From the NCBI RefSeq assembly GCF_009936275.1, contig NZ_AP019797.1, positions 983,501 to 1,047,500 on the forward strand: a DNA stretch of 64,000 nt, in the 5' to 3' direction. This DNA is from Rhodothermus marinus. GTDB lineage: Bacteria; Bacteroidota; Rhodothermia; Rhodothermales; Rhodothermaceae. This document shows, piece after piece, positions 1 through 64,000 of this stretch; position 1 is the stretch's first letter, and each line of letters begins with the position of its first letter. Under the pieces are notes generated by a model. It was not told the DNA's origin. It worked only from the letters and a program-made list of their open reading frames with translations, and ran no database searches. The position numbers and the translations under genes are program-made.

Positions 1-1308
1 CGCCGCCGCATCGAAATTGTCCGAGAAGAGGCGCGCAAGCTCGGACGCGACGTGGCCATCCTGCAGGATCTGCAGGGCCCTAAGATCCGCCTCGGTGAAG
101 TGGCCGAGGGCGGCATTCTGATTCACGAGGGGCAGCGGCTGATTCTGACGGCCCATCCCGAGCGGGCCGACGGGCAGACCCGCATCTTTGTGAACTATCC
201 CACGCTGGCGCAGGACGTGGAGCCCGGCGGTCGCATTCTGCTCGACGATGGCCTGCTGGAATTGAAAATCGTGGACGTGGAAGGCGAGGACGTGATTACG
301 GAGGTGGTGGTCGGCGGGCCGCTTCGCTCGCGCAAAGGCGTCAACCTGCCCCACCTGCGCAACTCCACGCCGTCGCTTACCGAAAAGGACCTGCGTGATC
401 TGGAGTTCGGCCTGCAGATGGAAGTGGACCTGATCGCGCTTTCGTTCGTGCGAAGCGAGACAGACGTGGCCGATCTGATGCGCCGCGTGCGGGACTCCGG
501 CAAAGAAGTACGAGTCATTGCCAAGATTGAAAAGCCGGAGGCGGTGGCCAAGATCGATCAGATTCTGGCGCAGGCCGACGGGATCATGGTGGCGCGCGGT
601 GATCTGGGGATCGAGATGCCGCTGGCCGAGGTGCCGGCCGTGCAGAAACGCATCATCCGGAAGTGTCTGGCCGCAGCCAAGCCGGTCATCACGGCCACGC
701 AGATGCTCGAAAGCATGATCGAGAACCCGCGGCCCACGCGTGCCGAGGCCAGCGACGTGGCCAATGCGGTGCTGGACGGCAGCGACGCGCTGATGCTCTC
801 GGGCGAGACGGCCACCGGAAAGTATCCGGTGCGCGTGGTGCAGGTGATGGACGAGATCATTCGGCAGGCCGAACGCTTCCGGCGCGAGATTCGCGAAAGT
901 CGGGGCCACTGGCTGCACATCCCGAAGGGCGCCGACGAGGCCGAGTCGGTTACCGAAGCCATCGGCTATACGGCCTGCCAGCTTGCCGAGCAGGTGGGCG
1001 CCGTGGCGATCGCCTGCCTGACGGCCACGGGCAGCACGGCCCGCATGATCGCCCGCCACCGGCCGCCCGTTCCGGTCTATGCCTTCACCGACAACCCCCG
1101 CATTGTCCCGCAGCTCAGCCTGCTCTGGGGCACGCGCGCCTTTTCGATTCCCTTTCAGCGCGACACGGACCAGGGCGTGCAGCTGGTGCACCGGATTCTG
1201 AAAGAACAGGGGCTGGTCAGGCCGGGCGATCTGGTGGTCATCACGGCCGGAATGCCGCTGCCGGCCAAAGGACGCACCAACATGGTGCACGTCAGTCGGA
1301 TCGAGTAG
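1..1308 (+). CDS. pyk: Pyruvate kinase (5' end outside window)
   Basis: Cytosolic glycolytic enzyme that makes pyruvate and ATP from phosphoenolpyruvate and ADP. The frame is open from base 1, so the N-terminal beta strand with its ATIGP-type motif lies upstream; 435 codons are visible, against about 470 for the family. The family signature is clear: AKIEKPEA with the catalytic lysine near visible residue 175, followed by MVARGDLGIE around residues 197-206. MLESM, PTRAEASDVANAV and SGETATGKYP follow, and then the C-terminal allosteric-type domain. An in-frame GTG at 52 is internal and not the start. The 3' end overlaps the convergent neighbour by 17 bp. Confidence 0.96.
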   Translation, partial: RRRIEIVREEARKLGRDVAILQDLQGPKIRLGEVAEGGILIHEGQRLILTAHPERADGQTRIFVNYPTLAQDVEPGGRILLDDGLLELKIVDVEGEDVITEVVVGGPLRSRKGVNLPHLRNSTPSLTEKDLRDLEFGLQMEVDLIALSFVRSETDVADLMRRVRDSGKEVRVIAKIEKPEAVAKIDQILAQADGIMVARGDLGIEMPLAEVPAVQKRIIRKCLAAAKPVITATQMLESMIENPRPTRAEASDVANAVLDGSDALMLSGETATGKYPVRVVQVMDEIIRQAERFRREIRESRGHWLHIPKGADEAESVTEAIGYTACQLAEQVGAVAIACLTATGSTARMIARHRPPVPVYAFTDNPRIVPQLSLLWGTRAFSIPFQRDTDQGVQLVHRILKEQGLVRPGDLVVITAGMPLPAKGRTNMVHVSRIE

Positions 1309-2116
1309 GCTTTCGGGCTTCCCGAGCGCGCCAGCCGAGCAGCAGGCCGCTCCAGAGCAGATACGGCCCCAGAAAAACCTGCGGCAACCGGGCAGCCTGG
1401 CCGAAAAACACTAACACGGCGGCCACCGCCAGTTGCAGACCCAGTCCCAGCGTGGACAGCGCCGTCATGAACGAAGGCGAAGGCAGCGGCGGGGTGCTCG
1501 TGCCGGTCAGCCAGGCGTCCAGTCGGGCAACGAGCCGATCTTGCCAGCCGTACAGCATGAGATAGAGGCGCTGGAGCAGCCGCGTAAGCCGGGGCGGATC
1601 CCAGGGATAAGGCCGGGCCTGGCGTTCATCCGGCAGGCTGGTGCGCTCGCCGGCAAGGTGGTGGCGGTAACGGACATAGTAAAAATTGTAAAGCGAGCCC
1701 TGCAGGAGCATGGCCAGCAGGCCCGCGGCCGAAAACAACCGGTCGCGAAGTCGTCCGCCCCGCCGATCGGCCACAGCCGCAAACAGCGCCACGTTTACCG
1801 CGAAGTCTGCAATCGAGTCGAAATAGCGGCCCAGCCGGGAGGGGCGCTGGTGGCGGGCCAGCGCTCCGTCGAGCCCGTCTAGCAGGTGCTTGCCGATCAG
1901 CAGCACGGCGGCCAGGCGATCGGTACGTCGTTGCCCGCGGCGAACCAGCCATGCGGCAAGCAACCCGTCCACCAGAAAAAGCCAGGTGATATGTACGGGA
2001 CGGATGCGGGTGGGCGCCAGACGCCGGGCTACCTGCTGCATCAAACCCAGACCGAACGCGCTGAAGTCGCGGAAGATGCGCTCGGGTAGCTTGGTGGGTG
2101 AGGGCATAGGCAGCAC
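1292..2116 (-). CDS. CDP-alcohol phosphatidyltransferase family membrane protein
   Basis: Membrane enzyme family that transfers a phosphoalcohol from a CDP-alcohol to an acceptor alcohol, as in phospholipid head-group synthesis. The 274-residue protein contains the family motif as LLDGLDGALAR followed by GRYFDSIAD, with all four metal-binding aspartates present. Seven residues separate AR from G, where the usual consensus has eight. Hydrophobic segments flank the motif on both sides, as expected for a six-helix enzyme. The acceptor cannot be told from sequence; phosphatidylglycerophosphate or inositol-type synthases are alternatives. The gene converges on pyk and the two stop regions overlap. 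An internal ATG nine bases downstream of 2116 could also be the start. Confidence 0.85.
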   Translation of the reverse strand: MLPMPSPTKLPERIFRDFSAFGLGLMQQVARRLAPTRIRPVHITWLFLVDGLLAAWLVRRGQRRTDRLAAVLLIGKHLLDGLDGALARHQRPSRLGRYFDSIADFAVNVALFAAVADRRGGRLRDRLFSAAGLLAMLLQGSLYNFYYVRYRHHLAGERTSLPDERQARPYPWDPPRLTRLLQRLYLMLYGWQDRLVARLDAWLTGTSTPPLPSPSFMTALSTLGLGLQLAVAAVLVFFGQAARLPQVFLGPYLLWSGLLLGWRAREARKPTRSD

Positions 2117-2241
2117 ACCGGTTGGCCGGCCCGCTTAACGTTGCCGTAATGGTGGGCGTTCCGGACCCGAACCATTGCCCGGAGTGCGCGTTCGCCCTCT
2201 GATGCCGGCCGGATGGACAACGCGCGATCGGACTATCTGCC

Positions 2242-5103
2242 ATGCACCGCTCAGGGCCAGACCTGTGGTTTATACGCGCCCGCATGCTACTGGGCCTGCT
2301 GCTTGCAGGGAGCGTGCTGGCCGGCTGCAGCTCCAGCTCGTTTCTGGGACGCCAGTTCGACAACTTCCGCGCCTACTACAACACCTTCTATAATGCCCGG
2401 AAATCCTTCGACGAAGGGGTGCGCGGCCTGCGCGCCCAGCAGGAGCAGCCGATCGATTTGACCACCTACCTGACCCTGTTCGGGCCGCCGACGCGTACGG
2501 CGAACGCGGCTGCCTTCAACAAAGCCATCGAAAAAAGCGCCGAGGTGGTGCGACGGCATCCCGACTCGAAATGGGTCGACGATGCCCTGATGCTGATCGG
2601 CCAGTCCTATTTCTATCTGGGCAATTATGCGGGGGCCGCGCAGAAATTTCGCGAGGTGATCGCGCTGAGTAGGGAAAGGGAACTGGAGGCGCGTTTCTGG
2701 CTGGCGCGTTCGCTGGTGGCCGCCCGCTCCTTCGACGAGGCGCAGACCGTGCTGCAGGAAACGCTGGCCCGTGAAGCACTGCCCACCGACTGGCGGTCGC
2801 GCTTTTTACTGCTGCAGGCCGATCTCTACGTGCAACAGGAACGCTGGGAGGAGGCCCGTCAGGCGCTGGAGGCGGGCTTGCAGCGCGTGCCGGAGCGGTC
2901 GCTCGGCGCAAAAGGATACTTTCTGCTGGGTCAGGTCTGCGAAACGCTTCAGGATTACGCCTGCGCCTACGCGGCCTTCGATCGCGTGCGTCGCTACCGG
3001 CCCGACTACGAGCTGGCCTATGCCGCCGAGTGGCAGGCCGTCCGCATTCAGGGGCTGCACCTCGATCCGGAAGCCGCGCTGGAGCGACTCCGCCGTATGG
3101 AACGCGACGACAAGCACTTTGCCCGTCGGGCCGAGCTGACCTACCTGCGCGCTCGCATCTATCAGGCCATGGGAGCGGTCGAAGAGGCCCGGACGCTTTA
3201 CCATCGGCTCCTCTACGAGAGCGACGCCGACATCAACCGGGTTCGCGGGCGGATTCATTATGCGCTGGGCGAGCTCTACCGCGACGTCTTTCAGGATTAC
3301 CTGGCCGCTGCGGCCCACTTCGACACGGCTGCTACCGCCCTGGGTGGCAACCGGCGCGCATCGGCGCGTACCGAAGCCGCTTCGACGCCACCGACGCCGC
3401 TGGCCCTGAGTGATGTGCAGGAGCAGGCGCGCGTGTTCGGACAATTCGCACGGGTCCGACAGGAAATTCACCGGCTGGACTCGCTGCTCTATCTGGGATC
3501 GCTCAACGACGAGGCGTTCGCGGCCTTTGTGCTGGAACTGCGCCGTCGGCGGGCGCGCGAGCTGGAAGCGCAGCGCCGGCGGGCAGGGGAGCGGGCGGCC
3601 GAACAGCGGTTTTTGCAGAGCCGCCTCGAGCAGCCCACGCGTAGCGCCGAGACCGCAGCCGCCACAGCAGGCGGCGATGCCGGCTTTCTGTTTCACCGCG
3701 ATCCTGTCCGCGTCCAGGAAAACCGCACGCGTTTCTTTGAGCGGTGGGGCCGCCGTCCTCTGGTCCCCAACTGGCGCCGCCGGGCGGCCATCCAGGGCGC
3801 GACGGTTGCCGAGCGGACCGCGAACGGCCAGATGGCCGATGGGCTCCATGGAGAAGACGTCGAGGAGGAGCTGCCCCCGGTGGACGTTTCGGACGTACCC
3901 CGCGATTCGGTCCGACAGGCGCAGATGCGGGCCGAACGCGCGCGGTTGCGCTACGAACTGGGCAACGTGCTGTTTCTGTCCATGCAGCGACCCGACTCGG
4001 CCGCCTACTGGTACCGGCTGGTGATTCTGGAAGACGCCGATCAGCCGGTGGCTCCACGCGCCTATTATGCCCTGGCCGAGGTGCAGCGGGCGCTGGGCGA
4101 CACGGCGGCCGCCTCGGCGCTGCTGAAGACCCTGCTGGAACGGTATCCCGATACGCCGCTGGCCAGCCGGGTCCGGGTGCTTCAGGGAGCGACTCCGCCA
4201 CCGCAGCCGACTGTCCCCGACACCCTGGCCCATGCCGAAGCGGCTTACGCGCGGGCCGTGGATGCCTGGCGCCGGGGAAGGTATCGAGAGGCGCTCCGGC
4301 ATTTGCTGGAAACGGCCGCGCACTACCCGGAAACACCGGTAGCGCCGCGCGCGCTGCTGGCCGTCGGCTACGTGTGGCGCGATATGCTGGATCGGGGAGT
4401 GCTGGCCGACAGCACCCGGCTCCCCGTTGCCATACCGGCGCCGTTGCGTTCGGCCCTGATGCCGGCGCCTCCGGCCGTGGATACGGCCGCGGTGGCCGAC
4501 ACGGGGCGGGCGCTTGCCGCGCCCGACACGCTGGAGACGATCGCCGGGCCGGCTTCGCAGGACTCCGTGCAGGTTGATTCGACCCTTCCCGATGTGTCGT
4601 CGAAGGTCTCCCCGGCGGCGCGGCCGGACACCGCGCTCACGCTGGTTCGCCTCTACACCTACCTGACCGAGCGCTATCCGCAGGCGCCGGAAGCCCGGCT
4701 GGCCCGCGAGGTGCTGGCTGCATTGAAGCCGCCGCCGTCCGGAGTGGCGCCCGATTCGGCAAAGGCCGACTCGGCGCGGGTACGCCCGCCCCGGGGCCGC
4801 CCCGAACCGGAGCGGCTGCGGGAGCCGGAGTCCGTCCGGGCGGTCTGGACCATCCTGCTGCTGGAGACCGATAACGACCAGGAGGTCGGACAGGTGCTGC
4901 AGCAGTACCGGCAGCTGGCGCCGGGGCAGGTGATCGACGTGCGGCCCTATCGCGCCGAAGGTCGCCTGCACTATCGGCTCATCCTGGGCCGCTATCGTAG
5001 CGAAGAAGAAGCCCGTACCGCCATCCAGCAGCTCCATCCGGTGCTACAGGGTGGGGCACGACCCTTGCTGCTGGAGCCCACGGGCCGCGAAAACAGGAAC
5101 TAA
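2242..5103 (+). CDS. Large TPR lipoprotein with C-terminal SPOR-like domain, SprE/PorW-like
   Basis: Probable outer-membrane-associated lipoprotein. The N-terminus has a hydrophobic signal ending in the lipobox LAGC. Just after the cysteine, [21 protein letters not shown] resembles the conserved start of SprE/PorW, a type IX secretion and gliding lipoprotein of Bacteroidota. TPR-like helical pairs follow (about residues 85-330), then a charged, low-complexity middle, more TPRs near 560-650 and 665-710, and a Pro/Ala/Asp-rich linker. The last 85 residues (VWTILL...[19 protein letters not shown]) look like a SPOR peptidoglycan-binding fold. An ATG at 2284 would begin just before the hydrophobic core and is an equally good start. 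Relationship to SprE/PorW is an inference from the N-terminal block only. Confidence 0.72.
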
Positions 5104-5194
5104 AGCCTTTTCTCGGCGGTTTGGCCCTGGAGTGCGGAGCCACCTCGGCCCCGCCCTGAAGCGATCCCGAAGAAGACCGTGTAGCGGAAATCCC

Positions 5195-7288
5195 ATGTCG
5201 CAGAACGAGCGCGACAGCCTGGAGCTGGAACGGAAAAATACGCCTCCCAACGGCCCCCGCCTGCCTGAGCGGCGGCCGCGTTTTTCCGTCTGGATTTATC
5301 TGGCGATTTTCCTGGCGCTGCTGGTGCACTTTTTCCTGTTCTGGACGGGCACCGACACCAGCACGATCGAATACAGCCAGTTTCTTGAATACGTCGAAAA
5401 AGGCTACGTGGAGCGCGTCGAGATTGTCAACGACACGAAGGTGCAGGGGCGCTTCACGGAGGCCGCCGTACGCGAGGGCCTGGTGTCGGTACCGGTGCGC
5501 CAGACCGACCTGCTTCGCGGCGCGCAGACGTCCGAACTGATCCGCCGCTTCACGACCACCAAACCGGCCGATCACGATCTGACCAGCTTCCTGCTGGCCT
5601 ACAACGAACGGGCCCGCGCCGAGGGGCGGCCTACCGTACAGTTTACCGCCCGCATCGAGGAGAACTGGTTCGGGGGATTGCTCACCTGGATCTTTCCGCT
5701 CATTCTCATTGTGGCGCTCTGGGTATTTCTGCTGCGCCGCATGAACCCCAGCTCGCAGGTGCTCAATATTGGGAAGAACCGGGCCATTCTCTACGATGCG
5801 ATGGGCGATCACCGGGTCACGTTCAAGGACGTGGCCGGGCTGGACGAGGCCAAAGAAGAAGTCGCGGAAATCGTCGAGTTTCTGAAAAACCCGAAGAAGT
5901 TCACCCGACTGGGCGGCAAGCTGCCCAAAGGCGTGCTGCTGGTGGGACCGCCAGGTACGGGTAAAACGCTGCTGGCCAAGGCGGTGGCCGGTGAGGCGGG
6001 CGTGCCGTTCTTTTCCATTTCGGGGAGCGACTTCGTCGAGATGTTCGTGGGCGTGGGGGCCGCGCGCGTGCGCGATCTGTTCCGGCAGGCCAAGGAAAAG
6101 GCGCCCTGCATTATCTTCATCGACGAGATTGACGCGATCGGTCGCTCCCGTGGCCGCGGCATCATGATGGGCGCCAACGACGAGCGCGAAAACACGCTGA
6201 ACCAGCTGCTCGTCGAAATGGACGGCTTCAACACGGACAAGGGCGTCATCATCATGGCGGCCACGAACCGGCCCGACGTGCTCGATCCGGCCCTGCTGCG
6301 GCCCGGCCGCTTCGACCGACAGATCCTCATCGACAAGCCCGACCGCCGCGAGCGGCTGGAGATCTTCAAGGTGCACACGCGCGACCTGATCCTGGGCGAC
6401 GACGTGGACCTGGAGGTGCTGGCCGGCCAGACGCCCGGCTTCGCCGGGGCCGAAATCGCCAACGTCTGCAACGAGGCGGCCCTGCTGGCGGCCCGGAAGG
6501 GCAAGGAAGCCGTCGAGATGGAGGACTTCGAGCAGGCGATCGATCGCGTGATCGCCGGCCTGGAAAAGAAGAACAAGATCATTTCGCCGGAAGAGCGCGA
6601 GATCGTCGCCTATCACGAGGCGGGCCATGCCATCGTCGGCTGGTTCCTGCGCTACACGGATCCGGTCGTCAAGGTCTCTATCGTCCCGCGCGGACTGGCC
6701 GCTCTGGGCTACGCGCAGTACCTGCCCGAAGAGCGTTACCTCTACACGAAAGAGGCGCTGCTCGACCGGATGACCATGGCCATCGGCGGGCGCGTGGCCG
6801 AAGAGCTGGTCTTCGGACGCATCTCGACCGGCGCGCAGAACGACCTGGAACGCATCACGCGCATGGCCTACGCCATGGTGGTGGACTACGGCATGAGCGA
6901 GCGCGTCGGCTACGTCAGCTTCAACCTGTCGGGCCAGTATGGCGAGCAGGCCTTCTTCGACAAGCCGTACTCCGAGGAGACGGCGCGGCTGATCGACGAG
7001 GAAGTACGTCGGATCATCAACGAGGTCCGGGAACGCGCCCGCCAGATCCTCGAAGAAAAGCGGGACAAGCTGGAGGCGCTGGCCCGGCGGTTGCTCGAAA
7101 AAGAGGTGCTGGGTCCACGCGATCTGGTGGAGATTCTCGGACCGCGTCCCTACGGCGATTATCCCTCGCCCAACGGTAAGGACGCGGAAGAATTGAAAGA
7201 TCTGCAAAAAGGCGAACCCGCTGCGTCTTCCGCCGTTGAAGCGTCTGCTCCGCCGACGGAGCGGCCCGAATCCTCTTCTGCCCCCTGA
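5195..7288 (+). CDS. ftsH: ATP-dependent zinc metalloprotease FtsH
   Basis: Membrane-bound AAA+ protease that extracts and degrades membrane and short-lived cytosolic proteins. The chosen ATG gives 697 residues; the frame is open upstream to 5051 but that part has no FtsH similarity. Transmembrane helices lie near residues 32-50 and 160-182 with the periplasmic domain between. The Walker A motif GPPGTGKT is at 251-258, Walker B IIFIDEID follows, and the second region of homology is [19 protein letters not shown]. The zinc site HEAGH is at 474-478 with the third ligand in the [10 protein letters not shown] segment near residue 550. The C-terminus is a Ser/Ala/Glu-rich tail. It sits 91 bp after the TPR lipoprotein and is probably cotranscribed. 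Confidence 0.97.
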
Positions 7289-7335
7289 GGGCATGGCCTG
7301 CACCTGGTTTCAGGAAGCGCAGGCGTTTTTTTGAC

Positions 7336-7359
7336 ACCGATATATACTGCTATATCGGT
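7336..7359. promoter_or_regulatory. Palindrome upstream of the ribosomal superlocus
   Basis: A perfect inverted repeat with 9-bp arms, ACCGATATA and TATATCGGT, separated by six bases. It lies just after a run of eight T and a TTGACA hexamer, in the 221-bp gap between ftsH and rpsL. It could be an operator or part of the ftsH 3' end. No regulator is identified. Confidence 0.45.
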
Positions 7360-7427
7360 TTAGAACGCCTCGAAACGAGCTGGCCGGTGTAGAATCTGCT
7401 AAGAAAGGGGTGGCGGAGAGGGTTGTT

Positions 7428-7456
7428 TTGGCGATAAAGCTTCTTGCTTGTTAAAT
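7428..7456 (+). promoter_or_regulatory. Candidate promoter for rpsL-rpsG-fusA-tuf
   Basis: TTGGCG and TTAAAT are separated by 17 bp, each matching four of six sigma70-type consensus positions. Transcription would start near 7463, about 47 bases before the rpsL GTG. The call is weak because the hexamers are imperfect and promoter rules for this phylum are uncertain. Confidence 0.35.
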
Positions 7457-7509
7457 TACTCAACTGCTGCTACGGCGCAACGTGTAACAAACAGACGGTA
7501 CAGGAAGCC

Positions 7510-7884
7510 GTGCCTACGATTCAACAGCTGATTCGGTTGGGGCGCAAGCCCAAGGTGAAGAAGAGCAAGTCGGTGGCCCTGCACGGCTGCCCGCAGCGGC
7601 GTGGGGTGTGTACGCGCGTGTACACCACCACGCCAAAGAAGCCGAACTCGGCGTTGCGTAAGGTGGCCAAGGTGCGCCTGACCAACGGCGAGGAAGTGAT
7701 CGCCTACATTCCGGGCGAGGGCCACAACCTGCAGGAGCACTCCATCGTACTGGTGCGCGGTGGACGTGTGAAGGACCTGCCGGGTGTGAAGTACCACATC
7801 GTGCGCGGCGCGCTGGACGCAGCCGGTGTGGCCGACCGGCGCAAGTCGCGCTCCAAGTACGGTACGAAGCGGCCCAAACAGTAA
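7510..7884 (+). CDS. rpsL: 30S ribosomal protein S12
   Basis: Decoding-centre protein of the small subunit, 124 residues as in E. coli. The start is the GTG at 7510, giving the universal N-terminus MPTIQQLIR; an AGGAAG sequence lies just upstream, one of the few good Shine-Dalgarno matches in this locus. The frame is open further upstream to 7444, but that part does not resemble S12. The loop [13 protein letters not shown] carries lysine 43, the residue whose change usually gives streptomycin resistance, so the protein looks streptomycin-sensitive type. First gene of the str operon. Confidence 0.97.
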
Positions 7885-7898
7885 AAAGCATTCGGGAG

Positions 7899-7918
7899 GC
7901 GTTGTCTCGGGACAACGC
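7899..7918 (+). promoter_or_regulatory. Hairpin in the rpsL-rpsG spacer
   Basis: GCGTTGTC and GACAACGC pair perfectly across a TCGG tetraloop. In E. coli the S12-S7 spacer is where S7 binds its own mRNA to repress translation, so a feedback site is plausible here. This is inference; only the hairpin is seen. Confidence 0.45.
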
Positions 7919-7943
7919 AGTGTGAAGCTGTCGCCTGACAACC

Positions 7944-8411
7944 ATGCGTAGAAAACGAGCAGAAAGACGACCCGTAGCGCCCGATCCGGTTTACAACGAC
8001 GAACTGGTGGCGCGCTTTATCAACTACGTCATGCGCGATGGCAAGAAGAGCATCGCGCAGAAGATCGTCTACGAGGCGTTCAAGGTCATTGAGGAGCGTA
8101 CGGGCGAGCCGGGCATCGACGTGTTCAAGCGGGCGGTGAACAACGCCGCGCCGCTGCTGGAGGTGCGCAGCCGCCGCGTGGGTGGCGCCACCTACCAGGT
8201 GCCCATGGAAGTGCGCCCTGAGCGTCGCATGTCGCTGGCCTTCCGCTGGATCATCCAGAGCGCCCGTGCGCGTCGAGATAAAAGCATGGCCATCCGGCTG
8301 GCCAACGAACTGATGGCGGCCGCCAATGGAGAAGGCGGTGCCATCAAGAAGAAGGACGACATGCATCGCATGGCGGAAGCGAACCGGGCTTTTGCCCACT
8401 TCCGCTTCTGA
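7944..8411 (+). CDS. rpsG: 30S ribosomal protein S7
   Basis: Primary 16S rRNA-binding protein that nucleates the small-subunit head. The 155 residues match the common bacterial length. The N-terminus [19 protein letters not shown], the conserved [15 protein letters not shown]-like block (here [15 protein letters not shown]) and the central [12 protein letters not shown] are diagnostic. The start is preceded by GACAACC with no Shine-Dalgarno match. It lies 59 bp after rpsL behind a short hairpin and 40 bp before fusA. Confidence 0.97.
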
Positions 8412-8451
8412 TGGAGGCTGTGGGGTTGTGTTAAACGGACGATAGAAGACA

Positions 8452-10572
8452 ATGGAAGTCAAGTATCACGATATTCCGCTGGAGCGGATCCGCAACATCG
8501 GCATCATGGCCCACATTGATGCCGGTAAGACCACGACGACCGAGCGGATCCTGTTTTACACCGGGCGTGTGCACCGCATTGGTGAGGTGCACGAGGGGGC
8601 GGCCACGATGGACTGGATGGAGCAGGAAAAGGAACGCGGCATCACGATCACGGCCGCGGCGACCACCTGCTTCTGGTCCGGCTCCAAAAAGGACCGTCCG
8701 GTGCACCGGATCAACATCATCGACACGCCCGGTCACGTGGACTTCACCGTCGAGGTGGAGCGCTCGCTCCGTGTGCTCGACGGCGCCGTGGCGCTCTTCT
8801 GTGCGGTAGGGGGCGTCGAGCCGCAGTCGGAGACGGTCTGGCGCCAGGCCAACAAATACCGGGTGCCCCGCATCGCGTTCATCAACAAGATGGACCGCAC
8901 GGGGGCCAACTTCGAGGGGACCATCGAGCAGATGAAGCAGCGCCTGAAGGCCAATCCGGTCCCCGTGCAGATCCCGATCGGGAGCGGAGAGATGTTCCGC
9001 GGGGTGATCGACCTGGTGCTCAACAAGGCCATCATCTGGCACGACGAGACCCAGGGCGCCACGTGGGACGAAATCGACATTCCTGAGGATCTCAAGAAAG
9101 AAGCGCGGCACTGGCGCATCCTGATGCTCGAGGCCATCGCCGAGCACAACGATGAGCTCCTCATGAAGTATCTGGAAGGGGAGCCCATCACTCCCGAAGA
9201 GATCCGGGAAACGATCCGGAAGGCGACGCTGAGCCTCGACATCACGCCGGTTTTCTGCGGCAGTGCCTTCAAGAATAAGGGCGTCCAGCGGCTGCTCGAC
9301 GGCATCCTGGATTACCTGCCCTCGCCGGTCGACATTCCGGCCATCAAGGGGCATCATCCCGACACGCACGAGGAGCTGGAGCGCCATCCGAGCCCGGACG
9401 AGCCCTTCTGCGCGCTGGCCTTCAAGATCATGACCGACCCGTACGTCGGAAAGCTCACCTTCTTCCGCGTCTACAGTGGTCGGCTGACCAAAGGCCAGCA
9501 GGTGCTCAACACGACCACCGGCAAGAAGGAACGCATCGGTCGCCTGCTTTTCATGCACGCCAACCATCGCGAAGATGTGGACGAGGTGATGGCGGGCGAC
9601 ATCGCGGCGGCCGTCGGGCTCAAGGAGGTGCGCACGGGCGACACGCTCTGCGATCCGGATCACCCGATTCAGCTCGAAAAGATGGACTTCCCCGAGCCGG
9701 TCATCCGGATCGCCATCGAGCCCAAGACGAAGGCCGACAGCGACAAGCTCTCGACCGGCCTGCAGAAACTGGCCGAGGAAGACCCCACCTTCCAGGTGTC
9801 GGTCGACCCGGAGACCGGTCAGACGATCATCGCCGGCATGGGCGAGCTGCACCTGGAGATCATCGTCGATCGGCTGCGCCGTGAGTTCAAGGTCGAGGCG
9901 AACGTCGGACGGCCACAGGTCGCCTACCGCGAGGCTATCCGGGCCACGGTCGACGAACACTACGTGCACAAGAAGCAGACGGGTGGCCGCGGTCAGTTCG
10001 CCGAAGTGTATATCGAATTCGGCCCGAACGAGTCGGGCACCGGGCTGGAGTTCATCAACGACATTCACGGCGGTGTCATTCCGCGTGAGTTCATTCCGGC
10101 CGTTGAAAAGGGGATCCGGGAGGCCATGAACCGGGGGCCGCTGGCCGGCTATCCGGTCGAGGGCGTCCGGGCCCGGCTCTACGACGGAAAGACGCACCCG
10201 GTCGACTCCGACGCGATCTCGTTCGAGATTGCCGGCCGTATGGCCTTCCGCAACGCGGCGCGTCGGGCCAACCCGGTGCTCATGGAGCCGATCATGCGCG
10301 TGGAAGTGATCACGCCCGAGGAGTACCTCGGCGACGTGATCGGCGACCTGAACAGCCGGCGCGGTCGCATCCTGAGCATGGAACAGCGCCAGGAGGCCCA
10401 GGTGGTGCGGGCGCTGGTCCCGCTGGCCGAGATGTTCGGCTACTCGACCGACCTGCGCTCGCTCACGCAGGGCCGTGCCATCTACACCATGCAGTTTGAA
10501 ACCTACGAAGAGGTGCCCAAGAACATCGCCGACGAGATCATCGCGGCGGCCACGGGTGCCACAACCGCCTGA
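8452..10572 (+). CDS. fusA: Elongation factor G
   Basis: GTPase that drives translocation of tRNAs and mRNA on the ribosome. The 706-residue length is normal. The G1 motif AHIDAGKTT is at residues 20-28; RGITI, DTPGH and NKMD follow for G2 to G4. Domains II to V are complete, ending in the family C-terminus ([21 protein letters not shown]). No Shine-Dalgarno sequence precedes the ATG; the upstream bases are GATAGAAGACA. It sits in the standard place between rpsG and tuf. Confidence 0.97.
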
Positions 10573-10607
10573 GGATTTCGCAACGAACCATCAGACCAGA
10601 TAGAACC

Positions 10608-11804
<1,197 letters not shown>

Positions 11805-11831
11805 AATCCGTCGATTTTGAATAAACCAACC

Positions 11832-11859
11832 GTGGGGGCACGCGTTAACGTGCCCCCAC
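11832..11859 (+). terminator. Long hairpin between tuf and rpsJ
   Basis: GTGGGGGCACG pairs perfectly with CGTGCCCCCAC over a six-base CGTTAA loop. It is followed by CCCTTTGAC rather than a T run, so it may be a weak or factor-assisted terminator, or a stability element separating the str and S10 parts of the locus. Confidence 0.55.
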
Positions 11860-11887
11860 CCTTTGACTTGCCGAAAGCAAGAGGGCG

Positions 11888-12196
11888 ATGGCCAGCCAGA
11901 AGATTCGCATCAAGCTGAAATCCTACGATCACACGCTGATCGACAGGAGTGCGGAAAAGATCATCCGCACCGTGAAGGCGACCGGTGCGGTGGTCAGCGG
12001 GCCGATTCCGCTGCCGACCGAGCGCACGGTCATCACGGTGCTTCGGAGTCCGCACATTGACAAGGAGAGCCGCGAGCAGTTTGAAATCCGTCGCCACAAG
12101 CGGCTGATCGACATCCTGTCGACCAGCAGCAAGACGGTCGACGCGCTGATGAAGCTGGAGCTGCCCAGCGGCGTCGATGTGGAGATCAAAGTGTAA
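11888..12196 (+). CDS. rpsJ: 30S ribosomal protein S10
   Basis: Small-subunit head protein that also acts as NusE in antitermination complexes. The 102 residues fit the family, with the N-terminal [14 protein letters not shown] and the central [29 protein letters not shown]. Upstream GAAAGCAAGAGGGCG is purine-rich and may serve as a ribosome-binding site. It opens the S10 part of the superlocus, 83 bp after tuf. Confidence 0.97.
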
Positions 12197-12237
12197 GGGC
12201 GGCCAGTGGGCTGCCATAAGCTGTGTGCACAGGCACC

Positions 12238-12870
12238 ATGAGTGGAATGCTTGGACGAAAGATCGGAATGACCCAGGTCTTTGACCAGGCCGGCAACTGC
12301 ATTCCCTGCACCATCATTCAGGCCGAGCCGAACGCGGTGGTGCAGGTGAAGACGGCCGAAGGCAAAGACGGGTACGAGGCCGTGCAGCTGGGCTACGGTG
12401 AACGGAAGCCCAAGCGCACCACGCGGGCCATGCTCGGCCACTTCGAGAAGGCCGGCGTGTCGCCGAAGCAGGTGCTCCGCGAGTTTAAAAACTTCGTGCT
12501 GGACGTCAAGCCCGGCGACGAAGTGCGCGTCGAGCAGCTTTTCCGGGAAGGTGAGCTGATCGACGTGGTGGGCATCACGAAAGGCCGGGGTTTCCAGGGC
12601 GTGGTCAAGCGCCATGGCTTTGGCGGCGTCGGTGCGCGCACGCACGGCCAGCACAACCGGGAGCGGGCGCCCGGTTCGATCGGCGCCTCGTCGTTCCCGT
12701 CGCATGTGTTCAAGGGCATGCGCATGGCCGGGCGCATGGGCAACCAGCGCGTGAAGGTGAAAAACCTTCGGGTGGTGCGCATCTTTCCGGAGCACAACCT
12801 GATCCTGGTAAAGGGGGCGGTCCCCGGGCCTGTAAACGGCATTGTCGAATTGCACAAGAAGGTCCAGTAA
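12238..12870 (+). CDS. rplC: 50S ribosomal protein L3
   Basis: Early-assembly protein of the large subunit near the peptidyl transferase centre. The ATG at 12238 gives 210 residues starting [15 protein letters not shown], the normal L3 N-terminus; the frame runs open to 12223 but those five residues are not conserved. The loop [13 protein letters not shown] followed by [16 protein letters not shown] contains the glutamine that is methylated in many bacteria. The start context is CACAGGCACC without a Shine-Dalgarno match. Confidence 0.97.
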
Positions 12871-12897
12871 CGGACCCGCTGAATCGAGGCGAACGTC

Positions 12898-13542
12898 ATG
12901 GAACTGCAGGTATATCGGCTGGACGGGAGCGAAAGCGGTCGCACGGTGACGCTCGATCCGACCGTCTTCGAGATCGAGCCCAACGATCATGTGCTCTGGC
13001 TCGACGTCAAGCGGATCGAAGCGAACCGGCGGCAGGGTACGCACAAGGTGAAGAACCGGGCCGAAAACGCCCACAGCACCCGCAAGCTGTACCGCCAGAA
13101 AGGTACGGGTTACGCCCGGGCCGGCGATGCCAAGTCGCCCATTCGCCGGGGGGGAGGTACGGCCCACGGGCCACAGCCCCGCTCCTACGAACTGAAGGTC
13201 AACCGCAAGACGCAGCGGCTGGCCCGGCGTTCGGCGCTGACCTACAAGGCGCAGGCCGAGGCCATCCGTGTGGTGGAGGACTTCACGTTCGAGCAGCCCA
13301 GCACCCGGCGTCTGCTGGAAGTGCTGGCGGCGCAGGGGCTGGCCGACCGAAAGGTGCTGCTGCTGACCGGGGAATACAACCCCACGCTGTACCTGTCGAG
13401 CCGCAACCTCCCGAAAGTGCGGGTGCTGGAAGCCCGGAATGCTTCGACGCGCGACCTGCTCGACGCGCAGGTCCTGCTGATGCAGGAGAGCGCCGTTGAG
13501 GTGCTGAACCGCATGCTGCGTACGGCACCGGTGGCGGCCTGA
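12898..13542 (+). CDS. rplD: 50S ribosomal protein L4
   Basis: Large-subunit protein lining the exit tunnel; in E. coli it also represses the S10 operon by attenuation. The 214 residues include the tunnel loop [22 protein letters not shown] and the conserved LYRQKGTG motif. The C-terminal half ([28 protein letters not shown]) matches the family globular domain. No S10-leader attenuator could be recognised upstream of rpsJ, so regulation by L4 here is open. Confidence 0.96.
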
Positions 13543-13565
13543 ATCAAACCGGCTGAGACGAGACC

Positions 13566-13868
13566 ATGAGCAAGCATCCGATTTTGATCCGTCCGCTGGT
13601 GACGGAAAAGCTCTCGCAGCAGATGGACGAGGGGCGTTACGCCTTTATCGTGGCGAAAGACGCCAACAAAATCGAAATCCGCAAGGCCGTTGAGGCCATG
13701 TATCCGGGCGTCAGGGTCCAGAAGGTGCGCACGATGATCATGCCCGGTAAGCGCCGCCGGCAGTTTTCGCGCCGGGGTGTGGCCGAAGGCCGTACCGGCT
13801 CTTACAAGAAGGCCATCGTGACGCTGACGCCCGACAGTCCTCGGATCGACTTCTTCGAGAACGTGTGA
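13566..13868 (+). CDS. rplW: 50S ribosomal protein L23
   Basis: Large-subunit protein at the tunnel exit and docking site for trigger factor and SRP. Its 100 residues equal the E. coli length. [15 protein letters not shown] at the start and [18 protein letters not shown] in the extended loop are typical. The start follows GAGACGAGACC. The 66-bp gap to rplB, unusually large for this cluster, contains a nested hairpin. Confidence 0.96.
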
Positions 13869-13878
13869 GTGTGAACCC

Positions 13879-13915
13879 GGCAGGCGCAAAGTCCTTCAGG
13901 ACAGGTAAGCCTGCC
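13879..13915 (+). promoter_or_regulatory. Nested hairpin in the rplW-rplB spacer
   Basis: An outer stem GGCAGGC with GCCTGCC encloses an inner stem GTCC with GGAC on a TTCA loop, joined by short A-rich and AGGTAA linkers. It lies about 20 bases before the rplB ATG and may be a ribosomal-protein binding or mRNA-stability element. No T run follows. Confidence 0.45.
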
Positions 13916-13934
13916 TTAGACTGAGCCGACGATC

Positions 13935-14765
13935 ATGCCGATTCGCAGACGGAAACCGGTAACCCCTGGTCAGCGCCAGTATTCGGTTTCGACGTTTGAG
14001 GAAATCACAAAGGATACGCCCGAAAAGAGCCTGCTGGCGCCGCTGAAGAAGCACGCCGGCCGCAACAACCAGGGCCGGATCACCACGCGCCATCAGGGCG
14101 GGGGTCACAAGCGTCGCTACCGTATCATCGATTTCAGGCGGGACAAGGACGGCATCCCGGCCCGCGTGGTCAGCATCGAATACGACCCGAACCGTTCGGC
14201 GCGCATCGCGCTGCTGGCCTATGCCGACGGCGAAAAGCGCTACATCATCGCACCGAACGAAATCAAGGTCGGCCAGACCGTGATGAACGGGCCGGGCGCG
14301 CCCCCCGAGCCGGGCAACTGCCTGCCGCTCGAGAAAATTCCGGTGGGCTCCTACGTGCACTGCATCGAGATGAAGCCCGGCAAGGGCGCGCAGATTGCCC
14401 GGGCGGCCGGCACTTATGCGCAGGTGATGGCCCGTGAAGGGAAATACGCTACGCTGCGCCTGCCTTCCGGAGAGATTCGTCTGATCCACGTGAAGTGCCG
14501 GGCTACGATCGGCACCACGAGCAACGCCGACCACATGAATATCGATCTCGGAAAGGCCGGCCGCAGCCGCTGGCTGGGCATTCGGCCCAAAGTGCGCGGT
14601 GTGGCCATGAACCCCATCGACCACCCGATGGGTGGTGGCGAAGGACGGCACTCCGGTGGACATCCGCGCTCGCCGTGGGGCCAGCCGGCCAAGGGCTACA
14701 AGACCCGCAAGCGCAACAAACCTTCGGACAAATACATCCTGCGTCGTCGCAATGCGGCCAAGTAA
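13935..14765 (+). CDS. rplB: 50S ribosomal protein L2
   Basis: Conserved large-subunit protein required for subunit joining and peptidyl transfer. The 276 residues cover the family, with [19 protein letters not shown] near residue 45 and the C-terminal [19 protein letters not shown], whose histidine is functionally essential in E. coli. The C-terminus [15 protein letters not shown] is typical. The ATG follows GAGCCGACGATC, with no Shine-Dalgarno sequence. Confidence 0.97.
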
Positions 14766-14802
14766 CGCACGACGCTGAAGCAAAACGCAGAGAATAGCGG
14801 CT

Positions 14803-15087
14803 ATGGCGCGTTCGCTGAAAAAAGGACCCTACGTCCATTATAAACTGCTCAAGAAGGTCGAGGAGCTCAACCGGTCCGGCCAGAAGAAGGTGATCAAAAC
14901 CTGGAGCCGGGCCTCGATGATCATTCCCGAGTTTGTCGGCCATACGTTCGCCGTGCACAACGGCCGGCAGTTCATCCCGGTCTATATCACGGAGAACATG
15001 GTCGGGCACCGGTTGGGCGAGTTTGCGCCGACGCGGACCTTCCGCGGGCATGCCGGCGACAAGAAAGACAAGCGTGGCCGTCGATAA
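14803..15087 (+). CDS. rpsS: 30S ribosomal protein S19
   Basis: Head protein that forms a complex with S13 near the A site. The 94 residues include [20 protein letters not shown], the core [21 protein letters not shown] and the C-terminal [18 protein letters not shown]. The start lies 37 bp after rplB and is preceded by GAGAATAGCGGCT. It is followed by rplV after 13 bp. Confidence 0.97.
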
Positions 15088-15100
15088 GCCATAGGGAGCC

Positions 15101-15460
15101 ATGGAAGCCAGAGCCATCAACAAATACATTCGGAGTTCGCCGCGCAAGATGCGCGTGGTGGTCAACGCCGTGCGTGGCAAACGGGTGGCCGAAGCGCTGG
15201 CCATCCTGCGGCACCTGCCGCACCGGGCGGCACGCCCCGTCGAAAAGACCATCCGCTCGGCCGTCTACAACCTGATCGAAAAGAATGCGGAGGAGCGCAT
15301 CGACGAGGCGGCCCTGGTGATCCGGGAGATTCGCGTGGACGATGGACCACGGCTCAAGCGCTGGCGTGCGGCACCCCGCGGGCGGGCGGTGCCCATCCGG
15401 CGGCGCATGAGTCATCTGACCGTCGTGGTGGCCACCACCGAGTCCGAAGTGGAAGCCTGA
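15101..15460 (+). CDS. rplV: 50S ribosomal protein L22
   Basis: Large-subunit protein whose beta hairpin lines the exit tunnel near macrolide sites. The 119 residues begin MEARAINKYIRSSPRKMR and contain RRAPRGRA-type hairpin tip sequence (here RAAPRGRAVPIRRR), so the tunnel loop is intact. The sequence ATAGGGAGCC before the ATG is one of the better Shine-Dalgarno matches in the cluster. The C-terminus has a short acidic end. Confidence 0.96.
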   Translation: MEARAINKYIRSSPRKMRVVVNAVRGKRVAEALAILRHLPHRAARPVEKTIRSAVYNLIEKNAEERIDEAALVIREIRVDDGPRLKRWRAAPRGRAVPIRRRMSHLTVVVATTESEVEA

Positions 15461-15503
15461 GCGGCGGCGAGCAGAAAAGGTCAACCCGTAGCAACGAACC
15501 ATT

Positions 15504-16253
15504 ATGGGTCAGAAAACACACCCGATAGGATTTCGCCTGGGCGTCATCCGCGGCTGGTTCTCCAGCTGGTATGCGGAAAAGGACCTGCCGGAGAAGCTGA
15601 TCGAGGACGAGGAGATCCGGCGCTATCTGCAGGCGCGACTCAAGCGGGCCGGCCTGAGCCGGGTGGTGATCGAGCGTACCCCGAAGCGGGTGATCCTCAC
15701 GCTCCATACCAGCCGGCCGGGCGTCGTCATCGGCCGCGGTGGCCAGGAGGTGGAGAAGCTCCGGGAAGAGCTGCAGAAACTGACCGGCAAGGAGATCCAG
15801 ATCAACATCAGCGAGATCAAGCGGCCGGAGCTGGATGCCAGCCTGGTGGCGCAGAACATCGCGCAGCAGCTGGAAGGTCGCGTCTCTTTCCGCCGGGCCA
15901 TGAAGCAGGCCATCACGGCCGCCATGCGTATGGGCGCCCAGGGCATCCGTATCAAGGTGTCTGGCCGTCTGGGGGGCGCCGAAATGAGCCGCACCGAGCA
16001 GTACCTGGAGGGACGCGTGCCGCTGCATACGCTCCGGGCTAATATCGACTATGCGCAGGCGACGGCCTACACGATCTACGGCACGATCGGCGTCAAGGTG
16101 TGGATCTTCCTGGGCGAGATTATCGGCAAGCCGGATTTGAGCCCGAACGCCCTGATGCAGCGGCAACAGCAGCAGACCTTCGAGCAGCCCGAACGTCGGC
16201 GTCGGCGTCGTGCACGGCGGACCGGTCGCCGCGCTGCCGAAGAAGAGAGCTAA
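15504..16253 (+). CDS. rpsC: 30S ribosomal protein S3
   Basis: Small-subunit head protein at the mRNA entry site with helicase activity. The 249 residues are a little longer than in E. coli. The N-terminus [16 protein letters not shown], the KH motif [17 protein letters not shown] (near residue 75) and the C-terminal [16 protein letters not shown]-like segment are all present. A basic tail, [12 protein letters not shown], then a short acidic end extends the C-terminus. The start is preceded by AACGAACCATT. Confidence 0.97.
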
Positions 16254-16307
16254 CCTGAAACCGCGCGGGGGTAGTCCCTCGCCGTAAGCGAAGCGGAGGT
16301 ACGAGCC

Positions 16308-16742
16308 ATGTTAATGCCCCGACGTACCAAGTACCGCAAGCAGCAGAAAGGCCGTATCAAAGGCCTGGCTTCGCGCGGTACGCAGATAGAGTTTGGCGAC
16401 TTCGGGATCAAAGCGCTTGAGCCGGCACGCATCACGTCGCGGCAGATCGAGGCGGCCCGTGTGGCCATCACCCGTAAGCTGCGGCGTACCGGGAAGGTGT
16501 ACATCCGCATCTTTCCGGACAAACCCGTGACCAAAAAACCGGCCGAAGTCCGTATGGGTAAAGGGAAGGGCTCGGTCGAGTTCTGGGTGGCGGTCGTGGA
16601 GCCGGGGCGCATTCTCTTCGAAGTGGGCGGCGTGCCGGAAGAGCTGGCCCGCGAGGCGCTTCGACTGGCTTCGCACAAGCTGCCCATTAAAACCAAGTTC
16701 GTCAAGCGGCCAGAACTCATGGCCGCTCCGCAGGGACGCTAA
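16308..16742 (+). CDS. rplP: 50S ribosomal protein L16
   Basis: Late-assembling large-subunit protein at the A-site tRNA contact. The 144 residues begin [16 protein letters not shown] and contain [22 protein letters not shown] and [20 protein letters not shown]. The second methionine at 16314 could also initiate, but the MLMP start is the family norm. GAGGTACGAGCC precedes the ATG. The 54-bp gap from rpsC contains nothing distinctive. Confidence 0.97.
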
Positions 16743-16763
16743 CCCAAACCTGGGACGCAGGCT

Positions 16764-16979
16764 ATGAAGCCGAAAGAGATCCGTGCAATGAGCCTGGAAG
16801 AAATCGCCCAGCGCATTCGAAGCGAAGAGCAGGAACTGCGCCAGCTTCGGTTTCAGCATGCCGTGGCGCAGCTCGAAAATCCCATGCTGCTGCGCAACAA
16901 ACGGCGGCTTATTGCACGGTTGAAGACGATTTACAACGAAAAACTCCGGGAAGCCCGGCAGGCTTCCGTGAACGAATAA
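16764..16979 (+). CDS. rpmC: 50S ribosomal protein L29
   Basis: Small helical-hairpin protein at the tunnel exit, 71 residues against 63 in E. coli. [20 protein letters not shown] and [20 protein letters not shown] are the conserved first and second halves. It lies between rplP and rpsQ as in most bacteria, with GGGACGCAGGCT before the ATG. Confidence 0.95.
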
Positions 16980-17026
16980 CCCGGTAGTTGGTGAGGTCGC
17001 GGCTCACCAAGCCCTGAAAGACAACT

Positions 17027-17332
17027 ATGGCTAACGAACAGCAGACGCAGAAAACGCAGCGCGGACGCCGAAAGGAGCGGATCGGCGTGGTCGTCAGCAA
17101 CAAAATGGACAAGACGATCACGGTCGCCGTCGAGCGACTCGTCAAACATCCGCTCTACGGCAAATACATCAAGCGTACGACGAAACTGATGGCCCACGAC
17201 GAACACAACGAGGCCAACGAGGGCGACGTGGTCCGCATCATGGAAACGCGGCCGCTCTCGAAGCACAAGCGGTGGCGCCTCGTCGAAATTATCGAGCGGG
17301 CTAAGAAAATCCAGCGAGAAGAAACGCCATGA
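17027..17332 (+). CDS. rpsQ: 30S ribosomal protein S17
   Basis: Primary 16S rRNA-binding protein of the body. The 101 residues include an extra basic, glutamine-rich N-terminus of about 15 residues ([18 protein letters not shown]) before the conserved [37 protein letters not shown] and [20 protein letters not shown] complete the OB fold. Its stop overlaps the rplN ATG by four bases, implying translational coupling. Confidence 0.96.
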
Positions 17333-17697
17333 TTCAGCAGGAAAGCAGACTGGTGGTCGCCGACAACAGCGGGGCGAAAGAATTGCTCTGCATTCGCGTG
17401 CTGGGCGGCAGCCACAAGCGCTACGCCCGCGTCGGCGACAAGATCGTCGCCTCGGTCAAATCGGTCATTCCTGGAGGGAGCGTGAAGAAGGGCGACGTGG
17501 TCAAAGCCGTCGTCGTCCGTACCAAGAAAGAATACCGCCGCCCGGACGGAACCTACATTCGCTTCGACGACAACGCGGCGGTATTGATCAACAACCAGGA
17601 CGAACCGATCGGGACCCGTATCTTCGGGCCCGTGGCGCGTGAGCTGCGCGACAAGCAGTTCATGCGTATCGTTTCGCTGGCCCCTGAGGTGGTCTGA
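17329..17697 (+). CDS. rplN: 50S ribosomal protein L14
   Basis: Large-subunit protein at the intersubunit bridge and target of the silencing factor RsfS. The 122 residues start [27 protein letters not shown] and end with the conserved [24 protein letters not shown]. It starts within the rpsQ stop codon (ATGA). The spacing to rplX is 32 bp. Confidence 0.97.
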
Positions 17698-17729
17698 GCC
17701 GCCGCTAACCCCAAGAGCTGCAGAAGGCC

Positions 17730-18086
17730 ATGCCGCGTACAAAAAATAAACAACCCAAGCTGCACGTAAAACGAGGCGATCTGGTGCGCGTGATCGCCGG
17801 CAACGATAAAGGCAAGGAAGGGCGCATCCTGCGCGTCTTTCCGAAAAAGCAGCGCGTCATCGTGGAAGGCGTGAACCTGCGCATCCGCCACGTGCGGCCC
17901 AGCCCCCAGTACCCGCAGGGCGGGCGCATCCAGCAGGAAATGCCCATCCACGTCTCGAACGTCATGCCGCTCGACAGCAACGGGCGGCCCACGCGGGTCG
18001 GCCGTAAATGGGTGGAAGACCCGGCTACGGGACGGGGCCGCTGGGTGCGTTACGCGAAAACGACGGGCGAGGAGCTGGACCGCTGA
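17730..18086 (+). CDS. rplX: 50S ribosomal protein L24
   Basis: Assembly initiator of the large subunit. The 118 residues carry the KOW motif [21 protein letters not shown] near residues 12-33 and end in a [14 protein letters not shown] extension somewhat longer than in E. coli. GCAGAAGGCC before the ATG is a moderate ribosome-binding site. Confidence 0.96.
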
Positions 18087-18127
18087 GGCCGGCTGCGCGC
18101 ACAAAAGCCCAGAATGAATAGGGAGCC

Positions 18128-18703
18128 ATGACCTACGTTCCTCGACTGAAGAAAAAATACCGGGAAGAGGTGGTACCCGCCCTGATGAAACAGTTCGGGT
18201 ACCGCAACGTGATGCAGGTGCCGCGCCTGGTCAAGATCTGCGTCAACAAAGGCGTGGGCGAGGCGGCCCAGAACAAAAAGGTGCTGGACGACGCGATCGA
18301 AGAAATCCGGCTGATCACCGGCCAGCATCCGGTCGTGCGCCGCGCCAAGAAAAGCATTTCGAACTTCAAGCTTCGCAAGGGCATGCCCGTCGGCGTATCG
18401 GTCACGCTGCGCGGCGACCGGATGTTCGAGTTCTTCGACCGCCTTGTCACGCTGGCCCTTCCCCGGATGCGCGACTTCCGGGGCGTTTCGGACCGCAGCT
18501 TCGACGGGCGCGGCAATTACACGCTGGGCATTCCCGAGCAGATTATTTTCCCCGAAATCGACGTGGATAAAGTCGATCGCATCAGCGGCTTCGACATCAC
18601 GTTCGTGACCACGGCGAAGACGGACGAAGAGGCCTATGCGCTGCTGAAGCTGCTGGGCATGCCGTTCGTCCGCCGCGAAGAACCTCAAGCAAAGGCAGCA
18701 TAA
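18128..18703 (+). CDS. rplE: 50S ribosomal protein L5
   Basis: 5S rRNA-binding protein that contacts P-site tRNA. The 191 residues include [15 protein letters not shown], the [17 protein letters not shown] segment and [33 protein letters not shown] before the ATG gives a usable Shine-Dalgarno sequence. rpsN begins seven bases after the stop. Confidence 0.97.
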
Positions 18704-18710
18704 AGGCGCT

Positions 18711-18980
18711 ATGGCGAAAAAAAGCTGGATGGCGCGCGAGAAAAAGCGCCGCGAACTGGTAGCCAAATACGCGGAGAAGCGGCGTCAGCTCAAAGAAGCA
18801 GGCGACTGGATCGGCCTGCAGAAGCTGCCGCGCAACTCCAGCCCGGTCCGGCTGCGGAATCGTTGTCCGCTGACGGGACGGGCTCGGGGCTACCTGCGCA
18901 AGTTCGGCGTCTCGCGTATCGTCTTCCGTGAAATGGCCCTCGAAGGGAAGATTCCAGGGGTTCGCAAAGCCAGCTGGTAA
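18711..18980 (+). CDS. rpsN: 30S ribosomal protein S14, zinc-free form
   Basis: Head protein of the small subunit, 89 residues. It has no CxxC pairs, so it is the C-minus, zinc-independent type, not the 61-residue zinc type. [21 protein letters not shown] and the C-terminal [17 protein letters not shown] are diagnostic. It lies in the spc-operon position, so this is the housekeeping copy. Confidence 0.96.
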
Positions 18981-19007
18981 CCCCGATTTCAGTCAACTGC
19001 AACGACC

Positions 19008-19409
19008 ATGAGTGGGATTACAGATCCGATTGCCGACTACCTGGCCCGTCTGCGCAATGCGCAGATGGCGCGGAAGGTGTACGTCGACGTGCCCGCTTCC
19101 AAACTGAAGCGGGCCATCACCCAGATTCTGGTGGACAAGGGCTATGTGCAGCGGTACCTGGACATCGATGACGGAAAGCAGGGCCTGCTGCGCATCTACT
19201 TGAAATACGACCGGAACGGCAATCCGGCGATCCGGGAGCTGCAGCGCGTCTCCAAGCCGGGGCGCCGCCAGTACGTGGGGGCCGATGAACTGCCCCGCGT
19301 GCGCAACGGCCTGGGCATTGCCATAATCTCGACCTCCCAGGGCGTGATGACCGACAAGGAGGCGCGCAAGCTGCACATTGGCGGCGAGGTCCTGGCCTAC
19401 GTGTTCTAA
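19008..19409 (+). CDS. rpsH: 30S ribosomal protein S8
   Basis: Primary 16S rRNA-binding protein; in E. coli it represses the spc operon. The 133 residues run from [19 protein letters not shown] to the conserved [27 protein letters not shown]. The start follows CAACTGCAACGACC, lacking a Shine-Dalgarno match. No S8-binding mimic was recognised near rplE. Confidence 0.97.
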
Positions 19410-19449
19410 AACAGCCACGGATCAGCTTCACAGCTAAACCAGAAAAACC

Positions 19450-20004
19450 ATGTCGCGGATAGGGAGACAGCCGATCCATCTGCCCGACGGCGTGCGCGTC
19501 GAAGTGGCCCCGAACAACGTAGTGACCGTCACGGGCCCCAAAGGGACGCTCACGCTGCAGGTGGATCCGGACATTACCGTGGAAGTCGCGGATAAAACCG
19601 TACGGGTACTCCGGCCCACCGAGCAGAAGCGCCACCGCGCGATGCACGGGCTTTACCGCGCCCTGATCCAGAACATGGTGACGGGCGTAACCGAAGGCTA
19701 CCGCAAGGAGCTGGAAGTCATCGGCATCGGCTTCCGCGCTTCGATGTCGGGCAACATGCTGGAACTGGCACTGGGTTACTCGCACCCGATTTACTTCGTG
19801 CCGCCGGAAGGCATCAAACTGTCGGTGCGTAGCGAGCGCGGGAGCAACCCGATCGTCATTGTAGAGGGGATCGACAAGCAACTGGTCGGGGAAGTGGCGG
19901 CCAAGATCCGCGCCCTGCGGCCGCCGGAGCCCTACAAGGGCAAAGGCATCCGCTACGTGGGCGAGTATGTGCGGCGCAAGGCGGGCAAGACGGCCGGCCG
20001 CTAA
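19450..20004 (+). CDS. rplF: 50S ribosomal protein L6
   Basis: Large-subunit protein near the factor-binding site. The 184 residues contain two L6 folds: MSRIGRQPIHLPDGVRVEV with VTGPKGTL at the start, and the C-terminal repeat with GIDKQLVGEVAAKIRALRPPEPYKGKGIRY. The start context is CAGAAAAACC. The C-terminus RRKAGKTAGR is typical. Confidence 0.97.
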   Translation: MSRIGRQPIHLPDGVRVEVAPNNVVTVTGPKGTLTLQVDPDITVEVADKTVRVLRPTEQKRHRAMHGLYRALIQNMVTGVTEGYRKELEVIGIGFRASMSGNMLELALGYSHPIYFVPPEGIKLSVRSERGSNPIVIVEGIDKQLVGEVAAKIRALRPPEPYKGKGIRYVGEYVRRKAGKTAGR

Positions 20005-20075
20005 TCTCCGTCCGCTGTTGAAATCGGAAAGACCCGGAGGGTCGGCAATCTTCCGGCAAACCTGTCAGGCAGATC

Positions 20076-20435
20076 ATGATCAACGAACTCAAGCGCAAGA
20101 AGGAACGGCGGGCGCGCGTCAAGCGCGGCCTGAAGAAAAAAATCCGCGGCACGCCCGAGCGTCCGCGCCTGTGCGTGTACCGGTCGAACAAGCACATTTA
20201 CGCGCAGGTGATCGACGACACGCGTGGCCATACGCTGGCGGCCGCCTCCAGCCTTGAGAAAGACATGCCTTCCGGCACCAAAACGGAGATCAGCCGGGAG
20301 GTGGGGCGGCGGGTGGCCCAGCGGGCGCTGGCTGCGAACGTGACGCAGGTGGTATTCGATCGGAACGCCTACAAATATCATGGCCGGGTAAAGGCGCTGG
20401 CCGAAGGCGCGCGTGAAGGCGGCCTTCAGTTCTGA
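20076..20435 (+). CDS. rplR: 50S ribosomal protein L18
   Basis: 5S rRNA-binding protein, 119 residues. A basic N-terminus ([23 protein letters not shown]) precedes [19 protein letters not shown] and the C-terminal [28 protein letters not shown], both strongly conserved. The 71-bp gap from rplF holds a small GACCC-GGGTC hairpin near 20027-20039. Confidence 0.96.
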
Positions 20436-20473
20436 CCCTTCCCGGATTCTCGGACAAAGGATGACAGACGATT

Positions 20474-21022
20474 ATGGCACGGCAGAAAAATCGTAACAAC
20501 CGCGGTCGTCGTCGACAGCGCCAGCGTGCTGCCGAAGAGCAGCAGCAGTGGATCGAACGCCTGGTGTCGGTCAAACGAGTGGCCAAAGTCGTGCAGGGCG
20601 GCCGGCGCTTCTCCTTCAGCGCCGTGGTCGTGGTGGGCGATGGCAACGGACTGGTCGGCTCCGGCGTGGGCAAGGCGCGTGAAGTGGCCGATGCCATCGC
20701 CAAGGCCACCGAAAATGCCAAGAAAAACCTGATCCGTGTGCCGATCCGGCGCGGGACGATTCCCCATCCGGTGATCGGACGTCAGGACGCGGCGCGCGTG
20801 CTGCTGAAGCCGGCCTCGCCCGGTACCGGCGTCATTGCCGGCAGCGGCGCCCGTGCCGTGCTGGAGTGCGCTGGCATCACCGATGTGCTCTGCAAGGCGC
20901 TGGGGTCGACGAACCCCTACAACCTCGTGGCGGCGACCATCAACGCCCTTGAGCAGCTGGAAGACCCGCTGGAGGTCGCCCAGCGCCGGGGCGTCCCGCT
21001 GCAGAAGGTGTTCGAAGGGTAA
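20474..21022 (+). CDS. rpsE: 30S ribosomal protein S5
   Basis: Decoding-fidelity protein at the mRNA entry channel. The 182 residues have a basic arginine-rich N-terminal extension ([18 protein letters not shown]) before the conserved [39 protein letters not shown] and the C-terminal GAGAR-type segment [23 protein letters not shown] are intact. The start context is GACAGACGATT. Confidence 0.97.
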
Positions 21023-21054
21023 CAACGCGACGGACCACGGAAGGCAACGGACGT

Positions 21055-21255
21055 ATGGCGGCAAAAAAACAGAAAAAGCTGAAAATCACGCAGGTCCGCA
21101 GCGTGATCGACTATCCGGAGCGGCAGCGCCGCACCCTGGAAGCACTGGGCCTGCGACGCATTGGCCGGACGGTGGTCCACGACGACACGCCCCAGATCCG
21201 GGGCATGATCAAGAAGGTGGAGCACCTGGTACGCGTTGAAGAAATTGAAGCATAA
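21055..21255 (+). CDS. rpmD: 50S ribosomal protein L30
   Basis: Small large-subunit protein, 66 residues with a lysine-rich N-terminus ([19 protein letters not shown]). The family core, [40 protein letters not shown], is complete. It lies between rpsE and rplO in the standard order. Confidence 0.95.
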
Positions 21256-21292
21256 CCGCACGGTTTGGCGTGCGCAAAACGGTCTGGCAGCA

Positions 21293-21754
21293 ATGGATCT
21301 GAGTCGACTGAAACCGGCAAAAGGAGCGGTCCGCGAACGCAAGCGCCTGGGACGTGGCGTGGGCTCCGGCTATGGTGGCCATAGCTCGACGCGTGGTACG
21401 AAAGGTCAGAAGGCGCGCACCGGCCAGAAGATTCCGGCCTACTTCGAAGGCGGGCAGATGCCGCTGGTGCGGCGTGTGCCCAAACGGGGCTTCCGCAATC
21501 CGTTCCGCACGGAATACCGGGTGATCAACGTGGGCGATCTGGCCCGCTGGATCGAGGCCGGGCGGCTTTCGGCCGAGGCGCCGATCACGCCGGAGACGCT
21601 GGTGGCCGCCGGACTGGCCCGCAAACGCGACCGCATCAAGATTCTGGGCGACGGCGAACTGTCGGTGGCGCTCCAGATTTCGGCGCATGCCTTCAGCGCC
21701 TCGGCCCGGCAGAAGATCGAAGCGGCCGGTGGAACGGCCACGGTAATCGCCTGA
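21293..21754 (+). CDS. rplO: 50S ribosomal protein L15
   Basis: Large-subunit assembly protein. The ATG at 21293 gives 153 residues starting [22 protein letters not shown], matching the family; the frame is open to 21236 but that overlaps rpmD and is not conserved. The glycine-rich [22 protein letters not shown] loop and the C-terminal [20 protein letters not shown] are typical. Confidence 0.96.
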
Positions 21755-21769
21755 TTCGCAAGCGCAGCC

Positions 21770-21785
21770 GCGTCCTGCAGGACGC
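21770..21785. promoter_or_regulatory. 16-bp palindrome in the rplO-secY spacer
   Basis: GCGTCC and GGACGC flank a TGCA centre, forming a perfect 16-bp palindrome 19 bases before the secY ATG. It could fold as a six-pair hairpin. Function is unknown. Confidence 0.35.
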
Positions 21786-21803
21786 CCAGCCCATTAGCAG
21801 ACC

Positions 21804-23120
<1,317 letters not shown>

Positions 23121-23130
23121 ACGCCCGGTT

Positions 23131-23976
23131 ATGATCCATATCAAAACCGAAAAAGAAATCGACATCCTGCGTCAGTGCGCCGAGCTGGTGGGACGCACGC
23201 TGGGGGAGGTGGCGCGCTACATCCGACCGGGTGTGACCACGGCCGAGCTGGACGCCATCGCCGAAGATTTCATCCGGACGCAGGGTGCTGAACCGGCCTT
23301 CAAAGGCTACCGGGTGGGCCGGCTGGTCTATCCGGCCACGCTGTGCGTGTCGGTAAACGACCAGGTGGTGCACGGCATCCCGGGCGACTATAAGCTCAAA
23401 GAAGGGGATCTGGTGTCGGTGGATTGCGGGGTGCGGTATCGTGGCTTCTATGGCGACAGCGCCTACACCTTCGGGGTGGGCGAGCTGGACCCGGAGAACG
23501 TCCGTCTCTGCCGGGTTACCTACGAGGCGCTCGACAAAGGCATTGCGCAGGCGGTGGCCGGCAAACGCATCGGCGACATCAGCCATGCGATTCAGCGGCA
23601 TTGCGAGGCGGCGGGCTACGGCGTGGTGCGGGCGCTGGTGGGGCACGGCATCGGACGCCGTCTGCACGAAGAGCCGCAGGTACCCAACGTGGGGCGGCCG
23701 GGTACAGGCCGACGGCTCCGTGTGGGGATGACGCTCTGCGTGGAACCCATGGTCAATCGCGGAACGTATGAGGTGCGCGTCGGCGACGACGGATGGACCG
23801 TCTACACGGCCGACGGGCAGCCCTCGGCCCACTACGAACACATGGTCGTGGTACGGGCCGGGCGGCCGGAAGTGCTGACGACGTTTGCCTACATCGAAGA
23901 GGTAGTCGAAGCGCCCTACAAACAGACCATCGCATCCCCACATGGCGAAACAGAAACCCATTACACAGGACGGTGA
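23131..23976 (+). CDS. map: Methionine aminopeptidase, type I
   Basis: Removes the initiator methionine from nascent proteins after deformylation. The 281 residues exceed the usual 250-265 because of a C-terminal tail beyond [12 protein letters not shown]. Metal ligands are visible: the two aspartates in [19 protein letters not shown], the histidine in [12 protein letters not shown], the glutamate in CVEPM and the last glutamate in HYEHMVVV; the substrate-binding histidine is in VVHGIPGDY. The final 35 bases overlap infA in another frame. Its partner def lies 8 kb downstream. Confidence 0.96.
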
Positions 23977-24160
23977 AGTGATCGAGGCGCTGCCCAACGC
24001 CCAGTTTCGCGTGCGGCTGGACAACGGCCACGAGATCCTGGGCATTCTTTCGGGCAAGATGCGCATGCACTACATCAAGATTCTGCCGGGCGACCGCGTC
24101 AAAGTCGAACTGTCGCCCTACGATCTGACCAAAGGACGCATCGTGTATCGTTATAAATAA
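23942..24160 (+). CDS. infA: Translation initiation factor IF-1
   Basis: OB-fold factor that blocks the ribosomal A site during initiation. The 72 residues equal the E. coli length. [63 protein letters not shown] is a full match to the family, so the assignment is firm. The ATG lies inside the 3' end of map, an overlap of 35 bases in a different frame, so its translation is probably coupled to map. Confidence 0.97.
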
Positions 24161-24169
24161 AGGTTCACG

Positions 24170-24222
24170 AACCCGGCGTCGGCTGGGGCGTTTACGCACC
24201 CTTGCCTGATGACGCCGGGGTT
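24170..24222 (+). promoter_or_regulatory. Branched RNA structure in the infA-rpmJ spacer
   Basis: AACCCGGCGTC at 24170 pairs with GACGCCGGGGTT at 24211 with one bulged G. The enclosed bases contain a second stem, GGGGCGT with ACGCACCC. The element ends about 20 bases before rpmJ and fills most of the gap. A leader regulating rpmJ-rpsM-rpsK is an inference. Confidence 0.5.
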
Positions 24223-24243
24223 TCAGCTAAAACGAAAAGCATC

Positions 24244-24360
24244 ATGAAGGTACGTGCCAGTGTCAAGAAGCGGAGCGCCGACGACAAGATCGTCCGGCGC
24301 AAGGGCCGCATCTACGTGATCAACAAGAAGAACCCCCGCAACAAGCAGCGTCAGGGCTGA
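24244..24360 (+). CDS. rpmJ: 50S ribosomal protein L36, zinc-free form
   Basis: Smallest large-subunit protein, 38 residues: it begins [20 protein letters not shown] and ends [10 protein letters not shown]. The zinc ligands of canonical L36 (three cysteines and a histidine) are absent; the corresponding region has Ser/Asp and Lys/Asn. This C-minus form is common in Bacteroidota. It sits in the usual place between infA and rpsM. Confidence 0.95.
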
Positions 24361-24381
24361 GCGGGTTAAACCAGAGAAGCT

Positions 24382-24762
24382 ATGCCACGGATCGCAGGTG
24401 TCGACATTCCGCTGCACAAGCGCGGAGAAATTGCGCTGACCGCGATTTACGGAATCGGGAAGTCCCGGGCGAAGGAGATCCTCCAGCGCGTGGGTCTGGA
24501 TCCCAACACGCGTCCGAAGGACTGGACCGAGGAGCAGACGCGCGAGATCCGTCGGATCATCGAACAGGAGTACGTCGTCGAGGGACAGCTCCGGGCCGAG
24601 ATCCAGATGAACATCAAGCGGCTGATGGACATCGGCTGCTATCGTGGGATCCGGCATCGTCTGGGGTTGCCCGTGCGGGGTCAGCGCACGCGCACCAATG
24701 CCCGTACGCGCAAGGGGCCCCGTAAGACGGTGGCCGGGAAGAAGAAGGCTCCGAAGAAGTAA
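24382..24762 (+). CDS. rpsM: 30S ribosomal protein S13
   Basis: Head protein bridging to the large subunit and contacting P-site tRNA. The 126 residues begin [26 protein letters not shown] and contain [29 protein letters not shown], the invariant C-terminal block, followed by a lysine-rich end. The start context is CCAGAGAAGCT. rpsK follows after 15 bp. Confidence 0.97.
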
Positions 24763-24777
24763 TCCTGCAGCACAGCC

Positions 24778-25167
24778 ATGGCAAAGAAGCAGCGGACGAC
24801 GCGCAAGAAGAACGTCATCGTCGAGCAGAACGGGCAGGCGCACATTCAGTCCACGTTCAACAATACGATCGTCACGATCACGGACCAGTACGGCAACACG
24901 ATCGCCTGGTCCAGTGGTGGCAAGGAAGGCTTCAAGGGCAGCCGGAAGGGCACGCCCTATGCGGCGCAGATGGCCGCCACGTCGGCCGCCCGCGAAGCCT
25001 ACGATCTGGGGTTGCGCCGGGTGGACGTCTTCGTCAAGGGACCCGGATCGGGGCGCGAGTCGGCCATTCGTGCGCTGGCCGCGGCCGGTCTGGAGCTGCT
25101 GAGCATCCGGGACGTCACTCCGGTACCGCACAACGGCTGCCGGCCTCCGAAGCGGCGGCGCGTCTGA
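24778..25167 (+). CDS. rpsK: 30S ribosomal protein S11
   Basis: Platform protein at the E site and Shine-Dalgarno helix. The 129 residues equal the E. coli length. [28 protein letters not shown] and the C-terminal [21 protein letters not shown] are diagnostic. In Bacteroidota S11 lies close to the 16S 3' tail, which is relevant to the weak Shine-Dalgarno usage seen across this locus. Confidence 0.97.
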
Positions 25168-25194
25168 GCGACCGCGTTTCGGTATAAGCCCGGT

Positions 25195-25222
25195 CACGGT
25201 AGCCAGCAACGGGGCTGCCGTG
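25195..25222 (+). promoter_or_regulatory. Hairpin in the rpsK-rpsD spacer
   Basis: CACGGTAGCC pairs with GGCTGCCGTG through ten pairs including one G-U, over an eight-base loop; CGTTTGTCTTT follows. It lies in a 107-bp gap upstream of rpsD. It may be an attenuator or an S4-responsive element, since S4 autoregulates the alpha operon in other bacteria. Confidence 0.4.
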
Positions 25223-25274
25223 CGTTTGTCTTTATCAGAAACATCCCTCACCGACAAACGAGACCTGAACGACC

Positions 25275-25877
25275 ATGGCCCGATATCGAGGCCCCAAACA
25301 GAAGATTGCCCGGCGTTTTGGCGAACCGATTTTCGGTCCGAGCAAGGCGCTGGAGCGCAAGCCGTATCCGCCCGGCCAGCACGGACGTACCCGCCGGGCC
25401 AAAGAGAGCGAATATGCCGTCCAGCTCAAGGAAAAGCAGAAGGTCAAGCACATTTACGGGCTGCTGGAGCGGCAATTCCGCAATCTGTTCGAAAAGGCCA
25501 CGCGCAAAAAGGGCATCACCGGTGAAAACCTGCTCAAGATGCTCGAAGCGCGGCTGGACAACACGGTCTATCGCATGGGCTTTGCCCGCACGCGTCGGCA
25601 GGCGCGGCAGCTGGTCGTTCATCGCCACATCATGGTGAACGGTCAGGTCGTCAACGTTCCGTCGTACCAGCTGCGGCCCGGCGACGTGGTGGCCGTGCGG
25701 CCCAAGAGCCGCCAGCTGGCCATCATTCAGGAGAACATCAAGCGTTTGCGTCGGAACTTTCCCTGGCTGGAAGTCGATCGTAAGGAAATGCAGGGCAAGT
25801 TCCTGGACTACCCCAATCGGGAAGACATTCCCGAAAACATCCGCGAGCACCTGATCGTCGAGCTCTACTCCAAGTAG
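25275..25877 (+). CDS. rpsD: 30S ribosomal protein S4, cysteine-free form
   Basis: Primary 16S rRNA-binding protein and translational repressor of the alpha operon in E. coli. The 200 residues start [21 protein letters not shown]; the N-terminal zinc-site cysteines found in some S4 proteins are absent. The S4 RNA-binding domain [31 protein letters not shown] spans about residues 92-125. The C-terminus VELYSK is typical. Confidence 0.97.
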
Positions 25878-25906
25878 TGCGGCGACGGGTGGCATGGATG
25901 GCCATA

Positions 25907-25946
25907 CCGGAAAGGTGATTTCCGGGTTTTGCGATCGATAAAACCC
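25907..25946 (+). promoter_or_regulatory. Two mutually exclusive hairpins in the rpsD-rpoA spacer
   Basis: CCGGAAA at 25907 pairs with TTTCCGG at 25919, directly followed by GTTTTG like a weak terminator. GGGTTTT at 25924 instead pairs with AAAACCC at 25940. The two stems share bases 25924-25925 and so compete at their edge. This switch-like layout ends 10 bases before the rpoA ATG. Confidence 0.5.
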
Positions 25947-25956
25947 CAGACAGACC

Positions 25957-26940
25957 ATGAGCAACTACATGGTGCAATTGCCCGAAGGTGTTCGGGTGGA
26001 AGAGGCGACGGAAACGTTCGGGCGTTTTGTGGTGCAGCCGCTCGAGCGCGGCTATGGCGTGACGATCGGCAACGCGCTCCGGCGCGTGCTGCTTTCTTCG
26101 CTGCCGGGCGTTGCCATTACGGCCGTCCGAATCGACGGCGTGCAGCACGAATTCTCGACAATTCCGGGCGTCACCGAGGACGTCGCGGAAATTATCCTGA
26201 ATCTGAAGGGCGTTCGCTTCAAGGCGAAGGACACCACCGACGCGAACATCCGGCTTTCGCTCAAAGGACCGCACGTGTGGACGGCCCGCGATATTGCCGA
26301 GGCCACCAGTCACTACGAGGTGCTGAACCCGGACCACTACATCGCCACGCTGGCCGAAGGCGCCGAAGTGAACCTCGAGCTGCGCATGGGGCGCGGGCGC
26401 GGCTACGTGCCGGCCGAGGAAAACAAGCTGCCGGATGACCCGATCGGGGTGATCGCCATCGACGCGATCTTCACGCCCATCAAGAACGTGCGCTACACGA
26501 TCAAACCCACGCGCGTGGGTCAGAAGATCGAGTACGAGCGCCTGGAACTGGAAATCACCACGGACGGCTCGGTCTCTCCCGAAGAAGCGCTCGTGCAGGC
26601 GGCCACGATCCTGCGCGACCACATCAGCCTCTTCATCACGATGGAGAGCGAGCCGCAGCCCGAGGTCAAGAAGAAAGAGGTCGACGCCGAGGTGCAGCGC
26701 ATCCGCGAGCTGCTCTCGCAGCCGGTCGATGAACTCGACCTGTCGGTGCGGGCGCAGAACTGCCTCAAGGCGGCCAACATCCGCACGATCGGCGATCTGG
26801 TGCGACGGCAGGAGTCCGAAATGCTCAAGTTCCGCAACTTCGGCCGCAAGTCGCTCCAGGAGCTGATCGCCGTGCTGGAGGAACGCGGGCTGCACTTTGG
26901 CATGGACGTCGACAAGTACCTTGAGGGAGCCGAGAGCTGA
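25957..26940 (+). CDS. rpoA: RNA polymerase subunit alpha
   Basis: Assembly platform of RNA polymerase. The 327 residues match the family. The N-terminal dimerisation domain contains [28 protein letters not shown]; the C-terminal domain begins near residue 255 with [25 protein letters not shown] and [16 protein letters not shown], which contacts UP elements and activators. The start is preceded by CAGACAGACC. rplQ follows after 32 bp. Confidence 0.98.
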
Positions 26941-26972
26941 GCCGGCGCTGCCGGAGTAAGCCGAAACGAGCC

Positions 26973-27602
26973 ATGAGACATCGAAAAAAAGGATTCAAGT
27001 TAGGCCGCACCTACGGACATCGCCGGGCCACGCTGGCGGCGCTTTCGTGCGCATTGATCCGGCACAAACGGATCCGCACGACGCTGGCCAAGGCCAAGGC
27101 GCTCCGCATGTTCATCGAGCCGCTCATCACGCGGGCCAAGGAAGACACCACCCACAACCGCCGGCAGGTCTTCCGCTACCTGCAGGACAAGGAGGCCGTT
27201 AAAGAACTTTTTGGCGAGATCGCCGAGAAGGTCAACGGCCGACCGGGCGGCTACACGCGCGTGGTGCGGATCGGTCGTCGGCCCGGCGACGGCGCCGAGA
27301 TGGCCGTGATCGAACTGGTCGATTACAACGACGTCAAGCCGGCCGACAGCCGGAAGACGCGGCGTCGGACGCGTCGCGGCCGCGGGCGGGGTCGTCGTAC
27401 GGAAACGCCGGAGGCTGCTGCTACCACGACCCAGGCGGCCGAGGCGGAAGCCGCGGCTCCGGAGACCCCGGAGACGGCCGAACCGGAGGCACAGGTCGAG
27501 CAGGCGACCGCTGAAGCGGAAGCGGCCACCCCTGCCGAAGCTGCTCCCGAAGCTTCTTCGGAGGAAGCGGCCGAGGATCAGGAGAAAAAGGACGAAGGCT
27601 GA
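26973..27602 (+). CDS. rplQ: 50S ribosomal protein L17 with long acidic tail
   Basis: Tunnel-exit region protein. Residues 1 to about 118 are normal L17, from [21 protein letters not shown] to [13 protein letters not shown] basic patch, [15 protein letters not shown], then covers about residues 127-145, and the last 64 residues are almost only Ala, Glu, Pro and Thr with a terminal [13 protein letters not shown]. The total of 209 residues compares with 127 in E. coli. Extensions occur in Bacteroidota L17, but this tail is long and strongly bipolar in charge. Confidence 0.94.
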
Positions 27603-27639
27603 TCCGGCCTACGTACAACCCCTGAAAAGCAACGACCGG

Positions 27640-27671
27640 AGCGCCATCCCGATCGGGATGGCGCTTTTTTT
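27640..27671 (+). terminator. Intrinsic terminator after rplQ
   Basis: GCGCCATCCC and its complement GGGATGGCGC form a perfect stem around GATC, immediately followed by seven T residues. It closes the ribosomal superlocus. Confidence 0.93.
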
Positions 27672-27749
27672 GTTGGCGGAACAGGGGAAAGCCCCGGTAC
27701 TTTAACTTCTGGAAAACTTTCCACAGGGCAAGCACAGGCCCGGAGGTCC

Positions 27750-29978
27750 ATGGTCCAGGTATCGACCCTCCTGAAAGAAGGTGATCTGAACATCCCGGAA
27801 GAATTCCAGCAGCGTCTGGACACGCTGATTCAGGCCTGTCACAGGCACCTGCCGCGCGTCGACGAAGAGCTGATTCGCCGGGCGTTTCGGGTAAGCTACT
27901 GGGCCCACCGGGACCACCGGCGGGTGACGGGCGAGCCCTACATCCTGCATCCGCTGGAAGTGGCCTTCATCGTGGCCGAGGATATCAGCTTCGACGACGT
28001 GAGCGTGGCAGCCGCGCTGCTGCACGACGTGGTCGAAGACTCCGACATCTCGCTGGACTTCATCCGGGAGGAGTTCGGCGAGACCATGGGCATCATCATC
28101 GACGGGCTGACCAAGATCCAGGACGTCTTCACCTTGCGCGAGCTGGGGCAGGCCGAGAACGTGCGTAAGCTGATGCTCTCGATGGCCGAGGACATCCGGG
28201 TCATCCTGGTCAAATTCGCCGATCGGCTGCACAATATGCGGACGATCGAAGCGCTGCCCCCGCAGAAACGCCTGAAGATCGCTACCGAAACGCTGGAGCT
28301 ATTTGCCCCGCTGGCCCATCGATTCGGTCTGTTCAAGATCAAAAGCGAGCTGGAGGACCTTTCGCTCAAGGTACTGCAGCCCGACGAGTACTACGCCATC
28401 GTGCGCGGCCTCAACGAATCCAAAAAGGAACGCGAGGCCTACATTCAGCGCTTCATCGAACCGCTGAAGCAGCGACTGGAGGAGGCCGGACTGGAGTTCG
28501 ACCTCTACGGCCGCCCCAAAAACATCTACTCGATCTATCGCAAGATGAAGCGGCAGAACAAGCCGCTGGAGGAGATCTACGACCTGTTTGCCATTCGGAT
28601 CGTGCTCAAAAGTTCGGGCCGCAAGGGCAAAGAGGACTGCTGGCGGGCCTATTCCATCGTGACGGATCTGTACAAGCCGCTGCCGGAGCGTTTCCGGGAT
28701 TTCATCTCGGTGCCCAAGTCCAACGGCTACCAGAGTCTGCACACGACGGTGCTGGGACCTGAAGGACGCAAGGTGGAGGTGCAGATCCGCACGCAGGAAA
28801 TGCACGAAGTGGCCGAGCGCGGCGTGGCCGCCCACTGGCGCTACAAAGAGGGCATCGAAGAGCCGGATCCGAAGATGGACCAGTGGCTCCGGTGGGTCCG
28901 CGAGATCCTGGAGAACCCCAAACCGGATCAGGCCACCGAGTTCGTCAAGGAGTTCCGGCTGAATCTCTACGACGACGAGATCTACGTCTTTACGCCCAAA
29001 GGCGACGTGATCAGCCTGCCGCAGGGCGCCACGCCGGTAGACTTCGCCTTCCGGGTGCATACGGAAGTGGGGCTGCACTGCATCGGCGCCAAGGTCAACG
29101 GCAAGCTGGTGCCGCTTTCCTACAAGCTCAAAAGCGGCGACCAGGTGGAAATCATCACCTCCAAGAAGCAGACGCCCAACCCCGACTGGATGAAGTTCGT
29201 CGTCACCCAGAAGGCGCGGAGCCACATCCGGCACTGGATCAACGAGCAGCGGCGGAAAACGATCGAACTGGGAAAGGAACTCTGGGAAAAGCGCGCGCAG
29301 CGGCTGGGCCTCGAGGTGGACGAACGCCAGCTGCAGCGGGTGGCGCACCGACTGAAGTTTCCCAACCTGCAGCAGATGTTCTATGAGCTCGGCAGTGGCC
29401 TGTTCGAGGTAGACGAGCTGGTCAGGGCGCTGCGTTCGGGCGACGGGCAGCAGCAGGAATCGCAGTCCCAGGCGCTGCGGCTGAAGTACGAAAGCTTCCT
29501 GGATACGGCCAAAGAAACGGGCCAGCCGGCACTGAAGATCGACGGCGAGCTGCACACGGACATCGTCACGACCTATGCCTCCTGCTGCAATCCCATCCCC
29601 GGCGACGAGGTCTTCGGATACGTGAGCCGGAGCGGCGCCATCAAAATCCACCGGGTCAACTGCAAGAACGCGCCCTATCTGCTGATCAATCATCCGGACC
29701 GCATCGTGCCGGTCGAGTGGAGCCGCCAGAAGGACGTGCAGTTTCTGGCCGCGCTGCGCGTGATCGGCGAAGATCGGGTGGGCATCGTCAGCGACATTAC
29801 CACGGTCATTTCCAAGAGCCTCAAAACGAACATTCGCTCCATCACGGTCGATTCGGAAGACGGCGTGTTCGAGGGCACCATCGTGCTTTACGTGAGCGAT
29901 CTGGAGCACCTGCGACGGGTCATCGAGCGCATCAAGCGGATCGACGGGATCTACGGCGTCTATCGTTTCGAGGAGTAG
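27750..29978 (+). CDS. RelA/SpoT-family (p)ppGpp synthetase/hydrolase
   Basis: Bifunctional stringent-response enzyme in the cytosol, 742 residues. The N-terminal HD hydrolase domain is intact, with HPLEVA and LLHDVVED (H92, D93), so it should degrade (p)ppGpp. The synthetase domain follows with LYGRPKNIYSIYRKM, EEIYDLFAIRIVL (near residue 278) and KSNGYQSLHTTV. The TGS domain, with VFTPKGDVISLPQGATPVDFA, lies near residues 410-445, and an ACT domain closes the C-terminus. A separate transcript from rplQ is expected because of the terminator between them. Confidence 0.95.
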   Translation: MVQVSTLLKEGDLNIPEEFQQRLDTLIQACHRHLPRVDEELIRRAFRVSYWAHRDHRRVTGEPYILHPLEVAFIVAEDISFDDVSVAAALLHDVVEDSDISLDFIREEFGETMGIIIDGLTKIQDVFTLRELGQAENVRKLMLSMAEDIRVILVKFADRLHNMRTIEALPPQKRLKIATETLELFAPLAHRFGLFKIKSELEDLSLKVLQPDEYYAIVRGLNESKKEREAYIQRFIEPLKQRLEEAGLEFDLYGRPKNIYSIYRKMKRQNKPLEEIYDLFAIRIVLKSSGRKGKEDCWRAYSIVTDLYKPLPERFRDFISVPKSNGYQSLHTTVLGPEGRKVEVQIRTQEMHEVAERGVAAHWRYKEGIEEPDPKMDQWLRWVREILENPKPDQATEFVKEFRLNLYDDEIYVFTPKGDVISLPQGATPVDFAFRVHTEVGLHCIGAKVNGKLVPLSYKLKSGDQVEIITSKKQTPNPDWMKFVVTQKARSHIRHWINEQRRKTIELGKELWEKRAQRLGLEVDERQLQRVAHRLKFPNLQQMFYELGSGLFEVDELVRALRSGDGQQQESQSQALRLKYESFLDTAKETGQPALKIDGELHTDIVTTYASCCNPIPGDEVFGYVSRSGAIKIHRVNCKNAPYLLINHPDRIVPVEWSRQKDVQFLAALRVIGEDRVGIVSDITTVISKSLKTNIRSITVDSEDGVFEGTIVLYVSDLEHLRRVIERIKRIDGIYGVYRFEE

Positions 29979-30020
29979 CGGCAAGTCCTTAAAAATTCAA
30001 TGATGCGTTGCGCTTTTGTT

Positions 30021-30049
30021 TTGCAAAAGCCCGCGTAATTTAATAAAAT
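30021..30049 (+). promoter_or_regulatory. Candidate promoter for the HU-like gene
   Basis: TTGCAA and TAAAAT are spaced by exactly 17 bp in an AT-rich stretch, each matching five or four of six sigma70 consensus bases. Transcription would start near 30056, giving a leader of about 90 bases. A small GCTTTTG-CAAAAGC hairpin (30012-30030) overlaps the first hexamer. Confidence 0.5.
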
Positions 30050-30147
30050 GGTGCGTCCTGCCGCGTCGGTGCCTGTGCGCACGCATAACTTAGGGCAGGC
30101 AGGGCCGGTGTTGAGTGCATGTGCAAAATTAAACGGAGTGGTTGATC

Positions 30148-30543
30148 ATGGCGCAACGCATTCCCACTTTGACGAAGAAAGACGTCGCGCGTCGGGTGGC
30201 CCAGCTCATGGGCGAACCCATTTACAAAAGCGAGCCGTGGGTGAACGCGGTCATCGAGGCGCTGGCGCAGTTGCTGGAAGAGGCGGATCCCGAGGTGCGT
30301 ATCGAGTTGCGCGACTTTGGCGTGTTCGAGGTCAAGCGGACGCGGGCCAAGCCGAAGGCGCGCAATCCCAAGACCAACGAGACGGTGTTCATTCCCAGCC
30401 GTCGCAAGACGCACTTCAAACCCAGCAAGCGGCTGAAGCAGGTGTTGCAGCGTCCGCTGGTCGAGTTGAATTACGAGATTCCGGAAGGCAGCGCCGACAA
30501 ATACCTGGAGGCGCAGGCCGCCGGAAAGAACGGCACCCGCTGA
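30148..30543 (+). CDS. HU/IHF-family DNA-binding protein
   Basis: Nucleoid-associated protein that bends DNA. The ATG at 30148 gives 131 residues, longer than the 90 of E. coli HU. TKKDVARRVAQLMG at the start, ELRDFGVFEVKRTRAKPKARNPKTNE in the centre with the DNA-binding arm ARNPKT, and VFIPSRRKTHFKPSKRLK match the family. About 30 extra residues follow. ACGGAG lies nine bases upstream, a clear ribosome-binding site. The gene stands alone between a promoter and a terminator. Confidence 0.93.
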   Translation: MAQRIPTLTKKDVARRVAQLMGEPIYKSEPWVNAVIEALAQLLEEADPEVRIELRDFGVFEVKRTRAKPKARNPKTNETVFIPSRRKTHFKPSKRLKQVLQRPLVELNYEIPEGSADKYLEAQAAGKNGTR

Positions 30544-30570
30544 AACCCGCATTTTTGCGAACCGACAGGA

Positions 30571-30605
30571 AGCGGACGGGTTTACGACAGCCCCGTCCGC
30601 TTTTT
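30571..30605 (+). terminator. Intrinsic terminator after the HU-like gene
   Basis: AGCGGACGGG pairs with CCCGTCCGCT over an 11-base loop and is followed by TTTTTG. It ends 17 bases before the chosen ruvX start. Confidence 0.9.
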
Positions 30606-30621
30606 GTTTGAGGCAAAGGGC

Positions 30622-31077
30622 ATGTTGCTGGCTTCAGGGACACGGCCACGGGTGGTGGCGGTGGATTACGGCACGCGGCGTGTTGGACTGGCGCTGGCCG
30701 ATCCGCTGCGGATCATCGCGCAACCCTATGGCACGTATGCGCCGGAGGAAGCGTTGCAGGTATTGCAGCGCCTGCATGCCGTCGAGGGAATTGAAACGCT
30801 GGTGATCGGCTGGCCCCTGACCGAAACAGGGACAGAAGGGGCAGCTACGCGCAGGGTAGAACGTTTCATCCGCAGGCTGCAGCGGCTGTTGCCCGGCGTG
30901 CAGGTCGTGCGCTGGGATGAACGCTACACCTCGGAACTGGCAAAGGAGCGGTTGCGGGAAGTGGGAGGACCGCGCAAAAAGCGACGCGATAAAGGCCGCG
31001 TCGATCAGATGGCGGCCGTCATCATCCTGCAGGAGTATCTGGAGCAGCAGGAACCGAAAATCGGCTTGTCCGAATAA
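30622..31077 (+). CDS. ruvX: RuvX/YqgF-family Holliday-junction resolvase-like nuclease
   Basis: RNase H-fold nuclease that in E. coli helps process the 5' end of 16S rRNA. The ATG at 30622 gives 151 residues; an upstream TTG at 30604 is unlikely because it falls within the terminator T run. VVAVDYGTRRVGLALAD holds the first catalytic aspartate, VIGWPLTETGTEG the family loop, WDERYTS the glutamate and KGRVDQMAAVIILQEYL the last aspartate. All acidic residues are present. AAAGGG precedes the start. Confidence 0.9.
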   Translation: MLLASGTRPRVVAVDYGTRRVGLALADPLRIIAQPYGTYAPEEALQVLQRLHAVEGIETLVIGWPLTETGTEGAATRRVERFIRRLQRLLPGVQVVRWDERYTSELAKERLREVGGPRKKRRDKGRVDQMAAVIILQEYLEQQEPKIGLSE

Positions 31078-31107
31078 AGGACAGGCGTAAAATCGCACAG
31101 GGCGCAC

Positions 31108-31677
31108 ATGGTACTGCCGATTCACGTATACGGAGATCCTATTCTACGGGAGCGGGCGCAGCCGGTGGAGGCCGATTCGCCGGAGCTGCAGCAGCTGCTC
31201 GACGATATGGTCGAAACGATGCACGCGGCCTCGGGCATTGGCCTGGCGGCGCCCCAGGTGGGACGCCGGGAGCGTGTTTTTGTGGTGGACCTGACGCCCA
31301 TGAAAGACGAGCTGGAAGCCGAAGGAGAGACGCTCCCGCCCATGCCTATGTTTTTTATCAACCCGGAGCTTGTCTGGACAAGCGAGGAGCAGTGCAGCTT
31401 TGAGGAGGGGTGTCTGTCCATTCCGGACGTCCGAGAAGTAGTCGAACGCCCCGCGGCCGTCCGGATTCGCTACCTGGATCGGCAATTCCGTCCACAGGAG
31501 CTGGAGGTCCGGGGGATGCTGGCCCGGGTGATCCAGCATGAGTACGATCACCTGGAGGGTATTCTCTTCATCGACCGCATCAGCGCGTTTCGACGACAGC
31601 TACTCCGGCGTCGCCTGCGCGAGATTGCGCGGGGGCAGGTTTCGGCCGAATACCCGCTGGCACTCAGCCGCGTGTGA
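31108..31677 (+). CDS. def: Peptide deformylase
   Basis: Metalloenzyme that removes the formyl group from nascent N-termini, acting before Map. The 189 residues contain the three family motifs in order: GIGLAAPQVG, EEGCLSIP with the metal-binding cysteine, and QHEYDHLEG with two histidines and the catalytic glutamate. It lies 30 bp after ruvX and is probably cotranscribed. Confidence 0.96.
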   Translation: MVLPIHVYGDPILRERAQPVEADSPELQQLLDDMVETMHAASGIGLAAPQVGRRERVFVVDLTPMKDELEAEGETLPPMPMFFINPELVWTSEEQCSFEEGCLSIPDVREVVERPAAVRIRYLDRQFRPQELEVRGMLARVIQHEYDHLEGILFIDRISAFRRQLLRRRLREIARGQVSAEYPLALSRV

Positions 31678-31754
31678 TGATTGCTTAATGCTATCGCCTT
31701 GCATCTACGGGCTGGCGGTTGGTATCTTCTCCGCTGATCCCAGCGCACCGCGGC

Positions 31755-32087
31755 ATGCTGGCCATTCTGCGTAAACGGGCGGCGGGGTTATCCCTGCTCT
31801 TTCTGATCGGCGCGGTCGGGCTTCCGGCGGCGCATCTGGTGCGCCATGCCCTGCAGTCCGAATCAGCCGTCTGTACGGTCGGCGAGGGACTCTACCGGAG
31901 CCCGGACTGCCGACACCTGCCCGATCCCTGCCGTCTGTATGCCAGTCTGCGCTCGCTGCCCGCGGTTACCCCGACTTTCCCGGAGCTGTGGACGCACTGG
32001 GAGGAACTTTCTGTTGCGGAAGGTCGGGCTATTCTTGACTCCCCGTCTTTTGCCCATGCCAGCCGTGCGCCTCCGGTTCTGTGCTGA
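31755..32087 (+). CDS. Small secreted or membrane protein of unknown function
   Basis: Not a family I recognise. The ATG at 31755 gives 110 residues; the frame is open from a TTG at 31719. A hydrophobic segment, LSLLFLIGAVGLPAAHLV, follows a positively charged start (LRKRAA) and looks like a signal anchor. Five cysteines are spread over the rest, including CRHLPDPCRL and a terminal cysteine. It sits between def and a TonB receptor. Short cysteine-bearing proteins often precede metal receptors in this phylum, so a metal-related role is a guess. A GCCGG-CCGGC hairpin follows at 32090-32108. Confidence 0.55.
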   Translation: MLAILRKRAAGLSLLFLIGAVGLPAAHLVRHALQSESAVCTVGEGLYRSPDCRHLPDPCRLYASLRSLPAVTPTFPELWTHWEELSVAEGRAILDSPSFAHASRAPPVLC

Positions 32088-32169
32088 AGCCGGCCACATC
32101 AACCGGCCTTGTCGATCCTTCTGATTGTCTGTAGCCAGTTATTCTTAGCACAGAATCGGAGTGTCAGCC

Positions 32170-34449
32170 ATGAAGCAGTCTGTACGGACAGGACTACTCG
32201 TGCTTATTCTGTTCATTTCCGGAATTTCCTCAGGACTTGCGCAGATACTGGAGGGGCGGGTCACCGACGCAACGACGGGAGAGCCGCTGATTGGCGCCAA
32301 CGTGCTTGTGCTTTCGGTGCAGACGGGAACTACAACCGATGTCGAAGGACGTTACCGGCTCTTGCTTCCCCGTCCCGGTCGCTATCGCGTCCTGTTCAGC
32401 TTTGTGGGGTATCAGCCGGAAACACGCGAGGTCGTGCTCTCCGAAGCGGCGTCAGTTCGTCTGGACGTGACGCTAACGCCTACCTCCGTTGAGGCGCCCG
32501 CCGTCACCATTACGGCCAAGGCGCAGGCTACCGATGTGCTTTCGACGCCGCAGGCGGTGGTCGTGCTTGAAGGCGATGCGTTGCGGCTGGCGCGCGGCAT
32601 GACGGCCGTCGATGCGCTGGCGCAGACGCCGGGCGTGCATCTGGTGCATACGGGCACCGGCATTGCCAAGCCGATGATCCGGGGCCTGACGGCGCAGCGT
32701 GTGCTGGTAGTGCAGGATGGCGTCCGGCAGGAAGGCCAGCAGTGGGGCGACGAGCACGGCGTGGAAATCGACGCCCACGCGGCCGAGCGTATCGAGGTGG
32801 TCAAGGGCCCGGCCAGCCTGCTCTACGGCTCCGACGCGCTGGGCGGGGTCGTGCAACTGGCCACCGAAGGGCCATTCGGCTACGACCGGCCGCTCACCGG
32901 AGCGGTCACGATCGAGGGCGCCAGCAACACGCGCATGGGCGGGATGCATGTCGAAACGGGAGGCCGCCAGGGCAACTGGGCCTATGCGGGTAATCTGACG
33001 CTCCGCCAGGCCGGCGCCTACGATACCCCCCGCGGACCGGTCCCCAACACCGGGCTGGAGGAACGCAACGGAATGCTCCAGCTCGGCTACGAAAACCACG
33101 CCGCGCGCTGGCAACTGGCTTACAAGCGGTACCGCGCCCGGATCGGATTTTTTGAGCCGGAGGAAGCCGAGGCGACCACGGAAACGCCCGACCGCTACCA
33201 TATCGGTGAACCCTACCAGCGGGTGGACCATGACCTGGTGCAGCTTCGCACGCTGTGGCGCCTGGGAGCTGATCGGCTGGAGCTGAACGCAGCCTGGCAG
33301 CAGAACCGGCGGCGGGAATTCGGGCATCATCACGACGCAGACGAGGAAGAGGTGCCCCACGTTGACGAGCACGAAGCCCCTTCGCTTTATCTACGGCTCA
33401 ACACCCTGACATCTGACCTGCGCTTTCATCATCGGCCGATCGGCTCGCTGTTCGGCACGATCGGCCTGAGCGGCTTTTTCCAGCGCAACGAAACCCTGGC
33501 CGAGGAGGCGCTCATTCCCGGCGCGCGCACCTGGAACGGGGCCGTGTACGTGTTCGAGGAACTGGCGCTCCCGCGCCTGACCATCAGCGGCGGGGTGCGG
33601 TGGGACGGCCGGCGGCTTTCAGTAGAGGCCAACGAGGACCTTGGCGTGGTGGCTCAGACGCGCACCTACAGCGCCTTCAGCGGGGCGGTGGGACTGGCCT
33701 GGCAGGTGCGCCCGGATCTGTCGCTGGCCTTCAACGTGGGCCGAGCCTGGCGGGCCCCCACGCTCAACGAACTCTTCTCGCGGGGCGTGCACGAAGGGAC
33801 CAGTCGGTTCGAGGTGGGCACGCCGACGCTCCGGCCCGAGCAGAGCCTGAGTCTGGACGGTACGCTGCGCTGGTTGCGCCCCCGCTGGTATCTGGAACTG
33901 AACGCCTTCGTCAACCGGATTGAGCGCTTCATTTTTCCGCGGCCCACAGGCCAACGTGATCCGGACTCGGGGCTTTTCATCTATCAGTTCGATCAGGCGC
34001 AGGCGCTGCTCTGGGGGGGCGAGCTGCTGCTGAACCTGGGGGTGACCGAGTGGCTGCACCTGCATGTGGGTGGCGACGTAACCTACACGGAGAACCGGGA
34101 AACCGGCCAGCCGCTGCCGTTTTCGCCGCCTCCGCGTCTGATCACCGGGATCGAGGTGCACCGGGAGCGCTGGGGGCCGGCCAGCGAGGTCATGCTCCGA
34201 CTCGGCCCCACGCTGGTGGCCGACCAGCGACGCGTGGCGCCTGAGGAAACGCCCACCGAAGGCTACGTGCTCTGGAATGCGGCGTTTTCGGCCCGTTGGC
34301 CGCTGGGAGCCTGGCAGCTGGTAACGGATCTGACCGTGCACAACCTGCTGGACCGAGCCTACGTGAGCCATCTCAGCCGCCTGAGACCTTACGGCGTGCT
34401 GGACCCCGGCCGTAACGTGCAACTGCGCCTTACGCTGCAGCTACCCTGA
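32170..34449 (+). CDS. TonB-dependent outer-membrane receptor, probably for a metal
   Basis: Outer-membrane active transporter of 759 residues. The ATG at 32170 follows CGGAG by eight bases. After the signal peptide (ending SSGLAQ) comes a carboxypeptidase-regulatory-like domain with GRVTDATTGEPLIGANV, then the plug with MIRGLTAQRVLVVQDGVRQEGQQWG, and the beta barrel ending LRLTLQLP. A loop near residues 380-398, GHHHDADEEEVPHVDEHEAP, is rich in His, Asp and Glu and suggests zinc or another divalent metal. A second acidic segment, EPEEAEATTETPD, lies nearby. The neighbouring small protein and MerC-like gene support a metal-uptake group. Confidence 0.9.
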   Translation: MKQSVRTGLLVLILFISGISSGLAQILEGRVTDATTGEPLIGANVLVLSVQTGTTTDVEGRYRLLLPRPGRYRVLFSFVGYQPETREVVLSEAASVRLDVTLTPTSVEAPAVTITAKAQATDVLSTPQAVVVLEGDALRLARGMTAVDALAQTPGVHLVHTGTGIAKPMIRGLTAQRVLVVQDGVRQEGQQWGDEHGVEIDAHAAERIEVVKGPASLLYGSDALGGVVQLATEGPFGYDRPLTGAVTIEGASNTRMGGMHVETGGRQGNWAYAGNLTLRQAGAYDTPRGPVPNTGLEERNGMLQLGYENHAARWQLAYKRYRARIGFFEPEEAEATTETPDRYHIGEPYQRVDHDLVQLRTLWRLGADRLELNAAWQQNRRREFGHHHDADEEEVPHVDEHEAPSLYLRLNTLTSDLRFHHRPIGSLFGTIGLSGFFQRNETLAEEALIPGARTWNGAVYVFEELALPRLTISGGVRWDGRRLSVEANEDLGVVAQTRTYSAFSGAVGLAWQVRPDLSLAFNVGRAWRAPTLNELFSRGVHEGTSRFEVGTPTLRPEQSLSLDGTLRWLRPRWYLELNAFVNRIERFIFPRPTGQRDPDSGLFIYQFDQAQALLWGGELLLNLGVTEWLHLHVGGDVTYTENRETGQPLPFSPPPRLITGIEVHRERWGPASEVMLRLGPTLVADQRRVAPEETPTEGYVLWNAAFSARWPLGAWQLVTDLTVHNLLDRAYVSHLSRLRPYGVLDPGRNVQLRLTLQLP

Positions 34450-34472
34450 CCTCGTGGCAATCCTGCAAACAG

Positions 34473-34505
34473 AAAAGGCCGTGGTCCATGGGCCACGGCC
34501 TTTTT
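34473..34505. terminator. Bidirectional terminator between convergent genes
   Basis: AAAAGGCCGTGG and CCACGGCCTTTTT pair over TCCATGG. T runs result on both strands, so it can end the TonB receptor transcript from the left and the ompA-type transcript from the right. Confidence 0.9.
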
Positions 34506-34525
34506 CTATCTATTTGCGCCAACCG

Positions 34526-36016
34526 TCAGCGTGGCCAGCGGATTACGATCGTATCCACACGCCGAAGCTCGCGGCAACCCGGACGTTCGGCCGGGTTCGG
34601 GCAGGGCGGCGGCAGCTCGCCCAGCCCCCGGAAAATCAACCGTTCCGGTTCGATACCCTGCTGCTGGTAGTAGTTGTATACGGCCAGCCCGCGCCGCAAA
34701 GAAAGCAAGGTGTTGAACGCTTCTCCCCCTACGTAATCAGCGTAACCCACCAATTGTACCACAAGCTCCGGACAGCTCTGCAATACGCGGGCATTCTGGT
34801 CGAGTACGGCACGTGCCGATTCGCTCAGGGTACTTCCACCAAAGTCAAACGTAACGGACTCCAAGGTCGAAATTAGATCGCAGGCGGTCGGTTCCACAAC
34901 AATCCTGGCCTGCACCGAGTCCCGCCTCAGTTCGTTGTCGGCGATCAGGGAAACCGTGTAGGTGCCGGGCCTGTCGAAGCGGTGTGTGACCCGGGCATGG
35001 AGCGACATAGTACCGGCGCGCAACCCTTCTTCTAATCGATACTGATTGTCTGCAGCAATGGCTCCTTCCCCGTCTCCAAAATTCCAGTAATACCGAACTG
35101 GAGGGGCCCCTTCGAGCTGGGCTTCAAAAATGACTAAACTACCTCGTTTAATTGTGTCGGCAAGCGGCTGGAAGGAGACAATACGAACGGCGCGCGGCGG
35201 CTCGACGACTTCGACCAGATGAGTGGCCGTACGGACAACCCCGGCCGCATTGCGCGCCTGCACCTGAATCTCGTAGCGACTGGGTAGGCGATAGCGGTGC
35301 TCGACCACAGGACCGGTGTACTGGGTGCCGTCGCCCATGAACCAGATGTAGGAAACGGGCTGCGTGGCCTGATCATCGACGCGGGCCGTGAAGGTACCGT
35401 ACTCCCGACGCTGAAGCTGTGCGGGGCCTTCGATGTTCAGCGTCCGGATCGGGATTGGCAACGGCCGGAACGTGATGCGCAGGCCGGCTCCCAGAAAGCC
35501 CAGCCCGTCGAAGGCGGCACGTCCGCTCCGGATGCCTTCGGAAGCCCGGTCGGGAAAGACCGCGTTGGCGCTTCCTTCGACGAAAAAGGCCACGTTGCGC
35601 GTGAGCACATAGTCGGCGCCCAGCGCGGCGTTAATCCCGAAGCCCGTCTTGTAGCCGCCCAGCGTGATGTGCGGACCGATGTTGAAGTAATGGCTGAGGC
35701 GCTTGAAAGGAAAAACGCGCCAGCGAAGCAGTCCCTGAATGATGTGAAAACGATGATAGGTACGGCTGACCCTGGGGTAGTTGCCGCCTTCATAGGCCAG
35801 TCCAAGGCTCAATCCGAGCGGGAACTGATAGCCCAGTTCGCCTTTGAGCGCATACGGTTCAACCGCGTAGGTTGAGTAGTCCGTTTCACTGAGCGACGGA
35901 CCATAGCCGAAGCGCAGGAAGGGTCCGGGTGCAACCCAGACGCGTTGTGCGAAAAGGTCCGGTGCTGCCAGCAAAAGCAGTACGAAAAATCCGTAACGTA
36001 ATCCCCCGTGTCGCAT
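34526..36016 (-). CDS. OmpA-family outer-membrane protein with PKD domains
   Basis: Predicted outer-membrane protein of 496 residues. A signal peptide ends at DLFAQ. Residues 25 to about 190 have alternating hydrophobic strands with aromatic ends, as in a small beta barrel. Two PKD-like domains follow (SYIWFMGDGTQYTGPVVEHRY and YYWNFGDGEG...HRFDRPGTYTVSLIA). The C-terminal OmpA domain runs from LESVTFDFGGSTLSESAR through LVGYADYVGGEAFNTLLSLRR, a variant of the peptidoglycan-binding loop. A TATACT hexamer at 36073-36078 on this strand may be its -10 element. It is convergent with the TonB receptor. Confidence 0.85.
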   Translation of the reverse strand: MRHGGLRYGFFVLLLLAAPDLFAQRVWVAPGPFLRFGYGPSLSETDYSTYAVEPYALKGELGYQFPLGLSLGLAYEGGNYPRVSRTYHRFHIIQGLLRWRVFPFKRLSHYFNIGPHITLGGYKTGFGINAALGADYVLTRNVAFFVEGSANAVFPDRASEGIRSGRAAFDGLGFLGAGLRITFRPLPIPIRTLNIEGPAQLQRREYGTFTARVDDQATQPVSYIWFMGDGTQYTGPVVEHRYRLPSRYEIQVQARNAAGVVRTATHLVEVVEPPRAVRIVSFQPLADTIKRGSLVIFEAQLEGAPPVRYYWNFGDGEGAIAADNQYRLEEGLRAGTMSLHARVTHRFDRPGTYTVSLIADNELRRDSVQARIVVEPTACDLISTLESVTFDFGGSTLSESARAVLDQNARVLQSCPELVVQLVGYADYVGGEAFNTLLSLRRGLAVYNYYQQQGIEPERLIFRGLGELPPPCPNPAERPGCRELRRVDTIVIRWPR

Positions 36017-36147
36017 AGTTGCTCAGAAAAAATGACCACCATGGAAGGACACAGGCCCGCTTCCGGACAGGGAGTATACAAAACTTACACTGAGAAAACA
36101 TAGCAGAGGCGGCGCTTTTTTAGAATCTTGCCCGTTATTTCTGGCGT

Positions 36148-36175
36148 TTGCCGTCAGGTAGTTTTGACGTATAGT
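36148..36175 (+). promoter_or_regulatory. Candidate promoter for the MerC-like gene
   Basis: TTGCCG and TATAGT are separated by 16 bp. The predicted start near 36182 would leave only about 11 bases of leader before the ATG. No metal-regulator box was recognised. Confidence 0.4.
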
Positions 36176-36192
36176 GTGGAGCATAACAACAA

Positions 36193-36669
36193 ATGTTGAC
36201 GGAAAAATCACGGTGGGATCGGGTAGGGATCTGGCTTTCCGGAATCTGCCTTGTCCACTGTCTGCTTCTCCCGGTGGCACTGGTTGTATTGCCGGTAAGC
36301 GCGCTGGTGATCACCTGGCATGAAGATGTGCACATTGTCTTTGCCGTGCTGCTGGTCCCCACGACGGCGCTGGCGTTTTACCAGGGCTATCGCCGACATC
36401 GTCAGAAGCGGGTGCTGTGGGGATTCGGGCCGGGGCTGGCACTGGTGCTGCTGGCCAGCTTTCCCGGCCATGAAGCGCTGGGCGTACTGGGCGGCACGCT
36501 GGTCACGATGCTCGGCAGCGCCTTGCTCATCTGGGGCCACTGGCAGAACTGGCGGCTGCAGGCCCGATGTGCGGTGCATCCCGTGACCGAATCAAAAGAA
36601 AAAGCTGCTGCAGGCGCTACCGAATCCGCTTCGTTTTATACGATTTCCGGGAAATCATCGTGCATGTGA
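36193..36669 (+). CDS. MerC-domain membrane protein
   Basis: Small inner-membrane protein of 158 residues with four hydrophobic segments. The first contains CLVHCLLLP, the paired-cysteine motif of the MerC family, which carries mercury in mer operons; in Bacteroidota MerC-like genes are often found beside zinc transport and Zur genes. A cluster of His residues (WHEDVHI) follows the first hairpin, and the polar C-terminal tail ends in a cysteine. No mer genes are nearby, so metal homeostasis is more likely than mercury resistance. It is divergent from the OmpA-type gene. Confidence 0.8.
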   Translation: MLTEKSRWDRVGIWLSGICLVHCLLLPVALVVLPVSALVITWHEDVHIVFAVLLVPTTALAFYQGYRRHRQKRVLWGFGPGLALVLLASFPGHEALGVLGGTLVTMLGSALLIWGHWQNWRLQARCAVHPVTESKEKAAAGATESASFYTISGKSSCM

Positions 36670-36673
36670 GAAA

Positions 36674-36827
36674 GCACGGGCGCACACGGCGGTGCGCCCC
36701 TACAGATCTTTGACGTTTTCCCTATCCCGTAGGGGCGGACCATTGTGTCCGCCCGATCATACCTGCCGGATCACGTCCGCCACACGGGGGGTGGCACCCT
36801 CATGCACCGGTAAATCAGTGATCCCTT
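36674..36827 (-). repeat. Dispersed intergenic repeat, copy 1
   Basis: Read on the minus strand, this stretch matches about 50509-50650: the block TTTACCGGTGCATGAGG, then CCCGTGTGGCGGACGTGATC, AGGGAAAACGTCA and TAGGGGCGCACCG occur in the same order in both. It contains inverted repeats such as GGGCGCAC with GTGCGCCC and GGGCGGAC with GTCCGCCC. No coding potential is apparent, so it looks like a non-autonomous, structured repeat. Confidence 0.75.
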
Positions 36828-36850
36828 ATTAGACGAATCGAGCCTGGTAC

Positions 36851-36897
36851 CAGAAGAAAAAAGCCTTCGCTGACGTCAGCGAAGGCTTTTTCTTCTG
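36851..36897. terminator. Bidirectional terminator at the end of the RND operon
   Basis: A near-perfect palindrome centred on GACGTC, with GCCTTCGCT and AGCGAAGGC arms flanked by A and T runs. It is 16 bases beyond the stop of the leftward RND gene and can also stop rightward transcription from the MerC side. Confidence 0.9.
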
Positions 36898-36912
36898 CAT
36901 CAAAATGGAAGC

Positions 36913-39900
36913 TCAGCGCCGGGGTACAGCGCTTGGCCGGGTTTCCACGTCGGCCGGCGGGGTGCCCGTTGCGCCGTTGCCTACCTCGGCCGCCACGGGC
37001 GCGCGGCCCAGGAAACGCCGCAGGTGGTTGGCGACCGAGTCGAACGAGGAGTAGAGCACGGGCATGATCACCAGCGTCAGGAACGTCCCGAACGTCAGGC
37101 CGCTGATGATCGCCGTACCCATCGGCCCCCAGAACTGGGTGTTTTCCGAGCCAAGCTGGAAGTTAGGCTCCCAGTTGACCAGCAGCCCCACAAAGTCGAT
37201 GTTGATACCGAACGTCAGTGGTACCAGGCCGATCACGGTGGTCAGCGCCGTCAGGATCACGGGGCGCAGACGCGTGGCCCCGGCCTCAATGATCGCGTCG
37301 TGCTTGCTGAGCCCGCGCTGCTGAAGCTGCATCGTGTAGTCGATCAGCACGATGTTGTTGTTGACCACGATGCCGGCCAGCGAGATCAGTCCGATGAAGG
37401 TCATCAGCCCGAAGGCCGTGCGCGTGAGGATCAGGCCCAGCAGCACGCCGATCAGGCTCAGACCCACGGCAATCATGATCAGGAACGGCCCGCTGACGCG
37501 GTTGAACTGGGCGATCATGATCAGAAAGATCAGGGCCGAGCCGATGAGCAGCGCCGTGGTCAGGAAGCTGAACGACTCCTGCTGCTCTTCGTTTTCGCCC
37601 GTGTAGGCCAAGTGGTAGCCCGGCGGCAGCGACCGCTCGTAGTCGGCCAGGTACTGGCGCACCTGCTGCAACACGGCCTGGGCATTGTAGCCGGGCGCCA
37701 CGTCGCCGCTGACAGTGGCGACGCGTTGCAGGTCCAGCCGCGTGATGGCGCCGAGTCCGCCGCCCAGCTCGAAGTCGGCCACGGCCGCCAGCGGGATCTG
37801 CTGGCCTTCGTGCAGGATGGTCAGGTTACGCAGGCTTTCGAGCGAGCGGCGGTCGGCTTCTTTCAGGCGGACCGTGATGTCGTACTCGTCCTCGCCCGTG
37901 CGGTACTGGCTGGCCTCGATGCCGTTGATGGCCGCCCGCACGGTGGAGGCGATCTGCTGCGTGCTCAGCCCGAAACGTCCGGCCCGCTCCCGGTCGATGC
38001 GCACGCGCAGCTCCGGCCGCCCCGTGTTCAGGTTGTCGGTGATGTCCACCAGGCCGGGGATGCGCCCCGTCTCGGCGGCCTCGATCAGCCGCTGCTTGAT
38101 CTCCTGCGTGATGCGCACGATTTCAGCGAATTCGGGTCCGGTGATTTCAATGTTCACCGGTGGTCCGGTGGGCGGCCCGGGGTTGTCCTGATCGATCTTG
38201 ATCGTGACGCCGGGAATGCCCTGCAACTGGCGGCGCAGCCGGTCGAGCGTCTCGCGGCTGGAGACGGCCCGGTCTTCGTAATCAACGAGATCCAGCGTGA
38301 TCGTGGCCACCTCGGGGCGCGACGAGCCGCCGCCGAACATCCGGTCGCCGCCCACCCCTACGTTCACCTGAATGTTTTTGACGTTGGCCCGGTCTTCCGG
38401 ATGTTCGTTCAGCAGCTGCTCGATGCGGGCCAGGGCCTCGCGGGCGATCCGATCGGTCGTCTCGACGTTCGTGCCCAGCGGGGCCGTCAGCGTGACCTGA
38501 ATCTGGTTAGGATCGGTTTTCGGGAAGAACTCGACGCCCGTGGGAGCAACGGCAAACATCGCCAGAATCGCGAAGAGCGCGCCGAGCACGCTGTTGAGCA
38601 GGCGGGCGCGGTTGTCCGTGAGGATCAGGTAGCGACGGCCCCGGCGGTTCAGCAACGCGCCCAGCAGTCCGACGACGATGATGAGCAGCGGCAGCGTCAG
38701 CAGTTCGACGATCGTGGTGAGCGCCACCTCCCGCGGGCTCAGGTACATGAGCCCGGTGATAACGAGTACCACGGCCCCGAAGATCAATCCGCCGCGCACC
38801 GTCGCCCAGCCGCCCAGAAAGAGCGTCTCGAGCGTGTGCAGGATGATTCCGATCAGGCCCACTACCGCCAGGATGGTGCCGGGGATCGTCAGCACCATGC
38901 CAGCCGGGCCGCCGCCCAGCAGCGCCGAAAGGCCGCCGCCCAGCACCAGCAGCACCACGCCCAGCGTGAAGCTTCCCAGCGTGAACGTGTTGCGCAGCAG
39001 TGCGTGCCGCACCGAATAGTCTCGTTCCAGCATCCAGCTCAGGAACGCCCGGTAGCGCCGGATCAGGCCCGGCAGGCCATGGTGGATGAACCAGTTGCCG
39101 ATCGGGCTGAAAATGTAGCGGTGGAGCAGGTAAATCACCGGAACGGCGACGGCCAGCACCACCAGCGTTTTCCAGTTGGCCAGCCCCAGCACCAGCCCCA
39201 GCAGCAGGATCACGGCGGCCGCCAGCACACGCACCCGCCGGGGCGGACGCGGCGCTTTTTCGCCTTCTACCCGCATGAAGTAGCCGGTCAGCACCGGATT
39301 GATCACCAGCGCCACGAACAGCGACGAGGTGAGCGTGATGATGAGCGTCAGCGGCAGAAAGCTCATGAACTTGCCGATTGTGCCGGGCCAGAAGAGCATG
39401 GGCACGAACGCCGCCACCGTCGTGGCCGTCGAGGCCACCACGGCTCCGCCCACTTCAGCCGTGGCCAGCCGGGCCGCCTCGAATCGACTGTAGCCCTGCT
39501 CCCGGAAGCGGTAGATGTTCTCGACAATGACGATGGCATTGTCGACGAGCATGCCCAGCGCGATGATCAGCGAGAAGAGGATGACGAAGTTGAGCGTGTA
39601 GCCGAGCGCCTGGAAGACCAGGAACGAGGTGAACATCGACAGCGGAATGGCAATACCTACGAGCGTGGCCGTGCGCACTCCCAGGAAAAAGAGCAGCACC
39701 GCCACGACGAAGATCAGCCCGCTGATGATGTTGTTTTCCAGGTCGCGGACGAGCGTACGCACATCCTCGCTCTGGTCGCCCGTGATGACCACCTCGGTGC
39801 CGGCCGGGAAGGGGAAACGGTCGAGCACCTGACGGATGGCCTCGGTCGTCTCCAGAATGTTGGCGCCTGAACGTTTGCGGATACTCAGACTCACCACCTG

Positions 39901-40785
39901 TAGCGGCTCGCCGGACTGATTGTGGACGGGCACCAGGTGGCCGTCTTCCTCTCGCTGCAGCACGCGCAGATAGGCGTAGCTGTCGCGCTCTTTGTAGCCG
40001 AAGACCACCTCGGCCACGTCGCGCACGTAGATCGGCTTGCCACCCGGCGCCTTGATCACGATGTTGTTGATTTCTTCCGGCACCTCGAACTCTCCGTCCA
40101 CACGCACCAGGTAGTTGAGCCGGTCCACGTCGATAGAGCCGCCCGGCAGGTTCGTGTTTTCGCGCTGGATGGCGTTGATGACGTCGTTGAAGGTCAGGTT
40201 GTAGGCCTGCAGTGCCGCGCGATCGACGTTCACCTGCACCTCGCGCTCCAGGCCGCCCACGACCGTGGCCTCCAGCACGTCCGGCAGCGCCTCCAGCTCG
40301 TCCGAAAGGTCCTCGGCCACCTCCTTCAGGCGCGAGAGCGCATAGGGCGCCGCCAGGTTGATCGTCATGATGGGCAGCTCCGAGAGGTCAATTTCATTGA
40401 CCATCGGCTCCTCGGCATCTTCCGGGAGCTTGGCCTTGGCAATGTCCACCTTATCCCGCACCTTCTGGAAGGCCTCATCCAGCGAGATCTGGTCGGGCAT
40501 GAATTCCACCACGATCGTCGAGACACCCTCCGTCGAAGTCGAGCGGATCTCGTCGATCCCGGTAATGCCCTGCAGTTCTTCCTCGATGGGCTTGGTGATC
40601 AGCGACTCGATGTCCTCCGGGCTGGCGCCGGGGTACACCGTCGTGATGACGATGTTGGGGATTTCGATGGAGGGAAAGGACTCCTTGGGAATGGTCAGAT
40701 AACTGACCAGCCCTCCGACGGCCAGCAGAACGGTCAGTACGAGGACCGTGGTGCGCTGGCGTATGGCAAGATCGGTGATTTTCAT
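36913..40785 (-). CDS. RND-family efflux transporter with extra hydrophobic insertion
   Basis: Inner-membrane proton-driven pump of the HAE1/AcrB type, 1290 residues where about 1030-1060 is usual. The N-terminus MKITDLAIRQRTTVLVLTVLL, porter-domain blocks (VYPGASPEDIESLITKPIEE), the helix 4 region LGMLVDNAIVIVENIYR with its paired-acidic proton relay, and GVEFFPKTDPNQIQV are typical. About residues 505-725, between the first helix bundle and the start of the second porter half, carry roughly 180 extra residues with five or six more hydrophobic stretches (for example RVRVLAAAVILLLGLVLGLAN and VALTTIVELLTLPLLIIVVG). It is last in the tetR-tolC-adaptor-RND operon, 18 bp after the adaptor. Confidence 0.92.
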   Translation of the reverse strand: MKITDLAIRQRTTVLVLTVLLAVGGLVSYLTIPKESFPSIEIPNIVITTVYPGASPEDIESLITKPIEEELQGITGIDEIRSTSTEGVSTIVVEFMPDQISLDEAFQKVRDKVDIAKAKLPEDAEEPMVNEIDLSELPIMTINLAAPYALSRLKEVAEDLSDELEALPDVLEATVVGGLEREVQVNVDRAALQAYNLTFNDVINAIQRENTNLPGGSIDVDRLNYLVRVDGEFEVPEEINNIVIKAPGGKPIYVRDVAEVVFGYKERDSYAYLRVLQREEDGHLVPVHNQSGEPLQVVSLSIRKRSGANILETTEAIRQVLDRFPFPAGTEVVITGDQSEDVRTLVRDLENNIISGLIFVVAVLLFFLGVRTATLVGIAIPLSMFTSFLVFQALGYTLNFVILFSLIIALGMLVDNAIVIVENIYRFREQGYSRFEAARLATAEVGGAVVASTATTVAAFVPMLFWPGTIGKFMSFLPLTLIITLTSSLFVALVINPVLTGYFMRVEGEKAPRPPRRVRVLAAAVILLLGLVLGLANWKTLVVLAVAVPVIYLLHRYIFSPIGNWFIHHGLPGLIRRYRAFLSWMLERDYSVRHALLRNTFTLGSFTLGVVLLVLGGGLSALLGGGPAGMVLTIPGTILAVVGLIGIILHTLETLFLGGWATVRGGLIFGAVVLVITGLMYLSPREVALTTIVELLTLPLLIIVVGLLGALLNRRGRRYLILTDNRARLLNSVLGALFAILAMFAVAPTGVEFFPKTDPNQIQVTLTAPLGTNVETTDRIAREALARIEQLLNEHPEDRANVKNIQVNVGVGGDRMFGGGSSRPEVATITLDLVDYEDRAVSSRETLDRLRRQLQGIPGVTIKIDQDNPGPPTGPPVNIEITGPEFAEIVRITQEIKQRLIEAAETGRIPGLVDITDNLNTGRPELRVRIDRERAGRFGLSTQQIASTVRAAINGIEASQYRTGEDEYDITVRLKEADRRSLESLRNLTILHEGQQIPLAAVADFELGGGLGAITRLDLQRVATVSGDVAPGYNAQAVLQQVRQYLADYERSLPPGYHLAYTGENEEQQESFSFLTTALLIGSALIFLIMIAQFNRVSGPFLIMIAVGLSLIGVLLGLILTRTAFGLMTFIGLISLAGIVVNNNIVLIDYTMQLQQRGLSKHDAIIEAGATRLRPVILTALTTVIGLVPLTFGINIDFVGLLVNWEPNFQLGSENTQFWGPMGTAIISGLTFGTFLTLVIMPVLYSSFDSVANHLRRFLGRAPVAAEVGNGATGTPPADVETRPSAVPRR

Positions 40786-40803
40786 GGCTCCGAACCGATC
40801 GGG

Positions 40804-41997
40804 TTACGGGGTCTGAAGGGTACGGACGCTGTCGGTGGTGGCATCGGCGGCCAGGGCGGCCACGGTGTAGGTCTGCAGCACGTCGAGGAGGTCGCCGTCG
40901 CTCAGGTCGTTCTGGCCGAGCACGACCACCTTTTCGCCGAAGCGAAGGCCCCGGGTGATGACCACCAGCCCTTCCGACGAGGGCCCCAGCGTTACGTAGC
41001 GCTGGCGGGCCACCGGCCCCTCGGCCGACGAATCGGCCACGAACACGCTGGTGCCGGTCTCGTCGCGCACGACGGCCGGCAGGGGAACGACGACCACGCT
41101 GTCGAGCACCTCTCGGGCCAGCCGCACGCGCACGACCATTTCGGGCTTGAGCTGGCCGTCCGGATTGTCCAGCCGCACTTCGACGGGGAAGGTGCGGTTG
41201 GCCGGATCGATCGCGTTGCCGACGAACGTGACGGTGGCCTCGCGTGGCGGCAACCCGTAGGCCTGGAAGCGTAGCTCGACCGGCGTGCCCACACGGATGT
41301 CGCGGGCGTAGCGCTCCGGCACGCCGGCCCGGACCTTCACCTCGCGCAGGTTGACCAGGCGCACGACCGGCTGGCCCATGGCGATCTGTTCGCCCACGTC
41401 CACAAAGTGCGCTTCGACCGTCCCGGCAAAAGGTGCCCGGATTTCCGTGTGGGCCAGTTGCTTGCGGGCCTGCTCGACGGCCGCTTCGGCCAGCCGGAGC
41501 TGGGCCTCGGCCTGGTCGCGCTGTGCGCGAACGTTTTCGAATTCCAGCGCGCTGATGATGGAATCGCGGAAAAGCGGCTCCTGGCGTCGGAAATTGTCCA
41601 GGGCCAGTTCGTAGGCGGCGCGGGCGCTGGCCAGTTGCGCTTCGGCCTGTTGGAGTGCCGCGCGCGCCAGCGTTTGATCCAGGCGGGCCAGCAGGGCGCC
41701 TGCTTCGACACGGCTACCCAGCGGGGCCAGAAACTCGACGGTGCCGGAGGCCTGCGCCGAAAGCGTCGCGTCGTGCTCGGCCTCGACGGTGCCCGTCACC
41801 TCGATCCAGTCCACGAAGCGGGTGGGCCGCAGTTCAAGCAATTCGACGCGCACGCGCCGTTTCGAGGCGGCCAGCGCCGTATCGGAGGCCGGTGCCGACG
41901 CATCCGGCGGAGCGCAGCCGCCGAGCAGCACCAGGACGACAAGGCCGGTCAGGGCCGAAAGGCGAATCCATTCGCGTGTATGCATGGCTGTGTGCAT
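40804..41997 (-). CDS. RND efflux periplasmic adaptor lipoprotein
   Basis: Membrane-fusion protein linking the pump to its TolC channel. The 397 residues start with a signal ending in LLGGC (cysteine 28), so it is a lipoprotein. The barrel-sandwich half-motif GTVEAEHDATLSAQASGTVEF, a helical hairpin from about 105 to 175, the second half IRAPFAGTVEAHFVDVGEQI and a beta-barrel domain (REATVTFVGNAIDPANRTFPVEVRL) appear in order. A second ATG four codons in is an alternative start. It lies 20 bp after tolC. Confidence 0.93.
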   Translation of the reverse strand: MHTAMHTREWIRLSALTGLVVLVLLGGCAPPDASAPASDTALAASKRRVRVELLELRPTRFVDWIEVTGTVEAEHDATLSAQASGTVEFLAPLGSRVEAGALLARLDQTLARAALQQAEAQLASARAAYELALDNFRRQEPLFRDSIISALEFENVRAQRDQAEAQLRLAEAAVEQARKQLAHTEIRAPFAGTVEAHFVDVGEQIAMGQPVVRLVNLREVKVRAGVPERYARDIRVGTPVELRFQAYGLPPREATVTFVGNAIDPANRTFPVEVRLDNPDGQLKPEMVVRVRLAREVLDSVVVVPLPAVVRDETGTSVFVADSSAEGPVARQRYVTLGPSSEGLVVITRGLRFGEKVVVLGQNDLSDGDLLDVLQTYTVAALAADATTDSVRTLQTP

Positions 41998-42017
41998 GGC
42001 TTTCTGGTTGACGGGAA

Positions 42018-43625
42018 CTACCGGGATTCGTTGCGGAGCGTCAGCGTGATCCGGTCTTCCTGACCGGGCGGGGCGATCAGCCCCACGGCCGCCTCGAAGG
42101 CGCTCTGGGCCGCCAGGTAGTCGTAGACGGCCTGCAGGTAGTTGAGGCGGCTCTGATCGAGCTGTTGCGAAGCTTCACGTTCCTCCAGCGGACTGGCCAC
42201 GCCCTCGCGCAATCGGATGCGGGCGTGTTCGTAGTTCAGTTCGGCCCGCTCGACGTTGCGCTCCTGGCTGACCAGCCGCTTGCGGGCGGCTTCCAGATCG
42301 CGCATGGCCTGCAGCACTTCCAGCCGCACCTGCTCCAGCTGTTGCAGGTACTGGAGTTCGGCCTGCTTGACGGCGATCTGGCGCTGCTGCACACGGGCCG
42401 AAGTCTGAAAGCCGGAGAAGATCGTCCAGGTCAGCCGCAGCCCGACGTTGACCGAAGGATTCCAGTAGTCGCTCGAAAAGAAGTCGTTCGTGCGCTGCGA
42501 GAACTTGAACGGATCGTTCGGGTCCGAAAGCACGATCGTCCGGTAATCCGGCACGTTGCCGATGTAACTGAAGCTGGCAAAAGCGCTCAGGCGCGGATAG
42601 CGGGCGGCTTTTGCCAGCTCCCGATCCACCTCACGCAGCTTGATCTGCAGCCGGAGTTGCTCCAGATCCGGACGGCGCTCCAGCGCCAGCGCCACGGCAT
42701 CGTCCAGCGCGACCTGCTGGTAGCGGCCGGGGTCGGTTACGGTCAGCGTGCCCCGGAGCTGCACCGGCTGCTCGATGGGAATGCCCAGCAACAGCTTGAG
42801 CTGATCGAGCGCCTGGGCGGCCTGGTTCTGGGCCTGGATGAGCTGAGTCTCCAGGTTGGCCAGCTCCACCTCGGCGCTCAGCCGCTGAAACTGCGGGGCC
42901 ACGCCCTGGGCCACCCGCCGGATCGTCTCCTGGAGCGTCTCGCGCGTGCGCTCCACGCTCTGCGCCATCACGCGCGCCTGCTCCTGGGCCAGCAATGCAC
43001 CGTAGAAGGCCCGCCGCACCTGATCAATCAGCAGCTGCTCCTGGCGGGTGACGCCGCGGCGGTTGATTTCTTTCAGAATCTCGGCCCCTTTGATGGCCGC
43101 GAAGGCCGTTTTACTGAAGAGCGTCTGCTCGATAGTGAGGCCCGCCGTGAAGCGGTTGTCCACAGCGAAGGGGTTGTCGCCCGTGCGCAACCGGATACCG
43201 GCCTCCTGAAGCCCCTGCTGCTGGCGCTCGACAAACTCGCCGAACGAGATGGGCTCGGTCTCCGGATCGTCGTCGGTGCGGGCCCGCTCGTTGTAGGCCA
43301 GCCAGTCCACAAAGCCCAGCGAGTTGAACAGGCTCCCGGCGCTGGAGCCGGCGAAGGGGTTGGGGCTTTTCAGGTTGCGGGTGTAATCGGCGCTCAGGTT
43401 CACCTGCGGTAGCACCTGACCCCAGGCCTCGCGCACCTGAGCGCTGGCGTTTTCCACGTCGAGCCGGGCGCGCTGCAGGGCCCGGTTCTGTACCAGCGCA
43501 ATCTGAATGGCCTCTTCCAGCGTCAACACCACGGGCTGCTCGGACGGCTCCGGCTTCAGAAGGGGCTGGGCGCCGACGCCGGGTGCCAGCAGCAACAGCA
43601 GCCCGATGATTTTCCAGCGACTCAT
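42018..43625 (-). CDS. TolC-family outer-membrane efflux channel
   Basis: Trimeric outer-membrane and periplasmic tunnel. The ATG at 43625 overlaps the stop of the TetR gene as ATGA, giving 535 residues with signal peptide KIIGLLLLLAPGVGA. Two OEP repeats are visible: LTLEEAIQIALVQNRALQRARLDVENA at the start and DAVALALERRPDLEQLRLQIKLREVD in the second half, each followed by long helices. The frame is open 38 codons further upstream, but that part lies inside tetR. Confidence 0.92.
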   Translation of the reverse strand: MSRWKIIGLLLLLAPGVGAQPLLKPEPSEQPVVLTLEEAIQIALVQNRALQRARLDVENASAQVREAWGQVLPQVNLSADYTRNLKSPNPFAGSSAGSLFNSLGFVDWLAYNERARTDDDPETEPISFGEFVERQQQGLQEAGIRLRTGDNPFAVDNRFTAGLTIEQTLFSKTAFAAIKGAEILKEINRRGVTRQEQLLIDQVRRAFYGALLAQEQARVMAQSVERTRETLQETIRRVAQGVAPQFQRLSAEVELANLETQLIQAQNQAAQALDQLKLLLGIPIEQPVQLRGTLTVTDPGRYQQVALDDAVALALERRPDLEQLRLQIKLREVDRELAKAARYPRLSAFASFSYIGNVPDYRTIVLSDPNDPFKFSQRTNDFFSSDYWNPSVNVGLRLTWTIFSGFQTSARVQQRQIAVKQAELQYLQQLEQVRLEVLQAMRDLEAARKRLVSQERNVERAELNYEHARIRLREGVASPLEEREASQQLDQSRLNYLQAVYDYLAAQSAFEAAVGLIAPPGQEDRITLTLRNESR

Positions 43626-44323
43626 GATTTTTCCGTCGTTTGCGTTCGGTTCAACAGGCCCTCCAGCAGCAGCGTCGAGAGAAAGCGCGTGGCTTCTTCC
43701 GGAGTACCGATGTACTGTTTCGGTGCCCCGGTGGTGCATTCCTTCAGCAGGCGGTGCATGGCCAGCCCGTGCAGGTTGCCCAGGATCGTGTGAGCCACAG
43801 CTTCGGCCGGCAGCGGCCGCACTTCGCCCCGCTCGATGGCTTCCTGAACATGGCGAGTTAGCAGCTGCAGATATGTTTCGTAGTGCTTCTGGAAAAAGGC
43901 GGCCCGCTCCGGATCGGGGCTGACCAGCATGCGCTGCGACTCGCGCGTGACGAGCAGCAGCATGTCCCGGTGCTGCTCGAAGAATTCGAAGCTGGCCCGC
44001 AGGAAGGTCTCGAATCCCTCTCGGAACGAGGTAGCCCCGGCAAAAGACTGCTCGATCAGCTGGCGAAACTGCGCAAAGATCTCCTCGAAGACGGTGAAGA
44101 ACAGCTCGTCCTTGCCGCCGGGGAAGTAATTGTAGAGCGTCCCTTTGCCAAATTCGGCCCGCTGGGCGATTTCGTCCAGCGTGGCATCGACGTAGCCCTT
44201 TTCCGCGAAGACGGCCCGCGCCGCTTCGAGCATGGCCCGCCGGCGCATCAGCCGCTCGCGCTCCTTACGGGAAAGTGCAGGGGATTCCATGAATGCTTCG
44301 TCAAAAATTGACTGATCGGTCAT
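43622..44323 (-). CDS. TetR-family transcriptional regulator of the efflux operon
   Basis: DNA-binding repressor, 233 residues from the ATG at 44323. The helix-turn-helix region is classic: AMLEAARAVFAEKGYVDATLDEIAQRAEFGKGTLYNYFPGGKDELFF. The C-terminal ligand-binding half is helical and not specific enough to name a ligand. As first gene of the efflux operon it probably controls its own transcription. The frame is open to 44434, but the region before 44323 is more likely the promoter and operator. Confidence 0.9.
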   Translation of the reverse strand: MTDQSIFDEAFMESPALSRKERERLMRRRAMLEAARAVFAEKGYVDATLDEIAQRAEFGKGTLYNYFPGGKDELFFTVFEEIFAQFRQLIEQSFAGATSFREGFETFLRASFEFFEQHRDMLLLVTRESQRMLVSPDPERAAFFQKHYETYLQLLTRHVQEAIERGEVRPLPAEAVAHTILGNLHGLAMHRLLKECTTGAPKQYIGTPEEATRFLSTLLLEGLLNRTQTTEKS

Positions 44324-44401
44324 TTGTTGACGCGAGAGTCTACGTTGTGCGATCCGTAAAGATGCGAGTTCGGTGTTAAGTGTGCATGAAGAAATGGGCG
44401 G

Positions 44402-44440
44402 GCAAACAAAAACGGCGTGAGCGGCAGGGCTCACGCCGTT
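44402..44440 (-). terminator. Intrinsic terminator after manC
   Basis: AACGGCGTGAGC and GCTCACGCCGTT pair over a six-base loop. On the minus strand TTTTTGTTTG follows, so it ends the leftward manC transcript before tetR. Confidence 0.88.
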
Positions 44441-44462
44441 GAAGAGCGGCGTGGAGCTTTTC

Positions 44463-45539
44463 TCAGAGGTATTGCTCCAGGTTGTGGGCCTGGAGGTATT
44501 CGACGACGTTCTTCACCTGCTGGGTGCTGTCGAGGTTGCAGATGAGCAGCGCGTCGTCGGTGTCGATGACGGCCGTATCGTGAATCCCGATGAGCACCAC
44601 CAGGCGCTTTTCCGTATCGACGTAGTTGCGGCTGGCGTCGCGCACGATGACCTGGCCCTTCAGCGCGTTGCCCAGTTGATCTTTGGGACTCAGGTCGTAG
44701 ACGGCGCGCCAGTCGCCCACGTCGCTCCACTCGAAGTTGCCGGGGACGACCCAGGCGTTCCTGGAGCGCTCCATGACGCCGTAGTCGATGGAGATGCTGG
44801 GACAGACCTGGTAAGTCTGCTCGACCAGCCGGGGTTCGTCGGGCGTTCCGATGGCCTGGCGCAGCGGCTCAAACGCTTCGTAAAGGTCGGGCAGGTAACG
44901 CTGCACCTCGTTCAGGATCGAGTCGGCGCGCCAGATGAACATGCCGCTGTTCCAGAGAAAGTCGCCCGAGTCCAGAAAGCGTTCGGCCGTGGCCAGGTCC
45001 GGTTTTTCGGCGAAAGTGCGCACCCGGTAAGGCCGCAGTTCCTCGAACAGGTGCTCGGCCGAGCCCTCGAACTGGATGTACCCGTAGCCGGTGGCCGGGT
45101 AGGTGGGCTTGATGCCGATCGTCACCAGCGCGCCGGGCTCCCGGGCTTTTTCGATGGCCACGCGCAGCGTCTCATGGAAAGCCCGGACGTTTCGGATCAC
45201 GTGGTCGGCCGGTAGCACGATCATGAGCGCATCGGGGTCCTGCGCCAGCAGTTTGATCGCCGCATAGGTGATGCAGGGCGCCGTATTGCGGCCGATGGGC
45301 TCGGCCAGGATGTTTTCGGGGGGGAGTGCAGGTAGTTGCTCGCGGGTTTTTTCCACGTAGCGCTGATGGGTGACGATGTAGCAGCGCTCGATCGGAACCA
45401 GTCCCTGCAGGCGGGCCACCGTGTTCTGGAGCAGGGTGGCCTCGCCGAAGACCTTTAGGAATTGCTTGGGGTGGTCGATACGACTTTTGGGCCAGAAACG
45501 GCTTCCGATACCACCCGCCATGATCACCGCATACAGCAT
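44463..45539 (-). CDS. manC: Mannose-1-phosphate guanylyltransferase
   Basis: Makes GDP-mannose from mannose 1-phosphate and GTP for surface glycans. The 358 residues begin MLYAVIMAGGIGSRFWPKSR, the nucleotidyltransferase signature GGxGxRxWPxSR. HPKQFLKVFG, AEPIGRNTAP, VLPADHVI, FVEKPD-like TFAEKPD, LWNSGMFIW and the C-terminal FEWSDVGDW are present. There is no C-terminal isomerase domain, so it is the monofunctional type. It lies about 6 kb from the polysaccharide locus and probably supplies it. Confidence 0.95.
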   Translation of the reverse strand: MLYAVIMAGGIGSRFWPKSRIDHPKQFLKVFGEATLLQNTVARLQGLVPIERCYIVTHQRYVEKTREQLPALPPENILAEPIGRNTAPCITYAAIKLLAQDPDALMIVLPADHVIRNVRAFHETLRVAIEKAREPGALVTIGIKPTYPATGYGYIQFEGSAEHLFEELRPYRVRTFAEKPDLATAERFLDSGDFLWNSGMFIWRADSILNEVQRYLPDLYEAFEPLRQAIGTPDEPRLVEQTYQVCPSISIDYGVMERSRNAWVVPGNFEWSDVGDWRAVYDLSPKDQLGNALKGQVIVRDASRNYVDTEKRLVVLIGIHDTAVIDTDDALLICNLDSTQQVKNVVEYLQAHNLEQYL

Positions 45540-45686
45540 AGGTCACATTCCGGTTTGGTGAAACGAAAGGATCGCGTGCACAGACAAACGTTGCGCGAAC
45601 GAGTCGTGCAGGATGCAGGTTGCGACGCTCCCGTAAAAAATACGACGCGGCCTTCATTCCGTACAGCATGAACATCGAAGAAAGCA

Positions 45687-46139
45687 ATGGGACAACGTGC
45701 CGTCTGGTTTGCCCGCAATGAACAGGCCGAGGCGCTGGAGCGGGCCGGGCGTAAGGCTGAAGCACTGGCGCTTTACGAGGCCAACGCTCGTGAGGGATGC
45801 GATCTCAGCTTCACCTACGAGCGGCTGGGTGTGCTCTACGAGGAGCAGGGGAAGCTGGAACAGGCGCTGGAGGCGTTCGAGACGGCTCGCCGGATCGAAC
45901 AGAAGCGGGGTCCCAGCAAGCGGCTGGTCCGGCTGGTCCGACGCGTCGAAGCGTTGCAGCGGCGGCTGCAGGACCGGGCGCATGAGAAAAGCACGCGTCC
46001 GTTGTTTTCGGAGGCGAGCTACAGTAGCAGCGGACGGCCGCAGCGGGCAGCGGCCGGTACGCAGCGACGTAAGGGCTGTCTGGGCATGTGGCTGCTGGGA
46101 GCGATCGGCCTGGGCGGACTGCTGGGATGGCTTATTTGA
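45687..46139 (+). CDS. Small TPR protein with C-terminal membrane anchor
   Basis: A 150-residue protein. Residues 5-75 form about two TPR-type helix pairs (AEALERAGRKAEALALYEANA, then YERLGVLYEEQGKLEQALEAFETARRIEQ). A basic, serine-rich linker follows, and the last 20 residues, LGMWLLGAIGLGGLLGWLI, form a membrane helix, so the TPRs should face the cytosol as a tail-anchored protein. It is divergent from manC. No specific function can be assigned. Confidence 0.75.
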   Translation: MGQRAVWFARNEQAEALERAGRKAEALALYEANAREGCDLSFTYERLGVLYEEQGKLEQALEAFETARRIEQKRGPSKRLVRLVRRVEALQRRLQDRAHEKSTRPLFSEASYSSSGRPQRAAAGTQRRKGCLGMWLLGAIGLGGLLGWLI

Positions 46140-46210
46140 ACGATTTGTGTACGTGCGCGGCCTCCCATGATATTCCGGAGATTTACTACAAACAGGCTTT
46201 GCTCGTAGTC

Positions 46211-46235
46211 CGGCACGGAGCGCAGCGGCGTGCCG
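46211..46235. repeat. REP-like palindrome 1
   Basis: CGGCACG and CGTGCCG arms enclose GAGCGCAGCGG-type sequence, preceded by CGTAGTC. It lies 125 bp before the first coiled-coil gene. Confidence 0.8.
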
Positions 46236-46359
46236 TTTCGGGTCACGCCCTTCAGGCTCCTGGAAGGGAGAGCAGTGCCGTGGGATGGGCGCTGGCCCGG
46301 GAACCTGTCGCACGCCTCCCGGAGTTTGCCTTTTCGCCCGGAGCCATACTTTTCCGCTC

Positions 46360-46863
46360 ATGGCGATTCTGACGGTCCCGAAAGTTTTGCGTGAAAAACT
46401 CGGTGACGAGGGCGTCGAGGCGCTGATCGCTTTGCTCAACGAAGCGGCCCATCACGAACGCAACAATCTGCTGGGCATTCTGGAAGAACGTTTTGAGCGG
46501 CGCGTAACCGAGGAAGGCAAGCGATTGGACAATCGCATCGCAGAGGAGGTTGCCAAACTGGACCGCCGGATCACGGAGGAGGTTGCCAGACTGGATCACC
46601 GGATCTCGGAGGAGGTTGCCAGACTGGACCGCCGGATCACGGAGGAGGTTGCCAGACTGGACCGCCGGATTACGGAGGAGGTAAAGCGGCTGGAGGTGTT
46701 GCTTGCCGAGACGGAGAAGCGACTGGATCACCGGATCACAGAGGAGGTGTCGCGGTTGGAGGTAGCGCTCAGCGAGCGGTATGCGAGTCTGGTGCGGTGG
46801 ATGTTCATTTTCTGGGCGGGGCAGATCGGGGTGCTCGTGGCGCTGTTCGCGCTGCTGCGATGA
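46360..46863 (+). CDS. Hendecad-repeat coiled-coil membrane protein, paralogue 1
   Basis: A 167-residue protein in three parts. Residues 1-45 (MAILTVPKVLREKLGDEGVE...) form a small head. Residues about 46-140 are a coiled-coil stalk of 11-residue repeats of the form RITEEVARLDR, encoded by 33-bp DNA repeats. The C-terminus LVRWMFIFWAGQIGVLVALFALLR is a membrane anchor. This head-stalk-anchor plan resembles the DUF1640/CCDC90 (MCUR1-related) family, which is an inference from layout. The ATG at 46360 is shared by all three paralogues; upstream frame extensions are leader. The role is unknown. Confidence 0.72.
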   Translation: MAILTVPKVLREKLGDEGVEALIALLNEAAHHERNNLLGILEERFERRVTEEGKRLDNRIAEEVAKLDRRITEEVARLDHRISEEVARLDRRITEEVARLDRRITEEVKRLEVLLAETEKRLDHRITEEVSRLEVALSERYASLVRWMFIFWAGQIGVLVALFALLR

Positions 46864-47216
46864 AGCGGAGAATTCGTTCAGACATGCGTATATGGGATTG
46901 CCGATTTACTGGTGCATGAGGGGGCCACATCCCATGTGCCCGTGCTTTCAGCCCAGAATAAGCGGCGCCAACCCCCAAAGCCCCGAACGACGGCGCCCCC
47001 ACCCAGCAGGCGCACCCTCCCCCTGGCCTCCTCCCTGGCAGGGAGGGGGAAGCACATGAGGAAAGACGGCGACGCTGAAACGCGCCCAGGCAACCGTTGC
47101 TACTGCCAGCTGTAGCCCACAGATCCTGCTCCCCCTTGCAGGGGGAGCTGTCGCGAAGCGACTGAGGGGGTCAAGGGATGCCGTGCACATGCACCATGAT
47201 TCTCGGAAAATCATAG
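46864..47216. other. Non-coding tail of unit 1
   Basis: This 353-bp gap has no credible gene. It begins with a truncated form of the dispersed repeat (GATTGCCGATTTACTGG at 46896), continues with a C-rich stretch containing a CCTCCCT-AGGGAGG hairpin near 47027-47047, and ends with the CTCCCCC element and ATGATTCTCGGAAAATCAT, itself a hairpin. Confidence 0.7.
47129..47170. repeat. CTCCCCC double-hairpin repeat, copy 1
   Basis: CTCCCCC pairs with GGGGGAG around TTGCA, then GTCGC pairs with GCGAC around GAA, and TGAGGGGG closes the element. It recurs at 48998 and 50830. Confidence 0.85.
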
Positions 47217-47998
47217 TAGAAGCCATCCGAAAAAGGTTCTCAAGAAGATCATGAGGCACCCGAGCAATACAAAACCCAGGTAGTTTTCCGCGTAGCGCTC
47301 ATGACGCATCACAATCCGGCGAAAATGCCCCAACCACGCAAACAACCGCTCTACTTTCCAACGGCGTCGATAGCGACGAAGCTTACGCCCATCCTGCGTC
47401 TTTTTCCGCTTCCGATTCCGCCGATGCGGGGCAATCATCTCTATACCCTGTTGCGCCAATGCCTTATCCAGCGGATCACTGTCATATGCCCGATCTCCAA
47501 TCAAACGTACTGGCCTGGCCTCGGTAAAACGAGCCGCCAGAGTGGCTTCGACCAACCGGGTCTCATGTGGCGAAGCACTGGCCACCAGCACCGCCAGCGG
47601 CATCCCATTGGCATCGGCTATCGCCATGAGTTTGCTTCCTTTACCTCGCTTTGTCTTGCCCACACACGTCCCCCCTTTTTAGCAGCGACAAAGCAGGCAT
47701 CGATAAAGCACTCCGAAAGCTTGAGCTTGCCCTGTTGGTGGAGTTCTTCGGCCAACACCTGCAAAATGCGTTGGAGGGTGCCGTTTCGGTTCCATGCTTG
47801 GAAGCGATCGTGGCAGGTGGACCTGGGCGGAAAGTGGGCGGGGAGCTTGGCCCAGGGAGCGCCGGTCTGGAGTATCCAGAGGATCGCTTCGAGGATCTCG
47901 CGGTCGGCGCGTCGGGGACGGCCGCGTCGATCAGGGCGTTTAGGAGGGGAGACGATCAGGGGCTCGATGCGTGCCCATTGTGCGTCGGTGAGTTTCAT
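47211..47998 (-). CDS. IS5-type transposase, two frames joined by -1 frameshift (copy 1)
   Basis: DDE transposase of the IS5 family, IS427-like group. The first frame (47998 to 47618) encodes [15 protein letters not shown] and the first catalytic aspartate in [12 protein letters not shown]. The second frame (to 47211) encodes [31 protein letters not shown] and [18 protein letters not shown], the remaining DDE motifs. An A5G6 run at 47670-47680 reads A-AAG-GGG-GGA in the first frame, a canonical -1 slip site, and the slipped frame joins directly to the second. In this copy the normal stop is changed from TGA to TGG, so the protein reads four codons further, past the element end. Confidence 0.9.
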
Positions 47999-48055
47999 GA
48001 GGCCGCTCCGATTATCGTGGCGATTACAGAGTATCCCTATTTTCCGGATAAGTTC
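47219..48055 (-). mobile_element. IS5-family insertion sequence, copy 1 (837 bp)
   Basis: The ends are imperfect inverted repeats: GAAGCCATCCGAAAAAGG on the left and GAACTTATCCGGAAAATAGG on the right read inward. TA flanks both sides, either a 2-bp target duplication or part of the repeat. An 837-bp copy at 60115-60951 has the same ends. This copy sits precisely between the two tandem units. Confidence 0.9.
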
Positions 48056-48079
48056 TACAAACAGGCTCTGCTCGTAGTC

Positions 48080-48104
48080 CGGCACGGAGCGCAGCGGCGT
48101 GCCG
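48080..48104. repeat. REP-like palindrome 2
   Basis: Same CGGCACG-CGTGCCG palindrome as at 46211, 125 bp before the second coiled-coil gene. Confidence 0.8.
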
Positions 48105-48228
48105 TTTCGGGTCACGCCCTTCAGGCCCCTGGAAGGGAGAGCAGTGCCGTGGGATGGGCGCTGGCCCGGGAACCTGTCGCACGCCTCCCGGAGTTTGCCT
48201 TTTCGCCCGGAGCCATCCTTTTCCGCTC

Positions 48229-48732
48229 ATGGCGATTCTGACGGTCCCGAAAGTTTTGCGTGAAAAACTCGGCGACGAGGGCGTCGAGGCGCTGATCGCT
48301 TTGCTCAACGAAGCGGCCCATCACGAACGCAACAATCTGCTGGGCATTCTGGAAGAACGTTTTGAGCGGCGCGTAACCGAGGAAGGCAAGCGATTGGACA
48401 ATCGCATCGCAGAGGAGGTTGCCAAACTGGACCGCCGGATCACGGAGGAGGTTGCCAGACTGGACCACCGGATCACGGAGGAGGTTGCCAAACTGGACCG
48501 CCGGATCACGGAGGAGGTTGCCAGACTGGACCGCCGGATTACGGAGGAGGTAAAGCGGCTGGAGGTGTTGCTTGCCGAGACGGAGAAGCGACTGGATCAC
48601 CGGATCACAGAGGAGGTGTCGCGGTTGGAGGTAGCGCTCAGCGAGCGGTATGCGAGTCTGGTGCGGTGGATGTTCATTTTCTGGGCGGGGCAGATCGGGG
48701 TGCTCGTGGCGCTGTTCGCGCTGCTGCGATGA
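48229..48732 (+). CDS. Hendecad-repeat coiled-coil membrane protein, paralogue 2
   Basis: A 167-residue protein almost identical to paralogue 1, with the same head, seven or so 11-residue stalk repeats and identical membrane anchor. Differences lie only in the stalk: for example the third and fourth repeats read RLDHRITEEVAKLDR instead of RLDHRISEEVARLDR. This suggests the repeat tract varies faster than the rest of the unit, or that the duplication is recent. Function unknown. Confidence 0.72.
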   Translation: MAILTVPKVLREKLGDEGVEALIALLNEAAHHERNNLLGILEERFERRVTEEGKRLDNRIAEEVAKLDRRITEEVARLDHRITEEVAKLDRRITEEVARLDRRITEEVKRLEVLLAETEKRLDHRITEEVSRLEVALSERYASLVRWMFIFWAGQIGVLVALFALLR

Positions 48733-49125
48733 AGCGGAGAATTCGTTCAGACATGCGTATATGGGATTGCCGATTTACTGGTGCATGAGGGGGCCACATC
48801 CCATGTGCCCGTGCTTTCAGCCCAGAATAAGCGGCGCCAACCCCCAAAGCCCCGAACGACGGCGCCCCCACCCAGCAGGCGCACCCTCCCCCTGGCCTCC
48901 TCCCTGGCAGGGAGGGGGAAGCACATGAGGAAAGACGGCGACGCTGAAACGCGCCCAGGCAACCGTTGCTACTGCCAGCTGTAGCCCACAGATCCTGCTC
49001 CCCCTTGCAGGGGGAGCTGTCGCGAAGCGACTGAGGGGGTCAAGGGATGCCGTGCACATGCACCATGATTCTCGGAAAATCATAGTAGTCAGAAACGAAG
49101 CGAAGCGCCGTCTCGGGGAGCGTCC
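48733..49125. other. Non-coding tail of unit 2 and junction
   Basis: The first 355 bp repeat the unit 1 tail. The last 38 bp (49088-49125) are unique sequence leading into the DUF4258 gene. No gene is seen. Confidence 0.7.
48998..49039. repeat. CTCCCCC double-hairpin repeat, copy 2
   Basis: Identical to the copy at 47129-47170, carried on tandem unit 2. Confidence 0.85.
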
Positions 49126-49365
49126 ATGTCCGCCTACGAATGCTCCGAACACGCCCGCGAGATGCTGCGGGAACGGAATATCCTGGAAGCATGGGTGAAA
49201 CGGGTACTGGAGGAGCCTGAAATAACCGAGTGGACGTTACACTACCTTCGGGCGATTGAAGAGTTTGACGGAAGGTATCTGCGGGTCGTAGTCAATCCGG
49301 AGGCAGTGCCACAACGTATCGTGACCGTCTTTTTTGATCGCAGGCTAAAGCGGAAGGAACGATGA
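49126..49365 (+). CDS. DUF4258-type small protein, possible toxin-like partner
   Basis: A 79-residue protein beginning MSAYECSEHAREMLRERNI, with EHA, WVKRVLEEPEITEW and a C-terminal VVVNPEAVPQRIVTVFFDRR. This matches the DUF4258 pattern of a conserved early histidine, arginine-rich helices and a beta-hairpin end; such proteins resemble RelE/BrnT-like folds. Its stop overlaps the next ATG by four bases. The gene pair is typical of DUF4258-DUF2283 modules, but toxin activity is unproven. It lies between repeat units, a common site for small mobile modules. Confidence 0.72.
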   Translation: MSAYECSEHAREMLRERNILEAWVKRVLEEPEITEWTLHYLRAIEEFDGRYLRVVVNPEAVPQRIVTVFFDRRLKRKER

Positions 49366-49562
49366 GACTGAAAGTGGACACGAAGAACGACGCCCTCTAC
49401 CTGCGCCTCGATGAGTCGGCGGTGGTGGAATCGGAGGAGGTGCGGCCGGGGATTATTCTGGATTACAACGCGGAGGATCAGGTGGTGGGCATCGAGATTC
49501 TGGGAATTCGGAAGCGGATCCCGGAACAGATGCTGAAGCGTCTGGAGTTCGAAACGCTCTGA
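49362..49562 (+). CDS. DUF2283 family protein, partner of the DUF4258 gene
   Basis: A 66-residue protein, MRLKVDTKNDALYLRLDES, with VRPGIILDYNAEDQVVGIEIL in the middle; both blocks are characteristic of DUF2283. The family is often encoded next to DUF4258 genes and may act as the antidote. Translation is coupled through an ATGA overlap. Confidence 0.82.
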   Translation: MRLKVDTKNDALYLRLDESAVVESEEVRPGIILDYNAEDQVVGIEILGIRKRIPEQMLKRLEFETL

Positions 49563-49877
49563 GCAGAAACAGGGGAGCAGCGGGGCATCATCGGCCGTCG
49601 CGTGCTGCCCCTGGGTGATGAAGGGTGTCGAGAAGTCGTCCGAAAAATCGTGTCGAAAAGGTTCGCGCTTGCGACCTGCATAGCGTTTCGCTGAGTTTTA
49701 TAGCCTGTCGTTTGCAGCACGAACAATGCGCTTGTAGTCCGGCACGGAGCGCAGCGGCGTGCCGTCCCGAGTAACGCCCTTCAGGCTCAGCGGTGCTGCG
49801 GGATGGGCGCTGGCCCGGGAACCTATCGCACGCCTCCCGGAGTTTGCCTTTTCGCCCGGAGCCATCCTTTTCCGCTC
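49563..49877. other. Gap before paralogue 3
   Basis: Contains the third REP-like palindrome and a leader closely matching those before paralogues 1 and 2 (from CTTGTAGTCC onward). The leader has a short deletion after TTCAGGCT and otherwise differs by single bases. The first 160 bp are unique and show no gene. Confidence 0.6.
49740..49764. repeat. REP-like palindrome 3
   Basis: CGGCACG-CGTGCCG palindrome preceded by TGTAGTC, 114 bp before paralogue 3. Confidence 0.8.
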
Positions 49878-50402
49878 ATGGCGATTCTGACGGTCCCGAA
49901 AGTTTTGCGCGAAAAGCTCGGCGACGAGGGCGTCGAGGCGCTGATCGCTTTGCTCAACGAAGCGGCCCATCACGAACGCAACAATCTGCTGGGCATTCTG
50001 GAAGAACGTTTTGAGCGGCGCGTAACCGAGGAAGGCAAGCGATTGGACAATCGCATCGCAGAGGAGATTGCCAGACTGGACCGCCGGATCACGGAGGAGG
50101 TTGCCAGACTGGACCACCGGATCACGGAGGAGGTAAAGCGGCTGGAGGTGTTGCTTGCCGAGACGGAGAAGCGACTGGATCACCGGATCACGGAGGAGGT
50201 AAAGCGGCTGGAGGTGTTGCTTGCCGAAACGGAAAAGCGACTGGATCACCGGATCACGGAGGAAGTTGCCAAACTGGACCGTCGGATCGCAGAGGTGCAG
50301 GTAGCGCTCAGTGAACGGTATGCGAGTCTGGTGCGGTGGATGTTCATTTTCTGGGCGGGGCAGATCGGGGTGATCGTGGCGCTGTTCGCGCTGCTGCGGT
50401 GA
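49878..50402 (+). CDS. Hendecad-repeat coiled-coil membrane protein, paralogue 3
   Basis: A 174-residue paralogue with the same head and nearly the same anchor (one Val-to-Ile change, GQIGVIVALF). The stalk is rearranged: after two RITEEVARLD-type units, a 22-residue block KRLEVLLAETEKRLDHRITEEV occurs twice in tandem, where paralogues 1 and 2 have it once, and the junction to VALSERY differs (RRIAEVQVALSERY). This shows in-frame expansion and shuffling of the 33-bp repeats. Function unknown. Confidence 0.72.
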   Translation: MAILTVPKVLREKLGDEGVEALIALLNEAAHHERNNLLGILEERFERRVTEEGKRLDNRIAEEIARLDRRITEEVARLDHRITEEVKRLEVLLAETEKRLDHRITEEVKRLEVLLAETEKRLDHRITEEVAKLDRRIAEVQVALSERYASLVRWMFIFWAGQIGVIVALFALLR

Positions 50403-50508
50403 AGCGGGACTTCGTTCAGACGCGTGCAACTGCGTATAGGGGATTGCCGATTTACCGGTGCATGAGGAGGCCGCAGCCCTACTACGACTACGAGACCTTT
50501 CATCATAG

Positions 50509-50650
50509 GATTGCCGATTTACCGGTGCATGAGGAGGCCACACCCCGTGTGGCGGACGTGATCCGGCGGGTATGACAGGGCGGACATGCAGGACAGGGAA
50601 AACGTCAGGGATCTGGTAGGGGCGCACCGTCGTGTGCGCCCGTGCTTCCA
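50509..50650 (+). repeat. Dispersed intergenic repeat, copy 2
   Basis: Plus-strand counterpart of 36674-36827. A 29-bp piece of its beginning also occurs at 50442, and shorter derivatives at 46896 and 48765. Confidence 0.75.
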
Positions 50651-50829
50651 GCCCGAAATGAGCGGCGCCAACCACCAACGGCAGCTGCCCGAACGTCGGC
50701 GCCAGAGACCGGCAGGGCCACCCTCCTTTTGACCCCTGGCAGGGAAGGGGAAGCACCCGAGAGAAAGCCTCGACGCTGAGACGCGCACGGGCGCCTGCCG
50801 CCACCGCCGGCCGTGGCCCGTAAACACCG

Positions 50830-50871
50830 CTCCCCCTTGCAGGGGGAGCTGTCGCGAAGCGACTGAGGGGG
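50830..50871. repeat. CTCCCCC double-hairpin repeat, copy 3
   Basis: Same element as at 47129 and 48998, here followed by GCATGGGAGGCCGTGCAC, a sequence also related to the flanks of the other copies. Confidence 0.85.
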
Positions 50872-50939
50872 CATGGGAGGCCGTGCACAGGCCCCATGAT
50901 ATTCCGGAGATTTACTACCAACAGGCTCCGCTTGTAGTC

Positions 50940-50964
50940 CGGCACGAAGCGCAGCGGCGTGCCG
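50940..50964. repeat. REP-like palindrome 4
   Basis: CGGCACG-CGTGCCG palindrome, with GAAGCGCAG in the loop instead of GAGCGCAG-type sequence. Confidence 0.8.
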
Positions 50965-51028
50965 TTTCGGGTGACGCCACTCCGGCTGGCGCCTTCGTGG
51001 CTTACTACAAACAGGTCTGTTCGTAGTC

Positions 51029-51053
51029 CGGCACGAAGCGCAGCGGCGTGCCG
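51029..51053. repeat. REP-like palindrome 5
   Basis: Fifth copy, 89 bp after copy 4, with the surrounding sequence (ACTACAAACAG, GCCACTC, GCCTTCGTGGC) also repeated. Confidence 0.8.
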
Positions 51054-51238
51054 TTTGGGGGAACGCCACTCGGCTTCGCCTTCGTGGCGCACGGCAAACC
51101 CGTGCCACTTGGCACAAAGGGCCGGGAGCGCGGCGGGGCGATTCGGAAAGAATGCCCGTCCGGTCCGGCAGCATTTGCCGCGGGTGCGTGGGATTCCGGT
51201 GAAATGAACCGCGGGACTTTCCTTCTCGGTCGTGATGT

Positions 51239-51282
51239 TATAACTTTCAGCCCGTCGGGTCCGATCTTTGTTTACGGACCCG
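51239..51282 (+). promoter_or_regulatory. Candidate -10 element and leader hairpin before wzz
   Basis: TATAAC at 51239 may be a -10 box, without a good -35. Shortly after the predicted start, CGGGTCCG at 51256 pairs perfectly with CGGACCCG at 51275 over 11 bases. The hairpin would sit at the very 5' end of the operon mRNA. Confidence 0.35.
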
Positions 51283-51319
51283 CACCGGATCGAGCAGGCG
51301 TCCCCGACCACGCAGACGC

Positions 51320-52570
51320 ATGTCCGACGCATCGCAGCAGGAACGACAGCCTTCCGCCACCCCGCCGGCTCCGCCGCCGGGGTGGTCGTACTACGGCCCG
51401 CCGGAGGACGACGAGATCTCGTTGCTGGATCTGGGCGTGGTGATCGCCCGCCAGCGGCGCGTGATCGTCGTGAGCGTGCTGGTGGCGCTCGTGCTGGGAG
51501 TGGTCGTAGCGCTGTTGTCGCCGAAGTCCTACGTGGCCGAGGCGAAGCTGGCGCCCAGCAGCACGGGCTCCACGGGCGGGGCGCTTTCGGCGCTGCGGTC
51601 GTTCGGACTGTCGCTGGGCGAGGGCGAGATCGTCAGTCCGAGCGTCTATCCCGACATCGTGGGGAGCCCGGATTTTCTGCTGGCGCTGGCGCGCGACACG
51701 TTCTACATCGCCGAAGAAGGCCGGCCCATGACGCTGGTCGAGTACTACGGCCGGCGGAGCTGGCTGTCGTATCTGAATCCGCTTGGCTGGCTGCGAAGCC
51801 TGCTCGGCGGTGGCGAAGAGGCGCCGGTGCGGGACCTCTACTCGGGTGCGCTGATTCTCCCGACGGAAGAGGAATACACGGCGATCCGGGCGCTTCGTGA
51901 GGTGCTCAGTGCTTCGGAGAAGGCGGGTGGCGGGTTGTTGAAGGAAGGGCCCGGAATGATCACGGTGCGGGCCGAGACGGAGGACCCGTATCTTTCGGCG
52001 GCGATCGTGGAGCGGGCCATCCGGCACCTGCAGGCGGCGATCAACCGGATCAAGACCGAGAAGGCGCGGCAGGACCTGGAGTTTCTGGAGCGGAAGTTCG
52101 CGCAGGTGGAGGCCGAGCTGCGGCAGGCCGAGAACGAGCTGGCGCGATTTCTGGATGCGAACCGCAATCCGCAGACGGCCCAGCTCCGGGCCGAGATGGA
52201 GCGGCTGCAGCGGCAGGTGAGCTTCAAGGAGCAGCTCTACCGCGAGATCCAGTTGCAGAAGACGCAGGCCGAGATCCAGGTGCAGAAGGAGGCGCCGGTG
52301 CTGAGCATCGTGCAGCCGCCCGTGCCTCCTGACCAGCCTTCGGGCACGAGCCGCAAGCTGATCGTGCTGTTGTTTCTGTTTCTGGGGGTGTTCGTGGGGC
52401 TGGGGCTGGCTTTCGTGAACCACTGGCTTTCGCGTCCGCCCTCGGACGACGAAGAGCGCCGGAAGGTCGAAGAAGTCCGTGCGCTTTTCCGTCCTGCCAC
52501 CTGGTGGGGCGAGGTAAAGGCGCTGGTGAACGGACGGAGTCGCACGGAGGAAAGGGAACGTCCCCGGTGA
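51320..52570 (+). CDS. Wzz-type polysaccharide chain-length determinant
   Basis: Inner-membrane polysaccharide co-polymerase controlling chain length. The 416 residues have a proline-rich cytosolic N-terminus, then ISLLDLGVVIARQRRVIVVSVLV leading into the first membrane helix (about 47-67) and the Wzz motif region SPKSYVAEAKLAP. A long helical periplasmic part covers about 200-320, and a second helix (about 346-366, LIVLLFLFLGVFVGLGLAF) returns to the cytosol. There is no tyrosine-kinase domain. It opens the polysaccharide operon. Confidence 0.88.
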   Translation: MSDASQQERQPSATPPAPPPGWSYYGPPEDDEISLLDLGVVIARQRRVIVVSVLVALVLGVVVALLSPKSYVAEAKLAPSSTGSTGGALSALRSFGLSLGEGEIVSPSVYPDIVGSPDFLLALARDTFYIAEEGRPMTLVEYYGRRSWLSYLNPLGWLRSLLGGGEEAPVRDLYSGALILPTEEEYTAIRALREVLSASEKAGGGLLKEGPGMITVRAETEDPYLSAAIVERAIRHLQAAINRIKTEKARQDLEFLERKFAQVEAELRQAENELARFLDANRNPQTAQLRAEMERLQRQVSFKEQLYREIQLQKTQAEIQVQKEAPVLSIVQPPVPPDQPSGTSRKLIVLLFLFLGVFVGLGLAFVNHWLSRPPSDDEERRKVEEVRALFRPATWWGEVKALVNGRSRTEERERPR

Positions 52571-52677
52571 GCGAGCGGGATGATGCGGCTGAACCGCGGC
52601 GAGTCGGCGTGGGCATTAACAGTTTGCAGGCATTGAGATTGAGCAGGGAAGAATCTATCATTTGATCAAGAGGGCAC

Positions 52678-54024
52678 ATGGAAGTAAAGGCAACTGTTTC
52701 GGTTCAAACCGATCACGCAGTTAAAAAAGAATTGCTGGAGCGGATTCGGACGAAGGAGGCGGTGGTGGGCGTGGTGGGGCTGGGCTACGTGGGCTTGCCC
52801 TTTGCCGTGGAGAAGGCCAAGGTGGGCTACCGCCTCATCGGCATCGAGCAGAATCCCCGCCGGGCCGAGAAGATTAGCCGCGGAGAGAACTACATCCGGG
52901 ACGTGCGCGACGAGGAGCTGCGGCGACTGGTGGCCGAAGGTCGGATCGTGGCCGAGACCGACTTCGGGCGTGTGCCGGAGATGGATGTGGTGGTCATCTG
53001 CGTGCCCACGCCGCTGACGAAGAACCTGACCCCGGACCTGCAGTATGTCGAGCGCGTCACGTACGAGATCGGGCGGCGGTTGCGCCCGGGCCAGCTCGTC
53101 AGTCTGGAGTCGACGACCTATCCGGGCACGACCGAGGAAGTGATGCTTCCGATTCTGGAGGGCGAGAGCGGGTTGAAGGTCGAGCGGGACTTTTTCCTGG
53201 CGCACTCGCCTGAGCGGGTCGATCCGGGCAACCAGCGTTACACGACGAAGAACACCTCGAAGGTGGTGGGCGGCGTGGGGCCGGAGAGCCTGGAAGTGGC
53301 CGTAGCCTTCTACAGCCAGACGATCGAGCACGTGGTGCCGGTCTCGAGCGCGAAGGCGGCCGAGCTGGTGAAGGTTTTCGAGAACACGTTTCGGGCGGTG
53401 AACATTGCGCTGGTCAACGAGCTGGCGCTGTTGTGCGACCGGATGGGGTTGAACGTGTGGGAGGTGCTGGAGGCGGCCTTTACGAAGCCGTTCGGGATCA
53501 TGCCGTTCTGGCCGGGACCGGGCGTGGGCGGGCACTGCATTCCGGTCGATCCGCACTATCTGGAGTGGAAGGCCAAGGAGCTGAACTTCAACACGCATTT
53601 CATTGCGCTGGCGGGGGAGATCAACCGGAAGATGCCGGAGTTTGTGCGGGAGAAGGCCTACCGGGTGTTGAACCGGCTGGGGGTGGCGCCTTCGCGGGCG
53701 CGGGTGCTGCTGCTGGGGGTGGCCTACAAGCGGGACCTGGAGGACTGGCGCGAAAGTCCGGCGCTGGAGGTGCTGCGTCTGCTGGAGGCCGACGGGGTGA
53801 CGGTGCGCTACCACGATCCGTACGTGCCGGAAGTTCAGGTGGCGGGTCGGAGCTACCGGAGCGTGCCGCTGACGCACGAGGAGGTGGCGGCGGCGGACCT
53901 GGTGATCATCACGACGGACCACAGCACGATCGACTACCGGTGGGTGGTCGAGCAGGCGCGTGCGGTGCTGGACACGCGCTACGCGACGCGCGGCATTGAA
54001 AGCGAAAAGATTGTGCTGCTATGA
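52678..54024 (+). CDS. wbpA: UDP-N-acetylglucosamine 6-dehydrogenase (WbpA-like)
   Basis: Oxidises UDP-GlcNAc to UDP-GlcNAcA with NAD. The 448 residues contain the Rossmann motif VVGLGYVGLPFA (GxGxxG at 34-39), ESTTYPGTTEEV, the central KVFENTFRAVNIALVNELA and the catalytic cysteine 287 in GGHCIPVDPHYL. The C-terminal domain includes LLGVAYKRDLEDWRESPALEVL. WbpA rather than a UDP-glucose dehydrogenase is supported by the wbpB, D and E neighbours. The stop overlaps wbpB as ATGA. Confidence 0.9.
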   Translation: MEVKATVSVQTDHAVKKELLERIRTKEAVVGVVGLGYVGLPFAVEKAKVGYRLIGIEQNPRRAEKISRGENYIRDVRDEELRRLVAEGRIVAETDFGRVPEMDVVVICVPTPLTKNLTPDLQYVERVTYEIGRRLRPGQLVSLESTTYPGTTEEVMLPILEGESGLKVERDFFLAHSPERVDPGNQRYTTKNTSKVVGGVGPESLEVAVAFYSQTIEHVVPVSSAKAAELVKVFENTFRAVNIALVNELALLCDRMGLNVWEVLEAAFTKPFGIMPFWPGPGVGGHCIPVDPHYLEWKAKELNFNTHFIALAGEINRKMPEFVREKAYRVLNRLGVAPSRARVLLLGVAYKRDLEDWRESPALEVLRLLEADGVTVRYHDPYVPEVQVAGRSYRSVPLTHEEVAAADLVIITTDHSTIDYRWVVEQARAVLDTRYATRGIESEKIVLL

Positions 54025-54956
54025 AGCGATTTGCGCTCACGGGCGCGGCGGGCTACATTGCGCCGCGTCATCTGAAGGCGATTCAGGAGGTGGGGGGCGA
54101 GCTGGTGGCGGCGCTGGACGTGGTGGACGCGGTGGGGGTGCTGGACCGGTACTTTCCGGAGGCGGCGTTTTTCCTGCACCCGGAGCTTTTTGAGGCGCAC
54201 CTGGAGGATCTGCGGGATCGGGGCGAGGGGGTCGATTACGTGTCGATCTGCGTGCCGAACTTTTTGCACGGGGCGCACATTCGGCTGGCGTTTCGGGTGG
54301 GGGCCGATGCTTTGTGCGAGAAGCCGCTGGTTCTGGAGCCGTCGGAGCTGGATCGGCTGGCGGAGCTGGAGGCCAGGTCGGGGCGCAGGGTATGGACGGT
54401 GCTGCAGCTTCGGGTGCATCCGGCGCTGGCGGCACTTCGGGAGCGGCTGCTGGGCGAGGGCGCGGTCAGGGACGTGGAGCTGACCTACATCACGGGTCGG
54501 GGGCCGTGGTATCTCAGGAGCTGGAAGGCGCGTGAGGAGCTCAGCGGCGGGGTGGCGATGAACATCGGGGTGCACTTTTTTGATCTGTTGCACTGGTTGT
54601 TCGGGGGTCTGGAGCGGGCGGAGTTGCACGTGCGGACGGCGACGACGATGGCGGGGTATCTGGAGCTGGAGCGGGCGCGGGTGCGATGGTTTCTGTCGAT
54701 CGATGCGCGCTATGTGCCGGAGGCGTTGCGGGCGCAGGGGCAGCGGACGTATCGGTCGATCCGGATCGACGGGGAGGAGGTGGAGTTTTCGGGCGGGTTT
54801 ACGGAGTTGCACACGGAGGTGTATCGTCGGACGCTTGGGGGCGCGGGGTTCGGGCTTGCGGAGGCGCGTGCGGCGATCGAGACGGTGGATCGGTTGCGTC
54901 GGCTGGAGGTGGTGCGGGCCGTTGATGGTCAGCGACACAGCCTGGTGGCGGCATGA
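54021..54956 (+). CDS. wbpB: Gfo/Idh/MocA oxidoreductase (WbpB-like)
   Basis: NAD-dependent enzyme that oxidises C3 of UDP-GlcNAcA ahead of transamination. The 311 residues start MKRFALTGAAGYIAPRHLKAI, a Rossmann start, and carry the catalytic EKPLVLEPSELD motif near residue 100 and the C-terminal GGVAMNIGVHFFDLLHWLFGG. Codons are extremely G-rich in the third position (GTG, CTG, GGG), more than in wbpA. It overlaps both neighbours by four bases. Confidence 0.9.
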   Translation: MKRFALTGAAGYIAPRHLKAIQEVGGELVAALDVVDAVGVLDRYFPEAAFFLHPELFEAHLEDLRDRGEGVDYVSICVPNFLHGAHIRLAFRVGADALCEKPLVLEPSELDRLAELEARSGRRVWTVLQLRVHPALAALRERLLGEGAVRDVELTYITGRGPWYLRSWKAREELSGGVAMNIGVHFFDLLHWLFGGLERAELHVRTATTMAGYLELERARVRWFLSIDARYVPEALRAQGQRTYRSIRIDGEEVEFSGGFTELHTEVYRRTLGGAGFGLAEARAAIETVDRLRRLEVVRAVDGQRHSLVAA

Positions 54957-55522
54957 GCTGGTGGAAGCACGAGACGGCCGTCGTGGATGAGGGGGCCCGG
55001 ATCGGGGAGGGCACCCGGATCTGGCATTTCAGTCACGTGATGGGCGGAGCGGAGGTCGGGGCGCACTGCACGCTGGGGCAGAACGTGTTCGTGGCGCGGG
55101 GGGTGAAGGTGGGGGACCATTGCAAGATTCAGAACAATGTGTCGCTCTACGAGGGGGTGGAGCTGGAGGACTACGTGTTCTGCGGGCCGAGCATGGTGTT
55201 TACGAACGTGCGGACGCCGCGGGCGGCGTTTCCGCGGAAGGGGTCGTATGTGCGGACGCTGGTGCGGCATGGGGCGTCGATCGGGGCGAACGCGACGATT
55301 GTGTGCGGGGTGACGATCGGGCGGTGGGCGCTGGTGGCGGCGGGTGCGGTGGTGACGAAGGATGTGCCGGACTACGGGCTGGTGGCGGGGGTGCCGGCGC
55401 GTCTGGTGGGATGGGTGTGCGAGTGCGGGATCCCGCTCTGTTTCGAGGGGCGGGAGGCCACCTGTCGGGAGTGCGGCCGCCAATACGTGCAGGAAGAAAA
55501 ACGCGTTCAGAAAGTGTCGTGA
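54953..55522 (+). CDS. wbpD: UDP-2-acetamido-3-amino-glucuronate N-acetyltransferase (WbpD-like)
   Basis: Acetylates the 3-amino group to give UDP-GlcNAc3NAcA. The 189 residues form a left-handed beta helix of hexapeptide repeats (ARIGEGTRIWHFSHVMGGAEVGAHCTLGQNVFV), and include SLYEGVELEDYVFCGPS and GVTIGRWALVAAGAVVTKDVPDYGLVAGVPAR. The C-terminus, CECGIPLCFEG and CRECGRQY, looks like a small zinc ribbon, as in some homologues. Its codon bias is like that of wbpB. The stop overlaps the wbpE GTG start. Confidence 0.92.
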   Translation: MSWWKHETAVVDEGARIGEGTRIWHFSHVMGGAEVGAHCTLGQNVFVARGVKVGDHCKIQNNVSLYEGVELEDYVFCGPSMVFTNVRTPRAAFPRKGSYVRTLVRHGASIGANATIVCGVTIGRWALVAAGAVVTKDVPDYGLVAGVPARLVGWVCECGIPLCFEGREATCRECGRQYVQEEKRVQKVS

Positions 55523-56628
55523 ACGGGCAGATTCCGATTCTGGATCTTACGTCGGAGGTTGCGGAACTCTGGGACGACCTCATGGCCGCCATTGGGCGGG
55601 TTCTCCGCTCGGGTCAGTTTATCCTGGGCCCGGAGGTGGAGGCCTTTGAGCGGGAGGTGGCGGCCTATCTGGGTGTCAAGCACGCTATCGGAGTGAATTC
55701 CGGTACCGATGCTCTGGTGATTGCCCTGAGGGCTCTGGGCGTGGGCCCCGGGGACGAGGTCATCACCACCCCCTTCACCTTTTTCGCCACTGCCGAGGCC
55801 ATCAGCATGGTGGGGGCCACCCCGGTTTTCGTGGACATTGACCCAAGCACTTTCAACATCAATCCCGAACTGATAGAGCCCGCCCTTTCCTCGCGCACCA
55901 GGGCCATCCTGCCCGTGCATCTCTATGGCCAGGCGGCCGACATGGACCCCATTCTGGAGATCGCCCGGAAGCACGGGCTCAAGGTTCTGGAAGACGTGGC
56001 CCAGGCTTTCGGCGGCGAGTACAAGGGCCGCAAGCTCGGTACCCTGGGAGATGCCGGTGCCTTTTCCTTCTTTCCCTCCAAGAATCTGGGGGCCTACGGG
56101 GATGGCGGCCTCATCGCCACCAACGATGACCAGGTGGCCGAGCTCGCCCGCATGCTCCGGGCCCATGGCGCCAGGAAGAAGTATTACAACGAGATGCCGG
56201 GCTACAACTCACGGCTTGATGCGTTGCAGGCGGCCATCCTGCGGGTGAAGCTCCCTCATGTGGATGCCTGGAACGAAGCCCGCAGGCGGGTGGCCCGGAC
56301 CTACAACGAACTTCTGAAAGACGTGCCCGGGGTCGTGATTCCCTGCGAGGCCCCCTACGCGAAGCACGTCTACCACCAGTACACGGTGCGTATTCCGGAG
56401 GGAAGGCGGGACGAGGTGCAGCGAAGGCTTGCCGAGATGGGCATAGGCACCATGGTCTACTATCCCGTGCCCCTCCACCGGCTTCCTGTTTATGGCTATC
56501 CCGAAGGTACCTTCCCGGAAGCCGAGCGGGCGGCCCGGGAGGTGCTTTCGCTGCCGATGTGGCCTGGCATGAAGTCGGACACCCAACAGAAAATCTGGGA
56601 GGCAATTCTATATGCCATAAATTCATGA
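55519..56628 (+). CDS. wbpE: UDP-2-acetamido-3-oxo-glucuronate aminotransferase (WbpE-like)
   Basis: PLP enzyme of the DegT/DnrJ/EryC1 family that aminates C3. The GTG at 55519 overlaps the wbpD stop and gives 369 residues beginning MNGQIPILDLTSEV; the open frame extends far upstream, but inside wbpD. Key residues are seen: GVNSGTDAL, TPFTFFATAEAI, EDVAQAFGG and the PLP lysine 188 in SFFPSKNLGAYGDGG. From here codon use switches to C-ending and Thermus-like, unlike wbpB and wbpD. It overlaps wzx as ATGA. Confidence 0.92.
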   Translation: MNGQIPILDLTSEVAELWDDLMAAIGRVLRSGQFILGPEVEAFEREVAAYLGVKHAIGVNSGTDALVIALRALGVGPGDEVITTPFTFFATAEAISMVGATPVFVDIDPSTFNINPELIEPALSSRTRAILPVHLYGQAADMDPILEIARKHGLKVLEDVAQAFGGEYKGRKLGTLGDAGAFSFFPSKNLGAYGDGGLIATNDDQVAELARMLRAHGARKKYYNEMPGYNSRLDALQAAILRVKLPHVDAWNEARRRVARTYNELLKDVPGVVIPCEAPYAKHVYHQYTVRIPEGRRDEVQRRLAEMGIGTMVYYPVPLHRLPVYGYPEGTFPEAERAAREVLSLPMWPGMKSDTQQKIWEAILYAINS

Positions 56629-57926
56629 ATGCTATTCGCCGTGTGAGTCAAAGCAGTTTCTTTCGAGGCGTGATAGCCATTGCAGGGGGGACCGCCTTGG
56701 CTCAGGCGGTGGGCGTCCTTCTCTCCCCTCTGCTCACCCGTCTGTACACTCCGGAGGCCGTGGGGCTCTGGGGGCTTTTTATGAGCTTTCTGGGAGTGAC
56801 TTCGGTAGCCGCTACCCTCCGCTACGAGGTGGCCATCGTAGCCGCCTCGAGCGAGGAAGAGGCCCTGGCGCTCACCCGGAGCAGCCTGGTTCTGGGCCTG
56901 GGGGTGGGCCTTTTAGGGGCGCTGGCTCTCGAAGGCCTGCGGCGGGGCCACCTCCTGGGCTACGGGGCCTTACCCGCCTGGGCCTCCTTCCTGGCCTTCC
57001 CGGCCCTAGTGGCCTTTGCCTGGGGGACGGCTCTCCGCTACTACGGTGTGCGCCGGGGAGCTTTCGGTCGGGTAGGGCGATTCACCGTGACGCAGGGCGT
57101 GGCCCGGCCCCTGGCCCAACTCCTCTTGGCCTTCCTAGGCGGGGCGGGTCTTCTTCTGGGTGAGGTCCTGGGCCGCTTCTTGGGCCTTATCGCCCTTTGG
57201 CGGCTTCTTCCTAGGACCTCGGGGCCTTGGTTTTCCCCCGGAGTGCTTGCCCGGTACAGGACCTACCCGCTGGTTCAGCTGCCCTCCGGCTTTCTAAACA
57301 TGCTGGCCCTCATGGCTCCGGTGCCGGTCTTCACCGCCCTCTACGGTCCAGCCGTGGGAGGAGGCTTGGCCCTGGCCCAAAGGGTGGTGGGCCTGCCGGT
57401 TTCCCTGATAGGGGCCGCCGTGGCCGACGTGTTCTACGGGCGGGCGGCGGAACTTGCCCGGGAAAGGCCGCAGGCTTTGCGGGGCTTTCTTCTCGCCACC
57501 GCCTTCCGGCTTTTCTTGCTCGCCCTGCCCTTTGGTCTTGCCCTGTGGTTTCTTGCCCCCCGCTTTGCTCCTTGGGTCTTCGGGAGCGCCTGGGAGGAGG
57601 CGGGACGGATGATGGCGGCCATGGCGCCGTGGATGGTGGCACAGATGACCGTGAGCTCGGTGAGTCGGGCGGTTTTTTTATCAAAGAAGGCTTGGGTGAA
57701 GTTTGTGTATGACTTAGCCGCCCTGGCCGTTTTTGGCGCCCCCTTCTACCTGCACGGTCAAGGGCAAGCCGTTTGGGTCTTGGGGTTGATCTCTTGGCTT
57801 AATGTGGCTCTTTATGTTTTTTACCTGCTAGTCCTGATCTGGATTACTGGCCCAAAGGAATTGTGGGGTTACCGGAGCTCTGGTGCTTTTCTAAACTCGG
57901 AAGTCCTCACTGAGGAGGTGCAATGA
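56625..57926 (+). CDS. Wzx-type oligosaccharide flippase
   Basis: Inner-membrane flippase of the polysaccharide-transport/MATE-like superfamily. The ATG at 56625 overlaps the wbpE stop and gives 433 residues with about 12 hydrophobic segments. [44 protein letters not shown] at the start is typical of Wzx. It would move the undecaprenyl-linked repeat to the periplasm. Codon use is Thermus-like (GCC, CTC, GGG, CTT mixed), suggesting transfer from such a donor. It overlaps the epimerase gene by four bases. Confidence 0.88.
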
Positions 57927-58340
57927 AGGTAGTGAGCATCGTAGGTGCCCGGCCCCAGTTCATCAAAGCGGCGGCCGTCTCCCGGGTGCTCCGGGCTGAG
58001 CCCGGGGTGCAGGAGGTGCTGGTCCATACCGGCCAACACTACGACGACAACATGAGTCGGGTGTTCTTTGAGGAGCTGGAGATTCCCGAGCCCGACTACC
58101 ACCTGGGCATCGGGGGCGGCACCCACGGCCAGAACACGGGCCGGATGTTGGAGGCCATCGAGAGGGTGCTTCTCAAGGAACAGCCAGACTGGGTGCTGGT
58201 TTACGGCGACACCGACAGCACCCTGGCCGGGGCCCTGGCGGCGGTGAAGCTCCACATTCCTGTGGCCCATGTGGAGGCTGGTCTGCGCTCCTTCAACCGC
58301 CGCATGCCGGAAGAAATAAACCGGGTGCTCACGGACCACG

Positions 58341-59449
58341 GGTAGTCACTCCTTTTTGTATTGATAATGTTTGAAGGTCAGGAATTCTTCCCAACTCCAA
58401 ACATGCTCAGCCAGGCCAATCGCCATAGCTGGCGTGCGGGGTCGATAGCGCCGCCCGCCCGGCAAGCCTCCAACGCGCTCTCGCAACGCCCGATGCGGAC
58501 GCATCCAATTGTGCTCGAACAAACAGAGCCGCACCAGCGCATCCCAAGTCGTCGGCTGCTTCGCAAAAGCATGGGTTTTGCGCGTCAAGGCGTTGAGCCG
58601 ATCTCGCAACACCCCGTTGAGGCGTTCCACGTGCACACAGTAGGGACAGGCGACCGGCTCCCCCACGACCGGGCGCACTTCCACCCCAACGACGCGCCCA
58701 CCCACCCGTTGCTTGACCGCTTGCGTCAAGCGCACATCCTGCCGCAGCACCAGGGGCGGACGCCCCCGCTTGCCGCTCCGTTGCGGGTCACGATACACCC
58801 GCCGGACGGCCTTTTCGTAGGCCTTCCGGCCATCACTGACCCAACACACACCGGCCTGCCCCCGAGTGCGCTCACGGCTCAGACGGACCACTTCCGGCGC
58901 CAGTGCATCCTCGGTCGGCCCAAAGGCCCAGGCCACCACAAAGCGGCTGGCCCGCTCCTGGCTTATGCATCCCCAGCGCGGGCCCACCCCGTCCGGCGTG
59001 CCTGTCCTGCTTCTAAGCGCGCCCCGCTTTTTTTAACAAATGACCAGAAGGCGTCCACTTCCAGCTGGCTCAGTTGGAGCTCGCGCACCAGGGCCTGGGT
59101 GATGGCCTCCGCATGGTCGGCCGCCCGCCGCAGCCAGCGGCCGATCGTCTCGTACTTGTGGCCGGTGATCTCCTCGGCGGCGCTCAAACTCCCCCGCCGC
59201 ATGACGAGGAGCAGGGCACGGGCCACTTCGGCCGGTGGGGTGCGCAGGCGGTACAAGGGCGTGCCGAAGGTGGGCCCGAAGGAACGCCCGCAGCCGCGAC
59301 ACACCCAGCGCTGGCGCCCGTCTTTGCGGCCGTTACGCACCGTGTGCTTGTGGCCACAATGGGGACAGGGGGGATTGTTCGGGGATGGTCTTCTCGCCAT
59401 AGTTCACCTCCTGCCCCATTATAATCAACACCATAAAGAGTGACAACCC
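58341..59449 (-). mobile_element. IS1-like insertion sequence (1109 bp) with 8-bp target duplication
   Basis: Terminal repeats begin GGTAGTCACTC and GGTTGTCACTC and match at 20 of 25 positions. GGACCACG flanks the element at 58333-58340 and 59450-59457. The zinc-ribbon transposase, A7 frameshift site and 8-bp duplication fit the IS1/IS1595 group. Confidence 0.92.
58346..59400 (-). CDS. IS1-like transposase, two frames joined by -1 frameshift
   Basis: The first frame (59400 to 58963) encodes an InsA-type zinc ribbon, CPHCGHKHTVRNGRKDGRQR and CRGCGRSFGP, a helix-turn-helix and the start of the catalytic domain, QLEVDAFWSFVKK. Seven A residues at 59028-59034 (plus-strand T7) lie at the KK codons. 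The -1 frame is open from there through GCISQERASRFVVAWAFG, VSDGRKAYEKAV and HVERLNGVLRDRLNALTRKT to 58346, supplying the other acidic residues. The fused product is about 350 residues. A damaged gene is less likely because frame, site and domain junction all agree. Confidence 0.88.
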
Positions 59450-60114
59450 GGACCACGCATCGGACATTCTTTTTGCTCCCACCGAAACCGCGGTGAAGAA
59501 TCTACGATGTGAGGGCATTGCAGAAGACAAAATTTACCTGGTAGGAGATGTAATGTACGATGCCGCGCTCTACTACGGGGCGAAGGCTGAGGTAAAAAGC
59601 CAGCTCCTGAAGCAGCTTGGCCTTCCGCCCAGAGGCTATATCTTGGCCACTGTCCACCGGGCGGAGAATACCGATGATCCCGGGCGCCTGCGGGCTATCC
59701 TCGAGGCTCTGGCCGAGGTGCATCAGGAGGTCCCCGTGGTCTTCCCTGTGCACCCCAGAACCCGCAAGCGGACGGAGGCCTTTGGACTTGAAGGTTACTT
59801 GAAGAAGGTACTGGCCCTTGAGCCCGTGGGCTATCTGGACATGGTCATGCTGGAGAAGAACGCATGTCTTATCGCCACCGATTCTGGAGGGGTGCAGAAG
59901 GAAGCCTACTTCTACAGGGTGCCCTGTGTCACTCTGCGAGAGGAAACAGAGTGGTTGGAACTCCTAGAGTCTGGCTGGAATCGCTTGGCATCTCCCAGGA
60001 GTAAAGAGGCAATGATGGATGCCATGATTGGCTGTATCGGTGTGCAGGGGAACGAAGTTCAGTTATTTGGTTCTGGCCAAGCAGCTCAGGATATTGTAAC
60101 AGTCATTTTAATTA

Positions 60115-60951
60115 GAAGTCATCCGAAAAAGGTTCTCAAGAAGATCATGAGGCACCCGAGCAATACAAAACCCAGGTAGTTTTCCGCGTAGCGCTCATGA
60201 CGCATCACAATCCGGCGAAAATGCCCCAACCACGCAAACAACCGCTCTACTTTCCAACGGCGTCGATAGCGACGAAGCTTACGCCCATCCTGCGTCTTTT
60301 TCCGCTTCCGATTCCGCCGATGCGGGGCAATCATCTCTATACCCTGTTGCGCCAATGCCTTATCCAGCGGATCACTGTCATATGCCCGATCTCCAATCAA
60401 ACGTACTGGCCTGGCCTCGGTAAAACGAGCCGCCAGAGTGGCTTCGACCAACCGGGTCTCATGTGGCGAAGCACTGGCCACCAGCACCGCCAGCGGCATC
60501 CCATTGGCATCGGCTATCGCCATGAGTTTGCTTCCTTTACCTCGCTTTGTCTTGCCCACACACGTCCCCCCTTTTTAGCAGCGACAAAGCAGGCATCGAT
60601 AAAGCACTCCGAAAGCTTGAGCTTGCCCTGTTGGTGGAGTTCTTCGGCCAACACCTGCAAAATGCGTTGGAGGGTGCCGTTTCGGTTCCATGCTTGGAAG
60701 CGATCGTGGCAGGTGGACCTGGGCGGAAAGTGGGCGGGGAGCTTGGCCCAGGGAGCGCCGGTCTGGAGTATCCAGAGGATCGCTTCGAGGATCTCGCGGT
60801 CGGCGCGTCGGGGACGGCCGCGTCGATCAGGGCGTTTAGGAGGGGAGACGATCAGGGGCTCGATGCGTGCCCATTGTGCGTCGGTGAGTTTCATGAGGCC
60901 GCTCCGATTATCGTGGCGATTACAGAGTATCCCTATTTTCCGGATAAGTTC
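60115..60951 (-). mobile_element. IS5-family insertion sequence, copy 2 (837 bp)
   Basis: Same length and ends as the copy at 47219-48055, flanked by TA at 60113-60114 and 60952-60953. It lies within the last two codons of the epimerase gene. Confidence 0.92.
60119..60894 (-). CDS. IS5-type transposase, two frames joined by -1 frameshift (copy 2)
   Basis: Same protein as in copy 1, with [15 protein letters not shown] at the start (60894) and the A5G6 slip site at 60566-60576. Here the second frame stops at its native TGA inside the element, ending RTFFG. Catalytic motifs are intact, so this copy is a plausible active source. Confidence 0.9.
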
Positions 60952-60979
60952 TAGAAAGTGATTGCTTGGCTTTGCTAAT

Positions 60980-62062
60980 TAGGAGTTACGCAGTTGAATG
61001 AAGGATCAGGGAGGGAGAGGCCAAGTAATGACGGATAGCCTCCCGAAGGATGGCCTGTTTGGCCTCAAACCAGCTGATACCACGCTGCAAACGGGCCACT
61101 TCCAAGCGCAAAAAGGCTCGAATGGCCAAACCAATGTGGTTGCGCTGGGCTTCAGCCACACGAAATTGCCCCCGTTCGATCCCTGTGAACTGCTTCAGAC
61201 CCTGATGATACACCTCGATTTGCCAGGCATGCCGGCCATACGCGGCGGTTTCTTCCAGGGTCATATCCAGGCGGCTGGTGGCCCGGTATTCCTCGCGACC
61301 GTCTGGGGTCACCGTCTTGAACACCTTCACCCAGCCGTACCCTTTCAGATGCATCACACAACCTTCAGCAGGGATCGGCCAACTCGATACCGGACGATTC
61401 CGGCGCTCGCCCTCTACCGAAACCAACCGGTTGGCTTTCAAACGCGTGAACCATTCCCATCCCAGCTGGCGCACATACTTCAAGTTGGCCAGACTGGCAT
61501 ACCAACTGTCAAAGACAACCAACCGGGGCTGAAAGCCACGCGCATGGGCCGTTTGCAGCAGGGCTCGAAAGTGGTCATTCTTGGTCAGGCCGTCTTCTGC
61601 CCGGTTGTAAAGGCGAAAATCGCAAGGCAGGCGTGCTTGACCTTCGGTCCACAACAGCGAGATCAGGTTGATGCCCTGGACCACCCGCTTGTGCTTGCCC
61701 GACCAATGGCGTGTCACCCATGCCATCTTCCGAGCATGGGGCTTGTCCAGCGTGGTATCGTCCACCACCAACACCCCACGGTCTGGCCGGACAAAGGGGG
61801 CCACCTCCTGCCACAGGGCTTCCGTATCGGGCGGAATCCGCTTCAGCAGACGCGTATAGGCATCATGCGCCGGGGCGTTGAGCTCCCCTGCCCGAATCCG
61901 AGCCGCTTCGGTGGTGGTGAAGACCCGTTGGGCCGCAACCAAGAAATGAATGTAATCTAACTCATCCACTTTCGACGCGTTCACGGTTGGCCTCCCAGAC
62001 TAAAGCGTTGTCCCAGTGTGCCTCCCAAAGTTACATCATCACGGTCAACTGCGTAAGTCCTA
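60980..62062 (-). mobile_element. IS701-like insertion sequence (1083 bp)
   Basis: Inverted ends TAGGAGTTACGCAGTTGA and TAGGACTTACGCAGTTGA differ at one position. GCTAAT lies immediately outside both ends (60974-60979 and 62063-62068), a candidate 6-bp target duplication. Confidence 0.85.
60986..61984 (-). CDS. IS701-family DDE transposase
   Basis: A single 332-residue frame. LVVDDTTLDKPHARKMAWVTRHWSGKHKRVVQGINLISLLW contains the first aspartate pair typical of IS701; VVFDSWYASLANLKYVRQLGWEWFTRLKANR holds the second, and WQIEVYHQGLKQFTGIERGQFR the glutamate region with the YxxK-type pattern. The frame is intact and the stop lies within the terminal repeat. Start taken at 61984; MNASKVDELDYIHF is plausible. 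Confidence 0.9.
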   Translation of the reverse strand: MNASKVDELDYIHFLVAAQRVFTTTEAARIRAGELNAPAHDAYTRLLKRIPPDTEALWQEVAPFVRPDRGVLVVDDTTLDKPHARKMAWVTRHWSGKHKRVVQGINLISLLWTEGQARLPCDFRLYNRAEDGLTKNDHFRALLQTAHARGFQPRLVVFDSWYASLANLKYVRQLGWEWFTRLKANRLVSVEGERRNRPVSSWPIPAEGCVMHLKGYGWVKVFKTVTPDGREEYRATSRLDMTLEETAAYGRHAWQIEVYHQGLKQFTGIERGQFRVAEAQRNHIGLAIRAFLRLEVARLQRGISWFEAKQAILREAIRHYLASPSLILHSTA

Positions 62063-62281
62063 GCTAATGTTAAGGTAATTGCTGACTACACCGTGGAATC
62101 ATGAAGACGAGTGAACTTGCCCAACAGGCGATGGGCGAACAAAAAGCTGAAGCCTTCTGACACAATCGCTACCTTTAGAGCTTCTGACAAAATTGGAACT
62201 AAAGTTTGAGTGTGATCATAAAAGTTGCATCTTGTTTGACGCTTACAGCATGGTAAAAACGAAGTCAATTAATTACATGTG
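62063..62281. other. AT-rich gap between the IS701-like element and wzy
   Basis: No convincing gene. A 19-codon frame starts at 62101 (MKTSELAQQAMGEQKAEAF) and may be a remnant. GC content falls sharply here, marking the start of an AT-rich block. The promoter for the downstream genes is probably in this gap but no clear one was found. Confidence 0.5.
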
Positions 62282-63616
62282 ATGGTTTTGTTGGCTGCGT
62301 TTGTCCTGCTAATTTCATCGATTTGCGTATTATTAATGGCGTTGTTTGCCATTAGACGTGAGTCTAGTTTGTTTTTATCATGGGGGGCTATAGCCTTTGT
62401 TAGCTTGGATTCACTTGGTCTTGTAATTTTACCCTTTTTAAATTTGAATCTTCCCTATTTGCAGGATACATATGTTGTATACGAAAAGTTGGATGGTAGA
62501 ATTATGTCTGTATACATCAATCATATTTTTTCTCATTTTGTTATTCATGTTTTTGTTGCTTTAGTGTTATTGGCGCTGGTTGTCTTAAATGTAAAAAGAT
62601 CTAATTTTTTTATGATAAACAAAACTTCTTCTGTAAATTTTTTTGGTCGACTTGTTTTAGTACTGGTAGGATTTTTTGGGTCTTATTTCTTTTTTAAATA
62701 CTTTATATTTGGGCCAGGTTTGAAATTACTCGTTGCTGTTCGAATTTTCTTTTCTAATCCGATAGAAGCGGTGACTGCGCGATCTTTAGCTTGGAATCTG
62801 ATAAAGCCAGGGCAGGGATCTTTTGGAGTATCTGTTGTAAGTTATAATTTTCTTCCCTTTTTAGCAGTTTTGGTCGCTTTGTCAAACTATAAATCAAAGA
62901 GATTTTTTGTACTATGTTGGATGGCTTTTCTTGTATTGAGTCTTCTTTTTGCATTGCAAACTTATCAAAAAGCTCCATTGGCATTTGTTGTGTTAATATA
63001 CACTATTATATTGTATTTGGGAATAAGATTTAATAAAATGCGTAAAAATTTGTATATTATGGACGAGGGTAAAAGTAATAATAAATTTGTAATTATTGTT
63101 TTTGTGTTAGGGGTAATACTTGGAGTGGGGCTTTATGTTGTAAACTTTGGACTTTCTTTTAAGAATTCAATTCTTTCGCTATTTGGAAGAATCTTCTTGG
63201 TTCCGGTTAACACGGAAAGTTTTTGGTTTTTAGTTTATCCTGAGTTTCATGAGTTTCTTGGTTTGAAAAGAGCTATCCACACTAATATGGATGTTATACG
63301 TACTACTGCCTATCTGGCAACCGGGGATATATTTAGTGCTAATGCCTCATTCGTTGCTACAGGGTGGTCAGGCTTAGGCTTTTGGGGAGTAGCAATTTCT
63401 GGCGGCTTGGTGATATTCTACCTAGCTTTGTTAGACATATTGATACGTAATAAACCTGTATCAGTTCGCATGATTTCTGTTTATACAACCCTTCCAGCGC
63501 TATTTTTTTTGGTTTCAGGAACTTTTGCTGATTTTGTTTTTAAAGGAGGGCTTGTTCCATTACTTGTACTATTGTCAGTAGGAACAAAAAAGTATAAGAG
63601 TTGTTTGAGAAAATAG
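62282..63616 (+). CDS. Wzy-like oligosaccharide repeat-unit polymerase
   Basis: Polytopic inner-membrane protein of 444 residues with about 12 hydrophobic segments. The late segment NASFVATGWSGLGFWGVAISGG matches the pattern near the end of many O-antigen polymerases, and a periplasmic loop of polar residues (YPEFHEFLGLKRAIHTNMDVIRTT) precedes it. It is strongly AT-rich with A- and T-ending codons, unlike everything before 62 kb, so it is probably acquired. The ATG at 62282 is chosen; a GTG one codon earlier is possible. Confidence 0.78.
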   Translation: MVLLAAFVLLISSICVLLMALFAIRRESSLFLSWGAIAFVSLDSLGLVILPFLNLNLPYLQDTYVVYEKLDGRIMSVYINHIFSHFVIHVFVALVLLALVVLNVKRSNFFMINKTSSVNFFGRLVLVLVGFFGSYFFFKYFIFGPGLKLLVAVRIFFSNPIEAVTARSLAWNLIKPGQGSFGVSVVSYNFLPFLAVLVALSNYKSKRFFVLCWMAFLVLSLLFALQTYQKAPLAFVVLIYTIILYLGIRFNKMRKNLYIMDEGKSNNKFVIIVFVLGVILGVGLYVVNFGLSFKNSILSLFGRIFLVPVNTESFWFLVYPEFHEFLGLKRAIHTNMDVIRTTAYLATGDIFSANASFVATGWSGLGFWGVAISGGLVIFYLALLDILIRNKPVSVRMISVYTTLPALFFLVSGTFADFVFKGGLVPLLVLLSVGTKKYKSCLRK

Positions 63617-63662
63617 ATAATAGATTCATTTCATTTGTAGGATTTATCCTTAGAAAGGAGTG

Positions 63663-64000
63663 ATGGCCTTGAAGATTGCTTACTTGGTCCATCTTAACTT
63701 AGGCCCAAGTAGTGGCGTTTCCAAAAAAATAGCTTCTCAGATTAAATTATGGAAAAAGTTAGGAGTAGAAATATTTTTCTGTGTAATAACTCGTCGAGGT
63801 GATGTGGCAAATTTTGTAGTTGATGTGGGGGGTAACCCTTTTTTTTACTATGGAGGCGCTTACAGTTTGGGCAAGCTTCGGGCTATGCATCAGGCAACCA
63901 GGGAAATACTTTTTTGGAACCCAGATGTCGTGTATCTCAGGCGGGATTTGGTCTATCCTGCATATCTGCGCCTCGCTTCCAAGTTTCCTTTAGTTCAAGA
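63663..64000 (+). CDS. Glycosyltransferase, GT4-like (3' end outside window)
   Basis: The first 112 codons are visible. MALKIAYLVHLNLGPSSGVSKKI is a typical GT-B N-terminus with a glycine-containing loop, and NPDVVYLRRDLVYPAYLRLASKF is the usual segment before the first-domain end. AGAAAGGAG lies five bases before the ATG, a strong Shine-Dalgarno sequence uncommon in the rest of the window. It is AT-rich like wzy and 46 bp downstream of it. The sugar cannot be named. Confidence 0.75.
   Translation, partial: MALKIAYLVHLNLGPSSGVSKKIASQIKLWKKLGVEIFFCVITRRGDVANFVVDVGGNPFFYYGGAYSLGKLRAMHQATREILFWNPDVVYLRRDLVYPAYLRLASKFPLVQ

What the first reader, a model, noticed from the sequence alone, without database searches (positions are those of the whole stretch)
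49878..50402. In-frame expansion and shuffling of 33-bp repeats in paralogue 3
Paralogues 1 and 2 have one KRLEVLLAETEKRLDHRITEEV block; paralogue 3 has it twice in tandem and a different junction before VALSERY. All changes keep the frame, as expected of a variable-length tract under selection for a continuous coiled coil.
Basis: seen in the sequence. Interest (0 to 1): 0.6.

Follow-up and report, generated by a model that had tools for sequence, protein, structure and literature searches.

The report
Variable-length coiled-coil rods in Rhodothermus
The gene belongs to a family of scattered genes that encode helical rods with a membrane anchor, whose middle part grows and shrinks mostly in 11-residue steps and appears to be exchanged between copies; this is a new case of a known kind of gene variation, and what the rods do is unknown.

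Summary
The third paralogue (49878-50402, 174 aa) has the 22-residue block twice in tandem (64/66 bp identical), the other two once, and its junction before VALSERY differs. The net change is +21 bp, not a multiple of 33: P3 also has two fewer 33-bp units and a junction 7 residues longer. Two searches find 12 members (NCBIfam LA_3696 N-terminal domain) in this 3.43-Mb Rhodothermus genome. Each has a near-constant 49-residue head, a tract of 11-residue repeats (52-158 residues in 38 measured genus members) and a C-terminal hydrophobic anchor of one of two types. At 12 loci matched by flanking DNA, tract length differs at 10; 17 of 18 length steps are 0, 4 or 7 modulo 11 and 12 of 18 are multiples of 11, as expected if whole helical turns are gained or lost. 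The window copies look like mosaics: their 5' part is identical or nearly so to another locus, so recombination between paralogues, besides repeat gain, best explains the junction. The closest parallel I read is the Mycoplasma pneumoniae RepMP1/DUF16 family. Variation within a population could not be tested, and the cellular function is unknown.

The parts
49878..50402 (+). Paralogue 3 (P3), 174 aa: head, hendecad tract, C-terminal anchor
   Evidence: NF047472 63.8 bits against cut-off 32; AF2 helix 8-173
49878..50024 (+). P3 head, residues 1-49, LA_3696 N-terminal domain
   Evidence: NF047472 matches residues 3-52, E 9.8e-18
50025..50333 (+). P3 variable tract, 103 residues
50127..50192 (+). 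First copy of the tandem 66-bp unit in P3
   Evidence: 64/66 identical to the next 66 bp; TRF period 66
50193..50258 (+). Second copy of the tandem 66-bp unit in P3
50334..50402 (+). P3 C-terminal hydrophobic anchor (RWMFIFWAGQIG...) and stop
   Evidence: RWMF and following residues near-invariant in alignments A1 and A2; membrane helix is read from the sequence, no predictor was run
49812..49877 (+). Upstream 66 bp shared with other copies
   Evidence: 66/66 identical to the upstream of locus F in G004 (L066)
46360..46863 (+). Paralogue 1 (P1), 167 aa, same family
48229..48732 (+). Paralogue 2 (P2), 167 aa, same family
46186..47219 (+). Duplicated block holding P1
   Evidence: 7 mismatches to 48055-49088 at offset 1869
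48055..49088 (+). Duplicated block holding P2
47211..48115 (-). Insertion-sequence transposase in two overlapping frames between the two blocks (DDE_Tnp_1 in 47211-47663); element ends judged by eye, about 47220-48051

Best explanation
P3 encodes a tail-anchored helical rod: a conserved head of about 49 residues, a coiled coil of 11-residue (hendecad) repeats, and one hydrophobic helix at the very C-terminus. Head and rod probably lie in the cytoplasm (inferred from the tail position of the only hydrophobic stretch; no topology or signal-peptide predictor was run). The DNA of the tract changes in two ways: gain or loss of 33-bp units or multiples inside a gene, by slippage or unequal recombination, and recombination with other dispersed members that share nearly identical ends. 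Selection removes changes that break the helix core, so what survives are steps of whole helical turns (mostly multiples of 11 residues, sometimes 4, 7 or 15). Shown: repeat structure, copy number, length steps, excess of synonymous changes in head and anchor. Supported but not proven: mosaicism through recombination. Inferred: coiled-coil oligomer, topology, molecular route. Most likely role, a guess: a membrane-tethered spacer or scaffold whose exact length is loosely constrained.
For: 12 members in G000, all over the NF047472 cut-off. Tract lengths of 38 measured genus members fall in five of eleven classes modulo 11, 31 of 38 in two of them. Length steps: 17 of 18 in {0,4,7} mod 11 and 12 of 18 multiples of 11, binomial about 3e-9 each against 3/11 and 1/11 (steps are sorted differences within loci, so only roughly independent, and locus W includes the three window paralogues). 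The best path of 3- and 4-spaced positions scores 0.79 on average for hydrophobicity against 0.36 (sd 0.09) in shuffled tracts. 277 units picked by a rule that asks for hydrophobic residues at positions 4 and 8 tile 3047 of 3601 tract residues. AF2: one helix 8-173, mean pLDDT 90.3. DNA identity at the repeat lag (best of 33, 54, 66) exceeds synonymous recoding by z>2 in 26 of 38 genes. P3: six successive 66-bp windows from 49812 to 50042 are 66/66 identical to locus F of G004 (two of them tied with other loci), the tract end 50109-50339 is closest to locus J of G005 at 55-62/66 in five of the seven or more windows and never nearer to F there until the anchor. At locus B the G003 copy (L086) has the other anchor type and another tract than its syntenic G000, G004 and G005 partners. 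Head: 73 synonymous against 11 nonsynonymous changes, anchor 26 against 6, in 13 orthologue pairs outside the window locus (summed by hand; pairs share members).
Against: The AF2 model is a monomer, pTM 0.49, and says nothing on oligomer state. 12 of 38 tracts show no z>2 excess of DNA repeat identity, five of them below expectation. Three of seven G000/G004 loci have equal tract lengths. One of 18 steps (14 residues) is outside the strict set. Inside the tract purifying selection is less clear: synonymous:nonsynonymous 4:5 at locus G, 0:2 at E, 0:0 at F, 27:4 at B. Window-locus pairs carry more nonsynonymous head changes (14:5, 12:5, 13:8). The J-like windows of P3 are only 55-62/66 identical, so no sampled copy is the direct donor, and a dispersed duplication from locus F followed by change is not excluded. 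No expression, localisation or interaction data.
Confidence: 0.7

Rival explanations
1. Neutral drift in length: the rod needs only to be continuous; repeat number wanders by slippage and recombination and has no function of its own. This is compatible with the mechanism above and differs only on whether length matters.
For: Orthologues differ widely (locus K 140 against 74 residues; H 140, 107, 74, 52); relatives in other phyla range from almost no tract (104-aa frame, L109) to a long one (216-aa frame, L104).
Against: Twelve copies are kept with conserved head and anchor; loci F and G keep their length between G000 and G004.
Confidence: 0.5
2. Adaptive diversification: the family is a reservoir that generates rods of different length or pairing specificity, as in size- or phase-variable surface proteins.
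For: Many copies, constant ends, mosaic middles, and presence or absence of copies between close genomes.
Against: Probably cytoplasmic, so no immune or phage-receptor pressure is obvious; change within a population was not testable.
Confidence: 0.15
3. The 11-mers form a lipid-binding amphipathic helix as in apolipoproteins, not a coiled coil.
For: PF01442 (apolipoprotein) matches 28 of 33 members at E<=0.001, best 1.8e-18.
Against: P1-P3 score 20.4-27.1 bits against a cut-off of 90; in the units positions 3, 5, 7 and 10 are charged in 94, 83, 72 and 82%, leaving a narrow hydrophobic stripe (positions 4 and 8 are hydrophobic by the rule used to pick the units).
Confidence: 0.1
4. Fixed-length molecular ruler.
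For: Continuous helix.
Against: Length differs at 10 of 12 matched loci.
Confidence: 0.04
5. Assembly artefact of repeated sequence.
For: P1 and P2 blocks are 99% identical around an insertion sequence.
Against: P1 and P2 differ at 7 sites in 1034 bp; the genome is one contig listed as 100% complete, 0% contaminated; comparable tracts occur in five other genomes.
Confidence: 0.03

Closest known systems
Mycoplasma pneumoniae RepMP1 / DUF16 genes (PMC3472980, passages seen)
   Same: Dispersed multi-copy genes with a conserved proximal core and a distal coiled coil of tandem repeats; strain-to-strain gain and loss of whole coiled-coil units; a hybrid gene by recombination between copies; function unassigned.
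   Different: There the unit is 21 nt (heptad), here 33 nt (hendecad). No sequence membership: DUF16 is not among the Pfam matches listed for P1-P3. In all 12 G000 members here the C-terminal anchor is also nearly constant.
NCBIfam NF047472, LA_3696 family
   Same: All 12 copies found match the N-terminal domain over the curated cut-off.
   Different: One paper search for LA_3696 gave a single unrelated hit. The model covers the N-terminal domain only; the variable tract and the expansion to 12 copies are not part of it.
CCDC90-like / DUF1640 (MCUR1 family), head-neck-stalk-anchor proteins (Adlakha 2019, architecture recalled; seen only as a reference entry in PMC7519068)
   Same: Coiled coil followed by a C-terminal membrane helix; some members of the present family pass PF07798 when stretches are summed.
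   Different: P1-P3 stay below the cut-off and the match covers stalk and anchor only; a profile comparison with three DUF1640-like relatives aligns 28 anchor columns at 3.5% probability.
Trimeric autotransporter adhesins of Brucellaceae (PMC7688925, passages seen)
   Same: Paralogues of different length explained by duplication and recombination.
   Different: Surface-exposed adhesins; no sequence comparison was made here.

Membership tests
NF047472 LA_3696 family | N-terminal domain over the curated cut-off of 32 bits | tested here: met
   P1-P3 63.8-63.9 bits; 12 of 12 genome copies found are over the cut-off
PF07798 CCDC90-like | Whole-protein score of at least 33.5 bits | tested here: not met
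   P3 13.3, P1 24.9, P2 23.5 bits. Other members: some over the cut-off with neighbouring stretches summed, e.g. loci A and E of G000; 20 of 33 match at E<=0.001
PF07798 CCDC90-like | Homologous head-neck at the N-terminus | tested here: inconclusive
   hhalign aligns only anchor columns 145-172, probability 3.5%; the comparison alignment holds three sequences, one of them below the PF07798 cut-off
PF07798 CCDC90-like | Trimeric coiled coil (recalled) | not testable with these tools
   Only monomer prediction available
RepMP1/DUF16 (M. pneumoniae) | DUF16 sequence match | tested here: not met
   Not among the 21, 18 and 20 Pfam families listed for P3, P1 and P2 at E<=1
RepMP1/DUF16-like mode of variation | Constant core, whole-unit coiled-coil indels, recombination among dispersed copies | tested here: met
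   at species level only; the recombination part rests on window similarity, not on observed events
PF01442 apolipoprotein | Score of at least 90 bits | tested here: not met
   P3 20.4, P1 25.4, P2 27.1 bits

The most novel reading that the evidence does not exclude
Rhodothermus keeps a recombining set of up to twelve tail-anchored rods as a generator of stalk diversity inside the cell: constant head and anchor, exchangeable hendecad modules, with permitted changes counted in whole helical turns, so that each lineage carries a different collection of rod lengths and pairing specificities.
Probability: 0.2. Interest if true: 0.65.

Novelty: new variant of a known kind. Interest (0 to 1): 0.42.

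Why it matters
It is a natural experiment on what length changes a coiled coil tolerates. In the review PMC5082667 (passages seen) coiled-coil regions are said to vary in length 3.6 times less than other regions on average; here the coiled coil is the length-variable part while the ends stay fixed, and the accepted steps show the helical turn directly. It also offers a bacterial system, in a thermophile, for studying module exchange between coiled-coil paralogues.

Tried and rejected
A partner gene: open frames around 16 loci (9 in G000, 7 in G004 and G005) were listed; by eye they differ from locus to locus and no common partner was seen, but the neighbours were not searched against family libraries except those. 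A mobile element as present carrier: copies sit at matched places in several species, though locus I and J copies are missing from G004 with 18 and 5 bp between the flanks, and locus D in G000 is replaced by 724 bp without a family match, so copies are gained or lost. Matches to ZorA, DISARM, S18 and others are judged coiled-coil resemblance because they lie far below the cut-offs and cover the tract. The PDB sequence search gave nothing better than E 3e-4, apolipoprotein A-IV. No fold search was run, because the model is one helix. Paper searches: LA_3696 (one unrelated hit); CCDC90, hendecad and DUF1640 terms (20, 20 and 17 rows listed of 3069, 26 and 17); Rhodothermus terms (20 and 12 rows of 266 and 6205); M protein size variation (12 of 25). 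No listed row is about this family; unlisted rows were not seen.

Dropped rows: one search finds 40 genus members by HMM. One (L085) was not picked up by the motif script; L089 is cut by a contig end; 38 were measured. L087 lacks its N-terminus but its tract was counted. L079, L082 and L087 have no syntenic partner and are not in the 18 steps. Loci I, J, K and the G005 partner of the window locus match mainly or only on one flank. In one search the lag shown is the one of three with the highest identity.

Full report
What is there. The window lies in a single-contig genome of 3,430,829 bp. The genus is Rhodothermus: the same-genus genome G005 has contigs C25 and C46 of 26,404 and 14,652 bases, the numbers and lengths of records WFPM01000025.1 and WFPM01000046.1 of Rhodothermus sp. 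S012_61. The frame at 49878-50402 encodes 174 residues; its neighbours at 46360-46863 and 48229-48732 encode 167 each. The 22-residue block is single in P1 and P2 and tandem in P3, the two DNA copies being 64/66 identical. P3 differs net by +21 bp, because it also has two fewer 33-bp units and a junction 7 residues longer.

A twelve-member family. A search with P3 and a search with the NCBIfam model NF047472 agree on 12 members in the genome (sequences). The first 49 residues are nearly constant, the C-terminal anchor comes in two related types, and the middle is made of 11-residue units. Among 60 genomes, G000 included, 6 have the family, all of the genus; the seventh, G001, has none (one search lists 7 genus members). 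Among 394 genomes drawn from the phylum 4 have it, again all in the genus. Scattered relatives occur in records titled Tectomicrobia, Acidobacteria, Chrysopegis, Armatimonadota and Deltaproteobacteria. Of seven such genomes outside Rhodothermus searched with the model, five match, with one or two copies each (one of these copies below the cut-off), and two do not. Their tracts run from nearly none to long.

Length changes. Flanking DNA, on one or both sides, defines 12 loci shared by at least two species. Tract length differs at 10 of them and is equal at two (F, G). Between the closest pair, G000 and G004, 4 of 7 shared loci differ (A, B, H, W) and 3 agree (E, F, G). Of 18 length steps, 12 are multiples of 11 and 17 are 0, 4 or 7 modulo 11, against chance rates of 1/11 and 3/11 (about 3e-9 each; steps only roughly independent). 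Multiples of 7 are not in excess (3 of 18, p 0.49). In silico removal of pieces of 1-22 residues hurts the 3/4-spaced hydrophobic core least at 7, 4 and 11 residues and most at 17, 13 and 20.

How the tract changes. DNA identity at the repeat lag is higher than random synonymous recoding gives in 26 of 38 genes (z>2), and not in 12: many duplications look recent at the DNA level. The window copies look like mosaics. In P3 six successive windows from 49812 to 50042 (upstream and head) are 66/66 identical to locus F of G004, two of them tied with other loci; further upstream the closest are the single W copy of G004 and locus D; the second half of the tract is closest to locus J of G005 (55-62 of 66); the anchor windows are closest to D, then to W and F in a tie, then to F. 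P1 and P2 carry an F-like junction (EEVSRLEV), P3 a junction of the type RIAEV-VALSERY that several other members have. So the different junction is best read as recombination between paralogues; since no sampled copy is identical over the J-like part, the donor is not known, and a dispersed duplication followed by change remains possible. At locus B the G003 copy has the other anchor type than its syntenic partners, which also points to exchange or replacement. At the window locus G004, matched on both flanks, and G005, matched downstream, have one copy; G000 has three. P1 and P2 lie in a block of 1034 bp duplicated with 7 mismatches, with an insertion sequence between.

The protein. AF2 with 33 relatives gives one helix from residue 8 to 173, mean pLDDT 90.3, pTM 0.49. 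Synonymous changes dominate: 73 to 11 in the head and 26 to 6 in the anchor over 13 orthologue pairs outside the window locus; window-locus pairs show 14:5, 12:5 and 13:8 in the head. In the tract of equal-length pairs the counts are 0:0, 4:5, 0:2 and 27:4, so constraint there is less clear. Neighbouring frames vary at the 16 loci listed. Coiled coil, cytoplasmic location and oligomer are inferred.

Known or new. The nearest mode of variation in print that I saw is RepMP1/DUF16 in Mycoplasma pneumoniae (passages): constant core, tandem coiled-coil units gained and lost, a hybrid gene. The present family works like that but is not a member. The CCDC90-like family shares the layout, but P1-P3 fail its cut-off and no alignment of the heads was obtained; some other members pass the cut-off. 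I therefore file it as LA_3696 family by sequence and as a new variant of a known kind of variation. What the rods do remains open; a membrane-tethered spacer with loosely constrained length is my best guess.

Noticed in passing
47211-48115 (-): Insertion sequence with a DDE transposase split in two overlapping frames, lying between two copies of a duplicated 1-kb block, with imperfect inverted ends (seen by eye).
   Followed up: partly
49126-49365 and 49362-49562 (+): Overlapping DUF4258 and DUF2283 genes next to the family gene; DNA of this stretch also follows the single copy in G004.
   Followed up: partly
50521-50647 and elsewhere in G000: A dispersed repeat of about 160 bp with at least 42 matches in the genome (40 of 68 candidates scored); three lie within about 120 bp of family genes, one of these being the query itself.
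   Followed up: partly
49632-49778 and elsewhere in G000: A second dispersed repeat of about 236 bp with at least 39 full or partial matches (40 of 64 candidates scored), also beside the family gene of L027 (the query) and, in part, upstream of P1-P3.
   Followed up: partly
50912-51088: Tandem duplication of an 89-bp unit; its sequence resembles the stretch upstream of the paralogues by eye.
   Followed up: no
L069:3716-4408 (G004, locus E): The orthologue in G004 starts with TTG where its partners have ATG.
   Followed up: no
49698-51332 (-): A 544-aa open frame antisense to P3, probably a by-product of repeat and base composition.
   Followed up: no
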